The notes beneath the pieces are model-generated. The model had not been told where the DNA came from. It worked only from the letters and a program-made list of their open reading frames with translations, and made no database searches. Source: Streptomyces thermolilacinus SPC6 (GTDB lineage Bacteria > Actinomycetota > Actinomycetes > Streptomycetales > Streptomycetaceae). From it: a stretch of 64,000 nt of DNA. The DNA is taken from assembly GCF_000478605.2 (NCBI RefSeq), contig NZ_ASHX02000001.1, positions 5,285,001 to 5,349,000 on the forward strand, in the 5' to 3' direction. The position numbers were made by a program, and so were the translations under genes. Below, piece after piece: positions 1 through 64,000 of this stretch (position 1 is the first letter of the stretch; each line of letters starts with the position of its first letter).

Positions 1-644
1 ACGAGCAGCGGCAGCCCGTACGGGTCGAGCCGTACGTGCGGCGCCAGCAGCACCCCCGTCAGCCCGGCCGTGAACGACCCGAACGCCCAGCCCGCCGCCG
101 CCACCCGGTCGGCGGCGATCCCGCCCAGCACCGCCAGCTCCCGGTTGTCCACCACGGCCCGCAGCTCCCGCCCCAGCCGCGTCCACCGGGTCACCGCGCC
201 CACCGCGCAGGCCACCGCCACGGCGACCGCCACCTGCGCCCACGGGTCGTCGCCCAGCAGCACCGGCGCGTCCGCCCGCGCCCCGCCGCCCCACAGCAGC
301 GCGGCGCCGCCCACCAGCAGGACGAACACGCCGATCGACGCCACCAGGGTCCGCGCCGGACCGGCCCCCGACAGCGCGGCGGGCCGGAACACCGCCCGGT
401 CCAGCACCAGGCCGATGCCCGGCGCGACCAGCAGCAGCGTCACGCACGCGGCGGGCCCGAGCGGCCAGCCCCACTCGACCACCAGCTGGCGCAGCACGTA
501 CGCGCAGACCATGGCGACCGCGCCGTGCGCCAGGTTCAGCACGCCCGTCGCCCGGTACGTGACGATCAGCCCGACCCCGGTGAGCGCCGCCGCGCTGCCG
601 ACCGCCAGACCGGCGAGGAACAGCTCGTACGTCAGCGAGCTCAC
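1..644 (-). CDS. LivH-type branched-chain amino acid ABC transporter permease (partial, C-terminus beyond left edge)
   Basis: About 214 N-terminal residues of a polytopic membrane permease of the BPD_transp_2 (LivH/LivM) family, which forms the membrane channel for uptake of branched-chain amino acids or similar substrates. The start of the chain is a membrane segment followed by the family's typical GVLNLAHGA region, and further hydrophobic segments follow. The GTG start at 642-644 overlaps the stop of the upstream two-helix membrane gene (GTGA), so the two are probably translationally coupled. The ATPase and second permease genes would lie past the left edge. A LivK-like binding protein is encoded nearby on the opposite strand. 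Family assignment is firm; substrate is inferred. Confidence 0.85.
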   Translation of the reverse strand, partial: MSSLTYELFLAGLAVGSAAALTGVGLIVTYRATGVLNLAHGAVAMVCAYVLRQLVVEWGWPLGPAACVTLLLVAPGIGLVLDRAVFRPAALSGAGPARTLVASIGVFVLLVGGAALLWGGGARADAPVLLGDDPWAQVAVAVAVACAVGAVTRWTRLGRELRAVVDNRELAVLGGIAADRVAAAGWAFGSFTAGLTGVLLAPHVRLDPYGLPLL

Positions 645-1174
645 GACCGCCCGGCCCCGGCGCCCGCCGCCGGACCACCCGGCTCGCCCCCACCGCCGAG
701 CCCGCCAGGACCAAGCGGCCCGCCCCCACCGCCGAGCCCGCCCGGCCCCTCCGGGCCGGCCTCGTCGCCGTCCCCACCGCCCGGCTCGCACACCGGGCAC
801 GGGGCGAGCGCCGCTCCGCCCACCGGGACGACCCCGGGGCGCCCGGCCACCAGGGGGCAGTCGGGGCGGTGCGCCAGGGTGCCGTCCGGCACCCGTACGG
901 GTGGTTCCTCCGACGACGGCCGGAAGGCCCCGCCGCCTGGGTCCTCCGACGGGCCTCCGCCACCGGCGGCACCGCCCGCCACGGCCCGTACGCCCGCCGC
1001 CGCCCACACCGCGCCCGCCACGACCAGCGCGGCGCCCGGAACCGTACCGGACGCCAGGTAGGGCAGCTGACGCTCCGCGAACCGCTCGCCTGACACGCCG
1101 TACCAGCCGAGTACGCACAGCACGGCGCCCACGGCGAGGGCGACGAGACCGCCCCACCACAGCAGTCGCGGCAT
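641..1174 (-). CDS. Small two-helix membrane protein with Cys/His metal-site motif, coupled to LivH-type permease
   Basis: A 177-aa protein of unknown function. It has two predicted membrane helices (about residues 5-25 and 42-65), a Gly-rich linker, then a short motif HRPDCPLV followed about 30 residues later by CPVC, which looks like a four-ligand zinc knuckle (His, Cys, Cys, Cys). The tail after about residue 130 is low-complexity Gly/Pro. The stop codon overlaps the GTG start of the LivH-type permease by 4 bp, so it is probably the first visible gene of that transporter operon. I know no characterised homolog. A regulatory or assembly role for the transporter is only an inference from position. 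Confidence 0.75.
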   Translation of the reverse strand: MPRLLWWGGLVALAVGAVLCVLGWYGVSGERFAERQLPYLASGTVPGAALVVAGAVWAAAGVRAVAGGAAGGGGPSEDPGGGAFRPSSEEPPVRVPDGTLAHRPDCPLVAGRPGVVPVGGAALAPCPVCEPGGGDGDEAGPEGPGGLGGGGGPLGPGGLGGGGEPGGPAAGAGAGRS

Positions 1175-1278
1175 CGGGACCCCTTCGCGCTACTCCACTG
1201 GCGACACATAGTGATTCCTTGCACTATGCCCGTGAATGTCCTTTTCCCGTGCAGTCAGAGACCCCGGTGGTGACCCAG

Positions 1279-1869
1279 ATGGTCCACGCGACCCCCCGCA
1301 GGGCCCGCAGGCGCGGCGCAGCGCTGGCGACGGCCGCAGTCCTCGCCCTCGTACCGCTGGCCGCGGCGTGCGGCGACGGCGACGACGCCAGCGTCGGCCC
1401 GCAGTCCCCCGACATCCAGACGACCTCCGAGGCCGCGAGCCCCACGACGTCACCGACCGCGTCGCCGACGGGCTCTCCCGCCGGCTCGCCCACGGCGACC
1501 GGCACCGCGCCCGCCGACCCGAAGGACGCGGAGGAGGAGATCCGCGAGAACTGGGTGAAGTTCTTCGACCCCAAGACCTCCGCCGAGGACCGCGTCGAAC
1601 TCGTGGAGAACGGCGAGCAGATGCGCCCGGTCCTGGAGGCCTTCGCCAAGGACCCGAACGCCGCCAAGTCCTCCGCCCGCGTCAAGGCGGTCTCCTTCAC
1701 CTCAGCCACGCAGGCGGACGTCACCTACGACGTGCTCGTCGGCGCCCGGCCCGCACTGCCCGACTCCAAGGGCACCGCCGTCCTCCAGGACGACACGTGG
1801 AAGGTCTCCCGCAACACCCTCTGCGCGCTGGTGAAGCTCAGCGGCGATGCGGCCGTCCCGGGCTGCTGA
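1279..1869 (+). CDS. Secreted lipoprotein of unknown function
   Basis: About 196 aa. An Arg-rich start, a hydrophobic segment and a lipobox ending LAAAC near residue 30 indicate a type II signal peptide and lipid anchoring outside the membrane. A Ser/Pro/Thr-rich linker follows, with repeated SPT- and GSP-like units (about residues 50-80). The last 110 residues form a globular domain starting near DPKDAEEEI, with a tail Cys that ends the protein (VPGC). Upstream GTG codons at 1267 and 1270 are alternative starts. Its end overlaps the start of the LivK-like gene by 23 bp, so the two are likely co-transcribed. A substrate-capture or accessory role is possible but not shown. Confidence 0.75.
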   Translation: MVHATPRRARRRGAALATAAVLALVPLAAACGDGDDASVGPQSPDIQTTSEAASPTTSPTASPTGSPAGSPTATGTAPADPKDAEEEIRENWVKFFDPKTSAEDRVELVENGEQMRPVLEAFAKDPNAAKSSARVKAVSFTSATQADVTYDVLVGARPALPDSKGTAVLQDDTWKVSRNTLCALVKLSGDAAVPGC

Positions 1870-3160
1870 CCCGCTCCTCCGGGCGGCGCTCGCGCTCCTC
1901 GTCACGCTGAGCGCCGCCTGCGGAAGCCGCCTGCCCGAGCGGGACTCCGCCTCCCCGCCCGCCGCCACACCGGAGGGCGGACCGCCGATCCGCGTCGGCG
2001 TCATCACCAGCGCCACCAGCCCCGTCGGCGGCGACGCGTTCACCGGCCCGCGCGACGGGGCGCTCGCCTACTTCGCGGCGCTCAACGCGCGCGGCGGCGT
2101 CGACGGCCGCCGTGTCGAGCCGGTCACGTGCGACGACGGCGGCAGCGGCGTCGGCAACCACACCTGCGTCACCGAACTCGTCGAGGAGCGGAAGGTGTTC
2201 GCCCTCGTCGCCACCACCGCCCTCGACTACGCGGCCGCGTCCCGCGTCTCGCGCGCGGGCGTCCCCGACATCGGCGGCCAGCCCATCGGCCCCGCCTACG
2301 ACACGTACCCGCACCTGTACGGAATCTACGGCAGCTCCGCGCCCCGCACCGGAGGCCGCCCCGGCTGGAACGGCGTCCTCTACGGCGGCACCGAGGTCTA
2401 CCGCTACTTCAAGCGGGCCCACGGCGCCCGCACCGCCGCCGTCGTCTCCTACAACCAGCCGTCCTCAGCCGCCTACGCCCGCCTCGTGACCCGCGGCCTC
2501 GAAGCGGAGGGGTACCGGGTCGTCACCGAACAGGTCGACTTCGCCCTGCCCAACTTCCGCGCGGTCGCCGCCGATCTGCGCGCCCAGCGGCCCGACCTGG
2601 TCCTCGACGCCCTCGACAGCCACGGCAACGCCCGGCTGTGCGAGGCGATGGACGCGGTCGGCGCGATCCCCGTCGCGAAGGTCACCAACGTCCAGAACTG
2701 GAACTCCGCCGTCCCCGACGCGTACGCCAAGGCCCCGCGCTGCCGCAACGCCCTGTGGGCGACCGGCGCCAGCCGCAGCCACGACGACACCTCCCACCCC
2801 GCCGTACGGGAGTTCCGCGCCGCCATGGACGCCCACGCCAAGGGCGTGACCCTCCGCTCCCAGTGGCAGCTGGAGGGCTGGGCGGCCGCCATGTGGTTCA
2901 CCGACGCGGCCCGCGCCTGCCTCGCCGCCGGGCCGCGCGGCCTCACCCGCGCCTGTGTCGAGCGGTACCTGACGCGCCGTGAGCCGTACACCGCGCGCGG
3001 TCTGCTGCTCCCCGTACGGTTCGAACGCCTCGCCCGGCCGCCCCGCACCCGCCGCACCTGCCTGTCCGTCGCCCGCTGGCGGGACGGCGAAGGCTGGGTC
3101 TCCCAGGGCGACATGAACGACAACTGCGCCACCGTCCCCCAGCTCGGCTACCGCCCGTGA
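1847..3160 (+). CDS. LivK-like ABC transporter substrate-binding lipoprotein (Peripla_BP_6)
   Basis: A 437-aa extracytoplasmic solute-binding protein. The N-terminal hydrophobic stretch ends in a lipobox (LSAAC near residue 25), predicting a lipid-anchored protein. The following domain begins IRVGVITSATSPVGG, the usual opening of branched-chain amino acid receptors, and continues through both lobes (AAVVSYNQPSS in the second half). It probably delivers its ligand to a LivH-type permease such as the one encoded divergently at the left edge. The start overlaps the preceding lipoprotein gene. Several Cys residues in the C-terminal part could form disulfides. The ligand cannot be told from sequence. 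Confidence 0.85.
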   Translation: MRPSRAADPLLRAALALLVTLSAACGSRLPERDSASPPAATPEGGPPIRVGVITSATSPVGGDAFTGPRDGALAYFAALNARGGVDGRRVEPVTCDDGGSGVGNHTCVTELVEERKVFALVATTALDYAAASRVSRAGVPDIGGQPIGPAYDTYPHLYGIYGSSAPRTGGRPGWNGVLYGGTEVYRYFKRAHGARTAAVVSYNQPSSAAYARLVTRGLEAEGYRVVTEQVDFALPNFRAVAADLRAQRPDLVLDALDSHGNARLCEAMDAVGAIPVAKVTNVQNWNSAVPDAYAKAPRCRNALWATGASRSHDDTSHPAVREFRAAMDAHAKGVTLRSQWQLEGWAAAMWFTDAARACLAAGPRGLTRACVERYLTRREPYTARGLLLPVRFERLARPPRTRRTCLSVARWRDGEGWVSQGDMNDNCATVPQLGYRP

Positions 3161-3216
3161 TGGCCAAGTACAGTCCACCCTTGACGACCTATCGACCTGG
3201 GGGACCCGGCCACGCG

Positions 3217-4500
3217 ATGCACATCTCCTTCCTGCTCCACAACGCGTACGGCATCGGCGGCACCATCCGCACGACCTTCAACCTCGCCGAGGCGCTCGCC
3301 GCCCGCCACGACGTGGAGATCGTGTCCGTCTTCCGCCACCGCGACGAGCCGACCCTCGGCACGCCCGCGGGCGTGACCATGAAGCACCTCGTGGACCTGC
3401 GCAAGCACAGCCCCGGCTACGACGGCGACCACCCCGACTACCGGCGGCCCGCCAAGGTCTTCCCGCGCGGCGACGGCCGCTGGAAGCAGTACAGCCGCCT
3501 CACCGACGCGAGGATCGCCGCGCACCTGAGGACCCTGGAGGCGGACGTCGTCGTCGGCACCCGCCCCGGCCTCAACGTGCACATCGCCCGGCAGACCCGC
3601 CGCGGCCCCGTCCGCGTCGGTCAGGAACACCTCACCCTCGACAGCCACGGCTACCGGCTGCGCCGCGAGATCGGCTTCCGCTACCCGCTGCTCGACGCCG
3701 TCACCACCGTCACCGAGGCCGACGCCCGCTCGTACCGCACCAGGCTGAGACTGCCCGGCGTCCGCATCGACGCCGTCCCCAACAGCGTCCCCGCGCCGAG
3801 CGTCGAACCGGCCGACTCCACCGCCAAGTGGGTCGTCGCCGCGGGCCGGCTCACCAAGGTCAAGCGGTACGACCTGCTGGTCGAGGCGTTCGCGAAGGTC
3901 GTCACCGCCCGCCCCGACTGGCGGCTGCGGATCTACGGCTCCGGCGACGCCACCGGCAACGAGAAGAGCGCCCTGCGCGCCCTGATCGAGCGGCACGGAC
4001 TGCACAACCACGTCTACCTCATGGGCCCCGCCAACCCCCTCGAACCGGAGTGGGTCAAGGGCTCCATCGCCGCCGTCACCTCCCGCCTGGAGTCCTTCGG
4101 CATGACCATCGTCGAGGCGATGCGCTGCGGCCTGCCCGTCGTCTCCACCGACTGCCCGCACGGCCCGCGCGAGATCATCGAGGACGGCGTGGACGGCAGG
4201 CTCGTCCCGGTCGGCGACGCCGACGCCGTCGCGGAGGCGCTGCTCGCCCTCATCGAGGACGACGACCTGCGCCGCCGCTACGGGCGGGCCGCGCTGGAGG
4301 CGTCGAGCCGCTTCGACCCCGTACGCATCGCGGAGCGGCACGAGGCGCTCTGGGCCGAACTGGTCGCCCGTGGCCCGGGCGCGGCCTCGCGCGGCCGGGG
4401 CCGGGACGCGCTGCACCGGGCGCGCGGAGCGGTGCTCGACCTCGCGTTCACCGCCCGCTACAAGGCCGCCGACATCCTGCGGAAGGGGAAGCCCGCATGA
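3217..4500 (+). CDS. Glycosyltransferase family 4
   Basis: A 427-aa GT-B fold glycosyltransferase. The N-terminal Rossmann half starts MHISFLLHNAYGIGG, with the GG loop typical of GT4. The C-terminal half carries AAGRLTKVKRYDLLVEAF and the E-x7-E donor-site motif (ESFGMTIVE) near residue 295. The ATG at 3217 is preferred because it begins the conserved fold and has a GGGGGA site upstream; an in-frame start at 3157 would add 20 unrelated residues. It likely transfers a sugar from a nucleotide donor to a cell-surface or phospholipid acceptor; donor and acceptor are unknown. The stop overlaps the next gene (ATGA), suggesting joint function. Confidence 0.85.
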   Translation: MHISFLLHNAYGIGGTIRTTFNLAEALAARHDVEIVSVFRHRDEPTLGTPAGVTMKHLVDLRKHSPGYDGDHPDYRRPAKVFPRGDGRWKQYSRLTDARIAAHLRTLEADVVVGTRPGLNVHIARQTRRGPVRVGQEHLTLDSHGYRLRREIGFRYPLLDAVTTVTEADARSYRTRLRLPGVRIDAVPNSVPAPSVEPADSTAKWVVAAGRLTKVKRYDLLVEAFAKVVTARPDWRLRIYGSGDATGNEKSALRALIERHGLHNHVYLMGPANPLEPEWVKGSIAAVTSRLESFGMTIVEAMRCGLPVVSTDCPHGPREIIEDGVDGRLVPVGDADAVAEALLALIEDDDLRRRYGRAALEASSRFDPVRIAERHEALWAELVARGPGAASRGRGRDALHRARGAVLDLAFTARYKAADILRKGKPA

Positions 4501-5294
4501 CCGGGACCACGGGCACGGCCCGGCACCACGCCCCGCGCGCCCACTGCGTGGCGGACTCGGCGGGCGGGCTCACCTTCGACATGGCGGGCCATGAACCGGG
4601 CGGCCCGGTGGAGCCCGTCCTGCTGCTGAGCCGACGCGGCGCCGACCCCGCCGACGAGGTCGGGCTGCCGCTCACCCCGGCCGGGGACGGCCGCTCCCGC
4701 GCGGTCCTGCCGAGCACCGTCGAACTGGCCGAGGGCCACTGGGACGTGTCCGTCGCGGGCCGGCCGGTGGAGCCGGGGATCCGCGACGTGCGGGCCCTGG
4801 TGGACCGCGTCCCCGAGGCGTCCGGGCCGGTCTGTGCCCGCGTCCCGTACCCCACGCCGGACGGGCGGCTCGCCGTGCGCAGCTGGCTGCGCCCCCGGCA
4901 CGCCGAGGCCGGCGACCTGGCCTTCGGGGACGGCGGCTGCACGGTCGAGGTCCGGCTGTACGGCGCCGAGCCGGGCGAGGGCGCGGTGGCCGAGGCGCGG
5001 TGGGGCCCCCAGGCGCACCAGGTGCCGGTGGTCGGCGGCGAGGGCGGCGCGTTCGCCTTCACGCTGCCGTACGGGACGCTCGCCGAGCCTCCGCCGGACA
5101 AGCAGCGGATGTGGCAGCTGTGGCTGCGGCCCTCCGCCGGTGCCGAACCGGTGCGGATCGCCCGGGTCCTGGACGACCTGTGGGACCGCAGGGGCGTCTT
5201 CGTGTACCCGGAGACCGAGGGCGACGGGTTCCGCGCGGCGCCCTGCTACAGCGCCGACAACGAGCTCTGCGTCAGGGTCGTCCCGGTCCCGTAG
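4497..5294 (+). CDS. Conserved unknown protein coupled to the GT4 gene
   Basis: A 265-aa protein with no signal peptide or membrane segment. It appears all-beta, with alternating acidic and hydrophobic strands and a C-terminal VFVYPETEGDGFRAAP stretch. The ATG at 4497 lies inside the stop of the glycosyltransferase gene (ATGA), so the two are translationally coupled. Genes in this position are sometimes labelled transferase in Streptomyces, but I see no catalytic motif that supports an enzymatic role. A carbohydrate-handling accessory to the glycosyltransferase is the simplest inference. A strong inverted repeat follows at 5311-5347. Confidence 0.75.
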   Translation: MTGTTGTARHHAPRAHCVADSAGGLTFDMAGHEPGGPVEPVLLLSRRGADPADEVGLPLTPAGDGRSRAVLPSTVELAEGHWDVSVAGRPVEPGIRDVRALVDRVPEASGPVCARVPYPTPDGRLAVRSWLRPRHAEAGDLAFGDGGCTVEVRLYGAEPGEGAVAEARWGPQAHQVPVVGGEGGAFAFTLPYGTLAEPPPDKQRMWQLWLRPSAGAEPVRIARVLDDLWDRRGVFVYPETEGDGFRAAPCYSADNELCVRVVPVP

Positions 5295-5310
5295 CGGCTC
5301 TTCGCCGGAC

Positions 5311-5347
5311 GCCGTCGCGGAAGCGGACCGTTCCTGTCCGCGACGGC
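5311..5347. promoter_or_regulatory. Perfect 11-bp inverted repeat upstream of WYL regulator
   Basis: GCCGTCGCGGA (5311-5321) and its exact reverse complement (5337-5347) are separated by 15 nt. The repeat ends 16 bp before the ATG of the WYL regulator and starts 16 bp after the stop of the preceding gene. It could be an operator for the regulator or a terminator for the glycosyltransferase operon. No T-run follows. Confidence 0.55.
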
Positions 5348-5363
5348 TGGCAGACTCGCGCCC

Positions 5364-6428
5364 ATGTTGGAGACCTCGGCACGACTGCTGCGTCTGCTGT
5401 CCCTGCTCCAGGCCCACCGGGACTGGTCCGGCGCCGCCCTCGCGGAGCGGCTCGGCGTCACCCCGCGCACGGTACGCCGCGACGTGGACCGGCTGCGGGA
5501 GCTCGGCTACCCGGTGCACGCCACCCCCGGCACGGGCGGCGGCTACCAGCTCGGGGCGGGCGCCCAGCTCCCGCCGCTGCTGCTGGACGACGAGGAGGCC
5601 GTCGCCGTCGCCGTGGGGCTGCGCACCGCGGCCGGGCGCGGCGTGGCGGGCATCGGCGAGACGTCCCTGCGCGCCCTGGCCAAACTGGACCAGGTGCTGC
5701 CCGCGCGGCTGCGGCGCCGGGTGAGCGCGCTGACCTCGTACACCGTGCCGGCCATGCGCGTCCCGTCGGAGGACCAGCAGGCGGACGCGGCGGTCCTCAC
5801 GGAGCTGGCGGGCGCCTGCCGGGACAGTGAGCGGCTGCGCTTCGCGTACCGGGACCACAACGGCGCGAGCAGCCGCCGTACGGTCGAGCCGCACCGGCTC
5901 GTGTGCACCGAGCGCCGCTGGTACCTGGTGGCCTGGGACGTGGACCGGGACGACTGGCGGACGTTCCGCGTGGACCGGATCACCCCGACCCCGCCGCACG
6001 GGCCCCGGTTCGAGCCGCGCACCCCGCCCGCCGAGGACCTGGCCGCCTATGTGTCGCGGGGCGTGTCCACGGCGGCGTACGCCGAGCGCGCGGTGATACG
6101 GCTGCACACGTCCGCGCAGGACGCGGCGCAGGTCGTCGGCGTGTTCGGCGGCGTGGTGGAGGCGGAGGGCGACACGACGTGCCTGCTGCGCACCGGCGCC
6201 CCCACCCTCGATGTGCTCGTGGTGCATCTGATGCTGCTGGGTCTGGAGTTCGAGGTGGTCGAGCCGGGCGAGCTGGTCGGCCACCTCAGTTCGGTTCGCG
6301 ACCGCCTGAACCGCGCCCTGGACCGCTCGGCCGCTCGGCAGGGTCCGACGGGGCGTCCCGCTCCGGACGCTGGTAGGTCGCGTAGCGCGGATGGTGCAGG
6401 TCGAACGCGGGGGACTCCGACCGGATGA
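5364..6428 (+). CDS. HTH-WYL transcriptional regulator (YafY/PafBC type)
   Basis: A 354-aa regulator. Residues 5-60 form a winged helix of the HTH_11 type ([19 protein letters not shown] as recognition region). The middle carries a WYL domain with [22 protein letters not shown] near residue 180, which in this family senses ligands such as nucleic acid fragments or nucleotides. A C-terminal WCX-like extension follows. The ribosome site is weak, but the ATG begins exactly at the conserved HTH. The last about 45 codons run into the 3' end of the convergent oxidase gene (143-bp overlap), and the Arg/Ser/Gly-rich tail there looks unconserved. Target genes are unknown; the palindrome just upstream suggests autoregulation. 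Confidence 0.85.
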
Positions 6429-8013
6429 GCGGGATGGCCCGGAAGTTGTGCCGGGGCGGCGGGCAGGAGGTCGCCCACTCCAGCGACCGCCCGAACCCCC
6501 ACGGGTCGTCCACCGTCACCTTCGGCGCGTACCTGGCCGTCCGCCACACGTTGTAGAGGAACGGCAGGGTGGAGGCGCCCAGCAGGAACGCGCCGATGGT
6601 GGACGCCGTGTTGAGCGCGGTGAACCCGTCGGCGGCGAGGTAGTCCGCGTACCGGCGGGGCATGCCCTCCGCGCCGAGCCAGTGGTGTACCAGGAACGTC
6701 AGGTGGAAGCCGGTGAACAGCGTCCAGAAGTGGATCTTTCCGAGCCGCTCGTCCAGCATCCGCCCGGTGAACTTCGGCCACCAGAAGTGGAAGCCCGCGA
6801 ACATCGCGAAGACGACCGTGCCGAACACGACGTAGTGGAAGTGGCCGACGACGAAGTACGAGTCGGTGACGTGGAAGTCCAGCGGAGGAGAGGCGAGCAG
6901 CACGCCCGTCAGCCCGCCGAAGAGGAACGACACGAGGAACCCGACCGCCCACAGCATCGGCGTCTCGAAGCTGAGCGAACCCTTCAGCATCGTCCCGGTC
7001 CAGTTGAAGAACTTCACCCCGGTCGGCACGGCGATGAGGAACGACATGAACGAGAAGAACGGCAGCAGCACCGCCCCGGTGGCGAACATGTGGTGCGCCC
7101 ACACGACCACCGACAGTCCGGTGATGGCCGTGGTCGCCGCGACCAGCGTCAGATATCCGAAGATCGGCTTCCGGGCGAAGACCGGGATGATCTCGGTGAT
7201 GATGCCGAAGAACGGCAGCGCGATGATGTACACCTCGGGGTGGCCGAAGAACCAGAACAGGTGCTGCCACAGCAGCGCCCCGCCCCACTGCGGCGCGAAC
7301 ACGACGGACCCGAACTGCCGGTCCGCCTCCAGCACCAGCAGCGCCGCCGCCAGCACGGGGAACGCGATCAGCACCAGCACCGACGTGAACAGCACGTTCC
7401 AGGTGAAGATCGGCATCCGGAACATCGTCATCCCCGGCGCGCGCATGCCGATGATCGTCGCCAGGAAGTTCACCGAGCCGAGGATCGTGCCGAACCCGGA
7501 GAGCGCGAGCCCCATGATCCACAGGTCGGCGCCGATCCCCGGCGTGCGGACCTCCGAGTTGAGCGGGGCGTACGCGAACCAGCCGAAGCTCGCCGCCCCC
7601 GTCGGCACCAGCAGCGAACCGAGCACGATCAGCCCGCCGAAGAGGAACAGCCAGTACGACAGCATGTTCAGCCGGGGAAAGGCCACGTCGGGCGAGCCGA
7701 TCTGGAGCGGCACGATCTCGTTGGCGAACCCGGCGAAGGTCGGCGTCGCGAACAGCAGCAGCATGATCGTGCCGTGCAGCGTGAACGCCTGGTTGAACTG
7801 GTCGTTGCTGATCAGCTGAAGTCCGGGGCGGGCGAGTTCCGCGCGCATCAGCAGCGCCAGCACCCCGGCGATCAGGAAGAACGCGAACGAGGTGATCAGA
7901 TAAAGGTGGCCGATCTTCTTGTGGTCGGTGGTCGTCAGCCAGTCCACCACCACCCTGCCGCGCTGCCGGACGGGCGGCGCCGGGGCGGCCGCCCGGACGG
8001 TGTCGATCCCCAT
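6286..8013 (-). CDS. ctaD: Cytochrome c oxidase subunit I (aa3 type)
   Basis: A 575-aa heme-copper oxidase catalytic subunit, a 12-helix membrane protein that reduces O2 to water and pumps protons. Visible ligands include the low-spin heme His in FTLHGTIML, the HPEVY motif (CuB His and cross-linked Tyr), the WAHHMF pair (CuB) and the HFHYV motif (heme ligands). GGAGGGG precedes the ATG. It stands alone here, without ctaC, ctaE or assembly genes, so it is probably an additional ctaD copy that works with subunits encoded elsewhere. The 3' end overlaps the convergent WYL regulator gene by 143 bp. Confidence 0.95.
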
Positions 8014-8371
8014 CAGTACCCCTCCGTATCGGCTCCTGTCGGCCCGTTCTCCGCCTCAGATGCTCGCGGGCGGCCACCGGCAACAGCGTCGTTCACGCCG
8101 TCGGGAAATGCGGGAATCGTGTGGAGAGCCGGTGAATCAAAGGTGGCCGCCGGTGTTAGGATGACGCCGTCCGAGGGAATTCGCGAGGCCGTCGAACACG
8201 GGTCGCCCGGACTTCGGGGAATAGCCGGGGAAAGCCTCCCACCAGCCCCTTTCGGGGCCACCCGCCGGGAAAACCGTCCGATAAACGCCGACCGGTTCGC
8301 TGTGACATACATGTGACAGACCGCGTACCCGAAGATGGCGATACCCGTGTAGGGCCGCCTACGGTGAACCC
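8014..8371. other. Divergent intergenic region between ctaD and the I78-like gene
   Basis: 358 bp that must hold the ctaD promoter on the minus strand and the promoter of the small gene on the plus strand. A TAGGAT hexamer near 8157 resembles a -10 box on the plus strand. A 51-codon open frame from ATG 8161 to 8316 is possible but lacks a ribosome site and shows no recognisable motif, so it is not annotated as a gene. Confidence 0.5.
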
Positions 8372-8587
8372 ATGGCACCGATACCCACCACACCCCCCGC
8401 ACGGCCCGACGAGCCCGAGGCGTACGTCGGTCTCGACGACCGGGAAGCCGAGCGCCGCGCCCGCTCGCGCGGCTGGACGACCGTGAGGGCGCTCCCGCCC
8501 GGCGCCTTCATCACGCTCGAGTACCTGGAGGGCCGGATCAACTTCGAGGTACGGGACCGCACCGTCACCCGCTGCTGGGTCGGCTGA
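8372..8587 (+). CDS. I78-family peptidase inhibitor-like small protein
   Basis: A 71-aa protein. Its last 45 residues match the I78 inhibitor pattern: helix AERRARSRG, then VRALPPG, a strand ITLEYLEGRINFEV and the closing RCWVG. I78 inhibitors are serine-protease inhibitors related to the potato I fold. No signal peptide is present, so the protein would be cytoplasmic, or its N-terminal Pro-rich part is a linker. It is followed by a strong hairpin terminator. Family call is by pattern only; inhibitory activity is inferred. Confidence 0.7.
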   Translation: MAPIPTTPPARPDEPEAYVGLDDREAERRARSRGWTTVRALPPGAFITLEYLEGRINFEVRDRTVTRCWVG

Positions 8588-8651
8588 GCCCCCGCCTCCC
8601 TTCCTCACGCGGCCCCGGCCGGTGCGTAACGCGAGTACGGGACGCGAGTAC

Positions 8652-8690
8652 GGGGAAGGCCCCGGCGCTCCCGGCGCCGGGGCCTTCCCC
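8652..8690. terminator. Strong bidirectional hairpin terminator
   Basis: A perfect 17-bp stem (8652-8668 with 8674-8690) and a 5-nt loop lie between the convergent I78-like and PAP2 genes. There is no T-run, as is common in Streptomyces. Confidence 0.85.
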
Positions 8691-8714
8691 TGGGCACGAC
8701 CGCTCCGCGGCGGC

Positions 8715-9737
8715 TCAGCCGCCCGTCGCCGGGCGGGAACGCGGCGGTCTGCGGCTGCCCGCCGGGGTGACCGGCGTCCGCTCGGACCGCAGCACCGCGT
8801 GCGTACGGGGCTGGGACAGCGTCGTGCGGATGCTCGACGCGTGCGCCCCGGCACCGGACGCCCCGGCGCCCGCCGCCGTCTCGCGCACCGGCTCCTCCAG
8901 GCCCTCGGCGGCCCGCTGCGGCTGCATGGCCGGCAGCAGCCCGCCCGTGGCGACCGGCGCCACCGGCAGCGCGGGCGCGGAGGCACGGCCGCGACGGCCC
9001 TCCCGCAGCCGGTCGCGCAGCCGGTCCCTTGCCGACAGGATCGCGACCTCGGCGTGCCCGATCAGCGGCTCGCACCACGGCAGGCCCAGCAGGATCAGCA
9101 GACCGGCGGCCCAGCCCAGCAGCACATCGCTCAGCCAGTGCGTACCGAGATAGACGGTGGTGAGACCGACCCCCAGGGCGACCACGGCGGAAAGCGCCGA
9201 CAGATAGCGGCGCGCCCGCGGAGTGGTGGCCAGATAGGAGAGGATGCCCCAGGTCACCACGGCATTCGCGGTGTGCCCGGACGGGAATATATCGCCGCCC
9301 GCGAACAGCTCGGCCGAGCCGATCTGTGTCGCGTAATGCGGGCCGAGCCGGCCCAGGCCGATCTTCACGGCACCCACCGTGACGTTCAGCAGCAGCAGCG
9401 CCGTGCCCAGTACGAGCAGCGGGCGCAGGGTGTGCTGCCGCCACGACCGCCAGCCGAGCCAGGCCGCCACCATCACCGCCGTCGGGCCCCGCTGGCCGAG
9501 CACCACGAAGTAGTCGAGCGGCGCGTGCAGCTCCGGCCACTGCTGGTACGGCCGGAACAGCATGACCTTCCAGTCGATGAGCACCAGCCAGGTCGACGCG
9601 AGCACGGCCACGACGATGGCCAGATAGAACACGGACGTCCCGCCGAAGAGGGCGAGACGCGTGCGGCTCATCCGCGGGATCTCTATCTTCGGCGGTTCCG
9701 GCTCCCGGTCCAGTCGGGCAAAGATGTCGGTACGCAC
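8715..9737 (-). CDS. PAP2-family phosphatase, integral membrane
   Basis: A 340-aa membrane phosphatase. About six hydrophobic segments surround the three PAP2 signature blocks: KIGLGRLGP (near residue 125), PSGHT (near 152) and the block around GTHWLSD (near 200), which supplies the catalytic His and Asp. Such enzymes dephosphorylate lipid phosphates (phosphatidate, undecaprenyl pyrophosphate). The C-terminal 110 residues are a cytoplasmic Ala/Gly/Arg-rich tail with low complexity, unusual for the family core. GTG start. It is monocistronic, flanked by a strong terminator and a long intergenic region. Confidence 0.88.
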   Translation of the reverse strand: MRTDIFARLDREPEPPKIEIPRMSRTRLALFGGTSVFYLAIVVAVLASTWLVLIDWKVMLFRPYQQWPELHAPLDYFVVLGQRGPTAVMVAAWLGWRSWRQHTLRPLLVLGTALLLLNVTVGAVKIGLGRLGPHYATQIGSAELFAGGDIFPSGHTANAVVTWGILSYLATTPRARRYLSALSAVVALGVGLTTVYLGTHWLSDVLLGWAAGLLILLGLPWCEPLIGHAEVAILSARDRLRDRLREGRRGRASAPALPVAPVATGGLLPAMQPQRAAEGLEEPVRETAAGAGASGAGAHASSIRTTLSQPRTHAVLRSERTPVTPAGSRRPPRSRPATGG

Positions 9738-10210
9738 CCAATCGACGTTACAGGGAGTGAGCGTCGGGCCAGGCCGTTCCGGTCTCTTTGTGATGACGAT
9801 GTGATGTGGAGTGGGTCTCGGTGGCTGTTTATCCGATGCTTATCCATAAAGCGGCGGGGCGGTCCTTTGAATGATGTGCCGCCTTCTTGCGTAAGTCTGT
9901 TTGTGTGCTGTGCGAAAACCCGCTCGGCCGTGTCGGGCGTCTGAATTCGTACGCCGTTCGGGCCACGCCCGGCGTGTCGCGCCCGCCGTCCCACGTGGCG
10001 CACGCCACACTCCCGTCCCCGTTCCGGTGAGAGGTGGGCCACGCACCACTCGCCCCGTGTCACGTAGGCTGACGTCTCGCTCGCCCGCCCCCGACCGGCC
10101 GACCGCTCGGCCCGGGGGACCACCAGATGCCGGGCCGCCCCGCGGAACGTCCCCTTCCCCGGCCGGCGCCCGCCGAGCGCGAGAGTTCGTTCCACGCGGG
10201 AGGTACCTAC
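9738..10210. other. Long divergent intergenic region with a lower-GC stretch
   Basis: 473 bp between the PAP2 gene and the exporter gene. About 9780-9910 is clearly less GC-rich than the surroundings and contains two TTATCC direct repeats flanked by TTTAT and ATAAA (near 9828-9850), which could be a regulator site. An 8-codon frame (MMCRLLA then stop) from about 9871 could be a leader peptide. The rest is ordinary GC-rich DNA. Confidence 0.5.
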
Positions 10211-11983
10211 ATGTCGGGAACGACCACGGCCGAAGCGCGTCCGCGCGCAGCCGGCGGCGGTGCCAACCGCTGGGTCGTCCTGTTCGTCCTCTGTGTGAGC
10301 CTGCTGCTGGTCGCCCTGGACGCGACCGTCCTCCACGTCGCCGTCCCCGCGGTCACCGAGGACCTCAGGCCCAGCTCCACCGCCCTGCTCTGGATCGTCG
10401 ACGCCTACCCCCTCGTCTGCGCCTCGCTGCTGATCCTCTTCGGCACGCTCGGCGACCGGGTGGGGAGACGGCGTGTCCTCCTCGGCGGCTACACGCTGTT
10501 CGGCGTGGCGTCCGCCGTCGCCGCGATGGCCGACACGCCGACGGTCCTCATCGCCGCCCGGGTGCTGCTCGGTGTCGGCGGCGCGATGATCATGCCGGCC
10601 ACGCTGTCCATCCTCCGCGCCGTCTTCCCCGACCGGCGCGAACGGGCCACGGCCATCGGCATCTGGACGGCCGTCGCCGCGATCGGCGCCGCCACCGGGC
10701 CCGTACTCGGCGGGTTCCTGGTCGAGCACTTCTGGTGGGGCTCGGTCTTCCTGATCAACATTCCGCTGATGGCGCTGATCCTCCCGGCCGGCCGCTGGCT
10801 GCTGCCCGAGTCGCGGGGCAGCGGCGACGGCCCCTGGGACGTGCTAGGGGCGCTGATGGCCGCCGCCGGTGTCCTCGGCGTGGTCCTCGGCGTCAAGCGG
10901 ACCGGCGCGGGCGACCCCTTCCTCAGCGCCGCCACCCTCGGCCCGCTCCTCGTCGGCGCCGCGCTGCTCGCCCTCTTCGTGCGGCGGCAGCGGCGCCACA
11001 CCCACCCGCTGATCGACATGCGGCTGTTCTCGCGGGCCGGGTTCACCACGTCCGTCGGCTGCATCGTCCTCGCCATGCTGGCGCTGGTCGGCCTCCAGCT
11101 GATCGCCGTCCAGTACCTCCAGCTGGTCCTGGACCTGGGGCCGATGGAGACCGGGCTGCGGCTGCTGCCGCTGACCTTCGCCGCGATGGCGGCCGGCGCC
11201 ACCGGCTCGTACACGCTCGCCCGGCTCGGCCCGCGCCGGATGGTCTCCGGCGGCTTCGTGCTGACCGCCGGGTCCGTGCTGCTGCTCGTCCTCATGGGTG
11301 AGCACGACCGGCCGCTGCTGCTGACGGTGGGCTTCGTGCTGCTCGGCTTCGGCCTCCAGACCACGCTGTTCGCGGCGTACGAGTCGATGCTCAGCGAGGC
11401 GCCCGCCGAGAGCGCGGGCGGCGCCGCGGCCATCGGCGAGACGTCGTACCAGCTCGGCGCGGGCATGGGCATCGCCCTGCTCGGCAGCGTCATGAACGCC
11501 GCCTACGCGCCCGGCCTCACCGGTGTGCCCGGGGTCCCCGCCGGGGCGAGCGCCGCGGCGGCCAACTCGCTGGGCGAGGCGTACCAGGTCGCGGAGCGGC
11601 TCGGCGGCGAGGCCGGGGAGGCGTTGTACCGGGCCGCGCGCCACGCCTTCGTCCACGGGCTCCACGTCACGCTGGTGGTCAGCGCCGCGCTGCTGCTGGC
11701 GGGCGCGGTCATGGCGCTGCGGCTGCCCCGGGTGATGGACCCGCAGACCGCCGACCCGGACGACCTCGGCCCGACGGGCCCCGGCCCCGAGGACGGCGGG
11801 GGCTCCGACGGCGCGGCCGGCGGTGGCGGGACGGAGGTCCGTACCGGTCCCGGCGGGATCGCCGTCCCCGTGCCGCGCGAGGTGCGTGACGCGCCGGACA
11901 CGAGCGAAGCCCACGGCGTGTCGCGGGGGGCCGTACGGCACGCCCCGGCGGAGCCGGCCGGCTCTGGACGCACGGCGCACTGA
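10211..11983 (+). CDS. MFS drug exporter, DHA2 (14-TM) family
   Basis: A 590-aa proton antiporter of the EmrB/SmvA/QacA type. The start was moved to ATG 10211 because GGGAGG lies 7 nt upstream and the first helix (WVVLFVLCVSLLLVALD) follows the short basic leader. Motif A (GTLGDRVGRRR) and motif C (GPVLGGFL) are visible in the first half. A long soluble C-terminal tail (about 75 residues, Gly/Asp/Pro-rich) is unusual. The substrate is unknown; export of toxic cationic compounds is typical. The AT-richer leader upstream may hold its control region, but no adjacent regulator gene is present. Confidence 0.9.
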   Translation: MSGTTTAEARPRAAGGGANRWVVLFVLCVSLLLVALDATVLHVAVPAVTEDLRPSSTALLWIVDAYPLVCASLLILFGTLGDRVGRRRVLLGGYTLFGVASAVAAMADTPTVLIAARVLLGVGGAMIMPATLSILRAVFPDRRERATAIGIWTAVAAIGAATGPVLGGFLVEHFWWGSVFLINIPLMALILPAGRWLLPESRGSGDGPWDVLGALMAAAGVLGVVLGVKRTGAGDPFLSAATLGPLLVGAALLALFVRRQRRHTHPLIDMRLFSRAGFTTSVGCIVLAMLALVGLQLIAVQYLQLVLDLGPMETGLRLLPLTFAAMAAGATGSYTLARLGPRRMVSGGFVLTAGSVLLLVLMGEHDRPLLLTVGFVLLGFGLQTTLFAAYESMLSEAPAESAGGAAAIGETSYQLGAGMGIALLGSVMNAAYAPGLTGVPGVPAGASAAAANSLGEAYQVAERLGGEAGEALYRAARHAFVHGLHVTLVVSAALLLAGAVMALRLPRVMDPQTADPDDLGPTGPGPEDGGGSDGAAGGGGTEVRTGPGGIAVPVPREVRDAPDTSEAHGVSRGAVRHAPAEPAGSGRTAH

Positions 11984-12062
11984 GCCGTAACGTCACGCCC
12001 TGTTGACGATCAACGCCAGTTCCGCCCGTCGTTTCCTGGTGAGCCAGCCGCCGGAGGCCCCT

Positions 12063-13253
12063 ATGCCCGCACTCTCGAAGCTCCCGCCGTTCGACCCGGC
12101 CGACCCGCTCGGCCTCGACGACCTGCTCGAACCCGAGGACCTCGCCGTCCGCGACACGGTGCGCGGCTGGGCCGCCGAGCGGGTGCTGCCGCACATCGCG
12201 GAGTGGTACGAGAAGGGCGAGCTGCCCGTCATCCGCGAGCTGGCCCGGGAGCTGGGCGCGATCGGCGCGCTCGGCATGTCCCTGGAGGGGTACGGCTGCG
12301 CCGGGGCGAGCGCCGTCCAGTACGGGCTGGCCTGCCTGGAGCTGGAGGCCGCGGACTCCGGCATCCGCTCCCTGGTCTCCGTGCAGGGCTCCCTCGCCAT
12401 GTACGCGATCTGGAAGTACGGCTCCGAGGAGCAGAAGCAGCGGTGGCTGCCCTCCATGGCGGCGGGCGAGACGATCGGCTGCTTCGGCCTGACCGAGCCG
12501 GACCACGGCTCCGACCCGGCCGCCCTGCGCACGTACGCCAAGCGCGACGGCACGGACTGGGTGCTCAACGGGCGCAAGATGTGGATCACCAACGGCTCGG
12601 TCGCCGGGGTCGCCGTCGTCTGGGCGCAGACCGACGAGGGGATGCGCGGCTTCGCCGTGCCGACCGGCACGCCGGGCTTCTCCGCGCCGGAGATCCGCCA
12701 CAAGTGGTCGCTGCGCGCCAGCGTGACCAGCGAGCTGGTGATGGACGACGTGCGGCTGCCCGCCGACGCGGTGCTGCCGGGCGTGACGGGTCTGAAGGGG
12801 CCGCTCAGCTGTCTGTCGCACGCCCGGTACGGGATCGTGTGGGGCGCCATGGGCGCGGCGCGCGCCTCGTTCGAGACGGCCCTCGAATACGCGCGGACGC
12901 GGGAGCAGTTCGGGCGGCCCATCGGTGGTTTCCAGCTCACCCAGGCCAAGCTCGCCGACATGGCGGTGGAGCTGCACAAGGGCATCCTGCTCGCCCATCA
13001 TCTGGGGCGGCGGATGGACGCGGGGCGGCTGCGGGCCGAGCAGGTCAGCTTCGGCAAGCTGAACAACGTACGGGAGGCGATCGAGATCTGCCGCACGGCC
13101 CGGACGATCCTCGGCGCCAACGGGATCTCCCTGGAGTACCCCGTGATGCGGCACGCCACGAACCTGGAGTCGGTGCTCACCTACGAGGGCACCGTCGAGA
13201 TGCACCAGCTGGTGCTGGGCAAGGCGCTCACCGGTCTCGACGCCTTCCGGTGA
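12063..13253 (+). CDS. gcdH: Acyl-CoA dehydrogenase, glutaryl-CoA dehydrogenase-like
   Basis: A 396-aa flavoenzyme. It has the acyl-CoA dehydrogenase fold, with GCFGLTEPDHGSDP in the FAD/substrate loop, WITNGSVAG, the ARYGIVWG helix and a C-terminal YEGTVEMH block. That block matches the catalytic-base region of glutaryl-CoA dehydrogenase (TYEGTHDIH). It would oxidise and decarboxylate glutaryl-CoA to crotonyl-CoA in lysine/tryptophan breakdown. The start was set at ATG 12063 (MPALSKLPPF); the in-frame start at 12003 adds 20 residues unlike the family. It converges on the SepF-like gene. Substrate assignment is from motif similarity only. Confidence 0.82.
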   Translation: MPALSKLPPFDPADPLGLDDLLEPEDLAVRDTVRGWAAERVLPHIAEWYEKGELPVIRELARELGAIGALGMSLEGYGCAGASAVQYGLACLELEAADSGIRSLVSVQGSLAMYAIWKYGSEEQKQRWLPSMAAGETIGCFGLTEPDHGSDPAALRTYAKRDGTDWVLNGRKMWITNGSVAGVAVVWAQTDEGMRGFAVPTGTPGFSAPEIRHKWSLRASVTSELVMDDVRLPADAVLPGVTGLKGPLSCLSHARYGIVWGAMGAARASFETALEYARTREQFGRPIGGFQLTQAKLADMAVELHKGILLAHHLGRRMDAGRLRAEQVSFGKLNNVREAIEICRTARTILGANGISLEYPVMRHATNLESVLTYEGTVEMHQLVLGKALTGLDAFR

Positions 13254-13274
13254 GCGGCCTCGCCGGGCCTGGCT

Positions 13275-13308
13275 CCGGCCGAACGGGGCCCGGCCCCGGT
13301 CGGACCGG
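13275..13308. terminator. Possible hairpin terminator between convergent genes
   Basis: GGGGC and GCCCC (13285-13297) form a short GC hairpin flanked by partly complementary CCGGCC and GGTCGG, lying between the dehydrogenase and the SepF-like gene. It is weak compared with others in the window. Confidence 0.35.
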
Positions 13309-13310
13309 TC

Positions 13311-13745
13311 CTAGCTCTGGTTGAAGAAGCCGTCGTGGTCGCGGCCCCCCGGTTCCCCGGTGACGATCTGCGTGTCCGCGGGCGTCAGCAGGAAGACCCG
13401 GGTGGCCACCCGCTCGATGGAGCCGCGCAGGCCGAAGGTCAGGCCGGCCGCGAAGTCGACCACGCGCTTGGCGTCGTCGGGCTCCATGGCGGTGAGGTTC
13501 ATGATGACCGGAACGCCGTCCCGGAACAGCTCGCCGATCGTGCGGGCGTCGCGGAAGCCGTCCGGCGACACCGTGGCGATCCGGCGGCCCTCCTCCCGGG
13601 CGCTCTCGGAGGCGACCCGCACCCGGGGGTCGGTCACCCAGGCGTCGCCGTTCTCGGCAGTCTCGGCGTACTCGTCGTCGTAGTAGCGCTCGTCGTTGTC
13701 CTCGACGAGTCCCAGCCAGGCACTCGCCTTGCGCACCGATCCCAT
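13311..13745 (-). CDS. SepF-like cell-division protein
   Basis: A 144-aa SepF-family (DUF552) protein. An N-terminal stretch [13 protein letters not shown] could be an amphipathic membrane-targeting helix, followed by an acidic Tyr/Asp/Glu-rich linker (about 15-40). The SepF core then has [22 protein letters not shown] near residue 80 and a FLLTP strand near 120. SepF tethers FtsZ filaments to the membrane. Streptomyces carry the main sepF in the dcw cluster plus extra paralogs (SflA, SflB) that limit ectopic branching. Because no ftsZ or dcw genes are here, this is probably one of those paralogs. A very strong AAAGGAGG site precedes the ATG. Confidence 0.88.
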
Positions 13746-14020
13746 GGACGCCTCCTTTCAACGTGGTCACGTGTGGTTCCGCACCCCTATGGTCGTCCAT
13801 GATGCGGATCGCGCGCCAAGTGGATAGCCGCCGAGCGAGCGTTTCGTGACGCTACTGGTGCAGAAGATATGGCGATCTGTCAGGGTTCTTGCTGCGTAAC
13901 GGCCTTCTTCTACCCCAAATATGAAATTCACACCGGATGGGCGCGTCGCGGCGCGTACGGGTGAACGGATACCCCGGATACGATGCCCGCCGCGGATGGT
14001 TTCAGGTCACGGGGGAGCGC

Positions 14021-15280
14021 ATGTTCGGAATCGTCAGGCCCTGTTCGCACCGGCTCGCGGACGGGCTCAAGGCGGAGTGGATGGCGCATTTGTGCGGCCT
14101 CTGCCTCGCCCTGCGCGCCGACCACGGACAGTTCGCCCGGATCGCCACCAACTACGACGGCCTGATCGTCTCGGTGTTGACGGAGGCTCAGACCGAGCGC
14201 GCCGCCGCTGCCCGGCGCACCGCGGGCCCCTGTCCGCTGCGCGCCATGCGCACCGCCCCCGTCACGCGCGGCGAGGGCGCCCGGCTGGCCGCCGCCGTCT
14301 CGCTGGTGCTGGCCTCCGCGAGGGTACGGGACCACGTCACCGACCGGGACGGGCTGCTGGCCCGCAGGCCGGTCGCCGCCGCGGCCCGCCGGGTCGCGCA
14401 CCGCTGGGACGCCGCGGGCGCCCGCGCGGGACGGGCACTCGGGTTCGACACGGCGGTCCTGCTCGACGCGGTTGACCGGCAGGCGGGCATCGAGGCGCTG
14501 GCCGGGCCCGGTACGCCCCTGCTGACGGTGACCGAGCCGACCGAGACGGCCACCGCCGCCGCGTTCGCCCACACCGCGGTCCTCGCCGGGCGGCCCGGGA
14601 ACGCCGCGCCCCTCGCGGAGGCCGGGCGGCTGTTCGGGCGCCTCGCCCATCTGCTGGACGCCGTCGAGGACCTGGACGCCGACACCGAGGCGGGCGCCTG
14701 GAACCCGCTGGCCGCGACGGGCACGTCCCTCGCTCAGGCGCGGCGCCTCGCCGACGACGCCGTGCACGGCATACGCCTCGCGCTGCGGGACGCCGAGTTC
14801 GTGGACGACCGGCTGCTGCACCGGCTCCTCGCGCACGAGCTGCGGCGCTCGGTGGACCGCGCGTTCGCCACGACGAGCTGCGCGCACCAGGGGTACGGCG
14901 GGGCCGGTGGGCATCAGGCTCCGCACGGTGACCCGTACCAGGGCGGTGCGCGGGTCCCCGGCCCGTACGGCTCGCCGAACCCGTACGGGGGCGGGCCCGG
15001 CGGGCAGGGACCGTACGGCGGCGGGCACGGGGGTCACGGGGGCGGCCATGGCGGCGGGTCCGGGGGGCCGGGCTCCGGGGGCGAGGGGCCCCGGCAGAAG
15101 CCGCCGCGCGGGCTGCTCGCCGGGTGCGCCGTCTTCACCGGCCTCTTCTGCACCTGCCAGATCTGCTGCGCCAAGGAGTACGAGGGCCCCTGGTCCCGGA
15201 AGAAGCGCGAGGGCTGCTGCCGCGACTGCGACTGCGGGAACTGCGGCTGCGACTGCTGCTGCCCCTGCGACGGCTGCTGA
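14021..15280 (+). CDS. DUF5685-like protein with Cys-rich C-terminus
   Basis: A 419-aa protein of unknown function. The N-terminus has Cys8, His10 and a HLCGLC motif (Cys25, Cys28), which may bind a metal. The middle is helical and Ala-rich; around residue 215 lies DAVEDLDADTEAG followed by NPL, which resembles the D-rich helix of all-alpha isoprenoid-synthase-like folds. Residues 290-350 are a Gly/His/Pro/Tyr-rich linker. The last 60 residues include CTCQICC and a tail in which 11 of 22 residues are Cys. The ATG at 14021 is preceded by GGGGGAG. It stands as a single gene. Function is not known; metal binding is inferred. Confidence 0.78.
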   Translation: MFGIVRPCSHRLADGLKAEWMAHLCGLCLALRADHGQFARIATNYDGLIVSVLTEAQTERAAAARRTAGPCPLRAMRTAPVTRGEGARLAAAVSLVLASARVRDHVTDRDGLLARRPVAAAARRVAHRWDAAGARAGRALGFDTAVLLDAVDRQAGIEALAGPGTPLLTVTEPTETATAAAFAHTAVLAGRPGNAAPLAEAGRLFGRLAHLLDAVEDLDADTEAGAWNPLAATGTSLAQARRLADDAVHGIRLALRDAEFVDDRLLHRLLAHELRRSVDRAFATTSCAHQGYGGAGGHQAPHGDPYQGGARVPGPYGSPNPYGGGPGGQGPYGGGHGGHGGGHGGGSGGPGSGGEGPRQKPPRGLLAGCAVFTGLFCTCQICCAKEYEGPWSRKKREGCCRDCDCGNCGCDCCCPCDGC

Positions 15281-15448
15281 CGCCGTACGGCCCACGCGTT
15301 CCTCGCGTCAGCCCCCTTGTGCCGTGAGCCTGACGCCTCAATACTCCCCAGCAGCGCTCGCCGGGCCATCCCCGGCCGCGCCTCACGGGCCCCCGCCGCC
15401 CCCACCCCCCACGGCAGGGCCCCCGATTCCCCTCGGGAGGAACGCGAA

Positions 15449-16399
15449 GTGAGGATCAGGCGCACCACCCCCCGCACCACCTCTTCCGGCACCCTCGGCA
15501 CCCCCGGCACCGGCTCCGCCGGACGGCGCCGACTGCTCGCCGCCGCCGCCGGACTGGCGGCCGCCGCCGCGCTCACCGTCCCCGCCACCACCGCCAGCGC
15601 CGCCGACGCCCCGGCCGCCGCGGCGGCCACCGCCGAACAGCTGGACGCCGCCGGTGAGGCGGTGCTCGCCGCCGACGTCGCCGGTACCGCCTGGCACGTC
15701 GATCCGGCGACCCGCACCCTCGTCGTGACCGCCGACTCGACCGTGTCCCGCGCCGGGATCGCCGAGATCAAGCGCGCGGCCGGGGCGCACACGGCCGCCG
15801 TCCGCGTCGAGCGGACCTCCGGCAAGCTGTCCCGCTACCTCGACGGCGGCGACGCCGTCCACGCCGACGCCGGCTGGCGCTGCTCGGCCGGTTTCAACGT
15901 CGTCCGCGACGGCGTGTACTACTTCCTCACCGCCGGGCACTGCACGGACGGTGCCGGTACCTGGTACGCCAACTCAGGGCGGAGCACGGTCATCGGGCCC
16001 ACGGCCGGGTCCAGCTTCCCGGGCAACGACTACGGCCTGGTGCGGTACGACAACCCGTCCCTGGCCCACCCGGGCACGGCCGGCGGCACCGACATCACCG
16101 GGGCGGCCGACGCCACCATCGGCATGTCCGTCACCCGTACCGGCTCCACCACCGGCACCCACCGGGGCACGGTCACCGGGCTGAACGCCACCGTCAACTA
16201 CGGCGGCGGCGACATCGTGCGCGGCATGATCCGCACCGATGTGTGCGCCGAGCCCGGCGACAGCGGCGGGCCCCTGTACTCCGGCAGCCTCGCCATCGGG
16301 CTCACCTCCGGCGGCAGCGGCAACTGCCGCACCGGCGGGACGACCTTCTACCAGCCCGTCACCGAGGCCCTCAAGGCGTACCGGGTCAGCGTCTACTGA
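15449..16399 (+). CDS. Secreted streptogrisin-type serine protease (S1E)
   Basis: A 316-aa preproprotease. GTG 15449 is the start, with GGGAGG 8 nt upstream. A Sec (possibly Tat-like) signal with [11 protein letters not shown] and an Ala-rich core ends near ATTASA. A propeptide of about 75 residues follows, then the mature chymotrypsin-fold domain: catalytic His in TAGHC, Asp in GNDYGLVRY, Ser in GDSGGPL. Paired cysteines (WRCSAG with GHC; VCAEPG with GNC) fit the two disulfides of streptogrisins. It is the first of two tandem paralogs and ends in its own terminator. Extracellular protein digestion is the expected role. Confidence 0.93.
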
Positions 16400-16421
16400 C
16401 GGTCCCGCACGGCCTCACCCG

Positions 16422-16451
16422 CGCCCCCGTCCGGTCCTCCGGGCGGGGGCG
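16422..16451 (+). terminator. Hairpin terminator after first protease
   Basis: CGCCCCCG-T-CCGG (16422-16434) pairs with CCGG-G-CGGGGGCG (16439-16451) around a 4-nt loop, giving a 13-pair stem with one T-G pair. Confidence 0.8.
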
Positions 16452-16694
16452 TCTCCCTGTCCCGGCCCGGCGAGTACGCCCGTGCACCGGCTCTTCGGCC
16501 CACTCGATCCGGCCAGGTCCGGACCTTACGCCGTGTCCACCCGGCCATCGCGGTGGGTGTTCGCATCCGGAACCGACCAGTGGTGACCCCCGGTAGGCCG
16601 GAAAAGTCAGGAAGGGGCGCGGCGGTCGTGTCCCGGTCCGGAAGTCGGCCTTGTGCGCGGTCCGCCCGTGTCGGAATAGTGGGCGCCCCAACCT

Positions 16695-16725
16695 CCGTGC
16701 CAGGTACCCCACTTGCCTGGCACGG
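16695..16725. promoter_or_regulatory. Perfect 10-bp inverted repeat before the second protease
   Basis: CCGTGCCAGG (16695-16704) and CCTGGCACGG (16716-16725) are perfect complements separated by 11 nt, 7 bp upstream of the AGGAGG at 16733. Position suggests an operator or an mRNA leader hairpin that could control translation. Confidence 0.6.
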
Positions 16726-16741
16726 CCCCCACAGGAGGTCG

Positions 16742-17833
16742 ATGTTGAATCACCGGCGCATACCCAGGAGGCACGCGGTCGTCGCGGGCGGAGCCGCGGT
16801 GGCGCTGCTGGGAGCCGCGGTCACCTTCCAGACTGCGAACGCCAGCGACGACGTGGCGCGGTTCGAGGCCAGGACCATGTCCGCCACCGCGGCCGGAAAT
16901 CTCGCCTCCTCGCTCGGCAAGCGGCTGCACGACGCCGACACCGCCGGCGCGTACTACGACACGAAGAGCCGCACGCTCGTGGTGAACGTCGTGGACGAGA
17001 AGGCGGCCGAGACGGTCCGCCGGGCGGGCGGCCGGGCGCGGGTGGTCGAGCACTCCCTGGCCGAGCTGAAGTCGGCGCGCGAGACGCTGAAGGACCGGGC
17101 GACGATGCCCGGCACCTCCTGGGCCGTCGACCCGGTCACCAACAAGGTCGTCGTCACCGCCGACCGCACCGTCCAGGGCGCGTCCTGGGAGAAGCTCACC
17201 CAGGTCGTCGGCGGCCTCGGCGGCAAGGCGGAGCTGAAGCGGTCCGCCGGTACGTTCACGCCGTTCGTCGCGGGCGGCGACGCCATCACCAGCGGCGGCG
17301 GGCGCTGCTCCCTCGGCTTCAACGTCCTCAGGAACGGCCTGCCGCACTTCCTCACCGCCGGCCACTGCGGCCGGGCCGGGTCCGCCTGGGCAGCCCGGCA
17401 GGGGGGCGAGCCGTTCGGCACGATGGTCGACTCGCGGTTCCCCGGCAACGACTTCGCGCTGGTCAGGTACGACCGCGACGTCAGCCGTCCGAGCGCCGTC
17501 AACCTGTACGACGGCACCGTCCGGCGGATCACCCGCGCCGCCGACGCGGCCGTCGGCATGCGGGTGGTCCGCAGCGGCTCCACGACGCAGGTGAGCGACG
17601 GCCGCGTCACCGGTTTCGACGCGACCGTCAACTACGGCAACGGCCAGGTCGTCGAGGGGCTCATCCAGACCGATGTGTGCGCCGAGCCCGGCGACAGCGG
17701 TGGCTCCCTCTTCGCCGATGACGCCGCCATCGGCCTGACCTCCGGCGGCAGCGGCGACTGCGCGAACGGCGGTGTCACCTTCTTCCAGCCCGTCACGGAG
17801 GCGCTCGCCGCGTACGGCGCGCAGATCGGCTGA
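16742..17833 (+). CDS. Secreted streptogrisin-type serine protease with long propeptide (S1E)
   Basis: A 363-aa preproprotease, paralog of the preceding gene. A basic start (HRRIPRRH) and hydrophobic stretch form the signal peptide, followed by a propeptide of roughly 130 residues, longer than that of its neighbour and with an alpha-lytic-protease-type prodomain (YDTKSRTLVVNVVDE). The mature domain has His in TAGHC, Asp in GNDFALVRY and Ser in GDSGGSL. AGGAGG lies only 3 nt before ATG 16742; a TTG one codon later would give a better spacing. The tandem arrangement points to gene duplication followed by divergence of specificity. Confidence 0.93.
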   Translation: MLNHRRIPRRHAVVAGGAAVALLGAAVTFQTANASDDVARFEARTMSATAAGNLASSLGKRLHDADTAGAYYDTKSRTLVVNVVDEKAAETVRRAGGRARVVEHSLAELKSARETLKDRATMPGTSWAVDPVTNKVVVTADRTVQGASWEKLTQVVGGLGGKAELKRSAGTFTPFVAGGDAITSGGGRCSLGFNVLRNGLPHFLTAGHCGRAGSAWAARQGGEPFGTMVDSRFPGNDFALVRYDRDVSRPSAVNLYDGTVRRITRAADAAVGMRVVRSGSTTQVSDGRVTGFDATVNYGNGQVVEGLIQTDVCAEPGDSGGSLFADDAAIGLTSGGSGDCANGGVTFFQPVTEALAAYGAQIG

Positions 17834-17842
17834 CACCGGCAG

Positions 17843-17931
17843 GCCCCCGTCCGACGGTACGGCCGCGCCGCCGGTACGGCGTGTCTTCCGGCACGCCCCC
17901 GTCCAACGGTACGGCCGCCCGCTGGTACGGC
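17843..17931. repeat. Two imperfect direct repeats of about 38 bp
   Basis: The segments 17843-17880 and 17894-17931 share CCCCCGTCC-ACGGTACGGCCGC and a further GGTACGGC, with a few differences. The unit spacing is 51 bp. They lie just after the second protease stop and do not look coding. Confidence 0.65.
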
Positions 17932-17967
17932 CCCGCCCGTCGGCACGGCAGCCGTCGGCGGGCGGGG

Positions 17968-18007
17968 GAGCCCCCCGGGCCCGGTGCTTCCGGGGCCGGG
18001 GGGGGCT
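17968..18007. terminator. Hairpin terminator between convergent genes
   Basis: GAGCCCCCCGGGCCCGG pairs imperfectly with CCGGGGCCGGGGGGGGCTC across a short loop, between the protease and the convergent membrane protein gene. Confidence 0.6.
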
Positions 18008-18042
18008 CGTGCGCGTACGCGGGGGCCGTGCCGCGGACGGGT

Positions 18043-19101
18043 CTACGCCTCGCCCGCCGGGGCCGGACGCTCCTCGCCGCCGCCCATGCCGGTGCCGGTG
18101 CCGGTGCCGTCGTCGCGGCGCAGCGACGAGACGACCAGGGTGACCACCGTCCCGGCGACCGCCCAGACGGACAGCACCTGGAGCGGACCCGAGACGGCGT
18201 TGCCCCGGAAGTACGCGATGGACCGCGCCGCCCAGGTGCCCGCGCCCGGCGGCAGTCCGGGCCCGATCGTCCGCCAGAAGTCCGGCAGCATCGGGCCGGG
18301 GAACGCGCCGCCCGCGCTCGGGTTCCCGGCGATCACGATCAGCAGCACGGCCAGGCCGATGCCGACGATGCCGGTGACCGCCTGGAGGGCCAGGGTGACC
18401 GCGCCGACCGAGAAGACGACCAGCGCGCCCAGGCCCCACAGGGCGGCGACGCTCCCGGGCAGCGCGCCCAGCACCGGGCCGACGATGACCGCGCCGCCCA
18501 GCCCGCCGAGCAGCGCGGAGAGCGCCAGGGCGGCGAGCCGGATGAGCGCCCGCCGGGTGTTGGCGGGCCGGGACCCGGCGCTGATCGCCAGGATCGACGC
18601 GAGCAGATAGCCGCCCACGCACCAGCCGACGACCAGGTAGAACGCGGACAGGCCGTTGAAGTCCCGGGCGGAGGCCGCGGCGACGTCCACCGTGCGGACC
18701 GTGCGCCGCTGGGGCTGTTCGACCTCGGCCGTGATCCGCTCCAGGGCGGTCGCCAGGGCCTTGCCGCCGCCGGAGGCGACCAGCAGCGTGTCGGTGGTGC
18801 CGCGCGGGTCGATCACCAGCGCGCCGTCGATCCTCCGGTCCAAGATCTGCCGCCGCGCCTCGGCCTCGTCGGACAGCACCCGCGGGTCGAGCGGGTCGCC
18901 GGGCAGCGCGGCGAGGCGGCCCGCCGCCTGCTCGGCGGCGGCACCCGGCGCGACCACCCCGAACGGCACGTCCCGCGGCCTCGGGTCGTGCAGGGCACCC
19001 ACGTAGGACGCGATGAACAGCAGCTGGAGCGCCAGCACGCCGATGACCAGCAGGGCGGCCCTGGGAGTGACGGCGCTGCGCACCTCGGAGGCGAACGTCA
19101 T
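18043..19101 (-). CDS. DUF3533/ABC-2-like membrane protein
   Basis: A 352-aa membrane protein. One N-terminal helix (ALLVIGVLALQLLFIASYVGAL) is followed by an extracellular domain of about 130 residues (DVPFGVVAPG at its start), then five further helices in the C-terminal half. This is the layout of YhgE/Pip and DUF3533 proteins, the membrane halves of ABC-2-like systems without an obvious ATPase partner. The chosen ATG (19101) has GGAG about 10 nt upstream and directly precedes the basic turn before helix 1. It is divergent from dnaE2 and shares its upstream region with the LexA-like box. Export or phage-receptor-like roles are known for relatives; function here is unknown. Confidence 0.78.
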   Translation of the reverse strand: MTFASEVRSAVTPRAALLVIGVLALQLLFIASYVGALHDPRPRDVPFGVVAPGAAAEQAAGRLAALPGDPLDPRVLSDEAEARRQILDRRIDGALVIDPRGTTDTLLVASGGGKALATALERITAEVEQPQRRTVRTVDVAAASARDFNGLSAFYLVVGWCVGGYLLASILAISAGSRPANTRRALIRLAALALSALLGGLGGAVIVGPVLGALPGSVAALWGLGALVVFSVGAVTLALQAVTGIVGIGLAVLLIVIAGNPSAGGAFPGPMLPDFWRTIGPGLPPGAGTWAARSIAYFRGNAVSGPLQVLSVWAVAGTVVTLVVSSLRRDDGTGTGTGMGGGEERPAPAGEA

Positions 19102-19238
19102 GCCCCCACGCTCCGTTCGGGCCGGTGTTTCCGCAGGTGGGGCGGGTCCGAATGGCTGAGGCCCGGCCATCGCGGGGCCGCCCTGGAGTGCGCGTCGGGC
19201 GGCTTCCCGAGTGCGCCGCGGGCCCCGGGGGAACGGAA

Positions 19239-19254
19239 TCGTACAACTATTCGA
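19239..19254. promoter_or_regulatory. Putative LexA (SOS) box upstream of dnaE2
   Basis: TCGTAC-AACT-ATTCGA matches the actinobacterial LexA consensus TCGAAC-N4-GTTCGA at 10 of 12 fixed positions. It sits 60 bp before the dnaE2 start, in the divergent promoter region. DnaE2 is LexA-controlled in other actinobacteria, so the match has functional support. Confidence 0.7.
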
Positions 19255-19313
19255 ACGTGGTCTATGGTGGTGCGAGGGGGTGGTGAGGGCCGGAACGACT
19301 TCAGGAGGTGCGG

Positions 19314-22300
19314 ATGCCACAGTTCACGCATCTGCGCACCGTCTCCGGCTTCTCCCTGCGCTACGGGGCCTCGCACCCGGAGGCGCTCGCCGCCCGCGCC
19401 GCCGAGCGCGGCATGGACGCCGTCGCCCTCACCGACCGCGACACCGTCGCCGGGGCCGTCCGCTTCGCCCGCGCGTGTGCGAAGGAGGGCGTACGCCCCC
19501 TGTTCGGCGCCGACCTGGCGATCGGCGACCGCGCCGCGCCTTCGCCCGCCGCGCCCACCGAACGGCGCCGCGCCCCCGTGCGCGGCGGCGCCTTCGTGGA
19601 CGAGTCCGCGCCCCGCGCCGTCTTCCTGGCCCGCTCCAGGCAGGGCTGGGCCGAGCTGTGCCGCATGATCACCGCCGCCCACGCCGCCACCGGGACCTCG
19701 GCCGCCACCGCGACCGGCGCGCCCGTCCTGCTGCCCTGGGCCGACAACCACGGCGACGACCTGACCGTCCTGCTCGGCCCCGACTCCGATGTGGGCCGCG
19801 CCCTGTCCGCGGGCCGCCCCGACCGCGCCGCCCGGCTCCTCGCCCCCTGGCGCGAGGTGTACGGCGACGCGCTGCGCCTGGAGGTCGTCCACCACGGCCG
19901 CACCGGCACCGGTCCCGGCTCGCTCCGGCAGGCCGCCCGCACCCTGGGCTTCGCCGCCGACCAGCGTGTACGCCCCGTGCTGAGCAACGCCGTGCGGTAC
20001 GCCGACCCCGGCCAGGGCCCGGTCGCGGACGTGCTGGACGCCGCCCGGCGCCTCGTCCCCGTGGACCCGCGCCGGGGCCTGGACGGTGGGGAGCGCTGGC
20101 TGAAGGACCCCGCCGCCATGGCCGCCGTGGCCGAGCGCGTCGCGGAGGCCGCCGGGCTGCGCCGCGACGCCGCGCACCGGCTGCTCGCCCTCACCGAGGA
20201 GACCGCCGCCGCGTGCCTGGTCGACCCCGAGGATGACCTCGGCATCGGCACGGTCCACTTCCCCGAACCCCACCTGGTGGGCGCGGACCGCCGCACCGCC
20301 GAGCGGGTGCTGCGCTCCCGCTGCGCCGCCGGGATGGTGCTGCGCGGCCACGACCGGAAGCGGGCGTACTGGAACCGCCTGGAGGAGGAGCTGCGCACCA
20401 TCGAGCGGCTCGGCTTCGCCACGTACTTCCTCACCGTCGCCCAGGTCGTGGACGACGTGCGGGACATGGGCATCCGGGTCGCCGCGCGCGGCTCGGGCGC
20501 CGGGTCGCTCGTCAACCACCTGCTGGGCATCGCCCACGCCGACCCGGTCGAACAGGACCTGCTGATGGAGCGGTTCCTGTCGGTGCGGCGGCCCGCGCTG
20601 CCCGACATCGACATCGACGTGGAGTCCGCCCGCCGCCTGGAGGTCTACCGGGCGATCCTCGACCGCTTCGGTCCCGAGCGGGTCGCCGCCGTCGCCATGC
20701 CCGAGACCTACCGCGTCCGCCACGCCGTACGGGACGTGGGCGCCGCCCTGTCCATGGACCCCGCCGACATCGACCGGATCGCCAAGGCCTTCCCGCACAT
20801 CCGCGCCCGCGACGCCCGCGCCGCCCTGGACGAACTGCCCGAACTGCGCGCCCTGGCTGGGGAGAGGGAGCGGTACGGCAGGCTGTGGGAGCTGGTCGAG
20901 GCGCTGGACGCGCTGCCGCGCGGCGTCGCCATGCACCCGTGCGGGGTGCTGCTCTCCGACGCCTCGCTGCTCTCCCGCACCCCCGTGGTCCCCACCAGCG
21001 GCGAGGGCTTCCCCATGGCCCAGTTCGACAAGGACGACGTGGAGGAGCTGGGCCTGCTCAAGCTGGACGTGCTCGGAGTGCGGATGCAGTCCGCGATGGC
21101 GCACGCCGTCTCCGAGATCGCCCGCGCCACCGGCGAGGAGGTCGACCTCGACGACCCGCGCCAGGTGCGGCCCGGCGACCCCGCGACGTACCGGCTCATC
21201 CGGTCCGCCGAGACGCTCGGCTGCTTCCAGATCGAGTCGCCGGGCCAGCGCGACCTGGTGGGCAGGCTCCAGCCGGCCACCTTCCACGACCTGGTCGTGG
21301 ACATCTCCCTGTTCCGGCCGGGCCCGGTCGCCGCCGACATGGTGCGCCCGTTCATCGAGGCCCGGCACGGCCGCGCGCCCGTCCGCTACCCGCACCCGGA
21401 CCTGGAGGAGGCGCTGGCGGAGACGTACGGGGTGGTCGTCTTCCACGAGCAGGTCATCAAGATCCTGGACATCATGACCGGCTGCGGCAGGGGCGAGGCC
21501 GACGCGGTGCGGCGCGGGCTGTCCGACCCCGAGTCGCAGGGCCGCATCAAGGTGTGGTTCGCGCGCCGGGCGAAGGAGCGGGGGTACGCGGACGACGTGG
21601 TCGCGCGCACCTGGGAGATCGTGGAGGCGTTCGGCTCGTACGGCTTCTGCAAGGCGCACGCCGTGGCGTTCGCCGTGCCCACCTACCAGTCGGCGTGGCT
21701 CAAGGCCCACCACCCGGCCGCCTTCTACGCCGGGCTGCTCACCCACGACCCCGGCATGTACCCGAAGCGGCTGCTGCTGGCGGACGCGCGGCGGCGGGGC
21801 GTGCCGGTGCTGCCGCTGGATGTGAACAAGTCCGGCGCCGCCCACCGTATCGAACTGGTGTCTGGTTCCATGTCAGGTGGTGCGTCCGGTTCGCCCGGTA
21901 CATGGGGATTGCGGCTGGCGCTCTCCGATGTGCACGGCATCAGCGAGGCGGAGGCCGCCCGCATCGAGGCCGGCCAGCCGTACGCCTCCCTGCTCGACTT
22001 CTGGGAGCGTGCCCGCCCCAGCCGTCCCGTCGCGGAACGGCTCGCCCAGGTCGGCGGGCTCGACGCGTTCGGCGGCAACCGGCGCGACCTGCTGCTCCAC
22101 CTCGCCGAACTGCACCGCGCCCAGCGGGGCACCGGCTCGTACGGCGACCAGCTCCCGCTCGCCGGTGGCCGCAGGTCCGCGCCCGTCGGGCTGCCCGACC
22201 TGACCGACGCCGAACGGCTCAGCGCCGAACTGGGCGTCCTCGCCATGGACGCCTCCCGCAACCTGATGACCGACCACCAGACGTTCCTGGACGAGCTGGG

Positions 22301-22868
22301 CGTCGTCACCGCCCAGCGGCTGCGCACCGCCCGGCACGGCCAGACCGTGCTGGTCGCCGGGGCCAAGGCGGCCACCCAGACCCCGCCGATCCGCTCCGGC
22401 AAGCGCGTCATCTTCACCACCCTCGACGACGGCACCGGCCTGGTCGACCTGGCGTTCTTCGACGACAGCCACGAGCGGTGCGCCCACACGGTGTTCCACT
22501 CCTGGCTGCTGCTGGTGCGCGGCACCGTCCAGCGGCGCGGCCCGCGCAGCGTCAGCGTCGTCGGCTCGGCCGCCTGGAACCTCGCGGAGCTGGTCGAACT
22601 GCGCCGCGACGGCGGGCTCGACGCGGTCGCCGCGCGCCTCGCGGAACCCCCGCCCGCACCGCCCGCCGAGGCCGCCGACGGGGCCGTACCCGCCGGTGCG
22701 CGGGCCGCCGGTGCCGCCGACGCGCCGCCGTCCGGCACCGACCGCCGCATCACCCTGCCCACCGGGTACGAGATGCACCCCTGGGCCGATCTGCGCCCCG
22801 CCGGGGAGGGCGCCGCCACACCGCCCGCGCGCAAGCTGTGGCACCAGAGCCAGGGGAGCGCGGGATGA
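19314..22868 (+). CDS. dnaE2: Error-prone DNA polymerase III alpha subunit DnaE2
   Basis: A 1184-aa C-family polymerase used for mutagenic lesion bypass after DNA damage. The N-terminal PHP domain is recognisable (GASHPEALAARAAERG), but its metal ligands are altered: HLRTVSG replaces the usual HxH and TDRD replaces TDHD. The polymerase palm shows the catalytic PDIDIDVE motif (near residue 430) and LLKLDVLGVRM (near 580) for the third Asp. A helix-hairpin-helix and OB domain form the C-terminal third. AGGAGG lies 5 nt before ATG 19314. The ImuB-like gene is translationally coupled (ATGA), and a LexA-like box lies upstream. Confidence 0.95.
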   Translation: MPQFTHLRTVSGFSLRYGASHPEALAARAAERGMDAVALTDRDTVAGAVRFARACAKEGVRPLFGADLAIGDRAAPSPAAPTERRRAPVRGGAFVDESAPRAVFLARSRQGWAELCRMITAAHAATGTSAATATGAPVLLPWADNHGDDLTVLLGPDSDVGRALSAGRPDRAARLLAPWREVYGDALRLEVVHHGRTGTGPGSLRQAARTLGFAADQRVRPVLSNAVRYADPGQGPVADVLDAARRLVPVDPRRGLDGGERWLKDPAAMAAVAERVAEAAGLRRDAAHRLLALTEETAAACLVDPEDDLGIGTVHFPEPHLVGADRRTAERVLRSRCAAGMVLRGHDRKRAYWNRLEEELRTIERLGFATYFLTVAQVVDDVRDMGIRVAARGSGAGSLVNHLLGIAHADPVEQDLLMERFLSVRRPALPDIDIDVESARRLEVYRAILDRFGPERVAAVAMPETYRVRHAVRDVGAALSMDPADIDRIAKAFPHIRARDARAALDELPELRALAGERERYGRLWELVEALDALPRGVAMHPCGVLLSDASLLSRTPVVPTSGEGFPMAQFDKDDVEELGLLKLDVLGVRMQSAMAHAVSEIARATGEEVDLDDPRQVRPGDPATYRLIRSAETLGCFQIESPGQRDLVGRLQPATFHDLVVDISLFRPGPVAADMVRPFIEARHGRAPVRYPHPDLEEALAETYGVVVFHEQVIKILDIMTGCGRGEADAVRRGLSDPESQGRIKVWFARRAKERGYADDVVARTWEIVEAFGSYGFCKAHAVAFAVPTYQSAWLKAHHPAAFYAGLLTHDPGMYPKRLLLADARRRGVPVLPLDVNKSGAAHRIELVSGSMSGGASGSPGTWGLRLALSDVHGISEAEAARIEAGQPYASLLDFWERARPSRPVAERLAQVGGLDAFGGNRRDLLLHLAELHRAQRGTGSYGDQLPLAGGRRSAPVGLPDLTDAERLSAELGVLAMDASRNLMTDHQTFLDELGVVTAQRLRTARHGQTVLVAGAKAATQTPPIRSGKRVIFTTLDDGTGLVDLAFFDDSHERCAHTVFHSWLLLVRGTVQRRGPRSVSVVGSAAWNLAELVELRRDGGLDAVAARLAEPPPAPPAEAADGAVPAGARAAGAADAPPSGTDRRITLPTGYEMHPWADLRPAGEGAATPPARKLWHQSQGSAG

Positions 22869-23839
22869 CGAACGACGCCACGATCCTCTGCGTACGCTTC
22901 CGGCTCGCCCCCGTGTACGAGGCGCTGCTGCCGCAACTCCTCGCCATGCTCGGCGAGTTCACGCCCGTCGTGCAGGCCGAGCCGCCGGACGGCGCCCTCG
23001 CCGACCTGCGCGGCGCCGTACGGTACTTCGGCCGCGGCCCCGCCGAACTGGCTGCCGTGATCCGCGTCCGGGCGCTCGCCCTGTACGGCGTGGACTGCGT
23101 CATCGGCGCCGGCCCCAACCCGATGCTCGCCCGCATGGCCGCGCGGCGCGCCGCACCCGGCACCACCCTCGTCGTCACCGACCCGGCGGGCTTCCTGCGC
23201 GACCGGCCGGTGGCCGCCCTCGACGGCGTCGGCCCGTCCACCGCCCGCGCCCTGTGCGCGTACGGACTCGACACGGTCGGCCGGGTCGCGGACGCCCCGC
23301 TCGCCGTGCTCCAGCGCATCACGGGCGCCCGCGCCGGGCGGGACCTGTGGGAGAGGGCGCACGGCGTCGACCGCTCGCGGGTAGCGCCCAACGCCGCCGC
23401 CCGCTCCACCGCGACCGAGCGGTCCTTCCCGCGCGACGAGACCGACCGCGACCGGCACCGCCGCGCCCTGCTCTCCGCCGCCCAGGAGCTGGGCGCCCGC
23501 ATGCGCGCGGAGGCACAGGTCTGCCGCACCCTCACCCTCACCGTGCGGTACGCCGACCGCTCCACCACCACCCGCACCCGCACCCTGCGCGAACCGACCG
23601 CGCACTCCGCCGAGCTGACCTCCGCCGCGTACGCCCTGTACGACGCCCTCGCGCTCCAGCGCGCCCGGGTGCGCGGCATCGCCCTGCGCGCCGAGGGCCT
23701 GACCCCCGCCGAACAGGCCGCCCACCAGCTGTCCCTGGACCCGGCCGACGAGAAGGCGCGGCGCCTCGAAGCGGTCGCGGACCGCGCCCGCGCCCGGTTC
23801 GGCCCCGGCGCGATCATCCCCGGCTCCCTCGCCGCGTAG
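22865..23839 (+). CDS. ImuB-like, catalytically inactive Y-family polymerase homolog
   Basis: A 324-aa protein. The C-terminal part matches Y-family polymerases: VIGAGPNPMLARMAARRA, the thumb hairpin LDGVGPSTARALCAYG (near residue 125), DLWERAHGVD and a little-finger domain. The N-terminus is only ILCVRFRLAP, without the catalytic Asp of the usual HVDMD motif, and about 65 residues of fingers/palm are missing. The SLDEA-like motif reads PPDGALAD, losing the catalytic Glu. It therefore cannot polymerise and probably acts, like ImuB, as an adaptor between DnaE2 and the sliding clamp. Its start overlaps the dnaE2 stop. No imuA is adjacent. Confidence 0.85.
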   Translation: MTNDATILCVRFRLAPVYEALLPQLLAMLGEFTPVVQAEPPDGALADLRGAVRYFGRGPAELAAVIRVRALALYGVDCVIGAGPNPMLARMAARRAAPGTTLVVTDPAGFLRDRPVAALDGVGPSTARALCAYGLDTVGRVADAPLAVLQRITGARAGRDLWERAHGVDRSRVAPNAAARSTATERSFPRDETDRDRHRRALLSAAQELGARMRAEAQVCRTLTLTVRYADRSTTTRTRTLREPTAHSAELTSAAYALYDALALQRARVRGIALRAEGLTPAEQAAHQLSLDPADEKARRLEAVADRARARFGPGAIIPGSLAA

Positions 23840-24029
23840 CCGCGCGCACAACGTCTCCGGGCCGCCCCCGGGAGTTTTTACCGACGCGTAACTTCCCTCT
23901 TGAGGCCGCCCCTACGTAACTTGGCCGAAGCGCGGCCCCCACGCCGCGCACCATCCCCCCCATCAGTGGTCCGGGCCGCTGGGGCGTACCGCCGTCGCCC
24001 TTTTCCTCGAGCCGCCAGGAGACCGCCTG

Positions 24030-24914
24030 ATGCTGCCCCCGCGCCCGCCCGCCGCTCTGCGGCGTGCCCTGCGAGCCCTGACCGCCGTCCTTCTCCTCAC
24101 AGCCGCCGCCGTCCTCGCCCCGGCCGGCACCGCCCGGGCCGCCACCACCGTGACCCACGCGGGGTGGAACGACTACTCCTGCAAGCCGTCCGCCGCCCAC
24201 CCGCGCCCCGTCGTCCTCGTCCACGGCACGCTCGGCAACTCCGTGGACAACTGGCTGGGACTCGCCCCCTATCTGGTGCGGCGCGGCTACTGCGTCTTCT
24301 CCCTCGACTACGGGCAGCTGCCCGGCGTGCCGTTCTTCCACGGCCTCGGCCCCGTCGCGAAGTCCGCCGAGCAGCTCGACGCGTACGTCGACCGGGTCCT
24401 CGACGCGACCGGCGCCCCCGAGGCGGACCTCGTCGGCCACTCGCAGGGCGGCATGATGCCCCGTCACTACCTGAAGTTCCTCGGTGGCGCCGAGAAGGTG
24501 AACGCCCTCGTCGGCATCGCGCCCTCCAACCACGGCACGACCCTGTTCGGCCTCACCCGGCTCCTGCCGTACTTTCCCGGCGCCGCCGACCTGATCAGCG
24601 AGAAGACCCCGGCCCTCGCCGACCAGATCGCGGGCTCGCCGTTCCTCCAGAGGCTCAACGAGGGCGGCGACACCGTGCCGGGCGTCCGCTACACCGTCAT
24701 CGCCACGAAGTACGACGAGGTGGTCACCCCGTACCGCTCCTCGTTCCTCGACGGGCCGAACGTCCGGAACGTGCTGCTCCAGGACCTGTGCCCGCTCGAC
24801 CTCTCGGAGCATCTGGCGATCGGGCTGTTCGACCGGATCGCGTTCCACGAGGTCGCGAACGCGCTCGACCCCGCCCGGGCGACGCCCACCACCTGCGCGT
24901 CGGTCCTGGGCTGA
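24030..24914 (+). CDS. Secreted lipase, alpha/beta hydrolase (class 2 lipase type)
   Basis: A 294-aa secreted esterase/lipase. An Ala/Leu-rich signal peptide ends near GTARA (about residue 37). The mature enzyme has the oxyanion loop VVLVHGTLGNSVDNW, nucleophile Ser in GHSQGG (near residue 140), Asp in TKYDEVVTP (near 230) and His in LSEHLAIG (near 258), the full triad of alpha/beta-hydrolase lipases. Cys residues near SCKPS, GYCVFS and DLCPL suggest disulfides. It converges on the LPMO gene with hairpin repeats between. Extracellular triglyceride hydrolysis is expected. Confidence 0.9.
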   Translation: MLPPRPPAALRRALRALTAVLLLTAAAVLAPAGTARAATTVTHAGWNDYSCKPSAAHPRPVVLVHGTLGNSVDNWLGLAPYLVRRGYCVFSLDYGQLPGVPFFHGLGPVAKSAEQLDAYVDRVLDATGAPEADLVGHSQGGMMPRHYLKFLGGAEKVNALVGIAPSNHGTTLFGLTRLLPYFPGAADLISEKTPALADQIAGSPFLQRLNEGGDTVPGVRYTVIATKYDEVVTPYRSSFLDGPNVRNVLLQDLCPLDLSEHLAIGLFDRIAFHEVANALDPARATPTTCASVLG

Positions 24915-24940
24915 CGCGCAGGACCGACGCACGACCGGGG

Positions 24941-25004
24941 CCGCTCGGGTCCGGGGCTGGGCCCTGAGCCGCCCGGGCCCGAGCGGCGCCCGGGCCCGAG
25001 CGGC
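24941..25004. terminator. Hairpin terminator with a repeated right arm
   Basis: CCGCTCGGG (24941-24949) can pair with CCCGAGCGG at 24978-24986 or with a second identical copy at 24996-25004, because GCCCGGGCCCGAGCGG is directly repeated. It lies between the convergent lipase and LPMO genes. Confidence 0.65.
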
Positions 25005-25018
25005 GTACCGGCGCGGTG

Positions 25019-26050
25019 TCAGGAGGCCCGGCGGCGCGCCGCGCGGAACAGGAGCGCCGCGCCCCCGCCGAGGACGGCGACCCCGGTGGCGGCGAGGTAC
25101 AAGGTGGTGCCGTCGCCGCCGGTCGCCGCGAGGTTCGGCGCGGCCGGGGCGGCGCTCGCCCCGGTGCCCGCCCCGGTGCCGGGTGCCGGGCTCGAAGCCG
25201 CGCCGGCCAGCGGGGAGGGCCCGGCCCCGGCGCCCGGAGCGCCGCCGTCCGGGGCGGCCGGGGGCGTACCGTGCCCGTCGTCGTGGCCGCCGTCCCCGTG
25301 GCCGTCGTCGGGCCCGTCGCCGCCGTGGCCGGCGTGGTCGACGGTCGACTTGGCCGCGTCCTTCGCGATCTGCTGCTCGCTCGGCGCCGACGCGGCCGGG
25401 CCGCCCGTACCCGCGCCGCCGCCGAACACCACGTCGGAGCAGGTGTAGAACGCCTCGGGGGAGTCGGACCGCTGCCACACGGAGTAGATCAGATGGCGGC
25501 CGGACCGGGCCGGGACGGTGCCGTCGAACACGTACGAGCCGTTCACCAGCTTAGGGTCGGTGACCTTCGCGAACGGCTTGTCCTCCAGGTCCGCCCAGGT
25601 CAGCGGCTTCGCCGGGTCGTAGCCCGGCTTCGTGACGTACAGCTCGAACGTCCCGCGGTGCGGCGCCGTCGCCCGGTACCGGAAGGTGTGCGGGCCCGCG
25701 GTCATCGTGCTCGCCGGCCAGTCGGCGCGCGGCAGGTCGAGGCCCTTGTACTTGTCGCGGCCGGCGCCGCACAGCCTGCCGTCCGGGATGACCGACCGGT
25801 GCCGTCCCGCGGCGTCCGGGATGTTGACCTCGTTCCAGTCGTAGAACGCCTGGGTCCCGCTCGCGGCGACCGCCGCACGGCAGGCCGCCGAGTCGGGGCT
25901 CTCCGGACCCTCGGCGTGGCAGGCCGAGACGCGGCTGACGGGGTCGGTCATCGAGCCGTGCGCGGCGGCGGGCGAGGCGGTGGCACCGGCCAGGGCGAGC
26001 GGGACGACGGCGAGGGCGACGGCGGTGGCCGCGGTACGCGGAGTACTCAC
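25019..26050 (-). CDS. AA10 lytic polysaccharide monooxygenase with LAxTG sorting signal
   Basis: A 343-aa copper enzyme that oxidatively cuts chitin or cellulose. The signal peptide (1-30) is followed by HGSMTDP, so cleavage exposes the N-terminal His that forms half of the copper histidine brace; the second His is in TAPHRGTF. Residues near EAFYTC supply the axial Phe and a disulfide Cys. After the catalytic domain comes a linker with a His/Asp/Gly-rich run (about 225-250), a Pro/Ala-rich spacer, then LAATG, a membrane helix and an RRR tail: a class E sortase signal. The enzyme is therefore probably covalently attached to the cell wall. GTG start with AGGAG 8 nt upstream. Confidence 0.92.
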   Translation of the reverse strand: MSTPRTAATAVALAVVPLALAGATASPAAAHGSMTDPVSRVSACHAEGPESPDSAACRAAVAASGTQAFYDWNEVNIPDAAGRHRSVIPDGRLCGAGRDKYKGLDLPRADWPASTMTAGPHTFRYRATAPHRGTFELYVTKPGYDPAKPLTWADLEDKPFAKVTDPKLVNGSYVFDGTVPARSGRHLIYSVWQRSDSPEAFYTCSDVVFGGGAGTGGPAASAPSEQQIAKDAAKSTVDHAGHGGDGPDDGHGDGGHDDGHGTPPAAPDGGAPGAGAGPSPLAGAASSPAPGTGAGTGASAAPAAPNLAATGGDGTTLYLAATGVAVLGGGAALLFRAARRRAS

Positions 26051-26254
26051 GGGTGGTTCTCCTTCGGGGACGGACGAGGTGGGGGCTGCCGGGCCCGGCG
26101 CGCAGCACGCTAGCCCCTCACAGCGGGGAAATCCCCTGCTCACGGCGGTGAACGGTGATCCTTAGGCTCCGCTTAAGGCGCTGTTGAGCGTCCCCTCGGA
26201 AAGCTCGCGGAGCCGCCCCGCCGTACGTCCCCGCGCGCCGACGCGCCCCGCGCC

Positions 26255-26944
26255 TCAGCCCACGTGCCGGTAGCGGCGTTCCGGGCGGCCCGTGCCGCCG
26301 TAGCGGAGGGTGACCTCGGCGCGGCCGGTCTCCGCGAAGTACTCCAGATAGCGGCGGGCGCTCACCCGCGACAGGGAGCCCGCCTCCGCGCACTCCGTCG
26401 CCGAGAGCCCCTCCGGGTGCTCCCGCAGGATGCGCTCCACCAGGTCCGCCGTGTGCGCGGCGAGACCCTTCGGCAGCTCCCGCGAGGCGCGCGGCCGGGT
26501 GCCGAAGATCCGGTCCACGTCCTCCTGGCGGGCCTCGGCCAGCCCGGCCAGACGCGACCGCACGGACGCCGCGTGCAACAGCTGCTCCCGCAGCGCGGCC
26601 TGGCTGAACGGCTTGATCAGGTAGTGCAGGGCGCCCGCCCGCAGCGCCGAGCGGACCGTCTCCGCGTCCCGCGCGGCCGTGATGAACAGGGCGTCCGCGT
26701 GCGCCCCGCCCCGCCCGGCGCGCTCCTCCTCCGCCCGTACCGCACGCAGCACGTCGATGCCGTCCATGTCCGGCAGGTACACATCGAGCAGCAGCAGGTC
26801 GGGGCGCAGCTCGCGGGCGGCGCGCAGCGCGTCGGCGCCGCTGTGCGCCACCCCGGCGACCGTGAAGCCGTCCACCGCGGAGACGTAGCGGCTGTGCACC
26901 TTGGCGACCATGAAGTCGTCGTCCACCACCAGCACCCTCGTCAT
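26255..26944 (-). CDS. CitB/DcuR-type two-component response regulator
   Basis: A 229-aa response regulator. The receiver domain has the acidic pair in VVDDD, phospho-acceptor Asp54 (LLLDVYLPDMDG), the switch Thr near residue 89 and Lys111 (IKPF). The C-terminal part (about 160-229) is a winged-helix DNA-binding domain of the type that accompanies citrate/C4-dicarboxylate sensors (SATECAEAGSLSRVSARRYLEYF). It is divergent from tctCBA and very probably controls that tricarboxylate transporter. No histidine kinase gene lies beside it, which is unusual because the pair is normally adjacent. Confidence 0.9.
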   Translation of the reverse strand: MTRVLVVDDDFMVAKVHSRYVSAVDGFTVAGVAHSGADALRAARELRPDLLLLDVYLPDMDGIDVLRAVRAEEERAGRGGAHADALFITAARDAETVRSALRAGALHYLIKPFSQAALREQLLHAASVRSRLAGLAEARQEDVDRIFGTRPRASRELPKGLAAHTADLVERILREHPEGLSATECAEAGSLSRVSARRYLEYFAETGRAEVTLRYGGTGRPERRYRHVG

Positions 26945-27070
26945 CCACCGAACGCTAGGCGGCGACCACAACGACCACAACGTCCGTTGATTGCGGAACG
27001 GAGACATGTTCTTAACGCGCGGGCAACATGTGGGCCACCTCTCCCTACCCGGCACCGAAAGGCGGCACCC

Positions 27071-28054
27071 GTGCGACTGCGCACTCCCCTCGCCCTGCTC
27101 GGGGCGGCACTGCTGGTGCTCGTGGGGCCGCCGCTGCTCCAGCCCGGCAGCGGCTCCGACACGGGCACCCACATCCCCGGCCTGCGCCTCATGGTCCCCA
27201 ACACGCCCGGCGGCGGCTACGACATCACCGCCCGCACGGCGGCGAAGAACGCCGAGGAGGCCGGTCTGACCGGCGACGTCGAGGTGTTCAACCTGCCCGG
27301 CGCGGGCGGCACCGTCGGCCTCGCCTCCCTCGTCGGCGAACACGGCAACGGCCGCCTCGCCATGTCCATGGGCCTCGGCGTCGTCGGAGCCGTCCACACG
27401 AACAAGGCGCCCACGACCCTCGCCGACACGACGCCCATCGCCCGGCTCACCGAGGAGCAGGACATCGTCGTCGTGTCGAAGAACTCCCCGTACCGGACCC
27501 TGGGGGACCTGCTGGCCGCCTGGAAGGCCGCCCCGGGCAAGCTGCCCGTCGGCGGCGGCTCATCGCCGGGCGGCCCCGACCACCTCGCGCCGATGCTGAT
27601 GGCGCAGGCGGCCGGGATCCCGCCGAAGTCGGTGAACTACGTGCCGTTCGACGGCGGCGGCGAGCTCCTCGCGTCGATCCTCGGCGACAAGGTGGCCTTC
27701 GGGGTCTCCGGCGTCGGCGAGTACCTGGACCAGATCGAGGCGGGCGAGCTGCGCGTCCTCGCCGTCACCGGCGCGCAGCGCGTCCCCGGCATCGACGCGC
27801 CCACGCTCCGCGAGTCCGGCCTCGACACGGAGTTCACCAACTGGCGCGGCATCGTCGCCCCGCCCGGCCTCACCGAGACCGAACGGGACAAGCTCGTCGG
27901 CCTGGTCACCAAGCTGCACGACTCCCCGCAGTGGCGGGCGTCCCTGGAGAAGAACGGCTGGACCGACGCGTTCCTCGCGGGCGAGGAGTTCGGCGCCTTC
28001 CTCGACGCGCAGGACCAGCGCGTCGCCGACGTCCTGAAGGAGCTCGGCCTGTGA
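27071..28054 (+). CDS. tctC: Tripartite tricarboxylate transporter substrate-binding protein TctC
   Basis: A 327-aa extracytoplasmic binding protein. A short signal segment ([13 protein letters not shown]) precedes the family opening [17 protein letters not shown]. Other typical blocks are [10 protein letters not shown] and [15 protein letters not shown]. It captures citrate or a related carboxylate for the TctAB permease. The GTG start (27071) directly precedes the basic signal region. The stop overlaps the tctB start (GTGA). The promoter must lie in the 126 bp shared with the divergent response regulator gene. Confidence 0.92.
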
Positions 28055-28662
28055 CCCCCCAGTCCCCGACCCCGAACCCCGTCCCCGACCCGGCCCAGCC
28101 CCCTGCCGCGACCCCGACCCCGACCCCGGCGCCGGCCCCGGCCGCGACCCGGCCCCCGGCCCGCGGCCGCCGTGCCTGGCTGCGGGAGCACTCCGAACTC
28201 GGCGTCGGCGCCCTCCTCTTCCTCCTCGGCGTCCTCGTCCTCACCGACGCCGTCACCATGAGCGTGGACCTCGCCCAGCGCGGCCCCGTCGGCCCCCGCA
28301 CCGTGCCGCTCGTCGTCGGCGCCGGACTGCTCCTCGTCGCCGTACTCCTCACCGCGGACGTGCTGCGCGGCGGGCGCGGCGAGGCCGAGGGCGGCGAGGA
28401 CGTCGACCTGTCCGAGCCCGCCGACTGGCGGACCGTGCTGCTCCTCGTCGGGGTGTTCCTCGGCAACGCCGTCCTCATCGGCCCGCTCGGCTTCCCGGTC
28501 TCCGGCGCGCTCCTCTTCTGGGGCTGCGCGTACGCGCTGGGCAGCCGCCGCACCGACCGGGACCCGCTCGTCGCGGCGGTCCTCTCCTTCGTCACGTACT
28601 TCCTCTTCGACCATCTGCTGGGCGTCCCGCTGCCCGGCGGCCCGCTCATGGGAGTGATCTGA
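28051..28662 (+). CDS. tctB: Tripartite tricarboxylate transporter small membrane subunit TctB
   Basis: A 203-aa protein with four predicted membrane helices (from about residue 55), as in TctB. The first about 45 residues are a Pro/Ala/Thr-rich cytoplasmic leader (repeated TP and AP units) not found in typical TctB, so the true family core starts near [14 protein letters not shown]. Its start overlaps tctC and its stop shares one base with the tctA start (TGATG), giving a tightly coupled operon. Confidence 0.88.
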
Positions 28663-30158
28663 TGGATTCCCTGAACTCCCTCATCGACGGCTTCGGCACC
28701 GCCCTCACCCCGGTCAACCTGCTGTGGGCCGCGGTCGGCGTGCTCCTCGGCACCGCCATCGGCGTCCTGCCGGGCATCGGTCCCGCCATGGCCGTCGCGC
28801 TGCTGCTGCCCGTCACCTACGGGCTGGAGCCGACCGGCGCGTTCATCATGTTCGCGGGCATCTACTACGGCGCCATGTTCGGCGGCTCGACCACCTCGAT
28901 CCTGCTCAACACCCCCGGCGAGAGCGCCGCCGTCGTCGCCGCCATCGAAGGCAACCCCATGGCGAAGGCGGGGCGCGGCGCCCAGGCGCTCGCCGCCGCG
29001 GCGGGCGGCCACTTCGCGGGCGGCCTGATCGGCACGGTCCTGCTGGTGGCGCTCGCCCCGGTCGTCGCCGCGCTCGCCGTGGACATCGGCGCGCCCGACT
29101 ACTTCGCCATCATGGTGCTGGCGTTCATCGCCGTCACCTCCGTACTCGGCAGGTCCCGCGTCCGGGGCTTCGCCGCCCTGCTGATCGGCCTCACCATCGG
29201 TCTGGTCGGCCTCGACCGGATGACCGGCCAGGCCCGGCTCACCTTCGGCTCGCTCCAACTCGCCGACGGCATCGACGTGGTCATCGTCGCGGTCGGCCTC
29301 TTCGCCATCGGCGAGGCCCTGTGGGTCGCCGCGCACCTGCGCCGCCACGGCGCCGAGGCCATCCCCGTCGGCCGTCCCTGGCTGGGCCGCTCCGACCTGC
29401 GCCGCACCTGGAAGCCGTGGCTGCGCGGCCCGCTCATCGGCTTCCCGTTCGGCGCGATCCCGGCCGGCGGCGCCGAGATCCCGACGTTCCTGTCGTACGT
29501 CACGGAGAAGCGGCTGTCGAAGCACCGCGACGAGTTCGGGCGCGGCGCCATCGAGGGTGTGGCGGGACCCGAGTCCGCCGCGTCCGCCTCCGCCGCCGGA
29601 ACCCTCGTCTCGATGCTCACCCTGGGGCTGCCCACGACGGCCGTCGCCGCCGTCATGCTCGCCGCGTTCCAGCAGTACGGCATCCAGCCGGGCCCGCTGC
29701 TGTTCGAACGCGAACCGCAGCTCGTGTGGGGCCTGATCGCCTCCCTGTTCATCGGGATGGTGCTGCTGCTGGCGCTGAACCTGCCGCTCGCGCCCGTGTG
29801 GGCGAAGCTGCTGCGGGTGCCCCGCCCCTATCTGTACGCGGGCATCCTGTTCTTCGCCTCCGTCGGCGCCTACGCGGTCGGCGGCGAGGCGCTGGACCTG
29901 GTGATCCTGCTGGTCATCGGCCTCATCGGGTTCGGCATGCGGCGCTACGGGCTGCCGGTGCTGCCCGCCGTGATCGGGGTCATCCTCGGCCCGGCCGCCG
30001 AACAGCAGCTGCGCCGCGCCCTGCAGATCAGCGACGGCAGCCTCACCGGCCTGGTGAACACGCCGTTCTCCGTCGCCGTGTACGCGGTGGTCGCGCTGCT
30101 GCTGGCCTGGCCGCTGATCGGCAAGGTGATCAACCGCCGTCGTAATCTGACGGTATGA
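28662..30158 (+). CDS. tctA: Tripartite tricarboxylate transporter large membrane subunit TctA
   Basis: A 498-aa permease with about 11-12 membrane helices. It has the two internally repeated signature regions of Tct[19 protein letters not shown] near residue 40 and the later block around [12 protein letters not shown] near 320, plus [21 protein letters not shown]. It forms the transport channel of the TctABC system, driven by the ion gradient and fed by TctC. The length is normal for the family. The start overlaps the tctB stop, and the next gene (GNAT) overlaps its stop by 4 bp. Confidence 0.94.
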
Positions 30159-30682
30159 CGAACGCCCCCGACGGCATCCGCCCCGACGGCACCGGCACCG
30201 GCACCGGCACCGGCGGCAACGCCTCCGACCGCACCGGTCCCGACGGCATCCGCCCCGCCGCCCCCGCCGACGTGCCCGCCGTGCGGGCCGTCACCGACGC
30301 GGCCTACCACCACTACATCGAGCGGATCGGTCTCGTACCGGCCCCGATGGAGGCGGACCACGCCGCCGACGTGGCGGCGGGGCGGGTGTTCGTCGCCGGG
30401 GACCCGGTACGCGGCCTGGTCGTCGTCCGCGCCGAGCCCGGCCACCTGTACCTCGACAACGTCGCCGTCCACCCCGACGCCCAGGGCACCGGCCTCGGCC
30501 GCCGCCTCCTCGCCTTCGTCGAGGACCGCGCCCGCGCACTCGGCCTCCCCGAGGTGCGGCTGCTGACGAACGCGATGATGTGGGAGAACCAGCGGATGTA
30601 CGAGCGGTACGGCTACGAGGTCGTCGAGCGCCGCAAGGACGGCCCCTACGACCGCGTCCACTACCGCAAGTCGCTGCCCTGA
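30155..30682 (+). CDS. GNAT-family N-acetyltransferase coupled to tctA
   Basis: A 175-aa acetyltransferase. The first about 35 residues are a Gly/Thr/Asp-rich leader (GTGTGTGTGG), then a single GNAT domain with the acetyl-CoA loop [10 protein letters not shown] (near residue 115) and a C-terminal [16 protein letters not shown] block. The ATGA overlap with tctA makes it the fourth gene of the operon; an acetyltransferase acting on the imported carboxylate's metabolism or on the transporter is possible but unproven. The 3' end overlaps the convergent DUF402 gene by 22 bp. Confidence 0.85.
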
Positions 30683-31143
30683 CGGGCCAGGGCCTCCAGC
30701 GCGTCCAGCGCCTCCACCGCGCGGGCGGCCGCGTCCGGGTCCCGCCCGGCGAGGCCGCTCGCCGCGAACTCGTCCTCGTCCAGGCGCAGTACGAGCCGCC
30801 GGTCCGCCGACACCCACAGGTCCAGGTCCAGGTCCTCCACGACGACCTCCGCCTCCCGCACGTCGGCGGGCCGGGTGATGTCGCAGTACCAGCCCTTCAG
30901 CGTCCCGTCGGCGGCCCGCACCTCCTTCACCGAGTACCACCGGTCCCGCCGGTAGTGCTCGGTGAACACGTCCCCGGGCTCGAACCGCACGAAGCCGAAG
31001 TCCCGCACTCCCTCGCCCGCCCACGCCGCGCGGACGGTGAGCACCGTGCCGTCGTCGGACACCACCTCGGCCGTGTAACGGATCTTCGTACGCCCCGCCT
31101 TCACGAGGACGACGTCCACGACGTCACCCGAGCGTGCGGACAT
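30661..31143 (-). CDS. DUF402 domain protein
   Basis: A 160-aa protein of the DUF402 (YgaC/FAU-1-like) family. Characteristic blocks are EPGDVFTEHYRRDRWYSVKEVR and WYCDITRP, then VEDLDLDLWV and a C-terminal helix. Relatives act as nucleoside di/triphosphate phosphatases or RNA-binding factors. ATG 31143 begins a plausible core and its start overlaps the stop of the upstream GNAT gene (20 bp), so the two are co-transcribed. Precise activity is unknown. Confidence 0.82.
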   Translation of the reverse strand: MSARSGDVVDVVLVKAGRTKIRYTAEVVSDDGTVLTVRAAWAGEGVRDFGFVRFEPGDVFTEHYRRDRWYSVKEVRAADGTLKGWYCDITRPADVREAEVVVEDLDLDLWVSADRRLVLRLDEDEFAASGLAGRDPDAAARAVEALDALEALARQGSDLR

Positions 31144-32047
31144 GGCGCACCTCCGTCGCGCACGGCTCGTACCCGAAGCGCCGGTTGATCGCGAGCATCG
31201 GGCCGTTCTCGGAGTCGTTGCTCGTGTACGCCTCCACACACCCGGCCGCGCGGGCCCGGCGCAGCGACTCGGCCTTGGCGAGCGTGGCGAGGCCCCGCCC
31301 CCGGTGGGCGCGCAGCGTGCCCGTCATCGCCGACACGTACCGCCCCTCGCCGTCCGTGTGGGCGGCGCTGAACGCGGCGACGGCCCCGTCCACCAGCACC
31401 ACCGCCGTCAGCTCCCGGTCGAGCAGCGGGTCGTTCCAGGTGTCGGCGAGCCACTCCTCGTAGTCGACCGGGCCGAACGGGATGTCGGTCGGCTCGTCCG
31501 CCGTGACCTCCACGTCCGCCGCGTACACCGGCCGCGGGTCGGCCGCGAAGTCCGCCGCCGTACGCAGCTCCACACCGGGCGGCAGCACGTCCGGCGGCTC
31601 CGGCAGCGCGGCGGAGGCCAGGTCGAGCCGCTGGTAGCGCAGGGTGCGCGTGGGCCGGTAGCCGCGCGCCCCGGCGAACGCCCTGCACTCCGGCGCGTCC
31701 AGCACCCAGGTGTACACCTCTCTGGCGCCGAGGCCCGCCAGGTACTCCTCGGCGGTGCCCAGCAGCGCCCCGCCCACCCCGTGGCCCCGGTGGGCCGGAT
31801 CGACGAGCGGCGTCGCGAACGCCTGCCCCGGCTCGGAACTCTCGTACGCCAGGCCCGCGTTGGCGTAGCCGACGACCTCCCCGTCCCGCTCGGCCACGAG
31901 CATCAGATAGCGGCGGGCGGGCGGCGCGGCCCGGTGCTCGTTCACCATGGACGCGGGTGTCGTGACGGTGTACGGCGCGGCGGCGCGCCGCACCCGTACG
32001 GCCGCCGCCGCGTCGGCGGGCTGGAACTCACGGACGATCACAGTCAT
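31124..32047 (-). CDS. Double-domain GNAT acetyltransferase
   Basis: A 307-aa protein with two GNAT folds in tandem. The N-terminal domain carries HRGHGVGGALL (about residue 90), the C-terminal domain HRGRGLATLAKAESL (about 250) followed by NDSENGPMLAINRRFGYEP. Such fused acetyltransferases include mycothiol synthase (MshD) relatives, but the flanking genes give no link to mycothiol, so the substrate stays open. It is first in an operon with the DUF402 gene and divergent from the GntR gene. Confidence 0.85.
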   Translation of the reverse strand: MTVIVREFQPADAAAAVRVRRAAAPYTVTTPASMVNEHRAAPPARRYLMLVAERDGEVVGYANAGLAYESSEPGQAFATPLVDPAHRGHGVGGALLGTAEEYLAGLGAREVYTWVLDAPECRAFAGARGYRPTRTLRYQRLDLASAALPEPPDVLPPGVELRTAADFAADPRPVYAADVEVTADEPTDIPFGPVDYEEWLADTWNDPLLDRELTAVVLVDGAVAAFSAAHTDGEGRYVSAMTGTLRAHRGRGLATLAKAESLRRARAAGCVEAYTSNDSENGPMLAINRRFGYEPCATEVRHVRTLG

Positions 32048-32119
32048 GGACGCCGACGCTACGCGCGCCACCGCCCCCGCCGCCTCCGGATTTCCGCCCG
32101 GTGGGGGAGAATCGGCCGC

Positions 32120-32494
32120 GTGACGCTGAAGATCGCCCTCGACCCGGAGTCGACGACCGCGCCGTACGAGCAGCTGCGCGCCCAGATCGCCGGACAGGCC
32201 CGGTCCGGCAGGCTGCCGGTCGGCTACAAGCTGCCCACCGTCCGAGGACTGGCGGAGGAGCTGGGTCTCGCCGCGAACACGGTCGCCAAGGCGTACCGGG
32301 CGCTGGAGACGGACGGCGTGATCGAGACCCGGGGCCGCGCCGGAACGTACGTCGCCGCGGCGGGCGACGCCGCCGAACGCCACGCGGCCGCGGCGGCCGC
32401 CGCCTACGCCCGTGAGGCCCGCCGACTGGGCCTCACCCGCGCCGAGGCCCAGTCGGCGGTGACCGACGCGCTGCGCGCGGTGTACGGGTCGTAG
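32120..32494 (+). CDS. GntR regulator, YtrA subfamily
   Basis: A 124-aa regulator. It has a winged helix-turn-helix with YEQLRAQIAGQARSG, LPTVRGLAEELGLAANTVAKAYRALE and the GRAGTYV wing, then only a short dimerisation helix (about 45 residues), which is the YtrA layout. YtrA-type regulators usually control ABC exporters or cell-envelope genes. No ABC genes are adjacent here; the divergent neighbour is the double GNAT gene, a possible target. GTG start at 32120. Confidence 0.88.
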   Translation: MTLKIALDPESTTAPYEQLRAQIAGQARSGRLPVGYKLPTVRGLAEELGLAANTVAKAYRALETDGVIETRGRAGTYVAAAGDAAERHAAAAAAAYAREARRLGLTRAEAQSAVTDALRAVYGS

Positions 32495-32587
32495 AGCGCG
32501 CCTACGGGGCCCACGCGGCGCGCGCGGCAGGGGCGTACGGGCGTACGGGTACGCCGGGCTCGCGACCTCGTACGCCTGCCGCGCGCC

Positions 32588-33679
32588 CTACAGGTACAGC
32601 CCCGCGCTCGGAGTGCGGGGCTCGGGCAGCGCCGTCGGGCTGGTGCCGCGCCGCAGGGCGTACAGCTCCGCGAGGGTGGCGCCCTCGCGGCCGACGCCGT
32701 CCTCCCGGCCCAGCCAGCCGACCGCCTCGGCGCGGGTCAGCGGCCCCACCTCCACGCGGGCCAGGCACCGGCCGGGCCGGACGACCGCGGGGTGCAGGCG
32801 CTCCAGGTCCTCGTTGGTGGTGACGCCCACCAGGACGTTGCGCCCCTGGCCCAGCAGCCCGTCCGTGAGGTTCAGCAGCCGCGACAGGGCCTGCCCCGCC
32901 GTGTGCTTGGCCTCGCCGCGGATCAGCTCGTCGCAGTCCTCCAGGAGCAGCAGCCGCCAGCGGCTCTTGGCCGTGCCGTCGTCCTCGCCGATCGCGATGT
33001 CCATCAGATAGCCGATGTCCCCGAACAGCCGCTCGGGGTCGAGGACGCAGTCCACCTGGCACCAGTCCCGCCACTCCCGGGCGAGGGTGCGCAGCGCGGA
33101 CGTCTTGCCGGTGCCCGGCGGGCCGTGCAGGAGCAGCAGCCGCCCCGAGACGTCGTCGGGCGTGACCTTCATCAGCCGGTCCAGCGCGTCCGCGACGGGC
33201 GCCGTGTAGTTGGGCCGTACGTCCTCCCAGGCGCCGGCGGCGATCTGGCGGGTCGTCCGGTACGGGCCGCGGCGCGGCGACATGTACCAGAAGCCCATGG
33301 CCACGTCGTCGGGGCGCGGCTCCGGCTCGTCCTGCGCGCCGTCCGTCGCCTGTGCGAGTACCCGTTCGGCGAGGCCGTCGTCCACGGCGGTGACCGTGAC
33401 GTCGGCGCCGCGGCTCCAGCGGGAGACGAGCAGCGTCCAGCCCTCGCCCTCCGCGAGAACGGCGCTGCGGTCGTCCGCGCGGGCCGAGCGCAGCACGGCC
33501 GCGCCCGGAGGGAGCAGCGTCGCCCCCGGCTTCACCCGGTCGAGGCTGCGGCTGCGCGAGTGCGGCTGCTCACCGGTCGTGAAACGGCCGAGGAACAGCG
33601 CGTCCACCACGTCGGAGGGGGAGTCGCTGTCGTCCACGGTGAGCCGGATCGGCAGGGCGTCCTGCGGGTTGGCTGACAT
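32588..33679 (-). CDS. AAA-family ATPase with DUF5925-like N-terminal domain
   Basis: A 363-aa protein. The N-terminal about 150 residues form a separate domain (IRLTVDDSDSPSDVVDALFLG at the start). The AAA domain has Walker A GPPGTGKTS (near residue 195), Walker B LLLLEDCDE (near 245), sensor-1 GVTTNED (near 290) and an arginine-finger-like RPGRC segment. Start chosen at ATG 33679 (MSANPQ) because the in-frame upstream extension is low-complexity. It is a single-gene unit. A remodelling role is likely from the family; its target is unknown. Confidence 0.85.
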   Translation of the reverse strand: MSANPQDALPIRLTVDDSDSPSDVVDALFLGRFTTGEQPHSRSRSLDRVKPGATLLPPGAAVLRSARADDRSAVLAEGEGWTLLVSRWSRGADVTVTAVDDGLAERVLAQATDGAQDEPEPRPDDVAMGFWYMSPRRGPYRTTRQIAAGAWEDVRPNYTAPVADALDRLMKVTPDDVSGRLLLLHGPPGTGKTSALRTLAREWRDWCQVDCVLDPERLFGDIGYLMDIAIGEDDGTAKSRWRLLLLEDCDELIRGEAKHTAGQALSRLLNLTDGLLGQGRNVLVGVTTNEDLERLHPAVVRPGRCLARVEVGPLTRAEAVGWLGREDGVGREGATLAELYALRRGTSPTALPEPRTPSAGLYL

Positions 33680-34144
33680 GGCCCCATGATCCGGCACACC
33701 CGCCTCGCCCGCACCGGTTTTTGCCCCCGCCGCGCCGCGTGTCCGGTCCGCGCCCGCCGCCCGGCGCCGCGTGGCCCCGTCGCGGATGCCCTCGTCCGGT
33801 GGCGCGTCCCGGCCGTGGACGCACCGCCCCGAGCCGCCTCGCGCGGGCGCCCCGGACCCCGTACGCGCGAAGGAAGGTTGTCCGTCGGCCGGGTGAACGT
33901 CCGGTGTGTCGCGGGGACCGGAGACCGCCCCGGCGGAGTGCGCCGAAGGGCGGTCGGCCGGGCGCGCGGGAGAAGCGCGCAGGTCAGCCCAACACCACCG
34001 GCGCGCACCCGAGTTGGGCGTCGTGCACGGAACGCGCCGCTCCGTTCGGGCGAATGTCCAAGCGATTGCTGTCGTGTCTATTGGCATGCACACGGCGCCC
34101 TGCTACCAAGGGTCACGCAGTGATCCTGCTAACAGGGGGTTCCA
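33680..34144. other. Intergenic region between the AAA ATPase and the SGNH esterase
   Basis: 465 bp, no supported gene. The first 370 bp are ordinary GC-rich sequence. From about 34050 the DNA is less GC-rich and probably holds the esterase promoter: it contains ATGTCCAAGCGATTGCT (34054-34070), nearly identical to a TetR-associated site near the MaoC gene, and two CCTGCTA repeats near 34100 and 34126. Confidence 0.5.
34054..34070. promoter_or_regulatory. Possible distant site for the MaoC-linked TetR regulator
   Basis: ATGTCCAAGCGATTGCT differs at one of 17 positions from 55687-55703, the site before the MaoC gene. It lies 75 bp before the esterase start. The mismatch breaks the central AAGCGCTT palindrome, so binding is uncertain. 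Confidence 0.35.
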
Positions 34145-34951
34145 TTGAAAACGTCCCGCGTTGCCGCTCTCGCGTCTTCGCTCTTCCTCGGTGCCGCTCT
34201 CACGCTGACCGGTGCGGGGGCCGCGCAGGCCAACTCCTCGGCCGCCGTCGACTACGTGGCTCTCGGCGACTCCTACTCCTCCGGCGTCGGAGCCGGCGCG
34301 TACGACACCGCCAGCGGCTCGTGCAAGCGCACACCCCGCGCCTACCCCGCCCTCTGGGCGGCCGCCAACGCCCCGTCGTCGTTCGCGTTCACCGCCTGCT
34401 CGGGCGCGCAGACGACCGATGTGACGGCTAGCCAGCTCGGGCCGCTCAACAGCGGGACGGACCTCGTCTCCCTCACCGTCGGCGGCAACGACGCGGGCTT
34501 CGCCGACGTGATGACCACCTGCGTCCTCCAGTCCGAGGCCACCTGCATCTCACGCGTCAACCAGGCCAAGAGCTACGTCGATACGACGCTGCCCGGCCGC
34601 CTCGACACCACGTACCGGGCCATCCGCGGCAAGGCCCCGGCCGCCCGGGTCGTCGTCCTCGGCTACCCGCGCTTCTACAAGCTCGACGGCAGCTGCATCG
34701 CCGGGCTGACCGAGAACGAGCGGCGCGCCATCAACGGCGCCGCCGACCACCTCAACACCGCCCTGGCCAAGCGCGCCGCCGACCACGGCTTCGCCTGGGC
34801 CGGCGTCGTGTCGAACTTCACCGGCCACGAGATCTGCTCCGGCTCCCCGTGGCTGCACAGCGTCAACTGGCTCAACATCGGCGAGTCGTACCACCCGACG
34901 GCCGCCGGTCAGTCGGGCGGCTACCTCCCGGCCTTCCGGAACGCCGCGTAG
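34145..34951 (+). CDS. Secreted SGNH/GDSL esterase-lipase
   Basis: A 268-aa secreted hydrolase. The likely start is TTG 34145, with a GGGGG site upstream and a good signal peptide that ends near AAQANS (about residue 30). Block I is ALGDSYSSG (nucleophile Ser), block III VGGNDAGF (oxyanion Gly/Asn) and block V SYHPTAAG (catalytic His). The usual Asp two residues before His is missing (GESYH), which fits the Ser-His dyad seen in some Streptomyces esterases. Six Cys can form three disulfides. It acts outside the cell on fatty esters and ends in a strong terminator. Confidence 0.92.
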   Translation: MKTSRVAALASSLFLGAALTLTGAGAAQANSSAAVDYVALGDSYSSGVGAGAYDTASGSCKRTPRAYPALWAAANAPSSFAFTACSGAQTTDVTASQLGPLNSGTDLVSLTVGGNDAGFADVMTTCVLQSEATCISRVNQAKSYVDTTLPGRLDTTYRAIRGKAPAARVVVLGYPRFYKLDGSCIAGLTENERRAINGAADHLNTALAKRAADHGFAWAGVVSNFTGHEICSGSPWLHSVNWLNIGESYHPTAAGQSGGYLPAFRNAA

Positions 34952-34968
34952 CGGCGGGCGCACCGCCC

Positions 34969-35008
34969 GGCCGGGCGGCGGGGGTCGAGCACACCCCGCC
35001 GCCCGGCC
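34969..35008 (+). terminator. Strong hairpin terminator after the esterase gene
   Basis: A perfect 15-bp stem: GGCCGGGCGGCGGGG (34969-34983) with its complement at 34994-35008, loop 10 nt. Confidence 0.85.
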
Positions 35009-35243
35009 GTCACGCCACCGCCCGCGAACGGCCCTCCCGCGGGCCCTTCCCACGACCCCTCGGGCGCGCCCCTCGGCACCCCTCCCCGCGCCCCGCTCGG
35101 CACTTCGCTCCGCACCCCGCCGAGAGCGCCGGACGCCCTTCCAACTCACCCTGGAACCAGACGTATTCGAAGAGTCACCGCCAACCCGCTTATGTGTGCG
35201 GTGAATGGCGATACCGGGATACACGACTGCGATGCGGGGACGA

Positions 35244-35249
35244 TAGGGT
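35244..35249 (+). promoter_or_regulatory. Candidate -10 box for the 87-aa gene
   Basis: TAGGGT is a common Streptomyces -10 form and lies about 45 bp before ATG 35295. No clear -35 is visible, so the sigma factor is unknown. Confidence 0.35.
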
Positions 35250-35294
35250 TAACGTTGGCCCGGGCCGGGTGCCCTTGTACGGGTGGGGAGTGTC

Positions 35295-35558
35295 ATGGAA
35301 CAGATAGCAATGCGCAGCAGGCCACGCGTGCCTGCCATCACCTGCGGGAGCAGCGCGACCAGTTCGCGTCTCGACCGCCACCTCGCGGTGCTCGGAGGCC
35401 CCGCCATCCCGCAGCGCGAGACCGCCGAGGCCACGTCCCTCATGCTGGAACTGACGTCGCGTGACGTCGCACGCAGGCATCGCAGCAGGAGCGCGCGCGT
35501 CTCGCTCTTCGCACCGCTCCGCCGACTGCGCCGCTCACTCTTCGGCAACCACGGCTGA
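35295..35558 (+). CDS. Small basic protein of unknown function
   Basis: An 87-aa protein, Arg-rich and without membrane segment or signal peptide. The N-terminal half has CGSSATSSRLDRHLAVLGG, the middle a helix (AEATSLMLELTSRDVARRH), and the C-terminal part a cluster of Arg with LFAPLRRLRRSLFG. GGGGAG precedes ATG 35295. I recall near-identical small proteins in other Streptomyces, which suggests real conservation, but no function is known to me. The basic amphipathic end could bind nucleic acid or membrane. Confidence 0.75.
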   Translation: MEQIAMRSRPRVPAITCGSSATSSRLDRHLAVLGGPAIPQRETAEATSLMLELTSRDVARRHRSRSARVSLFAPLRRLRRSLFGNHG

Positions 35559-35844
35559 GACGGGCCCTCCCTCAGGACGCTTCGGCTCCGGGGCGGCCGA
35601 GCCTGCGCCGACAGGACCCGCTCGCCGCCCCGCCCTCCCCGGGACCGCACCCCCGCCCACGGTCCCGACCCGCGCCGCCCGCCCCGTACCGCGACCGCCA
35701 CCCGCCTCGTACGCGACCACACCCAAGCCCGCCCCGCGAGGCCCGCGTCGAGGCCCCCGGCCCACGCGACGGCCACCCGGCCCCACGCGCGGCACCCCGG
35801 CTCCCGTGCGGCCGGCGACCGGCGGTCAGCAGCCGCCCCCGCCC
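35559..35844. other. Gene-poor spacer
   Basis: 286 bp of very GC-rich, proline/arginine-codon-like low-complexity sequence between the small gene and the convergent CoA-transferase. No gene or clear signal seen. Confidence 0.5.
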
Positions 35845-37059
35845 TCACGCGACCACACCCTCCCGCCGCAGCCGCGCGCACTCCCGCGCGTCCACGCCCA
35901 GCTCCCGCAGCACCGCGTCCGTGTGCTCGCCCAGCTCCGGCACCGCGCCCATCACCGGCTCGGGGCCGCCCGGCAGGGTGATCGGCGGCAGCAGCGCCCG
36001 CAGCGGGCCCACCGGCGAGCCGACCTCCCGCCACCGGTCCCGCGCCGCGAGCTGCGGATGCGCGGCCACGTCCGCGACTGTGTTCAGCCGGGCGCACGCG
36101 ATCCCCGCCGCCTCCAGCCGCTCCAGCGCGTCCGCCGTGCCCAGCGCCGCCAGCGCCGCCCCGACCAGCGCGTCGGTGCGCTCCCGGTTCGCCACCCGCG
36201 CCCGGTTCGTCGCGAACGCCGGGTCCTCGCCCAACTCGGGCCGCCTCAACACCTGTTCGGTCAGGCGCCGCCACTCCCGGTCGTTCTGCACCGACAGCAG
36301 CACCTGCCCGCCGTCCGCCGTCGCGTAGGCGTCGTACGGGGCGATCACCGCGTGCGCGACGCCCGTGCGCGCCGGGGCCTCGCCGCCGTGCATCCCGTGG
36401 TGCAGCGGATGGCCCATCCACTCGGCCAGCGCCTCCAGCATCGACACCTCCACCGGCCCGCCGAGCCCCGTCGTCGCCCGCCGCAGCAGCGCCGCCAGCA
36501 CCCCCGAGAACGCGTACATCCCCGCCGCGATGTCCGCCGCGGGTACGCCCGCCTTCACCGGCCGCTCCGGCGTACCCGTCACCGACACGAGCCCCGCCTC
36601 GCACTGCACGAGCATGTCGTACGCCCGCTTGTGCGCGTACGGCCCGTCCGGCCCGTACCCGGAGACGTCCACCGCCACCAGACGCGGGTGCGCCGCGCAC
36701 AGCGTCGCCGTGTCCAGGCCCAGCCGGGCCGCCGCGCCCTGCGCCAGGTTCTGCACGAACACGTCCGCGCGCCCGATCAGCCGCCGGACCAGGGCGATCC
36801 CGCGCGGGTCCTTCAGATCGACGGCCAGGGACTCCTTGCCCCGGTTGCACCACACGAAGTGCGAGGCGAGCCCGCGCGCGGCCGTGTCGTAGCCGCGCGC
36901 GAAGTCGCCCCCGTCCGGCCGCTCCACCTTGATCACCCGCGCCCCCAGGTCGGCGAGCTGGCGGGTCGCGAACGGTGCCGAGACGGCCTGCTCGACGGCG
37001 ACGACGGTGACCCCGTCGAGCGGGAGCGGGAGCGGCCGGGGCATCGGTTGGGTGCTCAT
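35845..37059 (-). CDS. Family III CoA-transferase (CaiB/BaiF)
   Basis: A 404-aa enzyme that moves CoA between carboxylic acids. Typical blocks are the N-terminal VTVVAVEQAVSAPFATRQLADLGARVIKVE, the catalytic Asp in KRAYDMLVQ (near residue 150), GLGGPVEVSMLEAL and the C-terminal PVLGEHTD-like region (PELGEHTDAVL). Length and order fit the family. It stands upstream of nothing obviously related, so its acid substrate is unknown. A convergent spacer separates it from the small basic gene. Confidence 0.9.
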   Translation of the reverse strand: MSTQPMPRPLPLPLDGVTVVAVEQAVSAPFATRQLADLGARVIKVERPDGGDFARGYDTAARGLASHFVWCNRGKESLAVDLKDPRGIALVRRLIGRADVFVQNLAQGAAARLGLDTATLCAAHPRLVAVDVSGYGPDGPYAHKRAYDMLVQCEAGLVSVTGTPERPVKAGVPAADIAAGMYAFSGVLAALLRRATTGLGGPVEVSMLEALAEWMGHPLHHGMHGGEAPARTGVAHAVIAPYDAYATADGGQVLLSVQNDREWRRLTEQVLRRPELGEDPAFATNRARVANRERTDALVGAALAALGTADALERLEAAGIACARLNTVADVAAHPQLAARDRWREVGSPVGPLRALLPPITLPGGPEPVMGAVPELGEHTDAVLRELGVDARECARLRREGVVA

Positions 37060-37093
37060 GACAGCCGTACCTATCGTGTACGGGCCACCTTTG

Positions 37094-37876
37094 TCACCCC
37101 TCCGGCCGCGCGTAGCGCCGTACCGCCGCCGGGGCCGCCAGGGCCAGCAGCACCAGCGACCAGGCCACCGCGCCCGCCACCGGGTGCGCGACCGGCCACG
37201 CGGCGTCCGCCGGGACCGGGGCGTTGCCGAAGAGGTCCCGTACGGCCGTCGTCACCGCCGAGATCGGGTTCCACTCGGCCACCGCGCGCAGCCAGCCGGG
37301 CATCCCCTCGGCCGGGATGTACGCGTTCGACAGCAGCGGCAGCATGAACGTGGCGCCGCCCAGCTGACCCGCCGCCTCCTCGCTGCGCGACGCCAGGCCC
37401 AGCAGGATGCCCACCCACGTCGTCGCGAACCGGAACAGCAGCAGCAGACCGAACGCGCCCGCCGCGCGCAGCGGACCGCCCTCGATCCGCCAGCCCATCG
37501 CGAGCCCCACCAGCAACAGCGGCACCATCCCCACGGCCGCCGTCAGCAGATCCGCCACCGCCTGCCCCAGCGGTACGGCCGCCCTGCTCATAGGCAGGGT
37601 GCGGAACCGGTCCATCACGCCCCGGTGGGAGTCCTGCGCGGCGGTGAACATACCGGTCATCACGCCGTTCGCGGCCGTCGCGACCAGCAGCCCCGGCACC
37701 AGGAAAGCCCGGTAGTCGGCGCCCGGCATCGCGACGGCGCTGCCGAAGACGTACCCGAAGAACAGCAGGAACACGACCGGCATCGTCTGCGTCATGACCG
37801 TGATCGCCGGGGCGTGCGCGATCCGGCGCAGATGACGTCCGACGACGGCGGTCCCGTCGTGGGCGAGGGCGTTCAC
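37094..37876 (-). CDS. ABC-2 type exporter permease (DrrB-like)
   Basis: A 260-aa membrane protein with six predicted helices and the ABC-2 motif region near residues 110-150 (RFRTLPMSRAAVPLGQAVADLL). It forms the membrane part of a drug-type exporter with the ATPase encoded just upstream; the ATPase stop and this start overlap (ATGA at 37873-37876). DrrAB relatives export anthracyclines and other hydrophobic compounds; here the substrate is unknown. Regulation is probably by the divergent TetR protein. Confidence 0.9.
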   Translation of the reverse strand: MNALAHDGTAVVGRHLRRIAHAPAITVMTQTMPVVFLLFFGYVFGSAVAMPGADYRAFLVPGLLVATAANGVMTGMFTAAQDSHRGVMDRFRTLPMSRAAVPLGQAVADLLTAAVGMVPLLLVGLAMGWRIEGGPLRAAGAFGLLLLFRFATTWVGILLGLASRSEEAAGQLGGATFMLPLLSNAYIPAEGMPGWLRAVAEWNPISAVTTAVRDLFGNAPVPADAAWPVAHPVAGAVAWSLVLLALAAPAAVRRYARPEG

Positions 37877-38829
37877 GCGGCGGCCTCCTCGGGGCGGCTG
37901 GTGCGGGTGTGAGCGGTGAGGCGCAGGAACACCTCGTCGAGCGTCGGCGGGCGCAGCGCCGCGTCCAGGACCAGCACCCCGGCCGCGTCCAGCTCCCGTA
38001 CGACGCGGGGCAGGGTCAGCGTCGGGTCGGCGGCCACCGCCGCGGTGGTCCCGGCCTCGGCGTCCAGGACGGGCTCCGCCCCCGTGAGGCGGTCCAGCAC
38101 GGCCGCGGCGGCCGGGAGGGCGGCGGGGTCCCCTACGACGACCTCCACACGGCGGCCGAGCGTCGCCTTCAGCTCCGCGGGGCTGCCCCGGTGCGCGACC
38201 CGGCCTCCGTCGATCAGCACGATGTCCTGGGCGAGCCGGTCGGCCTCCTCCAGGTACTGCGTGGTGAGCAGCACCGCCGTGCCCTCGGCGGCCAGTTCGC
38301 GCACGGCGTCCCAGATGCCGTTGCGGCTGTGCGGGTCGAGGCCGGTCGTCGGCTCGTCCAGGAACAGCACGCGCGGCCGGACGATCAGACTGGCCGCCAG
38401 GTCGAGGCGACGGCGCATCCCGCCCGAGTACGTGCGCGCCGGGCGCCCCGCGGCCTCCGCGAGTCCGAACCGCTCCAGCAGCTCGTCCGCGCGGGACTTC
38501 GGAGCCCGCAGCAGCCGGGCGAAGAGGCGCAGGTTCTCCGCGCCCGTCAGGTCGCCGTCCACGGAGGCGTACTGGCCGGTCACGCCGATGTGGCGGCGCA
38601 CCTCGGCGGGCTGCCGCAGCACGTCGTACCCGGCGACCCGGGCGCTGCCCGCGTCCGGCGGGAGGAGCGTGGTCAGCACCCGTACGGCGGTCGTCTTGCC
38701 CGCCCCGTTCGGCCCGAGGACCCCGCAGACCGTGCCCTCCGCGACCGCGAGGTCCAGCCCGCGCAGGGCCCGCACCTCGCCGAAACGCTTCTGGACACCT
38801 TCACTAAGTACAGCGTACGTAGTTGCCAT
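37873..38829 (-). CDS. ABC exporter ATP-binding protein (DrrA-like)
   Basis: A 318-aa ATPase. Walker A GPNGAGKTT (near residue 42), signature YSGGMRRRLDLA (near 140), Walker B LFLDEPTTGLDP (near 160) and the H-loop (VLLTTQYLEEADR) are all present, followed by a DrrA-type C-terminal domain. ATG 38829 (MATTYAVL) is the chosen start; GTG 38847 would add six residues. Unusually, a palindrome that looks like a TetR operator covers the first codons. It is translationally coupled to the permease. Confidence 0.92.
   Translation of the reverse strand: MATTYAVLSEGVQKRFGEVRALRGLDLAVAEGTVCGVLGPNGAGKTTAVRVLTTLLPPDAGSARVAGYDVLRQPAEVRRHIGVTGQYASVDGDLTGAENLRLFARLLRAPKSRADELLERFGLAEAAGRPARTYSGGMRRRLDLAASLIVRPRVLFLDEPTTGLDPHSRNGIWDAVRELAAEGTAVLLTTQYLEEADRLAQDIVLIDGGRVAHRGSPAELKATLGRRVEVVVGDPAALPAAAAVLDRLTGAEPVLDAEAGTTAAVAADPTLTLPRVVRELDAAGVLVLDAALRPPTLDEVFLRLTAHTRTSRPEEAAA
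38803..38823. promoter_or_regulatory. Operator-like palindrome inside the first codons of the ABC ATPase gene
   Basis: ACTAAGTAC-AGC-GTACGTAGT is an inverted repeat with 8 of 9 matching arm positions. It covers roughly codons 3-9 of the ATPase gene. The same half-sites recur at 38846-38866. Confidence 0.65.
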
Positions 38830-38845
38830 GCGATGACTGTAGCTC

Positions 38846-38866
38846 ACTACGTACGGTGTACGTAAC
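38846..38866. promoter_or_regulatory. Second operator-like palindrome between ABC and TetR genes
   Basis: ACTACGTAC-GGT-GTACGTAAC repeats the 38803 site (7 of 9 arm positions). It lies between the divergent starts, 27 bp before the TetR gene. Binding by that TetR protein to both sites is the likely control. Confidence 0.65.
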
Positions 38867-38892
38867 TACGATGGGAGGCGAGGTGATGATCA

Positions 38893-39600
38893 ATGGCGGG
38901 CCGAGCGGCCGAACCGGAAGTGATCTGGGCGCGCCCCGAGCGCACCGGGAGGGGCCCGAAACCGGCGTACAGCCGCGCCGACATCGCGGCGGCGGCGGTG
39001 CGCCTGGCGGACGCGCACGGCGTGGAGGCCGTGTCGATGCGCCGCGTCGCCGCCGAGCTGGGCTGCGGCACGATGTCGCTGTACAACTACGTGCCGCGCA
39101 AGGAGGACCTGTACGAGCTGATGGTCGACGAGGTCAGCGGCGAGTACGAGCTGCCCGAGCCGACCGGCGACTGGCGCGCGGACATGCTGGCGACGGCCCG
39201 CCAGACGCGGGCGATCATGCACCGCCACCCGTGGCTGCACCGGGTGATGACGACGTTCTACGCGTCCGGCCCGAACGCCCTGCGGTACCTGGAGGCGTGC
39301 CTGGGCTACCTGGAGCCGCTGGACGTGCCGCCCGGCACGAAACTGGAGTGCGTCGCCATGGTGAACGGCTCCGTCATGACGTACGTCGTCAACGAGTTCG
39401 CCGTCGCGGAGCGGGCCCGCGCGGTGCCCTGGTCGGCGGAGCAGGAGCAGGCCGTGCGCGACGCCTACCTGGCGCGGCAGCTCTCGACCGGCCGGTACCC
39501 GAGGCTGGCCGCGTTGTTCGCCGAGGCCCCGGCGCCACCGCAGGACCCGGACGCGGTGTTCGAACGGGCCGTCCTGCGCGTCCTGGACGGCTTCGCCTGA
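38893..39600 (+). CDS. TetR/AcrR regulator with TetR_C-type domain
   Basis: A 235-aa regulator. The helix-turn-helix lies near residues 40-75 (AVSMRRVAAELGCGTMSLYNYVPRK). The rest matches the ligand-binding domain of TetR relatives that control drug exporters (WLHRVMTTFYASGPN). It is divergent from the DrrAB-like exporter and separated by only 63 bp that hold one palindrome; a second lies in the ATPase gene. It probably represses the exporter and itself until a drug binds. Confidence 0.9.
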   Translation: MAGRAAEPEVIWARPERTGRGPKPAYSRADIAAAAVRLADAHGVEAVSMRRVAAELGCGTMSLYNYVPRKEDLYELMVDEVSGEYELPEPTGDWRADMLATARQTRAIMHRHPWLHRVMTTFYASGPNALRYLEACLGYLEPLDVPPGTKLECVAMVNGSVMTYVVNEFAVAERARAVPWSAEQEQAVRDAYLARQLSTGRYPRLAALFAEAPAPPQDPDAVFERAVLRVLDGFA

Positions 39601-39696
39601 CGCGGGCCCGCACGGTGGCGCGCATGGGGGCCCGCAGGGCTGGGCGCCCGCACGGTGACGCGCATGGGGGCCCGCAGGAGGTTCGGGCCCGCGGGA

Positions 39697-40962
39697 TCAC
39701 AGCAGGGCGAACTGCCCCTCCGGGCCCTCCTCGTGGTGGTCCAGCACCGACGCCGGGCGCCGGGCGGCCCGCGGGTGCGGCAGCACCCCCGCGGCCCGCA
39801 GCGCCGTGCGGGTGAGCGGCGCGGCCCCGAGGCGGTCCGCCAGGGCGGCGCGCTCCCGGTCCAGGGCGGCGAGCAGCGCCAGTACGGTGATCAGCTCCAG
39901 CAGCTCGGACGTCCACTCCTGCGGCCAGGCCGACGGGCGGACCGCCTCCAGGGTGCCCGGCTCGGCCGCCGCCGTCCGCCGCTCGAACCACAGCGGCAGC
40001 ACCCGCACCCCGCCGACCTGGTACTCCCACGCCTCCGCCGGTACGGGCGCGACCCGGCCCGCGCCCACCCGCAGGACCTCGTCCCCGGCGTCGTACTCCA
40101 GCGCCTCGGGCCACGGCGGCAGCGCGGCCCGAACGTAGGGCCGCCGCCCGCCCGGCAGGCGCGGCCGCTCCCCGCCCCGCGCGCCCCGCAGCTGGACGTC
40201 CACGGCGCGCCGCCCCAGCGCCACGCCCGCCGCCCACAGCCCCGGGTCGGCGGTCAGCGGCACCCGGCACCCGGCCGGGGACGGCGCCGCCACCGCGACC
40301 GCCCACGCCAGCAGCTCCTCGGGGGAGGGCGCCCGCCCGTGGTGGCCGCGCAGCAGCTCCGCGAGGCCCGGCGCGATGTTCGGCTCCCGCCCGCCGGGCC
40401 GCCGGTACAGGGGGCGTACGCGGCCGGGGCGCCCGGAGGGGGAGCGGCCGTCCGGGAGCGGGGCGGTCACCAGCAGCGCGGGACCCGCCGCCCCGGGCAC
40501 GTAGCCCTGCTCCACCGCGAAGACCTGCCGGTCGTCGGCGACCCGCCACAGCTCGGGGCGCGCCACGTCGATCAGCCGGTGGTCCGGCAGCAGCCACCGC
40601 TCGTCGAACGGCCCGTACGCGATCCGTACCGGCTCCGGGCAGGGCCCGTCCTCGCGCGCGAAGCGCACCGTCCCCGTCCGCTGCCCCGGCAGCGCCGCCA
40701 CCGCGCTGCGCGGCGTACGGGCCCGGCTCGGCCAGAACAGCGCCTCCCGCTCCGGGCCGCCGGCCGCCATCAGCGCGTCCCAGCGGGCCCGCAGCGTGGA
40801 CCGGTCCGGCGCGGCCACCCACTCCCGGCCCAGCCGCAGCGGCGGCACGGACCACGGCACGAGGTCGTCCAGCAGCGGCACGTCGTCGGCGGACACCTCG
40901 CCGGCAGGCACGTCGGCAACGGTCACGTCGTCGGCAGGCACGTCGGCGTTCACGCGCCGCAT
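39697..40962 (-). CDS. Stand-alone protein resembling the specificity part of Type ISP restriction enzymes
   Basis: A 421-aa protein. Blocks such as YGPFDERWLLPDHRLIDVARPELW (quoted here in pieces: YGPFDERW, LLPDHRLIDVARPELW), a later LTADPGLWAAGVALGRR and the PNIAPGLAELL to LLAWAVAVAA stretch resemble the C-terminal target-recognition region of Type ISP restriction-modification enzymes. The nuclease, helicase and methyltransferase parts are absent, and no such genes are adjacent. Streptomyces proteins of this kind are often labelled restriction/modification enzymes, but without a catalytic domain that label is doubtful. GTG 40953 is an alternative start. Function is unknown. Confidence 0.6.
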   Translation of the reverse strand: MRRVNADVPADDVTVADVPAGEVSADDVPLLDDLVPWSVPPLRLGREWVAAPDRSTLRARWDALMAAGGPEREALFWPSRARTPRSAVAALPGQRTGTVRFAREDGPCPEPVRIAYGPFDERWLLPDHRLIDVARPELWRVADDRQVFAVEQGYVPGAAGPALLVTAPLPDGRSPSGRPGRVRPLYRRPGGREPNIAPGLAELLRGHHGRAPSPEELLAWAVAVAAPSPAGCRVPLTADPGLWAAGVALGRRAVDVQLRGARGGERPRLPGGRRPYVRAALPPWPEALEYDAGDEVLRVGAGRVAPVPAEAWEYQVGGVRVLPLWFERRTAAAEPGTLEAVRPSAWPQEWTSELLELITVLALLAALDRERAALADRLGAAPLTRTALRAAGVLPHPRAARRPASVLDHHEEGPEGQFALL

Positions 40963-40994
40963 GCTAGCGGCGCCCGCGCCCCGCGCGGCGGCCC

Positions 40995-41744
40995 TCAGTC
41001 CGCCTCGACCGTGACCGTGAAGGAGAACCGGTCGCCCCGGTAGCGGATGCGGGCCACGTCCACCACCCGGCCGTCCTCGTCGTACGTCACGCCCGTGTAG
41101 TGCAGGATCGGCGACAGCAGCGGCACCTCCAGCAGCGACGCCGTCGTCGGGTCGGCGAGCCGCGCCTCCACCGTGTCGGTGATCCGGCTGATGCGCACCC
41201 CGACCGCGTCCCGCAGCACCTTCGTCATCGGCCAGCGCTCCAGGTCCGCCAGGTCGATCCGGTCGGCCAGCTCCGGGCGTACCGCGTTCTCCGCCCAGTT
41301 GGTCGGCTCGTCCGTCTCCACGTCGCGTCGCAGCCGCCGGTACGTGACCACCTCCGCCACGTCCGGGAAGAACTCCACCAGCTCCCCGGGCACCTTCGCC
41401 GCCCCGTGCCCGAGGACCGTCGTCCGCTCTCCGGACTGCTGCGCCACGATCGCGTCGACCGAGCCGAGCACCCGGCGCGGGGCGCTGCGCCGGGCGCCCG
41501 GCTCGATGAAGGTGCCGCGCCGCCGGTGCCTGCTGATCAGGCCCTCCTGCTCCAGCTCCTTGAGCGCCTGCCGCATGGTCAGCACGCTCACCCCGTAGTG
41601 CGCCGCGAGCTGCTCCTCGGTGGGCAGCCGCAGCGACGCGTCCGGGGCGCGCCCCAGTATGGAGGCGCGCAGGGACTGGGACACCTGGTACCAGAGCGGG
41701 AGCTTCCGGTTCAGGACCAGGGAGTCGGGGGCGAAGGCGGACAC
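40995..41744 (-). CDS. GntR regulator, HutC subfamily (UTRA domain)
   Basis: A 249-aa regulator. Residues 15-80 form the GntR winged helix (LPTEEQLAAHYGVSVLTMRQALKELEQEG), the rest the UTRA effector domain (ILHYTGVTYDEDGRVVDVARI near the end). It lies 48 bp downstream of hmgA on the same strand and is likely to regulate it, with a tyrosine-breakdown intermediate as effector; this is inferred from position. GTG start at 41744. Confidence 0.9.
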   Translation of the reverse strand: MSAFAPDSLVLNRKLPLWYQVSQSLRASILGRAPDASLRLPTEEQLAAHYGVSVLTMRQALKELEQEGLISRHRRRGTFIEPGARRSAPRRVLGSVDAIVAQQSGERTTVLGHGAAKVPGELVEFFPDVAEVVTYRRLRRDVETDEPTNWAENAVRPELADRIDLADLERWPMTKVLRDAVGVRISRITDTVEARLADPTTASLLEVPLLSPILHYTGVTYDEDGRVVDVARIRYRGDRFSFTVTVEAD

Positions 41745-41792
41745 GGCATCTCCGTACTGCTGCGTGCGGCGTACGACCCTACGGCGGCGTAC

Positions 41793-43127
41793 TTACGAGC
41801 GGAAGTGGCGCTCCAGACCCTGCCACACCTCGTCGTAGCCGCGCTGCAGGTGGTCGGCGTTCGCCGCCTGCTCGCTCGTCGCGATGGGCCAGCGCGTCTC
41901 GAACATGAACGCGAGGCCGTCGTCGATCTTCTGCGGCTTCAGCTCGGCGGCGCTCGCCTTGTCGAACGTCTCCCGGTCCGGGCCGTGCGCCGACATCATG
42001 TTGTGCAGCGAGCCGCCGCCGGGCACGAAGCCCTCCGCCTTCGCGTCGTACGCGCCCTCGATGAGGCCCATGTACTCGCTCATCACGTTGCGGTGGAAGT
42101 ACGGCGGGCGGAAGGTGTCCTCGCCGACCAGCCAGCGCGGCGCGAACACGACGAAGTCCACGCCCGCGAGGCCGGGGGTGTCGGTCGGCGAGGTCAGTAC
42201 CGTGAAGATCGACGGGTCCGGGTGGTCGTAGCTGATCGTCCCGATGACGTTGAAGGTCCGCAGGTCGTAGACGTACGGCACGTAGTTTCCGTGCCAGGCG
42301 ACGACGTCCAGCGGGGAGTGGCCGTACTCGGCCCGCCAGAGGTTCCCGCAGTACTTGTTGACGACCTCGACCGGGCCCTCGACGTCCTCGTACGCGGCGA
42401 CCGGCGCCCGGAAGTCGCGCGGGTTGGCCAGGCCGTTGGCGCCGATCGGGCCGAGGTCGGGGAGCTGGAACGGCTGCCCGTAGTTCTCGCACACGTACCC
42501 GCGCGCCGTGCCGTCCGGCAGCTCCACCCGGAAGCGGACACCGCGCGGGACCAGCGCCACCTCGCCCGGGCGCACGGACAGCAGGCCCATCTCGGTGCGC
42601 AGCAGCAGCCCGCCGCGCTCCGGGACGATCAGAAGCTCGCCGTCCGCGTCGCTGAACACCCGCTCCATGGACGCGTTCGCGTGGTACAGGTGCACGGCCA
42701 TGCCGGTGCGCTGCGCCACGTCGCCGTTGCCGCCGAGCGTCCACAGGCCGGCCAGCCAGTCCGTGCCGGGTGCGGGCTCCGGGAGGGGGTTCCAGCGCAG
42801 CCGGTTGGGGTCGGGGACGGTCTCGGTGAAGGGCGCGGAGCGCAGCGCGCCGTTGTCCGCACGGGTGAACGGCGGATGCGCGGCCGAGGGGCGGATGCGG
42901 TACAGCCACGAGCGGAGGTTGCGGGCGCGCGGCTCGGTGAACGCGCTGCCGCTCAGCTGCTCCGCGTACAGCCCGAGGGGGGCCCGCTGCGGGGAGTTCC
43001 GGCCCAGCGGGAGGGCGCCGGGAACGGCCTCCGACTGGTGCTCGTTGCCGAAGCCGGAGAGGTACTCCAGGCTCTCCGCGGTCTTTCGCGTCTGCTCGTT
43101 CGCCTGTACGGCGCCGCCCATGCTCAT
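41793..43127 (-). CDS. hmgA: Homogentisate 1,2-dioxygenase
   Basis: A 444-aa non-heme iron enzyme that opens the ring of homogentisate to maleylacetoacetate in phenylalanine/tyrosine catabolism. The family start [19 protein letters not shown] is present, and the iron ligands are visible: His and Glu in [11 protein letters not shown] (near residue 320) and the later His in [19 protein letters not shown] lies 7 nt before ATG 43127; six more upstream residues are possible only at weaker starts. Other pathway genes (hpd, fahA) are not in this window. A 9-bp inverted repeat lies 21 bp upstream. Confidence 0.95.
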
Positions 43128-43147
43128 CGCACGCTCCTGCTGGTCAT

Positions 43148-43175
43148 GGAATCCTATGCACGACCGTAGGATTCC
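43148..43175. promoter_or_regulatory. Inverted repeat upstream of hmgA
   Basis: GGAATCCTA (43148-43156) and TAGGATTCC (43167-43175) are perfect complements, 10 nt apart, just upstream of hmgA. CATGGAATCC recurs at 43433-43442 over the start of the divergent TetR gene, so a shared regulator is possible. Confidence 0.6.
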
Positions 43176-43246
43176 CAAGGGCCCACGTCAACGGGGCGGA
43201 CCGCGGCAGCCCGAAACACGCGCGGCCCGCGCCCCGGGTCGGGCGT

Positions 43247-43406
43247 CCCGTACGGGGACCTGCGCGGGATTCCGTACGGGATCACCCGGTACGGGGCCGC
43301 CTCGCTCGGCGGGCCCGCTGGACGGGTCTCCTTGCGCGGGCCCCTCTCGTGCCCGTGTGACGCGTCCCGTGCGGGGCGGGTTTCCGTACGGGGCTTCCCG
43401 TACGGG
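43247..43406. repeat. Cluster of CCCGTACGGG-type palindromes
   Basis: Within 160 bp there are two exact CCCGTACGGG copies (43247, 43397) and four close variants (43271, 43285, 43366, 43382). They fill the region between hmgA and the TetR gene. GTACGG is common in this genome, but this density is unusual. Confidence 0.55.
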
Positions 43407-43433
43407 GTCCGGGCGGTCACTCTCTTCTGCATC

Positions 43434-44045
43434 ATGGAATCCGTGCCCCCGCCGCCGTCCCTGCGGCGGCCGCCCGTGCAGCGGCGCAGCGCCGAGCGCC
43501 TCGCCCGCATCCTCGACGCCTGCGCCGACCTGCTCGACCTGACCGGCTACGACGAGCTCACCACCCGGGACGTCGCCGCGCGCGCCGGTGTGCCGATCGG
43601 CTCCGTGTACCGCTTCTTCGCCGACAAGCGCGCCATGGCCAAAGCCCTCGCGCACCGCAACCTCGACCGCTACGCCGCCCGGGTGGCCGCCCGTCTCGCC
43701 GCCGAGCCGGGCCTCGACGGGCACGCGACCGTGGACCTGGTCCTCGACGAGTACCTCGCCATGAAGCGCACGGTGCCCGGCTTCGCCCTGGTGGACTTCG
43801 GCGTGCCCGGCCCCTCCGTGCCGCCCGGCGAGGACCCCAACGGGCGCGTCGCCGACCTGATCGCCCCGCTGCTGGCCGGGCGTGCCGACCCGGACGAGGT
43901 GCTGTGCCGCAAGGTGCGGGCCGGGGTCGAGGCCGCCGACGCGCTGCTGCGGCTCGCGTTCCGCGCCGACCCGGCGGGCGACCCCGAGCTGATCGCGGAG
44001 ACCCGCGAGATGCTCCACGCGTACCTGGCCCCGGTTCTGCGCTGA
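43434..44045 (+). CDS. TetR-family regulator
   Basis: A 203-aa regulator. The helix-turn-helix spans about residues 30-65 (LTTRDVAARAGVPIGSVYRFF). The C-terminal ligand domain carries LDEYLAMKRTVPGFALVDFG, of the TetR_C_17-like type. Start chosen at ATG 43434, although an in-frame upstream GTG/ATG exists, because the DNA-binding domain begins soon after. It is divergent from hmgA; a short sequence shared with the hmgA palindrome overlaps its own start. Its targets are otherwise unknown. A classical T-tailed terminator follows. Confidence 0.85.
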   Translation: MESVPPPPSLRRPPVQRRSAERLARILDACADLLDLTGYDELTTRDVAARAGVPIGSVYRFFADKRAMAKALAHRNLDRYAARVAARLAAEPGLDGHATVDLVLDEYLAMKRTVPGFALVDFGVPGPSVPPGEDPNGRVADLIAPLLAGRADPDEVLCRKVRAGVEAADALLRLAFRADPAGDPELIAETREMLHAYLAPVLR

Positions 44046-44072
44046 CCGTTCGGCCGACGCACGGTCCCAACT

Positions 44073-44093
44073 CCGGCCTCGCCGGGCTTTTTT
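44073..44093 (+). terminator. Intrinsic terminator with T-run
   Basis: CCGGC-CTC-GCCGG is followed by GC and six T residues (44088-44093), right after the TetR gene. A T-run is unusual in this genome. Confidence 0.8.
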
Positions 44094-44256
44094 GGCCTCC
44101 GTCGGGGCCGGCGGACTCCCGGCGGGCGGTGACGCCGATGGGCCGACCGGGGGAACCCGCGACGGCGCGCCGTCCGTAATGCGTCGCTCCTCCGCTATGT
44201 GTCAGATAGTCAGATTATCGGTTAATCCGTACGACATCCTCACGGAGGAACACGTC

Positions 44257-44892
44257 ATGACCGCAGCCCGACCACTCCTGCGCACCGCAGTCGCCGGACT
44301 CGCTCTCGGCGGCATCGCCTTCGCCGGCGCGCCGGCCGCCGTCGCCCAGCCCGGGGACAACGGCGACATCGCGATCCACGACACCGACACCCCGCCGCTC
44401 GACCAGCGCAGCGAGTCCAAGGTGTGCCGTTTCTACCTGGCCGCCTTCAACTTCGCGGGGCTGCAGCAGGTCACGTACACGATCACCCCGCAGCCGCTGC
44501 AGGCGGGCGACCCGACCGTGACGGGTGCCATCAACCTGGCGCCGACCGGCACCGGCCAGACCACCGAACTGACCCTGCCCGAGGGTCAGTACAGGCTGAC
44601 CTGGACGTTTCCCGGCGCCACCCTGCCGGGCAACCTGAAGGTCTTCCGCGTCGACTGCCCGAAGGGCCACGGCGACAAGAACAAGCACGGCGACAAGAAC
44701 AAGCAGGGCGACGGGGGCGCCCAAGGCCACAAGGGCCCGCACGGCGGCGTGGGCGCGGGCGGCGGCGGCATGGCGGCCCCGGCCGCCGACTCGTCCGCCG
44801 TCGGTGTCGGCGCGGCGCTCGCGGCCGGCCTGGCGGGTACCGCCGGGCTGATCCTCGCCCGCCGTCGCCGCCGCTCCCATGGCGCCGCGTAG
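44257..44892 (+). CDS. Predicted cell-surface protein paired with class F sortase
   Basis: A 211-aa secreted protein. A signal peptide ends near AVAQPG (about residue 30). The mature part is a beta-rich domain (YTITPQPLQAGDPTVTG, TTELTLPEGQYRLTWTF), then a Lys/His/Gly-rich linker with GDKNK repeats, a membrane helix and an RRRRR-like tail. No LPxTG or LAxTG motif is visible before the helix, although the layout is that of a sortase substrate. ACGGAGGAA precedes ATG 44257. The class F sortase gene overlaps its 3' end by 14 bp, so the two proteins almost certainly work together. Confidence 0.82.
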   Translation: MTAARPLLRTAVAGLALGGIAFAGAPAAVAQPGDNGDIAIHDTDTPPLDQRSESKVCRFYLAAFNFAGLQQVTYTITPQPLQAGDPTVTGAINLAPTGTGQTTELTLPEGQYRLTWTFPGATLPGNLKVFRVDCPKGHGDKNKHGDKNKQGDGGAQGHKGPHGGVGAGGGGMAAPAADSSAVGVGAALAAGLAGTAGLILARRRRRSHGAA

Positions 44893-45766
44893 ACCGTCGT
44901 ACTCACGGTTCACCCGTCGGCAACGCCGCCTCCTCCGCCTCACCAGGACGGTGGCCGCGGCGGTGGCGCTCGTCTCCGGCGGCGTCTGGTTGGCCGAGGA
45001 CGGCGAGCCGTCCGGGCCCGCCCCGGCAGCGGTGGCCGCGCCGCCGCAGCCGGGGCCCGCGACCACCCCGCCGCCCGTCACCGAGTCGAAGGCGGGGCAA
45101 CAGCCCGGCGGGCGGACCGAGCCCCGGACCGGCCCGCGGGCCGACCGGGGCACCGGGCAGGGTGCCGGACAGCAGCCGGGCGCCCGGGCGGGGCAAGGCG
45201 CGGGACAGCGGGCGGGACAGGGGGCCGGGCGACCGGCGGACCAGGCGCGGCCCAATGCGCCGAAGCCGTCGGCGGCGAAACGGCCACCCGCCGCCCTCGC
45301 CCCCTCACCGCCCAGGCAGATCGCCGTCCCGGCCATCACGATCGAGGCCCCGGTCGTGCGCCTGGGTCTCGAACCGTCGGGCCAGTTGCGCTCCCCGCCC
45401 GTGGAGAACCCCCACTTGACCGGCTGGTACGAGGACGGCGCCACGCCCGGCGAGAAGGGCACCGCGATCATGGTCGGCCACCGCGACACCCGCAAGGGCC
45501 CGGCCGTGTTCCTCAACCTCGACGCGCTCAAGCCCGGCAACACCGTCCGGGTCACCCGCGAGGACGGGATCACCGCGGTGTTCACCGTTCACCGCGTCAG
45601 CACCTTCGACAAGGAGAACTTCCCCGACAAGGAGGTGTACGGGCCTGCCAAGCGCCCCGAGCTGCGCCTGCTCACCTGCGGCGGGGCCTTCGACCGGAAG
45701 AAGGGGTACGAGGCCAACATCGTCGTCTTCGCCCACCTCACCGACACGATCCCGGCGAACGCGTGA
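44879..45766 (+). CDS. Class F sortase
   Basis: A 295-aa membrane-anchored transpeptidase. An Arg-rich start and one helix (about 22-42) anchor it; a long Gln/Gly/Pro/Arg-rich linker (about 50-145, with repeated GQGAG and GQRAG units) follows, then the sortase domain: catalytic His in VGHRDT, Cys in LLTCGGAFD and the Arg a few residues on (FDRKKGYE). Class F sortases of actinobacteria have no well-known substrate; the upstream surface protein is the obvious candidate. The start overlaps that gene, and a perfect hairpin terminator follows. Confidence 0.92.
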   Translation: MAPRRPSYSRFTRRQRRLLRLTRTVAAAVALVSGGVWLAEDGEPSGPAPAAVAAPPQPGPATTPPPVTESKAGQQPGGRTEPRTGPRADRGTGQGAGQQPGARAGQGAGQRAGQGAGRPADQARPNAPKPSAAKRPPAALAPSPPRQIAVPAITIEAPVVRLGLEPSGQLRSPPVENPHLTGWYEDGATPGEKGTAIMVGHRDTRKGPAVFLNLDALKPGNTVRVTREDGITAVFTVHRVSTFDKENFPDKEVYGPAKRPELRLLTCGGAFDRKKGYEANIVVFAHLTDTIPANA

Positions 45767-45769
45767 CCC

Positions 45770-45803
45770 GGCGGGCCCGCACCCCTCAAGCGGCGGGCCC
45801 GCC
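45770..45803 (+). terminator. Hairpin terminator after the sortase gene
   Basis: An 11-bp perfect stem (45770-45780 with 45793-45803), loop 12 nt, begins just after the sortase stop. Confidence 0.75.
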
Positions 45804-46097
45804 TCTCCGTTGCGGGCCGCCCCAGCGCGGCGCATCCTCCTGGACGGGCGCCCCTTGTGCCCGCCGGTCCCGCCTGCGCCGCGGGTCCGGCGCCTGCGCT
45901 GCAGGCCGTTGCGCTGGGGGCAGCCGGTCCGCCGGGGGCGGCACGGGCGGTTGCGCAGCGGACTTGCCCCGTCGCCCTGGCGGGCGTGCCGCGGGGCCCG
46001 GCCCGCCGCGGGGGAGTGGGGGGAGTGGGGGGAGGCGCCGGGGCGGAGGGGTGGCAGGATCGGGACAGCTCGCACGCGCGGGCCCCTGGCCAAGAAA

Positions 46098-46114
46098 AAC
46101 TACCGTCGCTAGTT
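46098..46114. promoter_or_regulatory. TetR-type operator upstream of the ALDH-ADH operon
   Basis: AACTACCG-T-CGCTAGTT is a palindrome with 7 of 8 arm matches. The same motif occurs at 52910-52926 next to a TetR gene. It lies 40 bp before the aldehyde dehydrogenase start. Confidence 0.75.
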
Positions 46115-46153
46115 TGGTCGGTGACCCCGCACCACAGGCCGAAGGAGACAGCG

Positions 46154-47545
46154 ATGAAGGTCCACGACGGGATGTACATCGACGGCGCCTGGCGCCCCGC
46201 CGCAGGCACCGGCACCATCGCCGTGGTGAACCCGGCCACCGAGGAGCCGTTCGCCACCGTCCCCGCCGGTGAGCCCGCCGACATCGACGCCGCCGTACGC
46301 GCCGCCCGCGCCGCGTTCCCCGGCTGGGCCGCCACCCCGCCCGCCGAACGCGCCGCCCGCCTGGCCGCCCTGCGCGACGCGCTCGCCGCCCGCCAGGACG
46401 AGATCGCCGCGACCGTCACCGCCGAGCTGGGCGCCCCGCCGAAGCTGGCCCACGCCGTGCACGCCGGACTGCCGGTCACCGTCGCGGGGTCGTACGCCGA
46501 CCTCCTCGGGACGTACGCCTTCGAGGAGAAGGTCGGCAACTCCACCGTCCTCCTGGAACCGGTCGGCGTCGTCGGCGCGATCACGCCCTGGAACTACCCG
46601 CTCCACCAGATCGTCGCCAAGGTCGCCCCCGCCCTCGCGGCGGGCTGCGCGGTCGTCGTCAAGCCCGCCGAGGAGACCCCGCTCACCGCGCGCCTCTTCG
46701 CCGAGTGCGTCCACGAGGCGGGCTTCCCCGCCGGGGTCGTCAACGTCGTCACCGGCCTCGGGCACGTCACGGGCCAGGCCCTCGTCGAGCACGACGGCGT
46801 GGACATGATCTCCTTCACGGGCTCCACCGCCGTCGGCAGGCGCATCGGCGCGGCCGCCGGGGGCGCGGTCAAGCGGGTCGCCCTGGAGCTGGGAGGCAAG
46901 TCGGCGAGCGTGATCCTGCCGGGCGCCGACCTCGCCAAGGCCGTCGCGGGCAGCGTCGCGAGCGTCATGTCCAACTCCGGCCAGCGCTGCAACGCCCTCA
47001 CCCGGGTCCTCGTCGGCGCGGACCGGTACGAGGAGGCCGTCGCCCTCGCCGCCGAGGCCGCCGCGAAGTACCCGGCGGGCGACCGGATCGGCCCGCTCGT
47101 CAGCGCCGCCCAGCGCGACCGCGTCGTCGCGTACATCGAGAAGGGCATCGCGGAGGGCGCCCGGATCGTCGCGGGCGGCCCCCGCCCGCCGCTGGAGCGC
47201 GGCTTCTACGTCGCGCCGACCGTCTTCGCCGACGTGACGCCCGGCATGACGATCGCCCAGGAGGAGATCTTCGGCCCGGTCGTGGCGTTCCTGCGGTACG
47301 AGGACGAGGAGGACGCCCTGCGCATCGCCAACGGCACGGAGTACGGCCTCGCGGGCGCCGTGTGGGGCGAGCCCGAAGCGGCCGTCGCCTTCGCCCGGCG
47401 CATGGAGGCCGGGCAGGTGGACGTCAACGGCGGCCGCTTCAACCCGCTGGCCCCGTTCGGCGGCTACAAGCAGTCCGGCGTCGGCCGGGAGCTGGGCGCC
47501 CACGGCCTCGCCGAGTACCTGCACACGAAGTCCCTCCAGTTCTGA
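46154..47545 (+). CDS. NAD(P)-dependent aldehyde dehydrogenase
   Basis: A 463-aa aldehyde dehydrogenase that oxidises an aldehyde to its acid. Motifs visible are the coenzyme-binding ITPWNYPLHQI, FTGSTAVGRRI, the general base Glu in ALELGGKS and the nucleophile Cys in SGQRCNALTR (near residue 280). The length is slightly short for the family. It is the first gene of a unit with the zinc alcohol dehydrogenase, and a TetR-type palindrome lies in its promoter. The two enzymes together would convert an alcohol to an acid. Confidence 0.93.
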   Translation: MKVHDGMYIDGAWRPAAGTGTIAVVNPATEEPFATVPAGEPADIDAAVRAARAAFPGWAATPPAERAARLAALRDALAARQDEIAATVTAELGAPPKLAHAVHAGLPVTVAGSYADLLGTYAFEEKVGNSTVLLEPVGVVGAITPWNYPLHQIVAKVAPALAAGCAVVVKPAEETPLTARLFAECVHEAGFPAGVVNVVTGLGHVTGQALVEHDGVDMISFTGSTAVGRRIGAAAGGAVKRVALELGGKSASVILPGADLAKAVAGSVASVMSNSGQRCNALTRVLVGADRYEEAVALAAEAAAKYPAGDRIGPLVSAAQRDRVVAYIEKGIAEGARIVAGGPRPPLERGFYVAPTVFADVTPGMTIAQEEIFGPVVAFLRYEDEEDALRIANGTEYGLAGAVWGEPEAAVAFARRMEAGQVDVNGGRFNPLAPFGGYKQSGVGRELGAHGLAEYLHTKSLQF

Positions 47546-47597
47546 CGGGCCCCGCCCCGCCCCCCCGCACACCCCAACCAGTCGGGAGAAACCGATC

Positions 47598-48680
47598 GTG
47601 GTCGTCCGCGCCGCCGTCCTGCCCTCCGTCGGGTCTCCGCTGGAGATCATCGGCATCCGCCTGCCCGCGCCGGGCCCCGGCGAGGTCCGGGTCCGCCTGG
47701 CCGCCGCCGGGGTCTGCCACTCCGACCTGTCCCTGTCGGACGGCACCATGCGCGTGCCCGTCCCCGCCGTCCTCGGCCACGAGGGCGCGGGCACCGTCGT
47801 GTCCGTGGGCGAGGGCGTCACCCATGTCGCCCCGGGCGACGGCGTCGTCCTCAACTGGGCGCCGTCCTGCGGCACCTGCCACCACTGCCGGATCGGCGAG
47901 GTGTGGCTGTGCGCCGACGCGCTGACCGGCGTCGGCCGCGCCCACGCCGTCACCGAGGACGGCCGGCAGCTCCACCCCGGCCTGAACGTCGCCGCGTTCG
48001 CCGAGGAGACGGTCGTCCCCGGCCGCTGCGTCCTGCCCGTCCCCGACGGCGTCCCGCTCACCGACGCGGCCCTCCTCGGCTGCGCCGTGCTCACCGGGTA
48101 CGGCGCCGTCCACCACTCCGCCCGGGTCCGCAGGGGCGAGTCCGTCGTCGTGTTCGGCGTCGGCGGGGTCGGCCTGGCCGCGCTCCAGGCGGCCCGGATC
48201 GCCGGGGCCGGACCGATCGTCGCGGTGGACGTGTCGCCGGAGAAGGAGGCGCTGGCGAAGGCCGCCGGGGCCACGGACTTCGTGGTCGCGTCGGACACGA
48301 CCGCGCGGGAGGTCCGCAAGCTCACGTCCGGGCGGGGCGCCGACGTGGCCGTGGAGTGCGTCGGCCGCGCCCTCAGCATCCGTACCGCGTGGGACTCCAC
48401 CCGGCGCGGCGGGCGCACCACGGTCGTCGGCATCGGCGGCAAGGACCAGCAGGTCACCTTCAACGCCCTGGAGATCTTCCACTGGGGCCGCACCCTGTCC
48501 GGCTGCGTCTACGGCAACTGCGACCCCGACCGCGACCTGCCCGTCCTCGCCGACCACGTCCGCGCGGGCCGCCTCGACCTGAGCGCCCTGGTCACCGACC
48601 GGATCCACCTGGACGGCATCCCCGAGGCGTTCGAGAACATGCGGTCCGGTAAGGGCGGCCGCGCCCTGGTCGTCTTCTAG
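47598..48680 (+). CDS. Zinc-dependent medium-chain alcohol dehydrogenase
   Basis: A 360-aa MDR enzyme. The catalytic zinc ligands lie in GVCHSDLS and GHEGAGTV; the structural zinc uses CGTCHHC and a later Cys (EVWLC). The Rossmann motif is VFGVGGVGLAALQ (near residue 185). A GTG start with GGGAG upstream follows the aldehyde dehydrogenase gene by 52 bp. It resembles the class III/Rxyl-type alcohol dehydrogenases of actinobacteria. Substrate alcohol unknown. Confidence 0.92.
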   Translation: MVVRAAVLPSVGSPLEIIGIRLPAPGPGEVRVRLAAAGVCHSDLSLSDGTMRVPVPAVLGHEGAGTVVSVGEGVTHVAPGDGVVLNWAPSCGTCHHCRIGEVWLCADALTGVGRAHAVTEDGRQLHPGLNVAAFAEETVVPGRCVLPVPDGVPLTDAALLGCAVLTGYGAVHHSARVRRGESVVVFGVGGVGLAALQAARIAGAGPIVAVDVSPEKEALAKAAGATDFVVASDTTAREVRKLTSGRGADVAVECVGRALSIRTAWDSTRRGGRTTVVGIGGKDQQVTFNALEIFHWGRTLSGCVYGNCDPDRDLPVLADHVRAGRLDLSALVTDRIHLDGIPEAFENMRSGKGGRALVVF

Positions 48681-48756
48681 CCGCGCCGCCCCGGCCGCCC
48701 CGCGCGGCACCATCCGCACCGCCCGCGGCACCAGCCCCGCCACCAGCCGCGAAACA

Positions 48757-48782
48757 CCCCGGCCGCCCCCGCGCGGCCGGGG
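48757..48782 (+). terminator. Hairpin terminator after alcohol dehydrogenase
   Basis: CCCCGGCCGC (48757-48766) and GCGGCCGGGG (48773-48782) form a perfect 10-bp stem. It suggests the following transporter is a separate transcription unit. Confidence 0.7.
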
Positions 48783-48946
48783 TCCCCGCGCTGCCCCGGC
48801 GCCTGCGGGCGGCCCGCGCGCCCCGGCCACGAGGGCGCGGAACTGGTCCGGTCCAGGCCGTTGACGCCATACCAGCCGGTCGGTACGTTCCCGGCCAGCA
48901 AGGCGCCGCCCCCTCCCGTCCCCCGCACCGCCTGGAGTGTGCACCC

Positions 48947-50281
48947 ATGGACACGGCCCCCTCTCCCGCACCCGCACCCGCCGCCGACGACCGCCGCCGA
49001 CGCAGGGTGGCCACCGCCGCCGCGCTCGCCTCGGCCGTGGAGTGGTACGACTACTTCGTCTTCGGCATCGCCGCCGCCCTCGTGCTCGGCGACCTCTACT
49101 TCCCGGCGGACAACCCGTCGGCCGGCGTCCTCGCCGCGTTCGCCACCTTCGCCGTCGGCTTCCTCGCCCGGCCCGTCGGCGGTGTCATCGCGGGCCACCT
49201 CGGCGACAAGCGCGGCCGCAAGCCGATGCTGGTCCTGGCACTCGTCCTGATGGGCCTCGCCACCGTCGGCATCGGCCTGCTCCCCACGTACGAGACGATC
49301 GGCATCGCCGCCCCCGTACTGCTGGTCCTCCTGCGCGTGTTGCAGGGCGTCGCGGTCGGCGCCCAGTGGGGCGGCGCGATGCTCATGGCCACCGAGTACG
49401 CCCCCGAGGGCAAACGCGGCCTGTACGGCAGCCTCGTCCAGCTGGGCGTCCCCATCGGCGTGGTGACGGCCAACTCCGTCTTCCTCGTCGCCGGTTCCCT
49501 CACCAGCGACGCGGCGTTCGCCTCCTGGGGCTGGCGGGTGCCGTTCGTCGTCGGCTTCCTCGTCCTCGGCCTCGCCTGGTACATCCACACGCGGGTGGAG
49601 GAGACGCCGGACTTCAAGGCCGCCGAACGGGCCCTCGCGGAACAGGAGAAGGGCAGGCCCGGCTCCCCGCTGGGCACGATCCTGCGCCACCACCTCGGCA
49701 CGGTCCTCCTGGCGGGCGGCTCCTTCGCCGTCAACACGGCTACCTTCTACATCGTCATCACCGGCGTCCTCGACTACGCGACCCGCGAACTCGCCATGGA
49801 GCGCGGCGCGGTGCTGATGGTCTCCCTCTGTGTCAGCCTCACGCAGCTCGGGCTCATCCCCTGGGCGGCGTCCCTCTCCGACCGCGTCGGGCGGCTGCGC
49901 GTCTACGCGTTCGGCGCGTTCGGCCTGCTCGTGTGGGCGGTGCCGATGTTCCTGCTCATCGACACCGCGTCGCTGCTGTGGCTGGCCGTGGGGACGTTCG
50001 TCGCCAGCTGCTTCCTCAGCGTCATGTACGGGCCGCAGGCGGCCCTCTTCGCGGAGCTGTTCACGGCGGAGATGCGCTACACCGGGGCCTCGCTCGGCTA
50101 CCAGATATCGGCGGTGCTCGGCGGCGGCCTCGCCCCGTTCGTCATGGTGCTCCTGCTGGAGGCGACCGGCACCTCGATGTCCGTGGCCGCCTACATCATG
50201 GTCCTCGCCGTGGTCGCCCTCGCCTCCATCGGCATCCTCGCCCGCCGCGCCGCCGCGTCCTCCGGGTCCGACGCGAGCTGA
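48947..50281 (+). CDS. MFS metabolite:proton symporter (ShiA/ProP-like)
   Basis: A 444-aa 12-helix transporter. The opening ALASAVEWYDYFVFG, motif A GHLGDKRGRKPML and the later GAQWGGAMLMATEYAP mark the metabolite:H+ symporter family (shikimate, alpha-ketoglutarate, proline/betaine transporters). An N-terminal Pro/Ala-rich leader of about 17 residues precedes helix 1. It probably imports a small organic acid, perhaps the substrate or product of the two dehydrogenases upstream, but a terminator separates them. Confidence 0.92.
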   Translation: MDTAPSPAPAPAADDRRRRRVATAAALASAVEWYDYFVFGIAAALVLGDLYFPADNPSAGVLAAFATFAVGFLARPVGGVIAGHLGDKRGRKPMLVLALVLMGLATVGIGLLPTYETIGIAAPVLLVLLRVLQGVAVGAQWGGAMLMATEYAPEGKRGLYGSLVQLGVPIGVVTANSVFLVAGSLTSDAAFASWGWRVPFVVGFLVLGLAWYIHTRVEETPDFKAAERALAEQEKGRPGSPLGTILRHHLGTVLLAGGSFAVNTATFYIVITGVLDYATRELAMERGAVLMVSLCVSLTQLGLIPWAASLSDRVGRLRVYAFGAFGLLVWAVPMFLLIDTASLLWLAVGTFVASCFLSVMYGPQAALFAELFTAEMRYTGASLGYQISAVLGGGLAPFVMVLLLEATGTSMSVAAYIMVLAVVALASIGILARRAAASSGSDAS

Positions 50282-50368
50282 CCCAGGCCGTCGCCGGCCC
50301 GGGTTCGCGGGCACGGCCCCGGCCGGGCCGCGCCGGGCGCCGGCCGCCGCCCCCGGACGCGGGCCCGC

Positions 50369-51283
50369 TCAGGCGGCCCGTGTCCGGGGCCGGGACCGCG
50401 AGACGGCCACCCCGGCCAGGCACAGCGCGCCGCCCGCCAGCGTCAGCGCCCCCGGCACCTCGCCCAGCACCGGCCACGACATCAGCACCACCAGCGCGGG
50501 CACCGCGTACGTCGTCGCCCCCAGCCGCCCGGCCGGGGTACGGGCCAGCGCGTACGCCCAGGTGGTGAACGCCAGCGCGGTCGGGAACACCCCCAGGTAC
50601 ACCATGTTCAGCGTCGCGGACACCGGCGCCCGCCCGGCCTCCTCCACCAGCACCCCGGCGAACGGCAGACACGCCACCGTCCCGGTCAGGCACCCGAACC
50701 CGGTGACCTGGAGCGCGCTCGCGTGCCGCAGCGCCGGCTTCTGCGCGACCACCCCGGCCGCGTACCCGGCGGCGGCGAGGAGGCACAGGCCCACGCCGAG
50801 CACCGACGCCCGCCCCTCGCCCGACAGGGACAGCCCCACCGCGACGGCCCCGGCGAACGACACCGCCATACCGGCCACCAGCCGGGGCGGCGTCGCCTCG
50901 CCCAGGAACCGCGCGCCCAGCAGCGCGATGAGCACGGGCCCGATGTTCACCACCATGGCGGCCGTGCCCGCGTCGACCTTCCGCTCACCCCAGTTGAGCG
51001 CCACCATGTACACCCCGAACCACAGCAGCCCCGACACGGCGACGCCGGGCCACGCGGCGCGCGGCGGCAGCCCCTCGCGCCGCACCAGCAGCAGACAGCC
51101 CAGGACGAGCGACCCGGCGAGCAGCCGCCCGAGCGCCAGCGCGCCGGGGGAGTACGCCGTCCCGGCACTGCGGATCGACACGAACGCCGACGCCCACAGG
51201 ACGACACTGACGGCCGCCGCCGCGACCGCGGCCAGGCGTGCGCGGGAAGGGCGGGTACGGGGAGGAGAGATGACCGGGTCCAT
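50369..51283 (-). CDS. DMT-superfamily (EamA) transporter
   Basis: A 304-aa protein with ten predicted helices in two EamA repeats (first starting near LWASAFVSIRS, second near LCLLAAAGYAAG). Members export amino acids or other metabolites. ATG 51283 is preferred; an upstream in-frame start would add 39 low-complexity residues. It lies downstream of the ArsR-type gene on the same strand and is likely controlled by it. It converges on the MFS gene. Confidence 0.9.
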   Translation of the reverse strand: MDPVISPPRTRPSRARLAAVAAAAVSVVLWASAFVSIRSAGTAYSPGALALGRLLAGSLVLGCLLLVRREGLPPRAAWPGVAVSGLLWFGVYMVALNWGERKVDAGTAAMVVNIGPVLIALLGARFLGEATPPRLVAGMAVSFAGAVAVGLSLSGEGRASVLGVGLCLLAAAGYAAGVVAQKPALRHASALQVTGFGCLTGTVACLPFAGVLVEEAGRAPVSATLNMVYLGVFPTALAFTTWAYALARTPAGRLGATTYAVPALVVLMSWPVLGEVPGALTLAGGALCLAGVAVSRSRPRTRAA

Positions 51284-51444
51284 GACGGGACCGTACGGCC
51301 GGGACACTTCGGCCCCCGCCGCAACGACCCCCGCCGACTGCGACGCCCCGCCTCCGCCGACCCGCGACGAAGTCTCCCCGCCCGCGCAGACGCCCCCCAC
51401 CCGCGCAGACGCCCCGCCCCGCCAGGCCCCGGCCCCCGCGCCGG

Positions 51445-52158
51445 TCAGCGCAGGTCCTCCGGACCGATGCCCAGCAGTTCACCGAGCACCCGCTCCCCGG
51501 CGGCCGTCACCTTCACCGCGCGTTCCGTCCCCACGCGTACGCACCACCCGGTGTCCAGCGCGTGACGGCACAGTGCGGCGCCCGCCACCCCGGCCAGGTG
51601 CGGCCTGCGCTCGGTCCAGTCGAGGCAGCCGCGCGCGAGCGGCCGCCGCCCCTTGGCGACCAGCTCCACGCCCAGGTCCCGGAACCACCGCAGCCCGCCG
51701 TCGGTGAGCGCGAAGCCGGTGTCCTGGCCCAGCAGTCCGCGCGCCGTCATCGCGTCCGTGATGGCCGTCCCGAGCCGCCCCGCCAGATGGTCGTAGCAGG
51801 TGCGGCCCCGCGCCATGGCGTTTCGCGCGCCCGCCTCCCGCAGGGTGCGCGGCGGGCGCCCGGCGTCGGGCGCACAGTACGCGGCGAGGTCCTCCACCAG
51901 GTGCGCCGCCCGCGCGTCGGCGAGCCGTACGTACCGGTGCCGCCCCTGGCGTTCCTCCGCGAGCAGCCCGCCCGCGACCAGGCGGCCCAGGTGCTCGCTG
52001 GCCGTGGACGGCGCCACGCGCGCGTGGCGGGCCAGTTCCCCGGCCGTCCAGGCGCGGCCGTCCAGCAGGGCGAGGCAGAACGCGGCGCGGGTCTCGTCGG
52101 CCAGCAGGGCGGCGAACGCCGCGAGGTCCCGGGCGGCGGGGGAGCGGGTCGTCGTCAT
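51445..52158 (-). CDS. ArsR-family regulator with long C-terminal domain
   Basis: A 237-aa regulator. The N-terminal winged helix has TAGELARHARVAPSTASEHLGRLVAGG (near residues 38-65). The C-terminal about 130 residues form an extra domain with Cys-containing RTCYDHLAG and CLDWTERRPHLAG; this two-part layout is common in actinobacterial ArsR relatives that are not metal sensors. It is upstream of the EamA transporter, the likely target. Confidence 0.88.
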   Translation of the reverse strand: MTTTRSPAARDLAAFAALLADETRAAFCLALLDGRAWTAGELARHARVAPSTASEHLGRLVAGGLLAEERQGRHRYVRLADARAAHLVEDLAAYCAPDAGRPPRTLREAGARNAMARGRTCYDHLAGRLGTAITDAMTARGLLGQDTGFALTDGGLRWFRDLGVELVAKGRRPLARGCLDWTERRPHLAGVAGAALCRHALDTGWCVRVGTERAVKVTAAGERVLGELLGIGPEDLR

Positions 52159-52176
52159 ACGTCCAGGATGGCGCCC

Positions 52177-52881
52177 CTACGGTTCGGCCCCGGCCGCAGC
52201 GCCCCCGCCCGACGCGCCCCCGCCCGCGTCCCGCGCCCCGCCCGGAACCACCGCCGCGTACTGGAGCGCCAGCCCGTCCAGCAGGGCCCGCAGGCCCGTT
52301 TCGAAGGCGCCCTCGTCCACCTTCTCGCGCCGTTCGGCGAGCAGGTGCGCCTGGCCCAGGTGCGGGTAGTCGGCCGGGTCGTACGCGGACTCGTCGTCCA
52401 CGAACCCCTGGGCGAACGAGCCGAGCGCCGAGCCGGTGATGAAGTACCGCATGAGCGCGCCGATGTACGTGGCCTGCGCGGGCGGCCATCCGGCCCGGAC
52501 CATCGCGCCGAACACCGCGTCGGCGACCCGCAGTCCGGCCGGGCGGCGGCCGGGCCCACGCGCGAGGACCGGCACGATGTGGGGGTGGTCGGTGAGGGCC
52601 GCCCGGTACGAGACCGCCCAGTCGTGCAGCGCCGTACGCCAGTCCCGGCCGTCGGACGCGTCGAACATCGACAGGTCCACCTGCGCGCTGACCGCGTCGG
52701 CGACCGCCTCCAGGATCTCGTCCTTGGTGCGGAAGTGGTTGTACAACGACGGTCCGCTGACCCCCAGTTCGGCCGCGAGGCGCCGCGTCGAGACCGCCTC
52801 CAGGCCCTCCGCGTCCACCAGGGCGCCCGCCGCGGCGACGATGCGGTCTCGGCTGAGCAGGGGCTTGCGCGGTCTGGCCAT
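52177..52881 (-). CDS. TetR regulator, probable controller of the acyl-CoA and aldehyde dehydrogenase genes
   Basis: A 234-aa regulator. The helix-turn-helix lies near residues 28-60 (AVSTRRLAAELGVSGPSLYNHFRTK). The C-terminal domain includes PHIVPVLARGPG and a long Gly/Ala-rich tail. ATG 52881 (MARPRKP) is chosen; ATG 52890 is possible. It is divergent from the acyl-CoA dehydrogenase gene, and the palindrome between them (52910-52926) recurs before the ALDH-ADH genes, so it probably represses both units in response to an acyl-CoA or acid. Confidence 0.88.
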   Translation of the reverse strand: MARPRKPLLSRDRIVAAAGALVDAEGLEAVSTRRLAAELGVSGPSLYNHFRTKDEILEAVADAVSAQVDLSMFDASDGRDWRTALHDWAVSYRAALTDHPHIVPVLARGPGRRPAGLRVADAVFGAMVRAGWPPAQATYIGALMRYFITGSALGSFAQGFVDDESAYDPADYPHLGQAHLLAERREKVDEGAFETGLRALLDGLALQYAAVVPGGARDAGGGASGGGAAAGAEP

Positions 52882-52909
52882 GCGGCACATAGTAGGGCTG
52901 CCCACAGAA

Positions 52910-52926
52910 AACTAGCGCCGCTAATT
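52910..52926. promoter_or_regulatory. TetR-type operator between TetR and acyl-CoA dehydrogenase genes
   Basis: AACTAGCG-C-CGCTAATT, palindromic at 7 of 8 arm positions. It is 25 bp before the acyl-CoA dehydrogenase start and 29 bp before the TetR start. It shares the form AACTAsCG-N-CGCTArTT with the site at 46098-46114. Confidence 0.8.
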
Positions 52927-52950
52927 AACGTCGTGATCGAAGGGGTCCGC

Positions 52951-54105
52951 GTGAATCTGGAGCTGAGCGAGGAGCAGGAGGCCGTCCGTCGGCTGGCCGA
53001 GGACTTCGTACGCCGCGAGGTCACCCCGCACGCCGCCGCCTGGGACCGCGCCGAGAGCGTGGACCGGGGCGTCGTGCGGAAGCTCGGCGCGCTCGGCTTC
53101 CTCGGGCTGACCGTCCCGGAGGAGTACGGCGGCTCGGGCGGCGACCACCTCGCGTACTGCCTGGTCACCGAGGAGCTCGGGCGCGGCGACTCCTCCGTGC
53201 GCGGCCTCGTCTCGGTCTCCCTCGGCCTGGTCGCCAAGACCATCGCCGCGTGGGGCACCGAGGAGCAGAAGCGCGCGTGGCTGCCCCCGCTCACCTCGGG
53301 CGAGGCGCTCGGCTGCTTCGGCCTCACGGAGCCCGGCACCGGCTCCGACGCGGCGAACCTCGCCACCCGCGCCGTCCGGGGCCCCGGCGGCGACTGGGTG
53401 CTCGACGGCTCCAAGATGTTCATCACCAACGGCACCTGGGCCGACGTCGTGCTCCTCTTCGCCCGCACCTCCGACGAGCCGGGGCACCGGGGCGTCTCCG
53501 CCTTCCTGGTCCCGGCCGACTCCCCGGGCCTCACCCGGCGCGCCGTCCACGGCAAGCTCGGCCTGCGCGGCCAGCCCACCGCCGAACTGGTCCTCCAGGG
53601 CGTGCGCGTCCCCGCCGACGCGCTGCTCGGACCGGAGGGCAAGGGCTTCTCCGTCGCCATGTCGGCGCTCGCCAAGGGCCGCATGTCCGTCGCCGCGGGC
53701 TGCGTGGGCATCGCGCGGGCGGCGCTCGACGCGGCGGTCGGGTACGCGGGGGAGCGCGAGCAGTTCGGCAAGCCCATCGCCTCGTACCAGCTGGTGCAGG
53801 AGCTGATCAGTGACATCTCCCTGGACGTGGAGGCGGCGCGGCTGCTCACCTGGCGGGTCGCCGACCTGATCGACCGGGGCCGGGACTTCGCCACCGCCGC
53901 GTCCCAGGCGAAGCTGTTCGGCTCCGAGGCCGCCGTACGGTCCGCGAACAACGCGCTCCAGGTCTTCGGCGGCTACGGCTACATCGACGAGTACCCGGTC
54001 GGCAAACTGCTGCGCGACGCGCGCGTGATGACCCTGTACGAGGGCACCAGCCAGATCCAGAAGCTCATCATCGGCCGCGCCCTCACCGGGGTCTCCGCCT
54101 TCTGA
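52951..54105 (+). CDS. Acyl-CoA dehydrogenase
   Basis: A 384-aa flavoenzyme of fatty-acid-type beta-oxidation. Visible blocks are GCFGLTEPGTGSD, WVLDGSKMFITNG, AREQFGKPI-like EREQFGKPIASYQ and the C-terminal LYEGTSQIQKLIIGR that holds the catalytic Glu of short-chain enzymes. GTG 52951 has AAGGGG upstream and starts the conserved NLELSEEQEAVRR; GTG 52933 is an alternative. It is probably repressed by the divergent TetR protein. Confidence 0.92.
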   Translation: MNLELSEEQEAVRRLAEDFVRREVTPHAAAWDRAESVDRGVVRKLGALGFLGLTVPEEYGGSGGDHLAYCLVTEELGRGDSSVRGLVSVSLGLVAKTIAAWGTEEQKRAWLPPLTSGEALGCFGLTEPGTGSDAANLATRAVRGPGGDWVLDGSKMFITNGTWADVVLLFARTSDEPGHRGVSAFLVPADSPGLTRRAVHGKLGLRGQPTAELVLQGVRVPADALLGPEGKGFSVAMSALAKGRMSVAAGCVGIARAALDAAVGYAGEREQFGKPIASYQLVQELISDISLDVEAARLLTWRVADLIDRGRDFATAASQAKLFGSEAAVRSANNALQVFGGYGYIDEYPVGKLLRDARVMTLYEGTSQIQKLIIGRALTGVSAF

Positions 54106-54180
54106 CCCGGCGCCGCTGAGTACCGCGCCTGAGTAGCCGGACGGATGTGGCGCACACCACAGCGGCGCATCCTCGACCCC

Positions 54181-54468
54181 ATGAGTGACACACCGGTCAA
54201 GCAGCAGAACACCGCGGCGTACTACGGCCAGGCTGTCGCCTCCTTCGCCGTCGCCCTCCTCGCCGTCGCCCTCGGCATCGGCAACCTGGAGGCGGACGTC
54301 TGGGTCCGCGCCTTCCTCGGCATCGCCGTCCTGTACCTCACGACCTCCGCCTTCACCCTCGCCAAGGTCGTCCGCGACCGGCAGGAGGCCGGGCAGATCA
54401 TCAGCCGCGTCGACCAGGCCCGGCTGGAGAAGCTGCTCGCCGAGCACGACCCGTTCCAGAAGCTCTGA
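54181..54468 (+). CDS. YiaA/YiaB-type two-helix inner membrane protein
   Basis: A 95-aa membrane protein with two helices: AVASFAVALLAVALGIG and AFLGIAVLYLTTSAFTLAKVV, as in the yiaA/B two-helix domain, followed by a soluble helix (QIISRVDQARLEKLLAEHDP). ATG at 54181. Function unknown. It sits between the acyl-CoA dehydrogenase and a TetR gene. Confidence 0.85.
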   Translation: MSDTPVKQQNTAAYYGQAVASFAVALLAVALGIGNLEADVWVRAFLGIAVLYLTTSAFTLAKVVRDRQEAGQIISRVDQARLEKLLAEHDPFQKL

Positions 54469-54491
54469 CCCCGCCGGTGCCCCCGCCACGC

Positions 54492-54507
54492 TCTAAGCGC
54501 TTGCTCA
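54492..54507. promoter_or_regulatory. Palindromic site upstream of TetR gene (MaoC-linked)
   Basis: TCTAAGCGCTTGCTCA, centred on the palindrome AAGCGCTT, 47 bp before the TetR start. The same AAGCGCTTGCT occurs before the MaoC gene. It partly fits the KstR2-type motif A-n-CAAG-nn-CTTG-n-T. Confidence 0.65.
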
Positions 54508-54553
54508 CCCTCGCGGTATGGTGTTCGTCCTTGTATGACGGAAGGGGCGAGTG

Positions 54554-55180
54554 ATGGGTACGGCGGAGGAGAGGCCCGACGGCCGGGAGACGCCATGGGG
54601 CGAGGTCACCCCGGACGCGGCCCGTCGGCTGCTGGTGGCCGCCGTGGAGGCCTTCGCCGAGCGCGGCTACCACGCCACGACCACCCGTGACATCGCGGGC
54701 CGCGCCGGCATGAGCCCGGCCGCGCTCTACATCCACTACAAGACCAAGGAGGAGCTCCTCCACCGGATCAGCCGCATCGGCCACGACAGGGCCCTGGAGA
54801 TCCTGGAGGAGGCGGCGGACGGCCCCGGCACCGCCGCCGAGCGCCTCGCCGCCGCCGTGCGGTCCTTCGTCCGCTGGCACGCCGAGCGCCACACGACCGC
54901 CCGCGTCGTCCAGTACGAGCTCGACGCCCTCGGCCCGGAGCACCGGGCGGAGATCGTCGCCCTGCGCCGCAGGACCGACGCCGCGGTGCGCCGCATCATC
55001 AGCGACGGCGTGGCCGCCGGCGAGTTCGACGTCCCCGACGTCCCGGGCACGACCCTCGCGGTCCTGTCCCTGTGCATCGACGTGGCCCGCTGGTTCAACG
55101 CCCAGGGCAGCCGCACCCCCGACGAGGTCGGCGCCCTCTACGCCGACCTCGTCCTCCGCATGGTCACCGCCCGCTCCTGA
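54554..55180 (+). CDS. TetR regulator linked to MaoC gene
   Basis: A 208-aa regulator. The helix-turn-helix is near residues 38-72 (TTTRDIAGRAGMSPAALYIHYKTKEELL). The C-terminal domain (VRSFVRWHAERHTTARVVQYELDAL) resembles TetR_C_33/KstR2-type regulators of lipid catabolism, an impression not tested by alignment. GAAGGGGCGA precedes ATG 54554. The site in its promoter recurs before the convergent MaoC gene, so autoregulation plus control of MaoC is likely. Confidence 0.88.
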   Translation: MGTAEERPDGRETPWGEVTPDAARRLLVAAVEAFAERGYHATTTRDIAGRAGMSPAALYIHYKTKEELLHRISRIGHDRALEILEEAADGPGTAAERLAAAVRSFVRWHAERHTTARVVQYELDALGPEHRAEIVALRRRTDAAVRRIISDGVAAGEFDVPDVPGTTLAVLSLCIDVARWFNAQGSRTPDEVGALYADLVLRMVTARS

Positions 55181-55191
55181 CCCCGGCGGGC

Positions 55192-55653
55192 TCAGAAGTA
55201 GAAGCGGGAGACCGACTCCGCGACGCACACCGGCTTGTCGCCGCCCTCGCGCTCCACCGTCACCACGGCCGTCACCTGCACGCCGTCGGGCACGTCGTCG
55301 ACCGCCTTCAGCAGCGCCGTCGCGCGCAGGCGCGAGCCGACCGGGACCGGCGCGGGGAAGCGCACCTTGTTCGTGCCGTAGTTGACGCCCATCCGCACCC
55401 CGTCCACCCGCATCACCTGCGGCGTCAGGACGGGCAGCAGGGACAGCGTCAGGTAGCCGTGCGCGATCGTCGTCCCGAACGGGCCGGACGCCGCCCGCTC
55501 CCGGTCCACGTGGATCCACTGGTGGTCCTCGGTGGCGTCGGCGAACAGGTCGATCCGCTTCTGGTCCACCTCCAGCCAGTCGCTGTACCCGAGCTGCTCG
55601 CCCACCGCGGCCCGCAGCTCTTCGACGGAGGTGAAGATCCTCGGCTCTGCCAT
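55192..55653 (-). CDS. MaoC-like hot-dog dehydratase
   Basis: A 153-aa MaoC-family protein. The (R)-specific enoyl-CoA hydratase motif is recognisable: FADATEDHQWIHVD (catalytic Asp and His) near residue 45 and GTTIAHGYLTLSLLP (near 65). It hydrates enoyl-CoA or dehydrates the 3-hydroxyacyl form. It stands as a single gene, convergent with TetR, and its promoter contains the CCAAGCGCTTGCTTAG site. Confidence 0.92.
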   Translation of the reverse strand: MAEPRIFTSVEELRAAVGEQLGYSDWLEVDQKRIDLFADATEDHQWIHVDRERAASGPFGTTIAHGYLTLSLLPVLTPQVMRVDGVRMGVNYGTNKVRFPAPVPVGSRLRATALLKAVDDVPDGVQVTAVVTVEREGGDKPVCVAESVSRFYF

Positions 55654-55690
55654 CCCTGCTCCCTGGTTCCAGGCGCGATCACGGTCATGT

Positions 55691-55706
55691 CCAAGCGCTT
55701 GCTTAG
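55691..55706. promoter_or_regulatory. Palindromic site upstream of MaoC gene
   Basis: CCAAGCGCTTGCTTAG, 38 bp before the MaoC start. On the minus strand it reads CTAAGCAAGCGCTTGG. It shares AAGCGCTTGCT with the site before the TetR gene. Confidence 0.65.
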
Positions 55707-55754
55707 CATGTGCGCGGCGGTGGCCCTTGTCAACGGACCAGTAGGGTTCGGGGG

Positions 55755-56249
55755 GTGCCGCAGATTCCAGAGAAGATCCACGAGCTCACCGTCGGCCAGC
55801 TCTCCGCCCGCAGCGGCGCGGCCGTCTCCGCCCTGCACTTCTACGAGGCCAAGGGCCTGATCACCAGCCGCCGCACCAGCGGCAACCAACGCCGCTACAG
55901 CAGGGACGCGCTGCGCCGCGTCGCCTTCGTGCGCGCGGCCCAGCGCGTCGGCATCCCCCTCGCCACCATCCGGCAGGCACTCGCCGAGCTGCCGGAGGAG
56001 CGGACGCCCACCCGCGAGGACTGGGCGCGGCTCTCCCGGACCTGGCGGGCCGAACTGGACGCCCGCATACAGCAGCTCGCCCGGCTCCGCGACCACCTCA
56101 CCGACTGCATCGGCTGCGGATGCCTCTCCCTCAAGACGTGCGTCCTGTCCAACCCGGACGACGTGCTCGGCGAGCGCCTCGCCGGCTCCCGGCTCCTGCC
56201 GGTGCGCCTTCCCCAGGACGGTGACGAGGGCGCGCGGGAGGAGGCGTAG
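55755..56249 (+). CDS. soxR: SoxR redox-sensing MerR-family regulator
   Basis: A 164-aa regulator. The MerR-type helix-turn-helix is at about residues 12-45 ([25 protein letters not shown]), then a coiled dimer helix and the [2Fe-2S] motif C-x2-C-x-C-x5-C ([12 protein letters not shown] near residue 120). In Streptomyces SoxR responds to redox-active antibiotics and controls a small set of oxidoreductase/transport genes; none of the usual targets is next to it. GTG 55755 is the likely start. It converges on the RNA ligase gene with 3 bp between. Confidence 0.93.
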
Positions 56250-56252
56250 GGC

Positions 56253-57329
56253 CTACTCGTACTCCGTACCGCCCTTCCGGGTCAGGTACGCGGGGCTGAC
56301 CGCCTTGGCGATCGCCCGGCCGCCGACCACCGGGCTGTGCCGCTCGGTGGCCGGGCGGATCACCACGCCCTCCCGCAGGTGCAGGCCGCGTCCCGACACG
56401 GTCTCCCGCCCCGACGCCAGCTCCATCACGGTCGCGATGTCGTACGGGCCGCTGAACAGCACCGGCACGAGCGGCAGTTCACCGTCCAGCACCTCGTGCA
56501 GTTCCGCCGCGTCCAGCCGCCGCACCTGCCCGGCGACCTCCACGGACACGTCGAACACGGCGTACCCGAGCCGGTCGGCGCGGGCGTCGGCGCCGTGGGA
56601 GAGGTCCTGCACCCCGGCCCCGTACACCTCGCCGAACACGCCGACCCTGGTCGCGCCGAACCGCCTCGCCAGCCGCGCCGCCGCCTCCGGTGCGCCGTGC
56701 CCGCGCACCGCGCGCCAGTACACGTTGCGCGGGTCCTCCCGGAGCGCCAGGCCCTTGGCGCCGAAGCCCTTAGAGGAGACCTGCACCCGGTCGCCTTCGG
56801 CGTGGTACGTCATCAGGCAGGCCGTGCCGTGCACCTTCTCCGTCAGGACGACGGGCTCGCCCGGCGCGAACAGGTCCGGGTAGCGCTGGATGTTCTCCAC
56901 GTCGCCCCACGGCAGCAGATCGGGCGCGGACTCCACGTCGCCGCTCATGCTCGTGGGTACCGGCGGCACCCACTTGGTGATGCCGAGCAGCTCCGCGAAG
57001 TCCGTACGGTCCCGCGCCGCCGCCACCAGGTCCACCCCGGCCAGCGCGCGCGGGCGGCACACGAGCCCCTGCGACAGCTCGCCGCGCAGCCGCACCGCCT
57101 TCACCCGGTTCGCCGCCGACCCGGCCAGCCGCCCGGTCAGCCCCAGCTCCTCGATGAGCGGCGCGGGCAGGACCGCCTGCTCCGGGATGTACACGGCGGC
57201 GTCGCCCGTGCGGTAGGCGCCCTTGGCGACGACCGCCCGGTACAGGCCCACCTGGGCCAGTTCGAGGGCGTCGGCGTCGGGATGCTCGTGGACGGTCAGC
57301 AGTTCGGCGGTGACGCGCAGCGTGGACAT
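56253..57329 (-). CDS. ATP-dependent RNA ligase, Rnl5 (DraRnl)-like
   Basis: A 358-aa nucleotidyltransferase. The nucleotide-binding Lys lies in LTEKVHGTACLM (motif I, near residue 165); motif III is GVFGEVYGAG, motif IV EGVVIRP and motif V AIAKAVSPAYL. The N-terminal about 130 residues form an OB-like domain before the ligase core, which is the DraRnl (Rnl5) arrangement and differs from T4 Rnl1/2. It seals nicked RNA or RNA-DNA hybrids and is thought to serve RNA repair. GAGGAG precedes ATG 57329. A zinc-ribbon gene follows the same strand upstream. Confidence 0.88.
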   Translation of the reverse strand: MSTLRVTAELLTVHEHPDADALELAQVGLYRAVVAKGAYRTGDAAVYIPEQAVLPAPLIEELGLTGRLAGSAANRVKAVRLRGELSQGLVCRPRALAGVDLVAAARDRTDFAELLGITKWVPPVPTSMSGDVESAPDLLPWGDVENIQRYPDLFAPGEPVVLTEKVHGTACLMTYHAEGDRVQVSSKGFGAKGLALREDPRNVYWRAVRGHGAPEAAARLARRFGATRVGVFGEVYGAGVQDLSHGADARADRLGYAVFDVSVEVAGQVRRLDAAELHEVLDGELPLVPVLFSGPYDIATVMELASGRETVSGRGLHLREGVVIRPATERHSPVVGGRAIAKAVSPAYLTRKGGTEYE

Positions 57330-57510
57330 GGCGCGGCTCCTCATGGTCGGTGGATCGGTCACCGCCACTGTCGCCGCGCGGAATCCGGATGCTCACCCGG
57401 TTTTCCCGCTGCTACGGTCGGTCCGCCCAAGCGCCCTGCGGGCCGCCCCCGCCGGCCGGTCCGTACGCCCGGGAAAGCCAGGTCCGTACGCTCCCGAAAG
57501 GCTCCGTCCC

Positions 57511-58128
57511 TCACCCCACGGCGGCCAGTTCCCGCACCGTCCGGGCCGCGCGGCGGCGGGCCGCCGCGAGGGCCTCGGGCGACAGGACGGGCGCCGGGAC
57601 GAGCACCCCGCAGTCCCCGCAGACCGGGCCGCACGCCTCGTCCCGGCCGTCCCACCGCCAGACGAACCGGTCGCCGCCGCACACCGGGCAGCACCCGCCG
57701 GGCCCCGCCTCCAGGGCCGCGATCAGCCGCCGCAGCGCCTCGCCCAGCGGCAGGTCCGGGTGCGTGGACGGGTCCACGCACCGCGCCACGCCGTTGCCGC
57801 CCCAGGTGCGGCGGTGCCAGTCGTCGAGCGGGCCCGGGGTGCGCAGCCCCAGGTGCTTCTCCCTGCGGCGCCGCTCCGCGAACCGCCGCTCGTAGGCGAG
57901 CCACACGGCCCGCGCCTCCTCCACCTCGTCCAGCGCGGCCACCAGCCGCGCCGGATCGAGGTCCCGGTCCTCGGGTCCGAACCCGTGCCGCCCGCACAGG
58001 TGGTCCCAGGTCGCCCGGTGCCCGTACGGCGCGAACCGCTCCAGGCACTTGCGCAGCGAGTAGCGCCGCAGCGCCACATCGCATCCCGGATCACGAACCT
58101 GTCTGGCGAGACTCCGGAAACCGGCCAT
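57511..58128 (-). CDS. Zinc-ribbon protein of unknown function
   Basis: A 205-aa protein. The N-terminal half is helical with RSLARQVRDPGCDVALRRY and many charged residues. The last third has CCPVCGG and CGPVCGDCG, which form one or two zinc ribbons. I recall similar proteins in other Streptomyces, but none with a known role. ATG 58128 has GGAGG upstream; the upstream in-frame extension looks random. It lies 182 bp before the RNA ligase gene in the same direction; a link to RNA repair is only suggested by position. Confidence 0.8.
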   Translation of the reverse strand: MAGFRSLARQVRDPGCDVALRRYSLRKCLERFAPYGHRATWDHLCGRHGFGPEDRDLDPARLVAALDEVEEARAVWLAYERRFAERRRREKHLGLRTPGPLDDWHRRTWGGNGVARCVDPSTHPDLPLGEALRRLIAALEAGPGGCCPVCGGDRFVWRWDGRDEACGPVCGDCGVLVPAPVLSPEALAAARRRAARTVRELAAVG

Positions 58129-58330
58129 CGCTCCGCCACCTCCGTCGCTGGTACTTCGGCGTCGTTGAAGAGACGTACGGGTGCCCGTTCCGGCTCCATC
58201 GAAAATCGACAGGGGTCCGATCTCCGCCACGTCCCCCCACTGGTACGGAAGGGCCGCGCGCGGCGCTCGACCCGGCGCGCCACGGGAATGTGACGTCCCG
58301 TCACCCGTTGGCGCGGCACCCGCGCCCCGT

Positions 58331-59626
58331 TCAGCGGTACAGCAGGTACTCCTCGCGCACCGCCCGGAACGCGGCCAGATCCCGCTCCCACGCCGCCGCC
58401 ACCTCGTCGGGACCGGCGCCCGCGTCGATCAGCGTCCGCACGGTCGCCGTGCCGGTCAGCTTGTCGATCCAGCGGTCGGCGCGCCACGCGAACCCGCTCC
58501 ACGTCCGCTTCGCCGTCACCAGCAGCCCGATCCCGGTCCGTACGGGGTCGAACGCCGCCCGGTCGTGGACGTGCAGCTGCACCCCGCCGACCGTCTTCCC
58601 CTGGAACTTCGAGAACACGGGCGCGAAGTACGCCTCCCGGAACGCGACGCCCGGCAGGTCCAGGGCGTTCGCCGCCTCCGCCCACCGCCGGTCCACGCCC
58701 TCGGCGCCCAGCAGCTCGAACGGCCGGGTCGTGCCGCGCCCCTCCGACAGGTTCGTGCCCTCGAACAGGCAGGTCCCGCCGTACACGAGCGCCGTGTCGG
58801 GCGTCGGCATGTTCGGGCTCGGCGGCACCCACGGCAGCCCCGTCGCGTCGAACGGGTCCCGGCGCCGCCACCCCGACATCCGCACGGTCTCCAGCGGCAC
58901 GGGCCGCGCCAGGAACTCGGCGTTGAACAGCAGCGCCAGCTCCGCCACGGTCATCCCGTGCACCTGCGCGATCGGCTCCCGGCCCACGAACGTCGCGTAC
59001 GCGCGGTCCAGCACCGGCCCCAGTGCGGCCCGCCCGCCGACCGGATTGGGCCGGTCAAGGACGACGAACCGTTTCCCCGCCAGCTCCGCGGCGACCATGC
59101 AGTCGTACATGGTCCAGATGTACGTGTAGAAGCGCGCGCCCGCGTCCTGGATGTCGAACACGACCGTGTCCACGCCCGACGCGGCGAACACGTCCGCCAG
59201 CGCGCGCCCGCTCTTGCCGTACGTGTCGTACACCGGCAGCCCGGTCGCCGGGTCGTCGTACCGGCCCTCCGAGCCGCCCGCCTGGGCGGTGCCCCGGAAG
59301 CCGTGCTCGGGCCCGAACACCGCGACCAGGCGCACCCGTTCGTCAGCGTGCATCACGTCGACGATGTGCCGTACGTCTGCGGTGACCCCGGTCGGGTTGG
59401 TCACCACGCCCACCCTCTGCCCGTCGAGCACCCCGTACCCGTCGGCCGCCAGCCGGTCGAAACCGGTCCGCACCCGCCGCCCGGCACCCGCCCCGGCCGC
59501 CCCCGCGGCCTCGGCCGCCGCCTCGGCGGCCCCGGCTCCGGCGCCCGGCGCCGCCGCCCCCGTCGCGCCGGCCACCGCCAGCGCACCCCCCGCCACCGCC
59601 AGCAGACCCCTTCTGGACACGCTCAT
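58331..59626 (-). CDS. DUF1343/NamZ-like exo-beta-N-acetylmuramidase, Tat-exported
   Basis: A 431-aa protein. The signal has a twin-arginine SRRGLLAV followed by a hydrophobic stretch, indicating export in folded form. The mature domain begins near VRTGFDRL and carries VGVVTNPTGV, the catalytic-region GPEHGFRGTAQAG and SPNMPTPDTALVYGGTCLFEGTNLSEGRGT (quoted in parts: SPNMPTPDTALVY, FEGTNLSEGRGT). These are DUF1343 blocks; NamZ of Bacillus cleaves terminal N-acetylmuramic acid from peptidoglycan fragments. It would take part in cell-wall recycling. GGAGG precedes ATG 59626. Confidence 0.9.
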   Translation of the reverse strand: MSVSRRGLLAVAGGALAVAGATGAAAPGAGAGAAEAAAEAAGAAGAGAGRRVRTGFDRLAADGYGVLDGQRVGVVTNPTGVTADVRHIVDVMHADERVRLVAVFGPEHGFRGTAQAGGSEGRYDDPATGLPVYDTYGKSGRALADVFAASGVDTVVFDIQDAGARFYTYIWTMYDCMVAAELAGKRFVVLDRPNPVGGRAALGPVLDRAYATFVGREPIAQVHGMTVAELALLFNAEFLARPVPLETVRMSGWRRRDPFDATGLPWVPPSPNMPTPDTALVYGGTCLFEGTNLSEGRGTTRPFELLGAEGVDRRWAEAANALDLPGVAFREAYFAPVFSKFQGKTVGGVQLHVHDRAAFDPVRTGIGLLVTAKRTWSGFAWRADRWIDKLTGTATVRTLIDAGAGPDEVAAAWERDLAAFRAVREEYLLYR

Positions 59627-59700
59627 GGGAGACCTCCGTGATCGTTCCGTCACGCTCGGGCATGAGACCTCGCAGGCTAGCGCGGCACCCCTTCCCGCTG

Positions 59701-59720
59701 GACATACCGACCGGTTAGTC
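59701..59720. promoter_or_regulatory. TetR-type operator upstream of the SDR gene
   Basis: GACATACCGACCGGTTAGTC. It shares 17 of 20 positions with the reverse complement of 63616-63635. It lies between the divergent NamZ-like and SDR genes, 66 bp before the SDR start. Confidence 0.7.
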
Positions 59721-59786
59721 TGCCCGTCGTACGGCCGGTCCTCGCGGTCGGCCTCCCGGTGGGAACACGGCGAAGGGATTGCGGGC

Positions 59787-60551
59787 ATGAGCACGTTCCA
59801 GGGCGCACACGTGGTCGTCACAGGGGCGGGCGGCGGCATCGGCGCCGCGCTGGCGCGCCGGTTCGCCGCCGAGGGCGCCCGCGTCGTCGTCAACGACCTC
59901 GACCCGGAGCGCGCCAAGGCCGTCGCCGACGAGATCGGCGCCGTCCCGCTGCCCGGCGACGCCTCCGCCGTCGTGGACGAGGCCCGCGACGCCCTGGACG
60001 GCACCGTCGACGTCTACTGCGCCAACGCCGGGCTCGCCTCGCCCGGTGACGCCTTCGCCGACGAGGAGGTGTGGGCGGCCGCCTGGGACGTGAACGTCAT
60101 GGCCCATGTCCGCGCCGCCCGCGCCCTGCTGCCAGGCTGGCTGGATCGGGGCTCCGGCCGGTTCGTGTCCACCGTCTCGGCGGCCGGGCTGCTGACCATG
60201 ATCGGCGCCGCCCCGTACAGCGTGAGCAAGCACGGCGCGTACGCCTTCGCGGAGTGGCTGTCCCTCACGTACCGGCACCGGGGGATCAAGGTCCACGCGA
60301 TCTGCCCCCAGGGCGTGCGCACGGACATGCTCAGCGCCGCCGGAACGGCCGGGGAACTGGTCCTCGCCCCCACCGCCATCGAGCCCGACGACGTCGCGGA
60401 GGCGCTGTTCGCGGGGATGGCGGAGGACCGGTTCCTGATCCTCCCGCACCCCGAGGTCGCCGACTACTACCAGGTCCGCGCGGCCGACCCGGAGCGCTGG
60501 CTCGGCGGGATGAACCGGGTCCAGCGGACCTGGGAGGCCACCGGGCGGTGA
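59787..60551 (+). CDS. Short-chain dehydrogenase/reductase (SDR)
   Basis: A 254-aa NAD(P)-dependent oxidoreductase. The coenzyme motif TGAGGGIG (near residue 13), CANAG (near 80), the catalytic Ser in STVSAAG and Tyr/Lys in YSVSK are visible. ATG 59787 has GAAGGGA upstream. It shares a TetR-type operator with the kinase-acyl-CoA dehydrogenase unit to the right, so it probably acts with them, for example oxidising or reducing the hydroxyl group of a hydroxyacyl-CoA. Exact substrate unknown. Confidence 0.9.
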   Translation: MSTFQGAHVVVTGAGGGIGAALARRFAAEGARVVVNDLDPERAKAVADEIGAVPLPGDASAVVDEARDALDGTVDVYCANAGLASPGDAFADEEVWAAAWDVNVMAHVRAARALLPGWLDRGSGRFVSTVSAAGLLTMIGAAPYSVSKHGAYAFAEWLSLTYRHRGIKVHAICPQGVRTDMLSAAGTAGELVLAPTAIEPDDVAEALFAGMAEDRFLILPHPEVADYYQVRAADPERWLGGMNRVQRTWEATGR

Positions 60552-60576
60552 TCCTGGTACGGACTAGTGGGAAGAT

Positions 60577-60598
60577 CGGTCGGGCGACCAGCCGACCG
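60577..60598. promoter_or_regulatory. Inverted repeat upstream of TetR gene
   Basis: CGGTCG (60577-60582) and CGACCG (60593-60598), spaced by 10 nt, lie 28 bp before the TetR start. Related to the ACCGAC half-sites at 59701 and 63616; possible autoregulation site. Confidence 0.45.
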
Positions 60599-60625
60599 GA
60601 CGACGACGAGGAGAGGTGGCGGCAC

Positions 60626-61222
60626 ATGGCCAGGACGACGGACGGGAGCGGCACCACACCCGTCCCCCGCAGGCTGCTGGCCGCCGCCACCCGCCTCTTC
60701 GCCGAGCGGGGCTACGACCGGACCTCCGTCCAGGAGATCGTCGAGGCGGCCGGTGTCACCAAGGGCGCCCTCTACCACTACTTCGGGTCCAAGGAGGACC
60801 TGCTGCACGAGGTGTACGCGCGCGTGCTGCGCCTCCAGCAGGAGCGGCTCGACGCCTTCGCGGACGCCGACGCGCCGGTGGAACAGCGGCTGCGGGACGC
60901 GGCGGCCGACGTCGTCGTCACCACCATCGAGAACCTGGACGACGCCGCCATCTTCTTCCGCTCCATGCACCATCTGAGCCCGGAGAAGAACCGGCAGGTC
61001 CGCGCCGAGCGGCGGCGCTACCACGAGCGGTTCCGCGCCCTGATCGAGGAGGGCCAGCGCTCCGGCGTGTTCTCGTCGGCCACCCCGGCCGACCTGGTGG
61101 TGGACTACCACTTCGGCTCGGTGCACCACCTGTCCACCTGGTACCGGCCCGACGGCCCCCTCGGCCCCCGCGAGGTCGCCGACCACCTCGCCGACCTCCT
61201 GCTGCGCGCCCTGCGCCCGTAG
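60626..61222 (+). CDS. TetR regulator of the SDR/kinase/acyl-CoA dehydrogenase genes
   Basis: A 198-aa regulator. The helix-turn-helix spans about residues 30-62 (TSVQEIVEAAGVTKGALYHYFGSKEDLL). The C-terminal domain has AIFFRSMHHLSPEKNRQ, typical of TetR regulators of acyl-CoA metabolism. GAGGAGAGG precedes ATG 60626. Two palindromic sites at the SDR and kinase promoters are likely its targets. It ends at a strong bidirectional terminator. Confidence 0.88.
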   Translation: MARTTDGSGTTPVPRRLLAAATRLFAERGYDRTSVQEIVEAAGVTKGALYHYFGSKEDLLHEVYARVLRLQQERLDAFADADAPVEQRLRDAAADVVVTTIENLDDAAIFFRSMHHLSPEKNRQVRAERRRYHERFRALIEEGQRSGVFSSATPADLVVDYHFGSVHHLSTWYRPDGPLGPREVADHLADLLLRALRP

Positions 61223-61296
61223 GGCCCCGCGCCGTTCGGCTCGCGCCGTTCGGGGCCGCGCGCCTCGGGTGTCGCGCCGTTCGCCCCGCGCCGCCG

Positions 61297-61325
61297 CCCG
61301 GGCCCCGGCCGCGCCGGGGCCCGGG
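61297..61325. terminator. Bidirectional hairpin terminator
   Basis: A perfect 13-bp stem (61297-61309 with 61313-61325), 3-nt loop, between the convergent TetR and acyl-CoA dehydrogenase genes. Confidence 0.85.
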
Positions 61326-61331
61326 CTCACG

Positions 61332-62546
61332 TCACGCGTACCGCTTCAGCTCGCGCCGGGCCAGGGACCGCTGGTGGACCTCGTCCGGCCCGTCGGCGAG
61401 CCGGAGCGTCCGGGCCGACGCCCACAGCTCCGCCAGCGGGAAGTCCTGGCTGACCCCGCCCGCCCCGTGCAGCTGCACCGCCCGGTCGATGATGTCCACG
61501 ACCGTGCGCGGCGTCGCGATCTTGATGGCCTGGATCTCCGTGTGCGCGCCCCGGTTGCCGACCGTGTCCATCAGCCACGCCGTCTTCAGCACCAGCAGCC
61601 GCAGCTGCTCGACGGCGACCCGGGCGTCCGCGATCCACGCGTGCACCTGCCCCTGCGCGGCGAGCGGCTTCCCGAAGGCCGTACGGGACACGGCGCGGCG
61701 GCACATCAGCTCGATCGCCCGCTCCGCCATGCCGATCAGGCGCATGCAGTGGTGGATGCGGCCGGGCCCGAGCCGGGCCTGCGCGATGGCGAACCCGCCG
61801 CCCTCCTCGCCCACCAGGTTCGCGACCGGCACCCGCGCCCCGTCGAACACGACCTCGGCGTGCCCGCCGTGGGAGTGGTCCTCGTACCCGTACACCCGCA
61901 TCGCCCGCCGCACCTCGACGCCCGGCGTGTCGCGGGGCACCAGCACCATGGACTGCTGGCGGCGCACATCGGGGTTCCCGGGGCCGGTCTTGCCCATCAC
62001 GATGAAGATCCGGCAGTCCGGGTTCATCGCCCCGGAGATGTACCACTTGCGGCCGGTGACGACGTACTCGTCGCCGTCCCGCTCGATCCGCGTCTCGATG
62101 TTCGTCGCGTCCGACGAGGCGACCTCCGGCTCGGTCATCGCGAACGCGGACCGGATCTCCCCGGCGAGCAGCGGCTCCAGCCACCGCTTGCGCTGCTCCT
62201 GGGTGCCGAACTGGGCGAGGACCTCCATGTTGCCCGTGTCCGGGGCGGCGCAGTTCAGGGCGGTCGGCGCGAGGTGCGGGGAGCGGCCGGTGATCTCCGC
62301 GAGCGGCGCGTACTGGAGGTTGGTGAGCCCGGCGCCGTACTCCTCGTCCGGCAGGAACAGGTTCCACAGCCCCCGCCGCCGCGCCTCGGCCTTCAGCTCC
62401 TCCACCACCGGCGGGGTGTCCCACGGGGAGGCGAGCTTCGCCCGCTGCTCCTCGGCGACGGCCTCGGCCGGGTACACGTGCGCCGTCATGAAGTCGAGCA
62501 GCCGCTCCCGCAGCTCCTCGGTGCGCGCGTCCATCGCGAAGTCCAT
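61332..62546 (-). CDS. Acyl-CoA dehydrogenase, ACAD10/11-like
   Basis: A 404-aa flavoenzyme. Blocks are AFAMTEPEVASSDATNIETRIER (quoted as AFAMTEPEVASSDATN), YVVTGRKWYISGA, HSHGGHAEVVFDGARV, SRTAFGKPLAAQG and a C-terminal QLHGAGGVSQDFPLAELWASART (quoted as QLHGAGGVSQDFPLA). The ASSDATN and long C-terminal block are typical of the ACAD10/ACAD11 branch. AGGAGG lies 7 nt before ATG 62546, 2 bp after the kinase stop. In ACAD10/11 the same domain is fused to an APH kinase; here the two are separate, coupled genes, pointing to a joint reaction on hydroxyacyl-CoA. Confidence 0.9.
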   Translation of the reverse strand: MDFAMDARTEELRERLLDFMTAHVYPAEAVAEEQRAKLASPWDTPPVVEELKAEARRRGLWNLFLPDEEYGAGLTNLQYAPLAEITGRSPHLAPTALNCAAPDTGNMEVLAQFGTQEQRKRWLEPLLAGEIRSAFAMTEPEVASSDATNIETRIERDGDEYVVTGRKWYISGAMNPDCRIFIVMGKTGPGNPDVRRQQSMVLVPRDTPGVEVRRAMRVYGYEDHSHGGHAEVVFDGARVPVANLVGEEGGGFAIAQARLGPGRIHHCMRLIGMAERAIELMCRRAVSRTAFGKPLAAQGQVHAWIADARVAVEQLRLLVLKTAWLMDTVGNRGAHTEIQAIKIATPRTVVDIIDRAVQLHGAGGVSQDFPLAELWASARTLRLADGPDEVHQRSLARRELKRYA

Positions 62547-62548
62547 GG

Positions 62549-63571
62549 TCAGCCCTCCTGAAGGGTGGTGAGGCCGTGCTCGATGAAGAGGGGGACCAGC
62601 TCCCCGATCCGGTCGAATCCCGCGCCGACCGTCTGGCCGAGCGTGTACCGGTAGTGGATGCCCTCCAGGATCACGGCGAGCTTGAACCAGGCGAACGCCG
62701 TGTACCAGGCGAGCCGCGACACGTCCCGGCCGGACCGGGCGGCGTACCGCTCGACCAGCTCGCCCGCCGCCGGGTGCCCGGCGGCCGACGCCGTGGTGGA
62801 GATGACGCCCCCCGGAATGTCCAGCGGCGTGCTGTACATGACGAGCAGCCCCAGGTCGGTGAGCGGGTCGCCGAGGGTGGACATCTCCCAGTCGAGGACG
62901 GCGGTGATCCGGTCGTCGTCGCCGATGAGGACGTTGTCGAGGCGGAAGTCGCCGTGGACGACGGCCGGCGCGGGCGATTCGGGCAGCTCGCGCCCGAGCG
63001 CGGCGTGCAGCTCGTCGATCCCGGCCAGCTCCCGGCCGCGCGACGCGGCGAGCTGCTTGCCCCAGCGGCGCAACTGCCGGTCCAGGAACCCGTCGGGCCG
63101 CCCGAAGTCCCCGAGGCCCACCGCCTCCGGGTCCACCGCGTGCAGCTCGACCAGCGTGTCCACCAGGCCCAGCACGGCCGCCCTGGTCCGCTCGGCGCCC
63201 AGCGGGGCGAGCTGCGCGGCCGTCCGGTACGGGGTGCCGGGCACGAAGTCCATCACGTAGAACGGCGCCCCGAGCACCGACTCGTCCTCGCACAGCAGCA
63301 GCGGCCGGGGCACCGGCACGGCGGTCGGGTGCAGGGCGCTCAGGACGCGGTGCTCGCGCCGCATGTCGTGCGCGGTGGCCAGGACGTGGCCGAGCGGCGG
63401 GCGGCGGACGACCCACCGCCGGGTGCCGTCGGTGACGGCGTACGTCAGGTTGGAGCGGCCGCCCTCGATGAGCCTCGCGTCGAGCGGGCCGCTCACCAGG
63501 CCGGGCCGCTCGCGGTCCAGCAGCGCGCGCAGCCGCTCCGGGTCGAGACCTGGCGGCGGGGCAGAGCTCAT
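62549..63571 (-). CDS. APH-family kinase, ACAD10/11-type (LvaA-like)
   Basis: A 340-aa phosphotransferase. The N-lobe has LIEGGRSNLTYAVTDG and WVVRRPP; the catalytic loop is VVHGDFRLDNVLI (near residue 200) and the metal motif ITAVLDWEMSTLGDPLTDLG (near 220). This is the aminoglycoside-phosphotransferase fold in its ACAD10/11 form. Such kinases phosphorylate the 4-hydroxyl of acyl-CoA before elimination by the partner dehydrogenase; LvaA of P. putida does this for 4-hydroxyvaleryl-CoA. It is first in the unit with the acyl-CoA dehydrogenase gene and has a TetR site 45 bp upstream. No antibiotic-resistance role is implied. Confidence 0.88.
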   Translation of the reverse strand: MSSAPPPGLDPERLRALLDRERPGLVSGPLDARLIEGGRSNLTYAVTDGTRRWVVRRPPLGHVLATAHDMRREHRVLSALHPTAVPVPRPLLLCEDESVLGAPFYVMDFVPGTPYRTAAQLAPLGAERTRAAVLGLVDTLVELHAVDPEAVGLGDFGRPDGFLDRQLRRWGKQLAASRGRELAGIDELHAALGRELPESPAPAVVHGDFRLDNVLIGDDDRITAVLDWEMSTLGDPLTDLGLLVMYSTPLDIPGGVISTTASAAGHPAAGELVERYAARSGRDVSRLAWYTAFAWFKLAVILEGIHYRYTLGQTVGAGFDRIGELVPLFIEHGLTTLQEG

Positions 63572-63615
63572 GGTGCGCACCTTTCGGGGCGGGGACGAGG
63601 CTACCCGGGCATCAT

Positions 63616-63635
63616 GACCGACCAGTCGGTATGTC
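63616..63635. promoter_or_regulatory. TetR-type operator upstream of the kinase-ACAD operon
   Basis: Minus-strand reading GACATACCGACTGGTCGGTC, with a perfect core palindrome ACCGAC-TG-GTCGGT. It lies 45 bp before the kinase start and matches the site at 59701-59720. Confidence 0.75.
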
Positions 63636-63704
63636 GTCCACCCCCGGGTGCGCCGGGCGCGGGCCCGCTCGGGTGCCCGTCCCCGGCCCCCCGCCCGCGC
63701 GGGC

Positions 63705-64000
63705 TCAGACGTTGCAGGCCACCGCCCGGCCGCCGTACATCGCCGTCGGCGGCCGCAGCGGCCCGACGGCCCGCAGCGCACCGGTCGCCAGGAGGGGCGT
63801 GCCGCCGTGGAAGACCAGGTCACCGGTGAAGACGACGCCCCGCTCCGGCGGGCGCACCATCGTGTCGCCCGCCGTGCGTGCCACGCCGGGGTGGATGAAC
63901 CGCACCTCCACGCCGCCCGCGTGCAGCGTCAGCCGCTCCGTGTACGTCACGGTGGGCGCCGTGATCCGACGTCGCCGAAGTCGGTCCGCGGCCGGATCAG
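63705..64000 (-). pseudogene. Metallo-beta-lactamase-fold hydrolase, C-terminal part, apparently degenerate (runs off right edge)
   Basis: The frame is open to the window edge (about 98 residues seen). It matches the middle of MBL-fold hydrolases: RRITAPTVTYTERLTLHAGG, then VEVRFIHPG, PERGVVFTGDLVFHGGTP. However, the metal-binding HTxGD motif reads RTAGD, and after GDLVF the protein ends about 35 residues later (VACNV) instead of continuing to the usual final His region. Loss of a ligand and the truncated end suggest a decayed gene, though a divergent functional protein cannot be excluded without the missing part. Confidence 0.6.

Follow-up and report, generated by a model that had tools for sequence, protein, structure and literature searches.

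An exported protein and a class F sortase are encoded by overlapping genes

The window analyzed here is a 64,000-nt stretch (C1:5285001-5349000) of the 6.4-Mb genome of the soil bacterium Streptomyces thermolilacinus SPC6, and the G+C content of the window is about 75%. The original prediction placed overlapping genes for a surface protein and a sortase within it, and both open reading frames (ORFs) are found there, sharing 14 nt (Table 1). We refer to their products as P0001 and P0002. The second of these is a class F sortase by the NCBIfam model NF033748, which it matched with 210.2 bits (211.9 bits in a search of the genome) against a cut-off of 166. The signal peptide, linker, C-terminal helix, and arginine tail that had been described for P0001 are likewise present.

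TABLE 1 Features of the P0001/P0002 locus, in coordinates of the window
Feature	Position	Strand	Description or basis
Terminator-like hairpin 3' of the upstream TetR-type gene	44072..44086	+	Consensus scan
P0001 (211 aa plus stop), putative substrate of a class F sortase	44257..44892	+	ORF; exported, with ectodomain, linker, and C-terminal sorting signal
Signal peptide, residues 1-30	44257..44346	+	Sequence; predicted cut after AVA (PAAVA/QPG); orthologs alike
Ectodomain, residues 31-136	44347..44664	+	Alignment and profile searches; invariant Cys 57 and 134
Sorting signal PHGGVGAGGGG, residues 161-171	44737..44769	+	Core V165-x-A167-G168-x-G170-G171; predicted cleavage A167/G168
C-terminal hydrophobic helix, residues ~182-201	44800..44859	+	Sequence and predicted model
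Basic tail RRRRRSHGAA, residues 202-211	44860..44889	+	Sequence
P0001/P0002 overlap, 14 nt	44879..44892	+	Contains the start codon of P0002 and the stop codon of P0001; coupled translation likely
Class F sortase P0002, 295 aa plus stop	44879..45766	+	Membrane anchor at the N terminus, then a low-complexity linker; catalytic domain begins near residue 138
Catalytic His201	45479..45481	+	H in 133/133 distinct class F domains
Arg263 (Cys minus 4)	45665..45667	+	R in 131/133 distinct class F domains (1 V, 1 gap)
Catalytic Cys267	45677..45679	+	C in 132/133 distinct class F domains (1 gap)
Asn280, where the usual β8 catalytic Arg sits	45716..45718	+	Alignment of 133 class F domains

The sequence GGAGG, which resembles a ribosome-binding site, precedes the ATG of P0001, and no such site is visible in the sequence ahead of the P0002 start. 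Among 40 orthologous pairs, 35 have a candidate sortase start at the same offset of -13 from the substrate stop. This fixed offset, together with the lack of a visible ribosome-binding site for P0002, makes translational coupling of the two genes likely. A consensus scan returned three terminator-like sites in the region, two of which are one hairpin in two registers, versus 0.8 expected. This hairpin lies between the pair and the upstream gene, which we take to be of the TetR type from a reading of its translation, so P0001 and P0002 may form their own transcript. A promoter scan and an Rfam search of the locus gave no result.

The linker of P0001 is rich in lysine and glycine, and, as originally noted, reading the sequence revealed no pentapeptide resembling LPxTG or LAxTG. 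The model TIGR01167 scored 12.1 bits, below its cut-off of 15.9, over residues 185 to 205, which are the helix and tail. The ectodomain is predicted to fold as an immunoglobulin (Ig)/FnIII-like β-sandwich with a conserved Cys pair. It had no Pfam match above the gathering score, and a sequence search of the PDB with it returned nothing convincing (weak matches to ribosomal L1, best E value 0.02). Fold matches reached a Z score of 8.4, which reflects the common Ig/FnIII arrangement, and we rejected them as a sign of kinship. Our guess is that P0001 would contribute to adhesion or to the properties of the hyphal surface.

P0002 has asparagine at the position of the β8 arginine

The predicted structure of P0002 (pLDDT 94.3) has the sortase fold. 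Its best 50 Foldseek matches were sortases of classes A, C, and E, with TM scores of up to 0.73 by query length, and no entry named as class F was among these 50. The original prediction had assigned a full His/Cys/Arg active site to the protein; His201 and Cys267 are indeed present, but the arginine site is occupied by Asn280. Across 133 distinct class F domains, the corresponding column contained Asn in 129, Ser in 3, and a gap in 1, and never Arg, with the column placed by a sequence alignment whose register past a conserved Tyr is ambiguous relative to class E. Replacement of the catalytic arginine by asparagine in actinobacterial class F enzymes is also described in the accessible text of an earlier report (PMC6998099). 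Unlike P0002, SrtE1 has the β8 arginine, according to the available portion of PMC5148588.

In the main subfamily, the arginine four residues before the catalytic cysteine may stand in for the β8 arginine. Inspection by eye of 20 divergent class F sequences made it less likely that this arginine is common to the whole class: the asparagine was present in all 20, and the arginine at Cys minus 4 in only 6. The absence of the β8 arginine is a point against the mechanism proposed below.

One class F-like sortase, at locus L224 (G073:C21:42500-47900), reads LRLITSTGAYD where the others have TCGG. Judging from these residues, its catalytic cysteine appears to be replaced by serine, and the enzyme is perhaps dead or altered.

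A glycine-rich signal recurs beside class F sortases

A single-protein query for class F loci found no relatives, and an alignment was needed as the query. The best 80 of 582 relatives by class F sortase were taken, a set that leans toward close relatives; these 80 named loci comprise 79 from Streptomyces and 1 from Microtetraspora. Aligning the region ahead of the C-terminal helix in orthologous pairs, as the original prediction had suggested, brought out a conserved signal. Among 41 aligned substrates (P0001 and 40 orthologs), P161, G163, A167, G168, and G170 are invariant, and V165, G169, and G171 are conserved at 90% or more; the linker otherwise varies in length and sequence. Given the recurring start offset and a tail motif that stands out as conserved within a variable linker, the pairing of P0001 with P0002 goes beyond chance.

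Candidate substrates were also chosen without the motif, by a signal-peptide-like start, a helix, and a basic tail. A neighbor of this description was present at 90 of 110 loci, and these were thinned to 47 non-redundant sequences. A Gibbs search recovered P-x-G-x-[V/P]-x-[A/T]-G-x-G-G or a near form in 44 of the 47, two of them being near forms (one with Gly at P1 and one with His replacing the first Gly). The V/P position also accepted residues such as Ala, and the last position residues such as Ser. The three misses (L100, L103, and L159) were wrongly picked frames, and L100 and L103 carry the signal in another frame. DNA as GC rich as this window might be expected to encode glycine-rich linkers by composition or chance alone; however, the signal scored 14.67 bits per sequence compared with 8.42 (standard deviation, 0.22) for 12 shuffles of the same composition, and the linker is unconserved elsewhere, so we give this explanation almost no credence.

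With a regular expression, 75 of the 80 named loci proved to have the signal in a gene next to the sortase. Three of the five misses are at a contig edge, L126 has the variant GSLKTGVGG, and L106 has none. In loci drawn from across the class, the expression found the signal in 21 of 30. Near forms are present in three of the others (HGVDAGGGG in L153, GGVATGGGP in L149, and GGAQTGGGL in L142), L154 and L159 are close to a contig edge, and no signal was seen in the approximately 1 kb examined upstream of the sortases of L143, L144, L147, and L162. For L056, L059, L060, L117, and L152, the expression matched within the linker or in a shifted position, and all of these except L117 were corrected. 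A few pairs have Gly at P1 (GHVDGGDGG and GGVNGGLGG).

The substrate is upstream on the same strand in 120 of 124 sortase-substrate pairs. In L150, L152, and L155, from other genomes of the class, the class F sortase and its likely substrate are encoded on opposite strands, so an operon is not required for the pairing. The 124 substrates form 14 ectodomain clusters without mutual BLAST similarity at an E value of 1e-3 over at least 60 aligned residues, a criterion that allows for remoter kinship. Even 20 divergent class F loci, whose sortases scored 107 to 148 bits and so fall under the class cut-off, included 15 with a neighbor bearing VxAGxxG or a close form by eye. No LPxTG-flagged neighbor was found among these 20. 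Five were without the signal: L210, L216, L223, L224, and L228, the last of which is at a contig edge.

Anchor signals on a shared ectodomain track the adjacent sortase

Proteins with signals of the LAxTG or LPxTG type (class E/A type) can carry the ectodomain of P0001 as well. Homologs were found in 24 of 41 genomes (its own and 40 relatives), and 30 loci fetched from these genomes consisted of 16 with the glycine signal and 14 with an LAxTG-like or LPxTG signal. A class F sortase adjoins 14 of the 16 glycine-signal loci, the other two being at a contig end, versus none of the 14 LxxTG loci. A profile of residues 31 to 136 alone matched the 14 LxxTG-type proteins with E values from 2e-29 to 7e-39. 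Searching for the ectodomain across the class gave 29 positive genomes among 246. Of the 14 glycine-signal rows gained in this way, 13 have a class F sortase and the remaining one is at a contig end, whereas all 8 additional LxxTG rows kept in the tree lack such a sortase.

For loci found through the ectodomain only, every one of the 27 assessable glycine-signal rows has a class F sortase next to it, compared with 0 of 22 LAxTG/LPxTG rows; the 27 rows represent 25 genes and come from 30 rows, of which 3 are at a contig end, with the genes of the own genome and of G013 counted twice. When loci fetched through the sortase are included, in which adjacency is given by construction, the counts are 69 of 72 versus 0 of 22. 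Four genomes (G001, G007, G015, and G022) have one copy of each anchor type.

A tree of the ectodomain (94 rows, 88 different sequences) needs one to two changes of anchor. With so few changes, the swap is a clean contrast but nearly one event, and the independence of the signal association comes from the 14 unrelated ectodomain clusters. Left out of the tree were L080, whose ectodomain and tail are in different frames; L187 and L195, which had no anchor call; and the short matches L201 and L204 to L208, which are of the LPxTG type and have no adjacent class F sortase.

In outline, the GlyGly-CTERM domain that goes with rhombosortase is also a glycine-rich signal followed by a helix and a basic tail. 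By this analogy, a rhomboid-like or other intramembrane protease could process the tail of P0001 while the sortase is a bystander. The presence of a class F sortase beside all 27 assessable glycine-signal genes of the ectodomain-only set makes such a role for another protease very improbable.

P0001 might also be only a tail-anchored membrane protein, with the glycine run as a hinge and the sortase acting elsewhere. This would fit the finding, given in the accessible text of PMC13251363, that Actinoplanes missouriensis shows no visible phenotype when its four srtF genes are all deleted. It would not explain why the signal has fixed internal spacing, beyond mere glycine richness, on 14 BLAST-unrelated ectodomain clusters, why the same ectodomain carries LAxTG or LPxTG where a class F sortase is not adjacent, or why 35 of 40 pairs share the same candidate start overlap. 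We consider membrane anchoring alone to be quite unlikely.

The signal is related to a known domain and distinct from LAxTG

This kind of signal is already in NCBIfam release 20 by name, as the 'GVDTG sorting domain' (NF058571, GVDTG_CTERM), and what is new here is the variant with Ala, VxAGGGG. By our own description of NF058571, a signal is followed by a helix and then a basic tail at the C terminus of a protein encoded next to a class F sortase. P0001 fits this description, and model positions 2 to 44, of 44, align to its residues 161 to 204. The match, however, scored 19.2 bits against a cut-off of 29. When 10 orthologs of P0001 were scanned singly, 7 scored 16.1 to 21.5 bits and 3 were not listed. 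Among 41 substrates searched with the model, 32 reached an E value of 0.1 or lower; the best, 1.8e-5, probably corresponds to about 25 bits. From these sequence scores, the Ala variant seems not to be captured by NF058571.

Over 118 genomes of the class, NF058571 gave 79 hits at an E value of 0.001 or lower. Fifty-eight of these were within 2.5 kb of a class F sortase among the 150 class F matches listed, and 52 were upstream of a listed class F sortase on the same strand. Nearness to a listed sortase was seen for 31 of 33 hits above the cut-off and 27 of 46 below it, and 21 of the 79 were away from any listed class F sortase. By our estimate, the 2.5-kb flanks of approximately seven sortases make up some 0.5% of a genome of 8 Mb, for a chance expectation of less than one.

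The class E enzymes (SrtE), which use LAxTG on the Streptomyces chaplins and others, also act on Streptomyces surface proteins, even on ones that share the P0001 ectodomain. Since NGAP often comes directly after LAETG, the extended form LAxTGxGA is similar to the class F form VxTGxGG. The class E signal differs in having Leu at P4 and Ala at P3, where the class F signal has Gly and Val, and in having no adjacent class F sortase.

Within the window, an LAETG sorting domain is encoded at positions 25028-25135 on the minus strand (NF041528, 30.6 bits, cut-off 30), and its product is a probable class E sortase substrate. The genome as a whole has six LAETG-type domains over the cut-off, which presumably serve its class E enzymes.

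The SrtF of Cutibacterium acnes, called class F, is reported in the available text of PMC13257024 to use LPXTG; an LPQTG peptide was used with this enzyme in the accessible part of PMC7451113. 'Class F' is therefore not uniform. The class F enzyme might sort P0001 by cutting another bond, such as one inside GGGG, or might favor a form similar to LPxTG. Besides the C. acnes report, the glycine run offers several scissile bonds, and P1 is Gly in a few pairs. Nevertheless, A167 and G168 are invariant in the 41 orthologs, the [T/A]-G core is present in nearly all clusters, and none of the 20 divergent class F loci has an LPxTG-flagged neighbor. The C. acnes enzyme also differs from P0002 at the Cys site, where its C195G primer, as given in the accessible part of PMC7451113, reads AIVI-G-WDYVK and P0002 has ELRLLTCGG. 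A different scissile bond or an LPxTG preference thus seems rather unlikely.

At srtF1/AMIS_11010 and srtF4/AMIS_36440 of A. missouriensis, the neighbor has a signal peptide, a helix, and a basic tail, as P0001 does; in the available text of PMC13251363, no pentapeptide was recognized in these neighbors and the motif is not named. The substrate screen described there sought only LPxTG-like pentapeptides, and the srtF neighbors were therefore set aside. In their accessible parts, PMC13251363 and PMC6998099 describe what class F sortases do as unknown.

The statement in the original prediction that class F recognition is largely unknown needs to be narrowed, since NF058571 exists and LPXTG has been reported for C. 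acnes. It does apply to the glycine-rich signal, of which the literature searched, as far as its text was accessible, held no printed description; GVDTG occurred there only in unrelated papers. The suggestion that the pair could define a class F signal holds in the comparative sense that a conserved signal was found, and it goes too far in treating that signal as wholly unknown.

A proposed sorting code for class F

In the sortase pathway, a protein exported by Sec is retained in the membrane, the sortase cysteine attacks its signal, the helix is released, and the protein is transferred to a peptidoglycan precursor. We think it probable that P0002 recognizes P-x-G-x-V-x-A-G-x-G-G ahead of the helix, cleaves it, and anchors P0001 to the wall. 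P0001 would be exported by Sec and held in the membrane through its C-terminal helix and arginine tail, and P0002, probably co-translated, would read PHGGVGAGGGG just ahead of the helix. The predicted point of attack by Cys267, acting with His201, is the bond joining A167 to G168. P0001 would then be passed to a peptidoglycan precursor and be anchored, presumably covalently, leaving a small β-sandwich domain tethered to the wall by a flexible linker.

Mapped onto LPxTG, G164-V165-G166-A167/G168 would correspond to P4 to P1'. As read from sequence, the class F code would be V-x-[A/T]-G-x-x-G, in parallel with LPxTG and LAxTG, with Gly at P4, Val (or Pro) at P3, Ala or Thr at P1, and a glycine run past the cut. 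The chances appear about even that most actinobacterial class F enzymes are a separate sortase branch with this code, cutting after Ala or Thr and having lost the β8 arginine to asparagine. Such a branch would need neither the P3 Pro or Ala nor the P1 Thr of other sortases.

The residue after the catalytic His varies with the form of the signal. Of the 47 sortases paired with Thr signals, 41 have Val there, versus 0 of 68 with Ala signals, and the residue is Leu in 8 of 117 sortases, 7 of which are paired with Pro at P3; Arg follows the His for 4 of 11 Pro signals. Judged by these pairs, this residue may set sub-codes or specificity. Covariation between it and P1 was not significant, with two independent pairs, and the sub-codes follow clades.

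The gene pair is ordinary as such; what makes it useful is an answer on the signal that class F sortases read. An explicit signal with named variants lets the substrates of these enzymes be listed, makes class F cleavage testable, and allows one to ask whether the enzymes function when the usual arginine is missing. Cleavage of the Ala variant, if it occurs, would add motifs for enzymatic protein ligation.

Other class F loci in the source genome

The genome of S. thermolilacinus SPC6 has at least five class F matches over the cut-off, and four of these five have a signal-bearing neighbor by eye. The signals are HVKTGVGG, GVGAGGGG (P0001), GVRGGLGG with GTDGGLGG, and VRAGGGG; inspection by eye found none beside the class F locus L006. 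At L005 (C1:401730-405152), two possible substrates, with SGVRGGLGG and GTDGGLGG, are upstream of one sortase on opposite strands. The VRAGGGG at L007 (C1:4199219-4202650) is nearly 40 residues ahead of the helix, an unusual distance. L008 (C1:4343619-4346996) encodes a divergent sortase (47 bits to PF04203), and its neighbor has the signal VHAGNGG. This neighbor ends with HAVHAGNGGQVA, then the helix, then RIRRNDVR, and is apparently a further substrate of the glycine-signal type with a different ectodomain.
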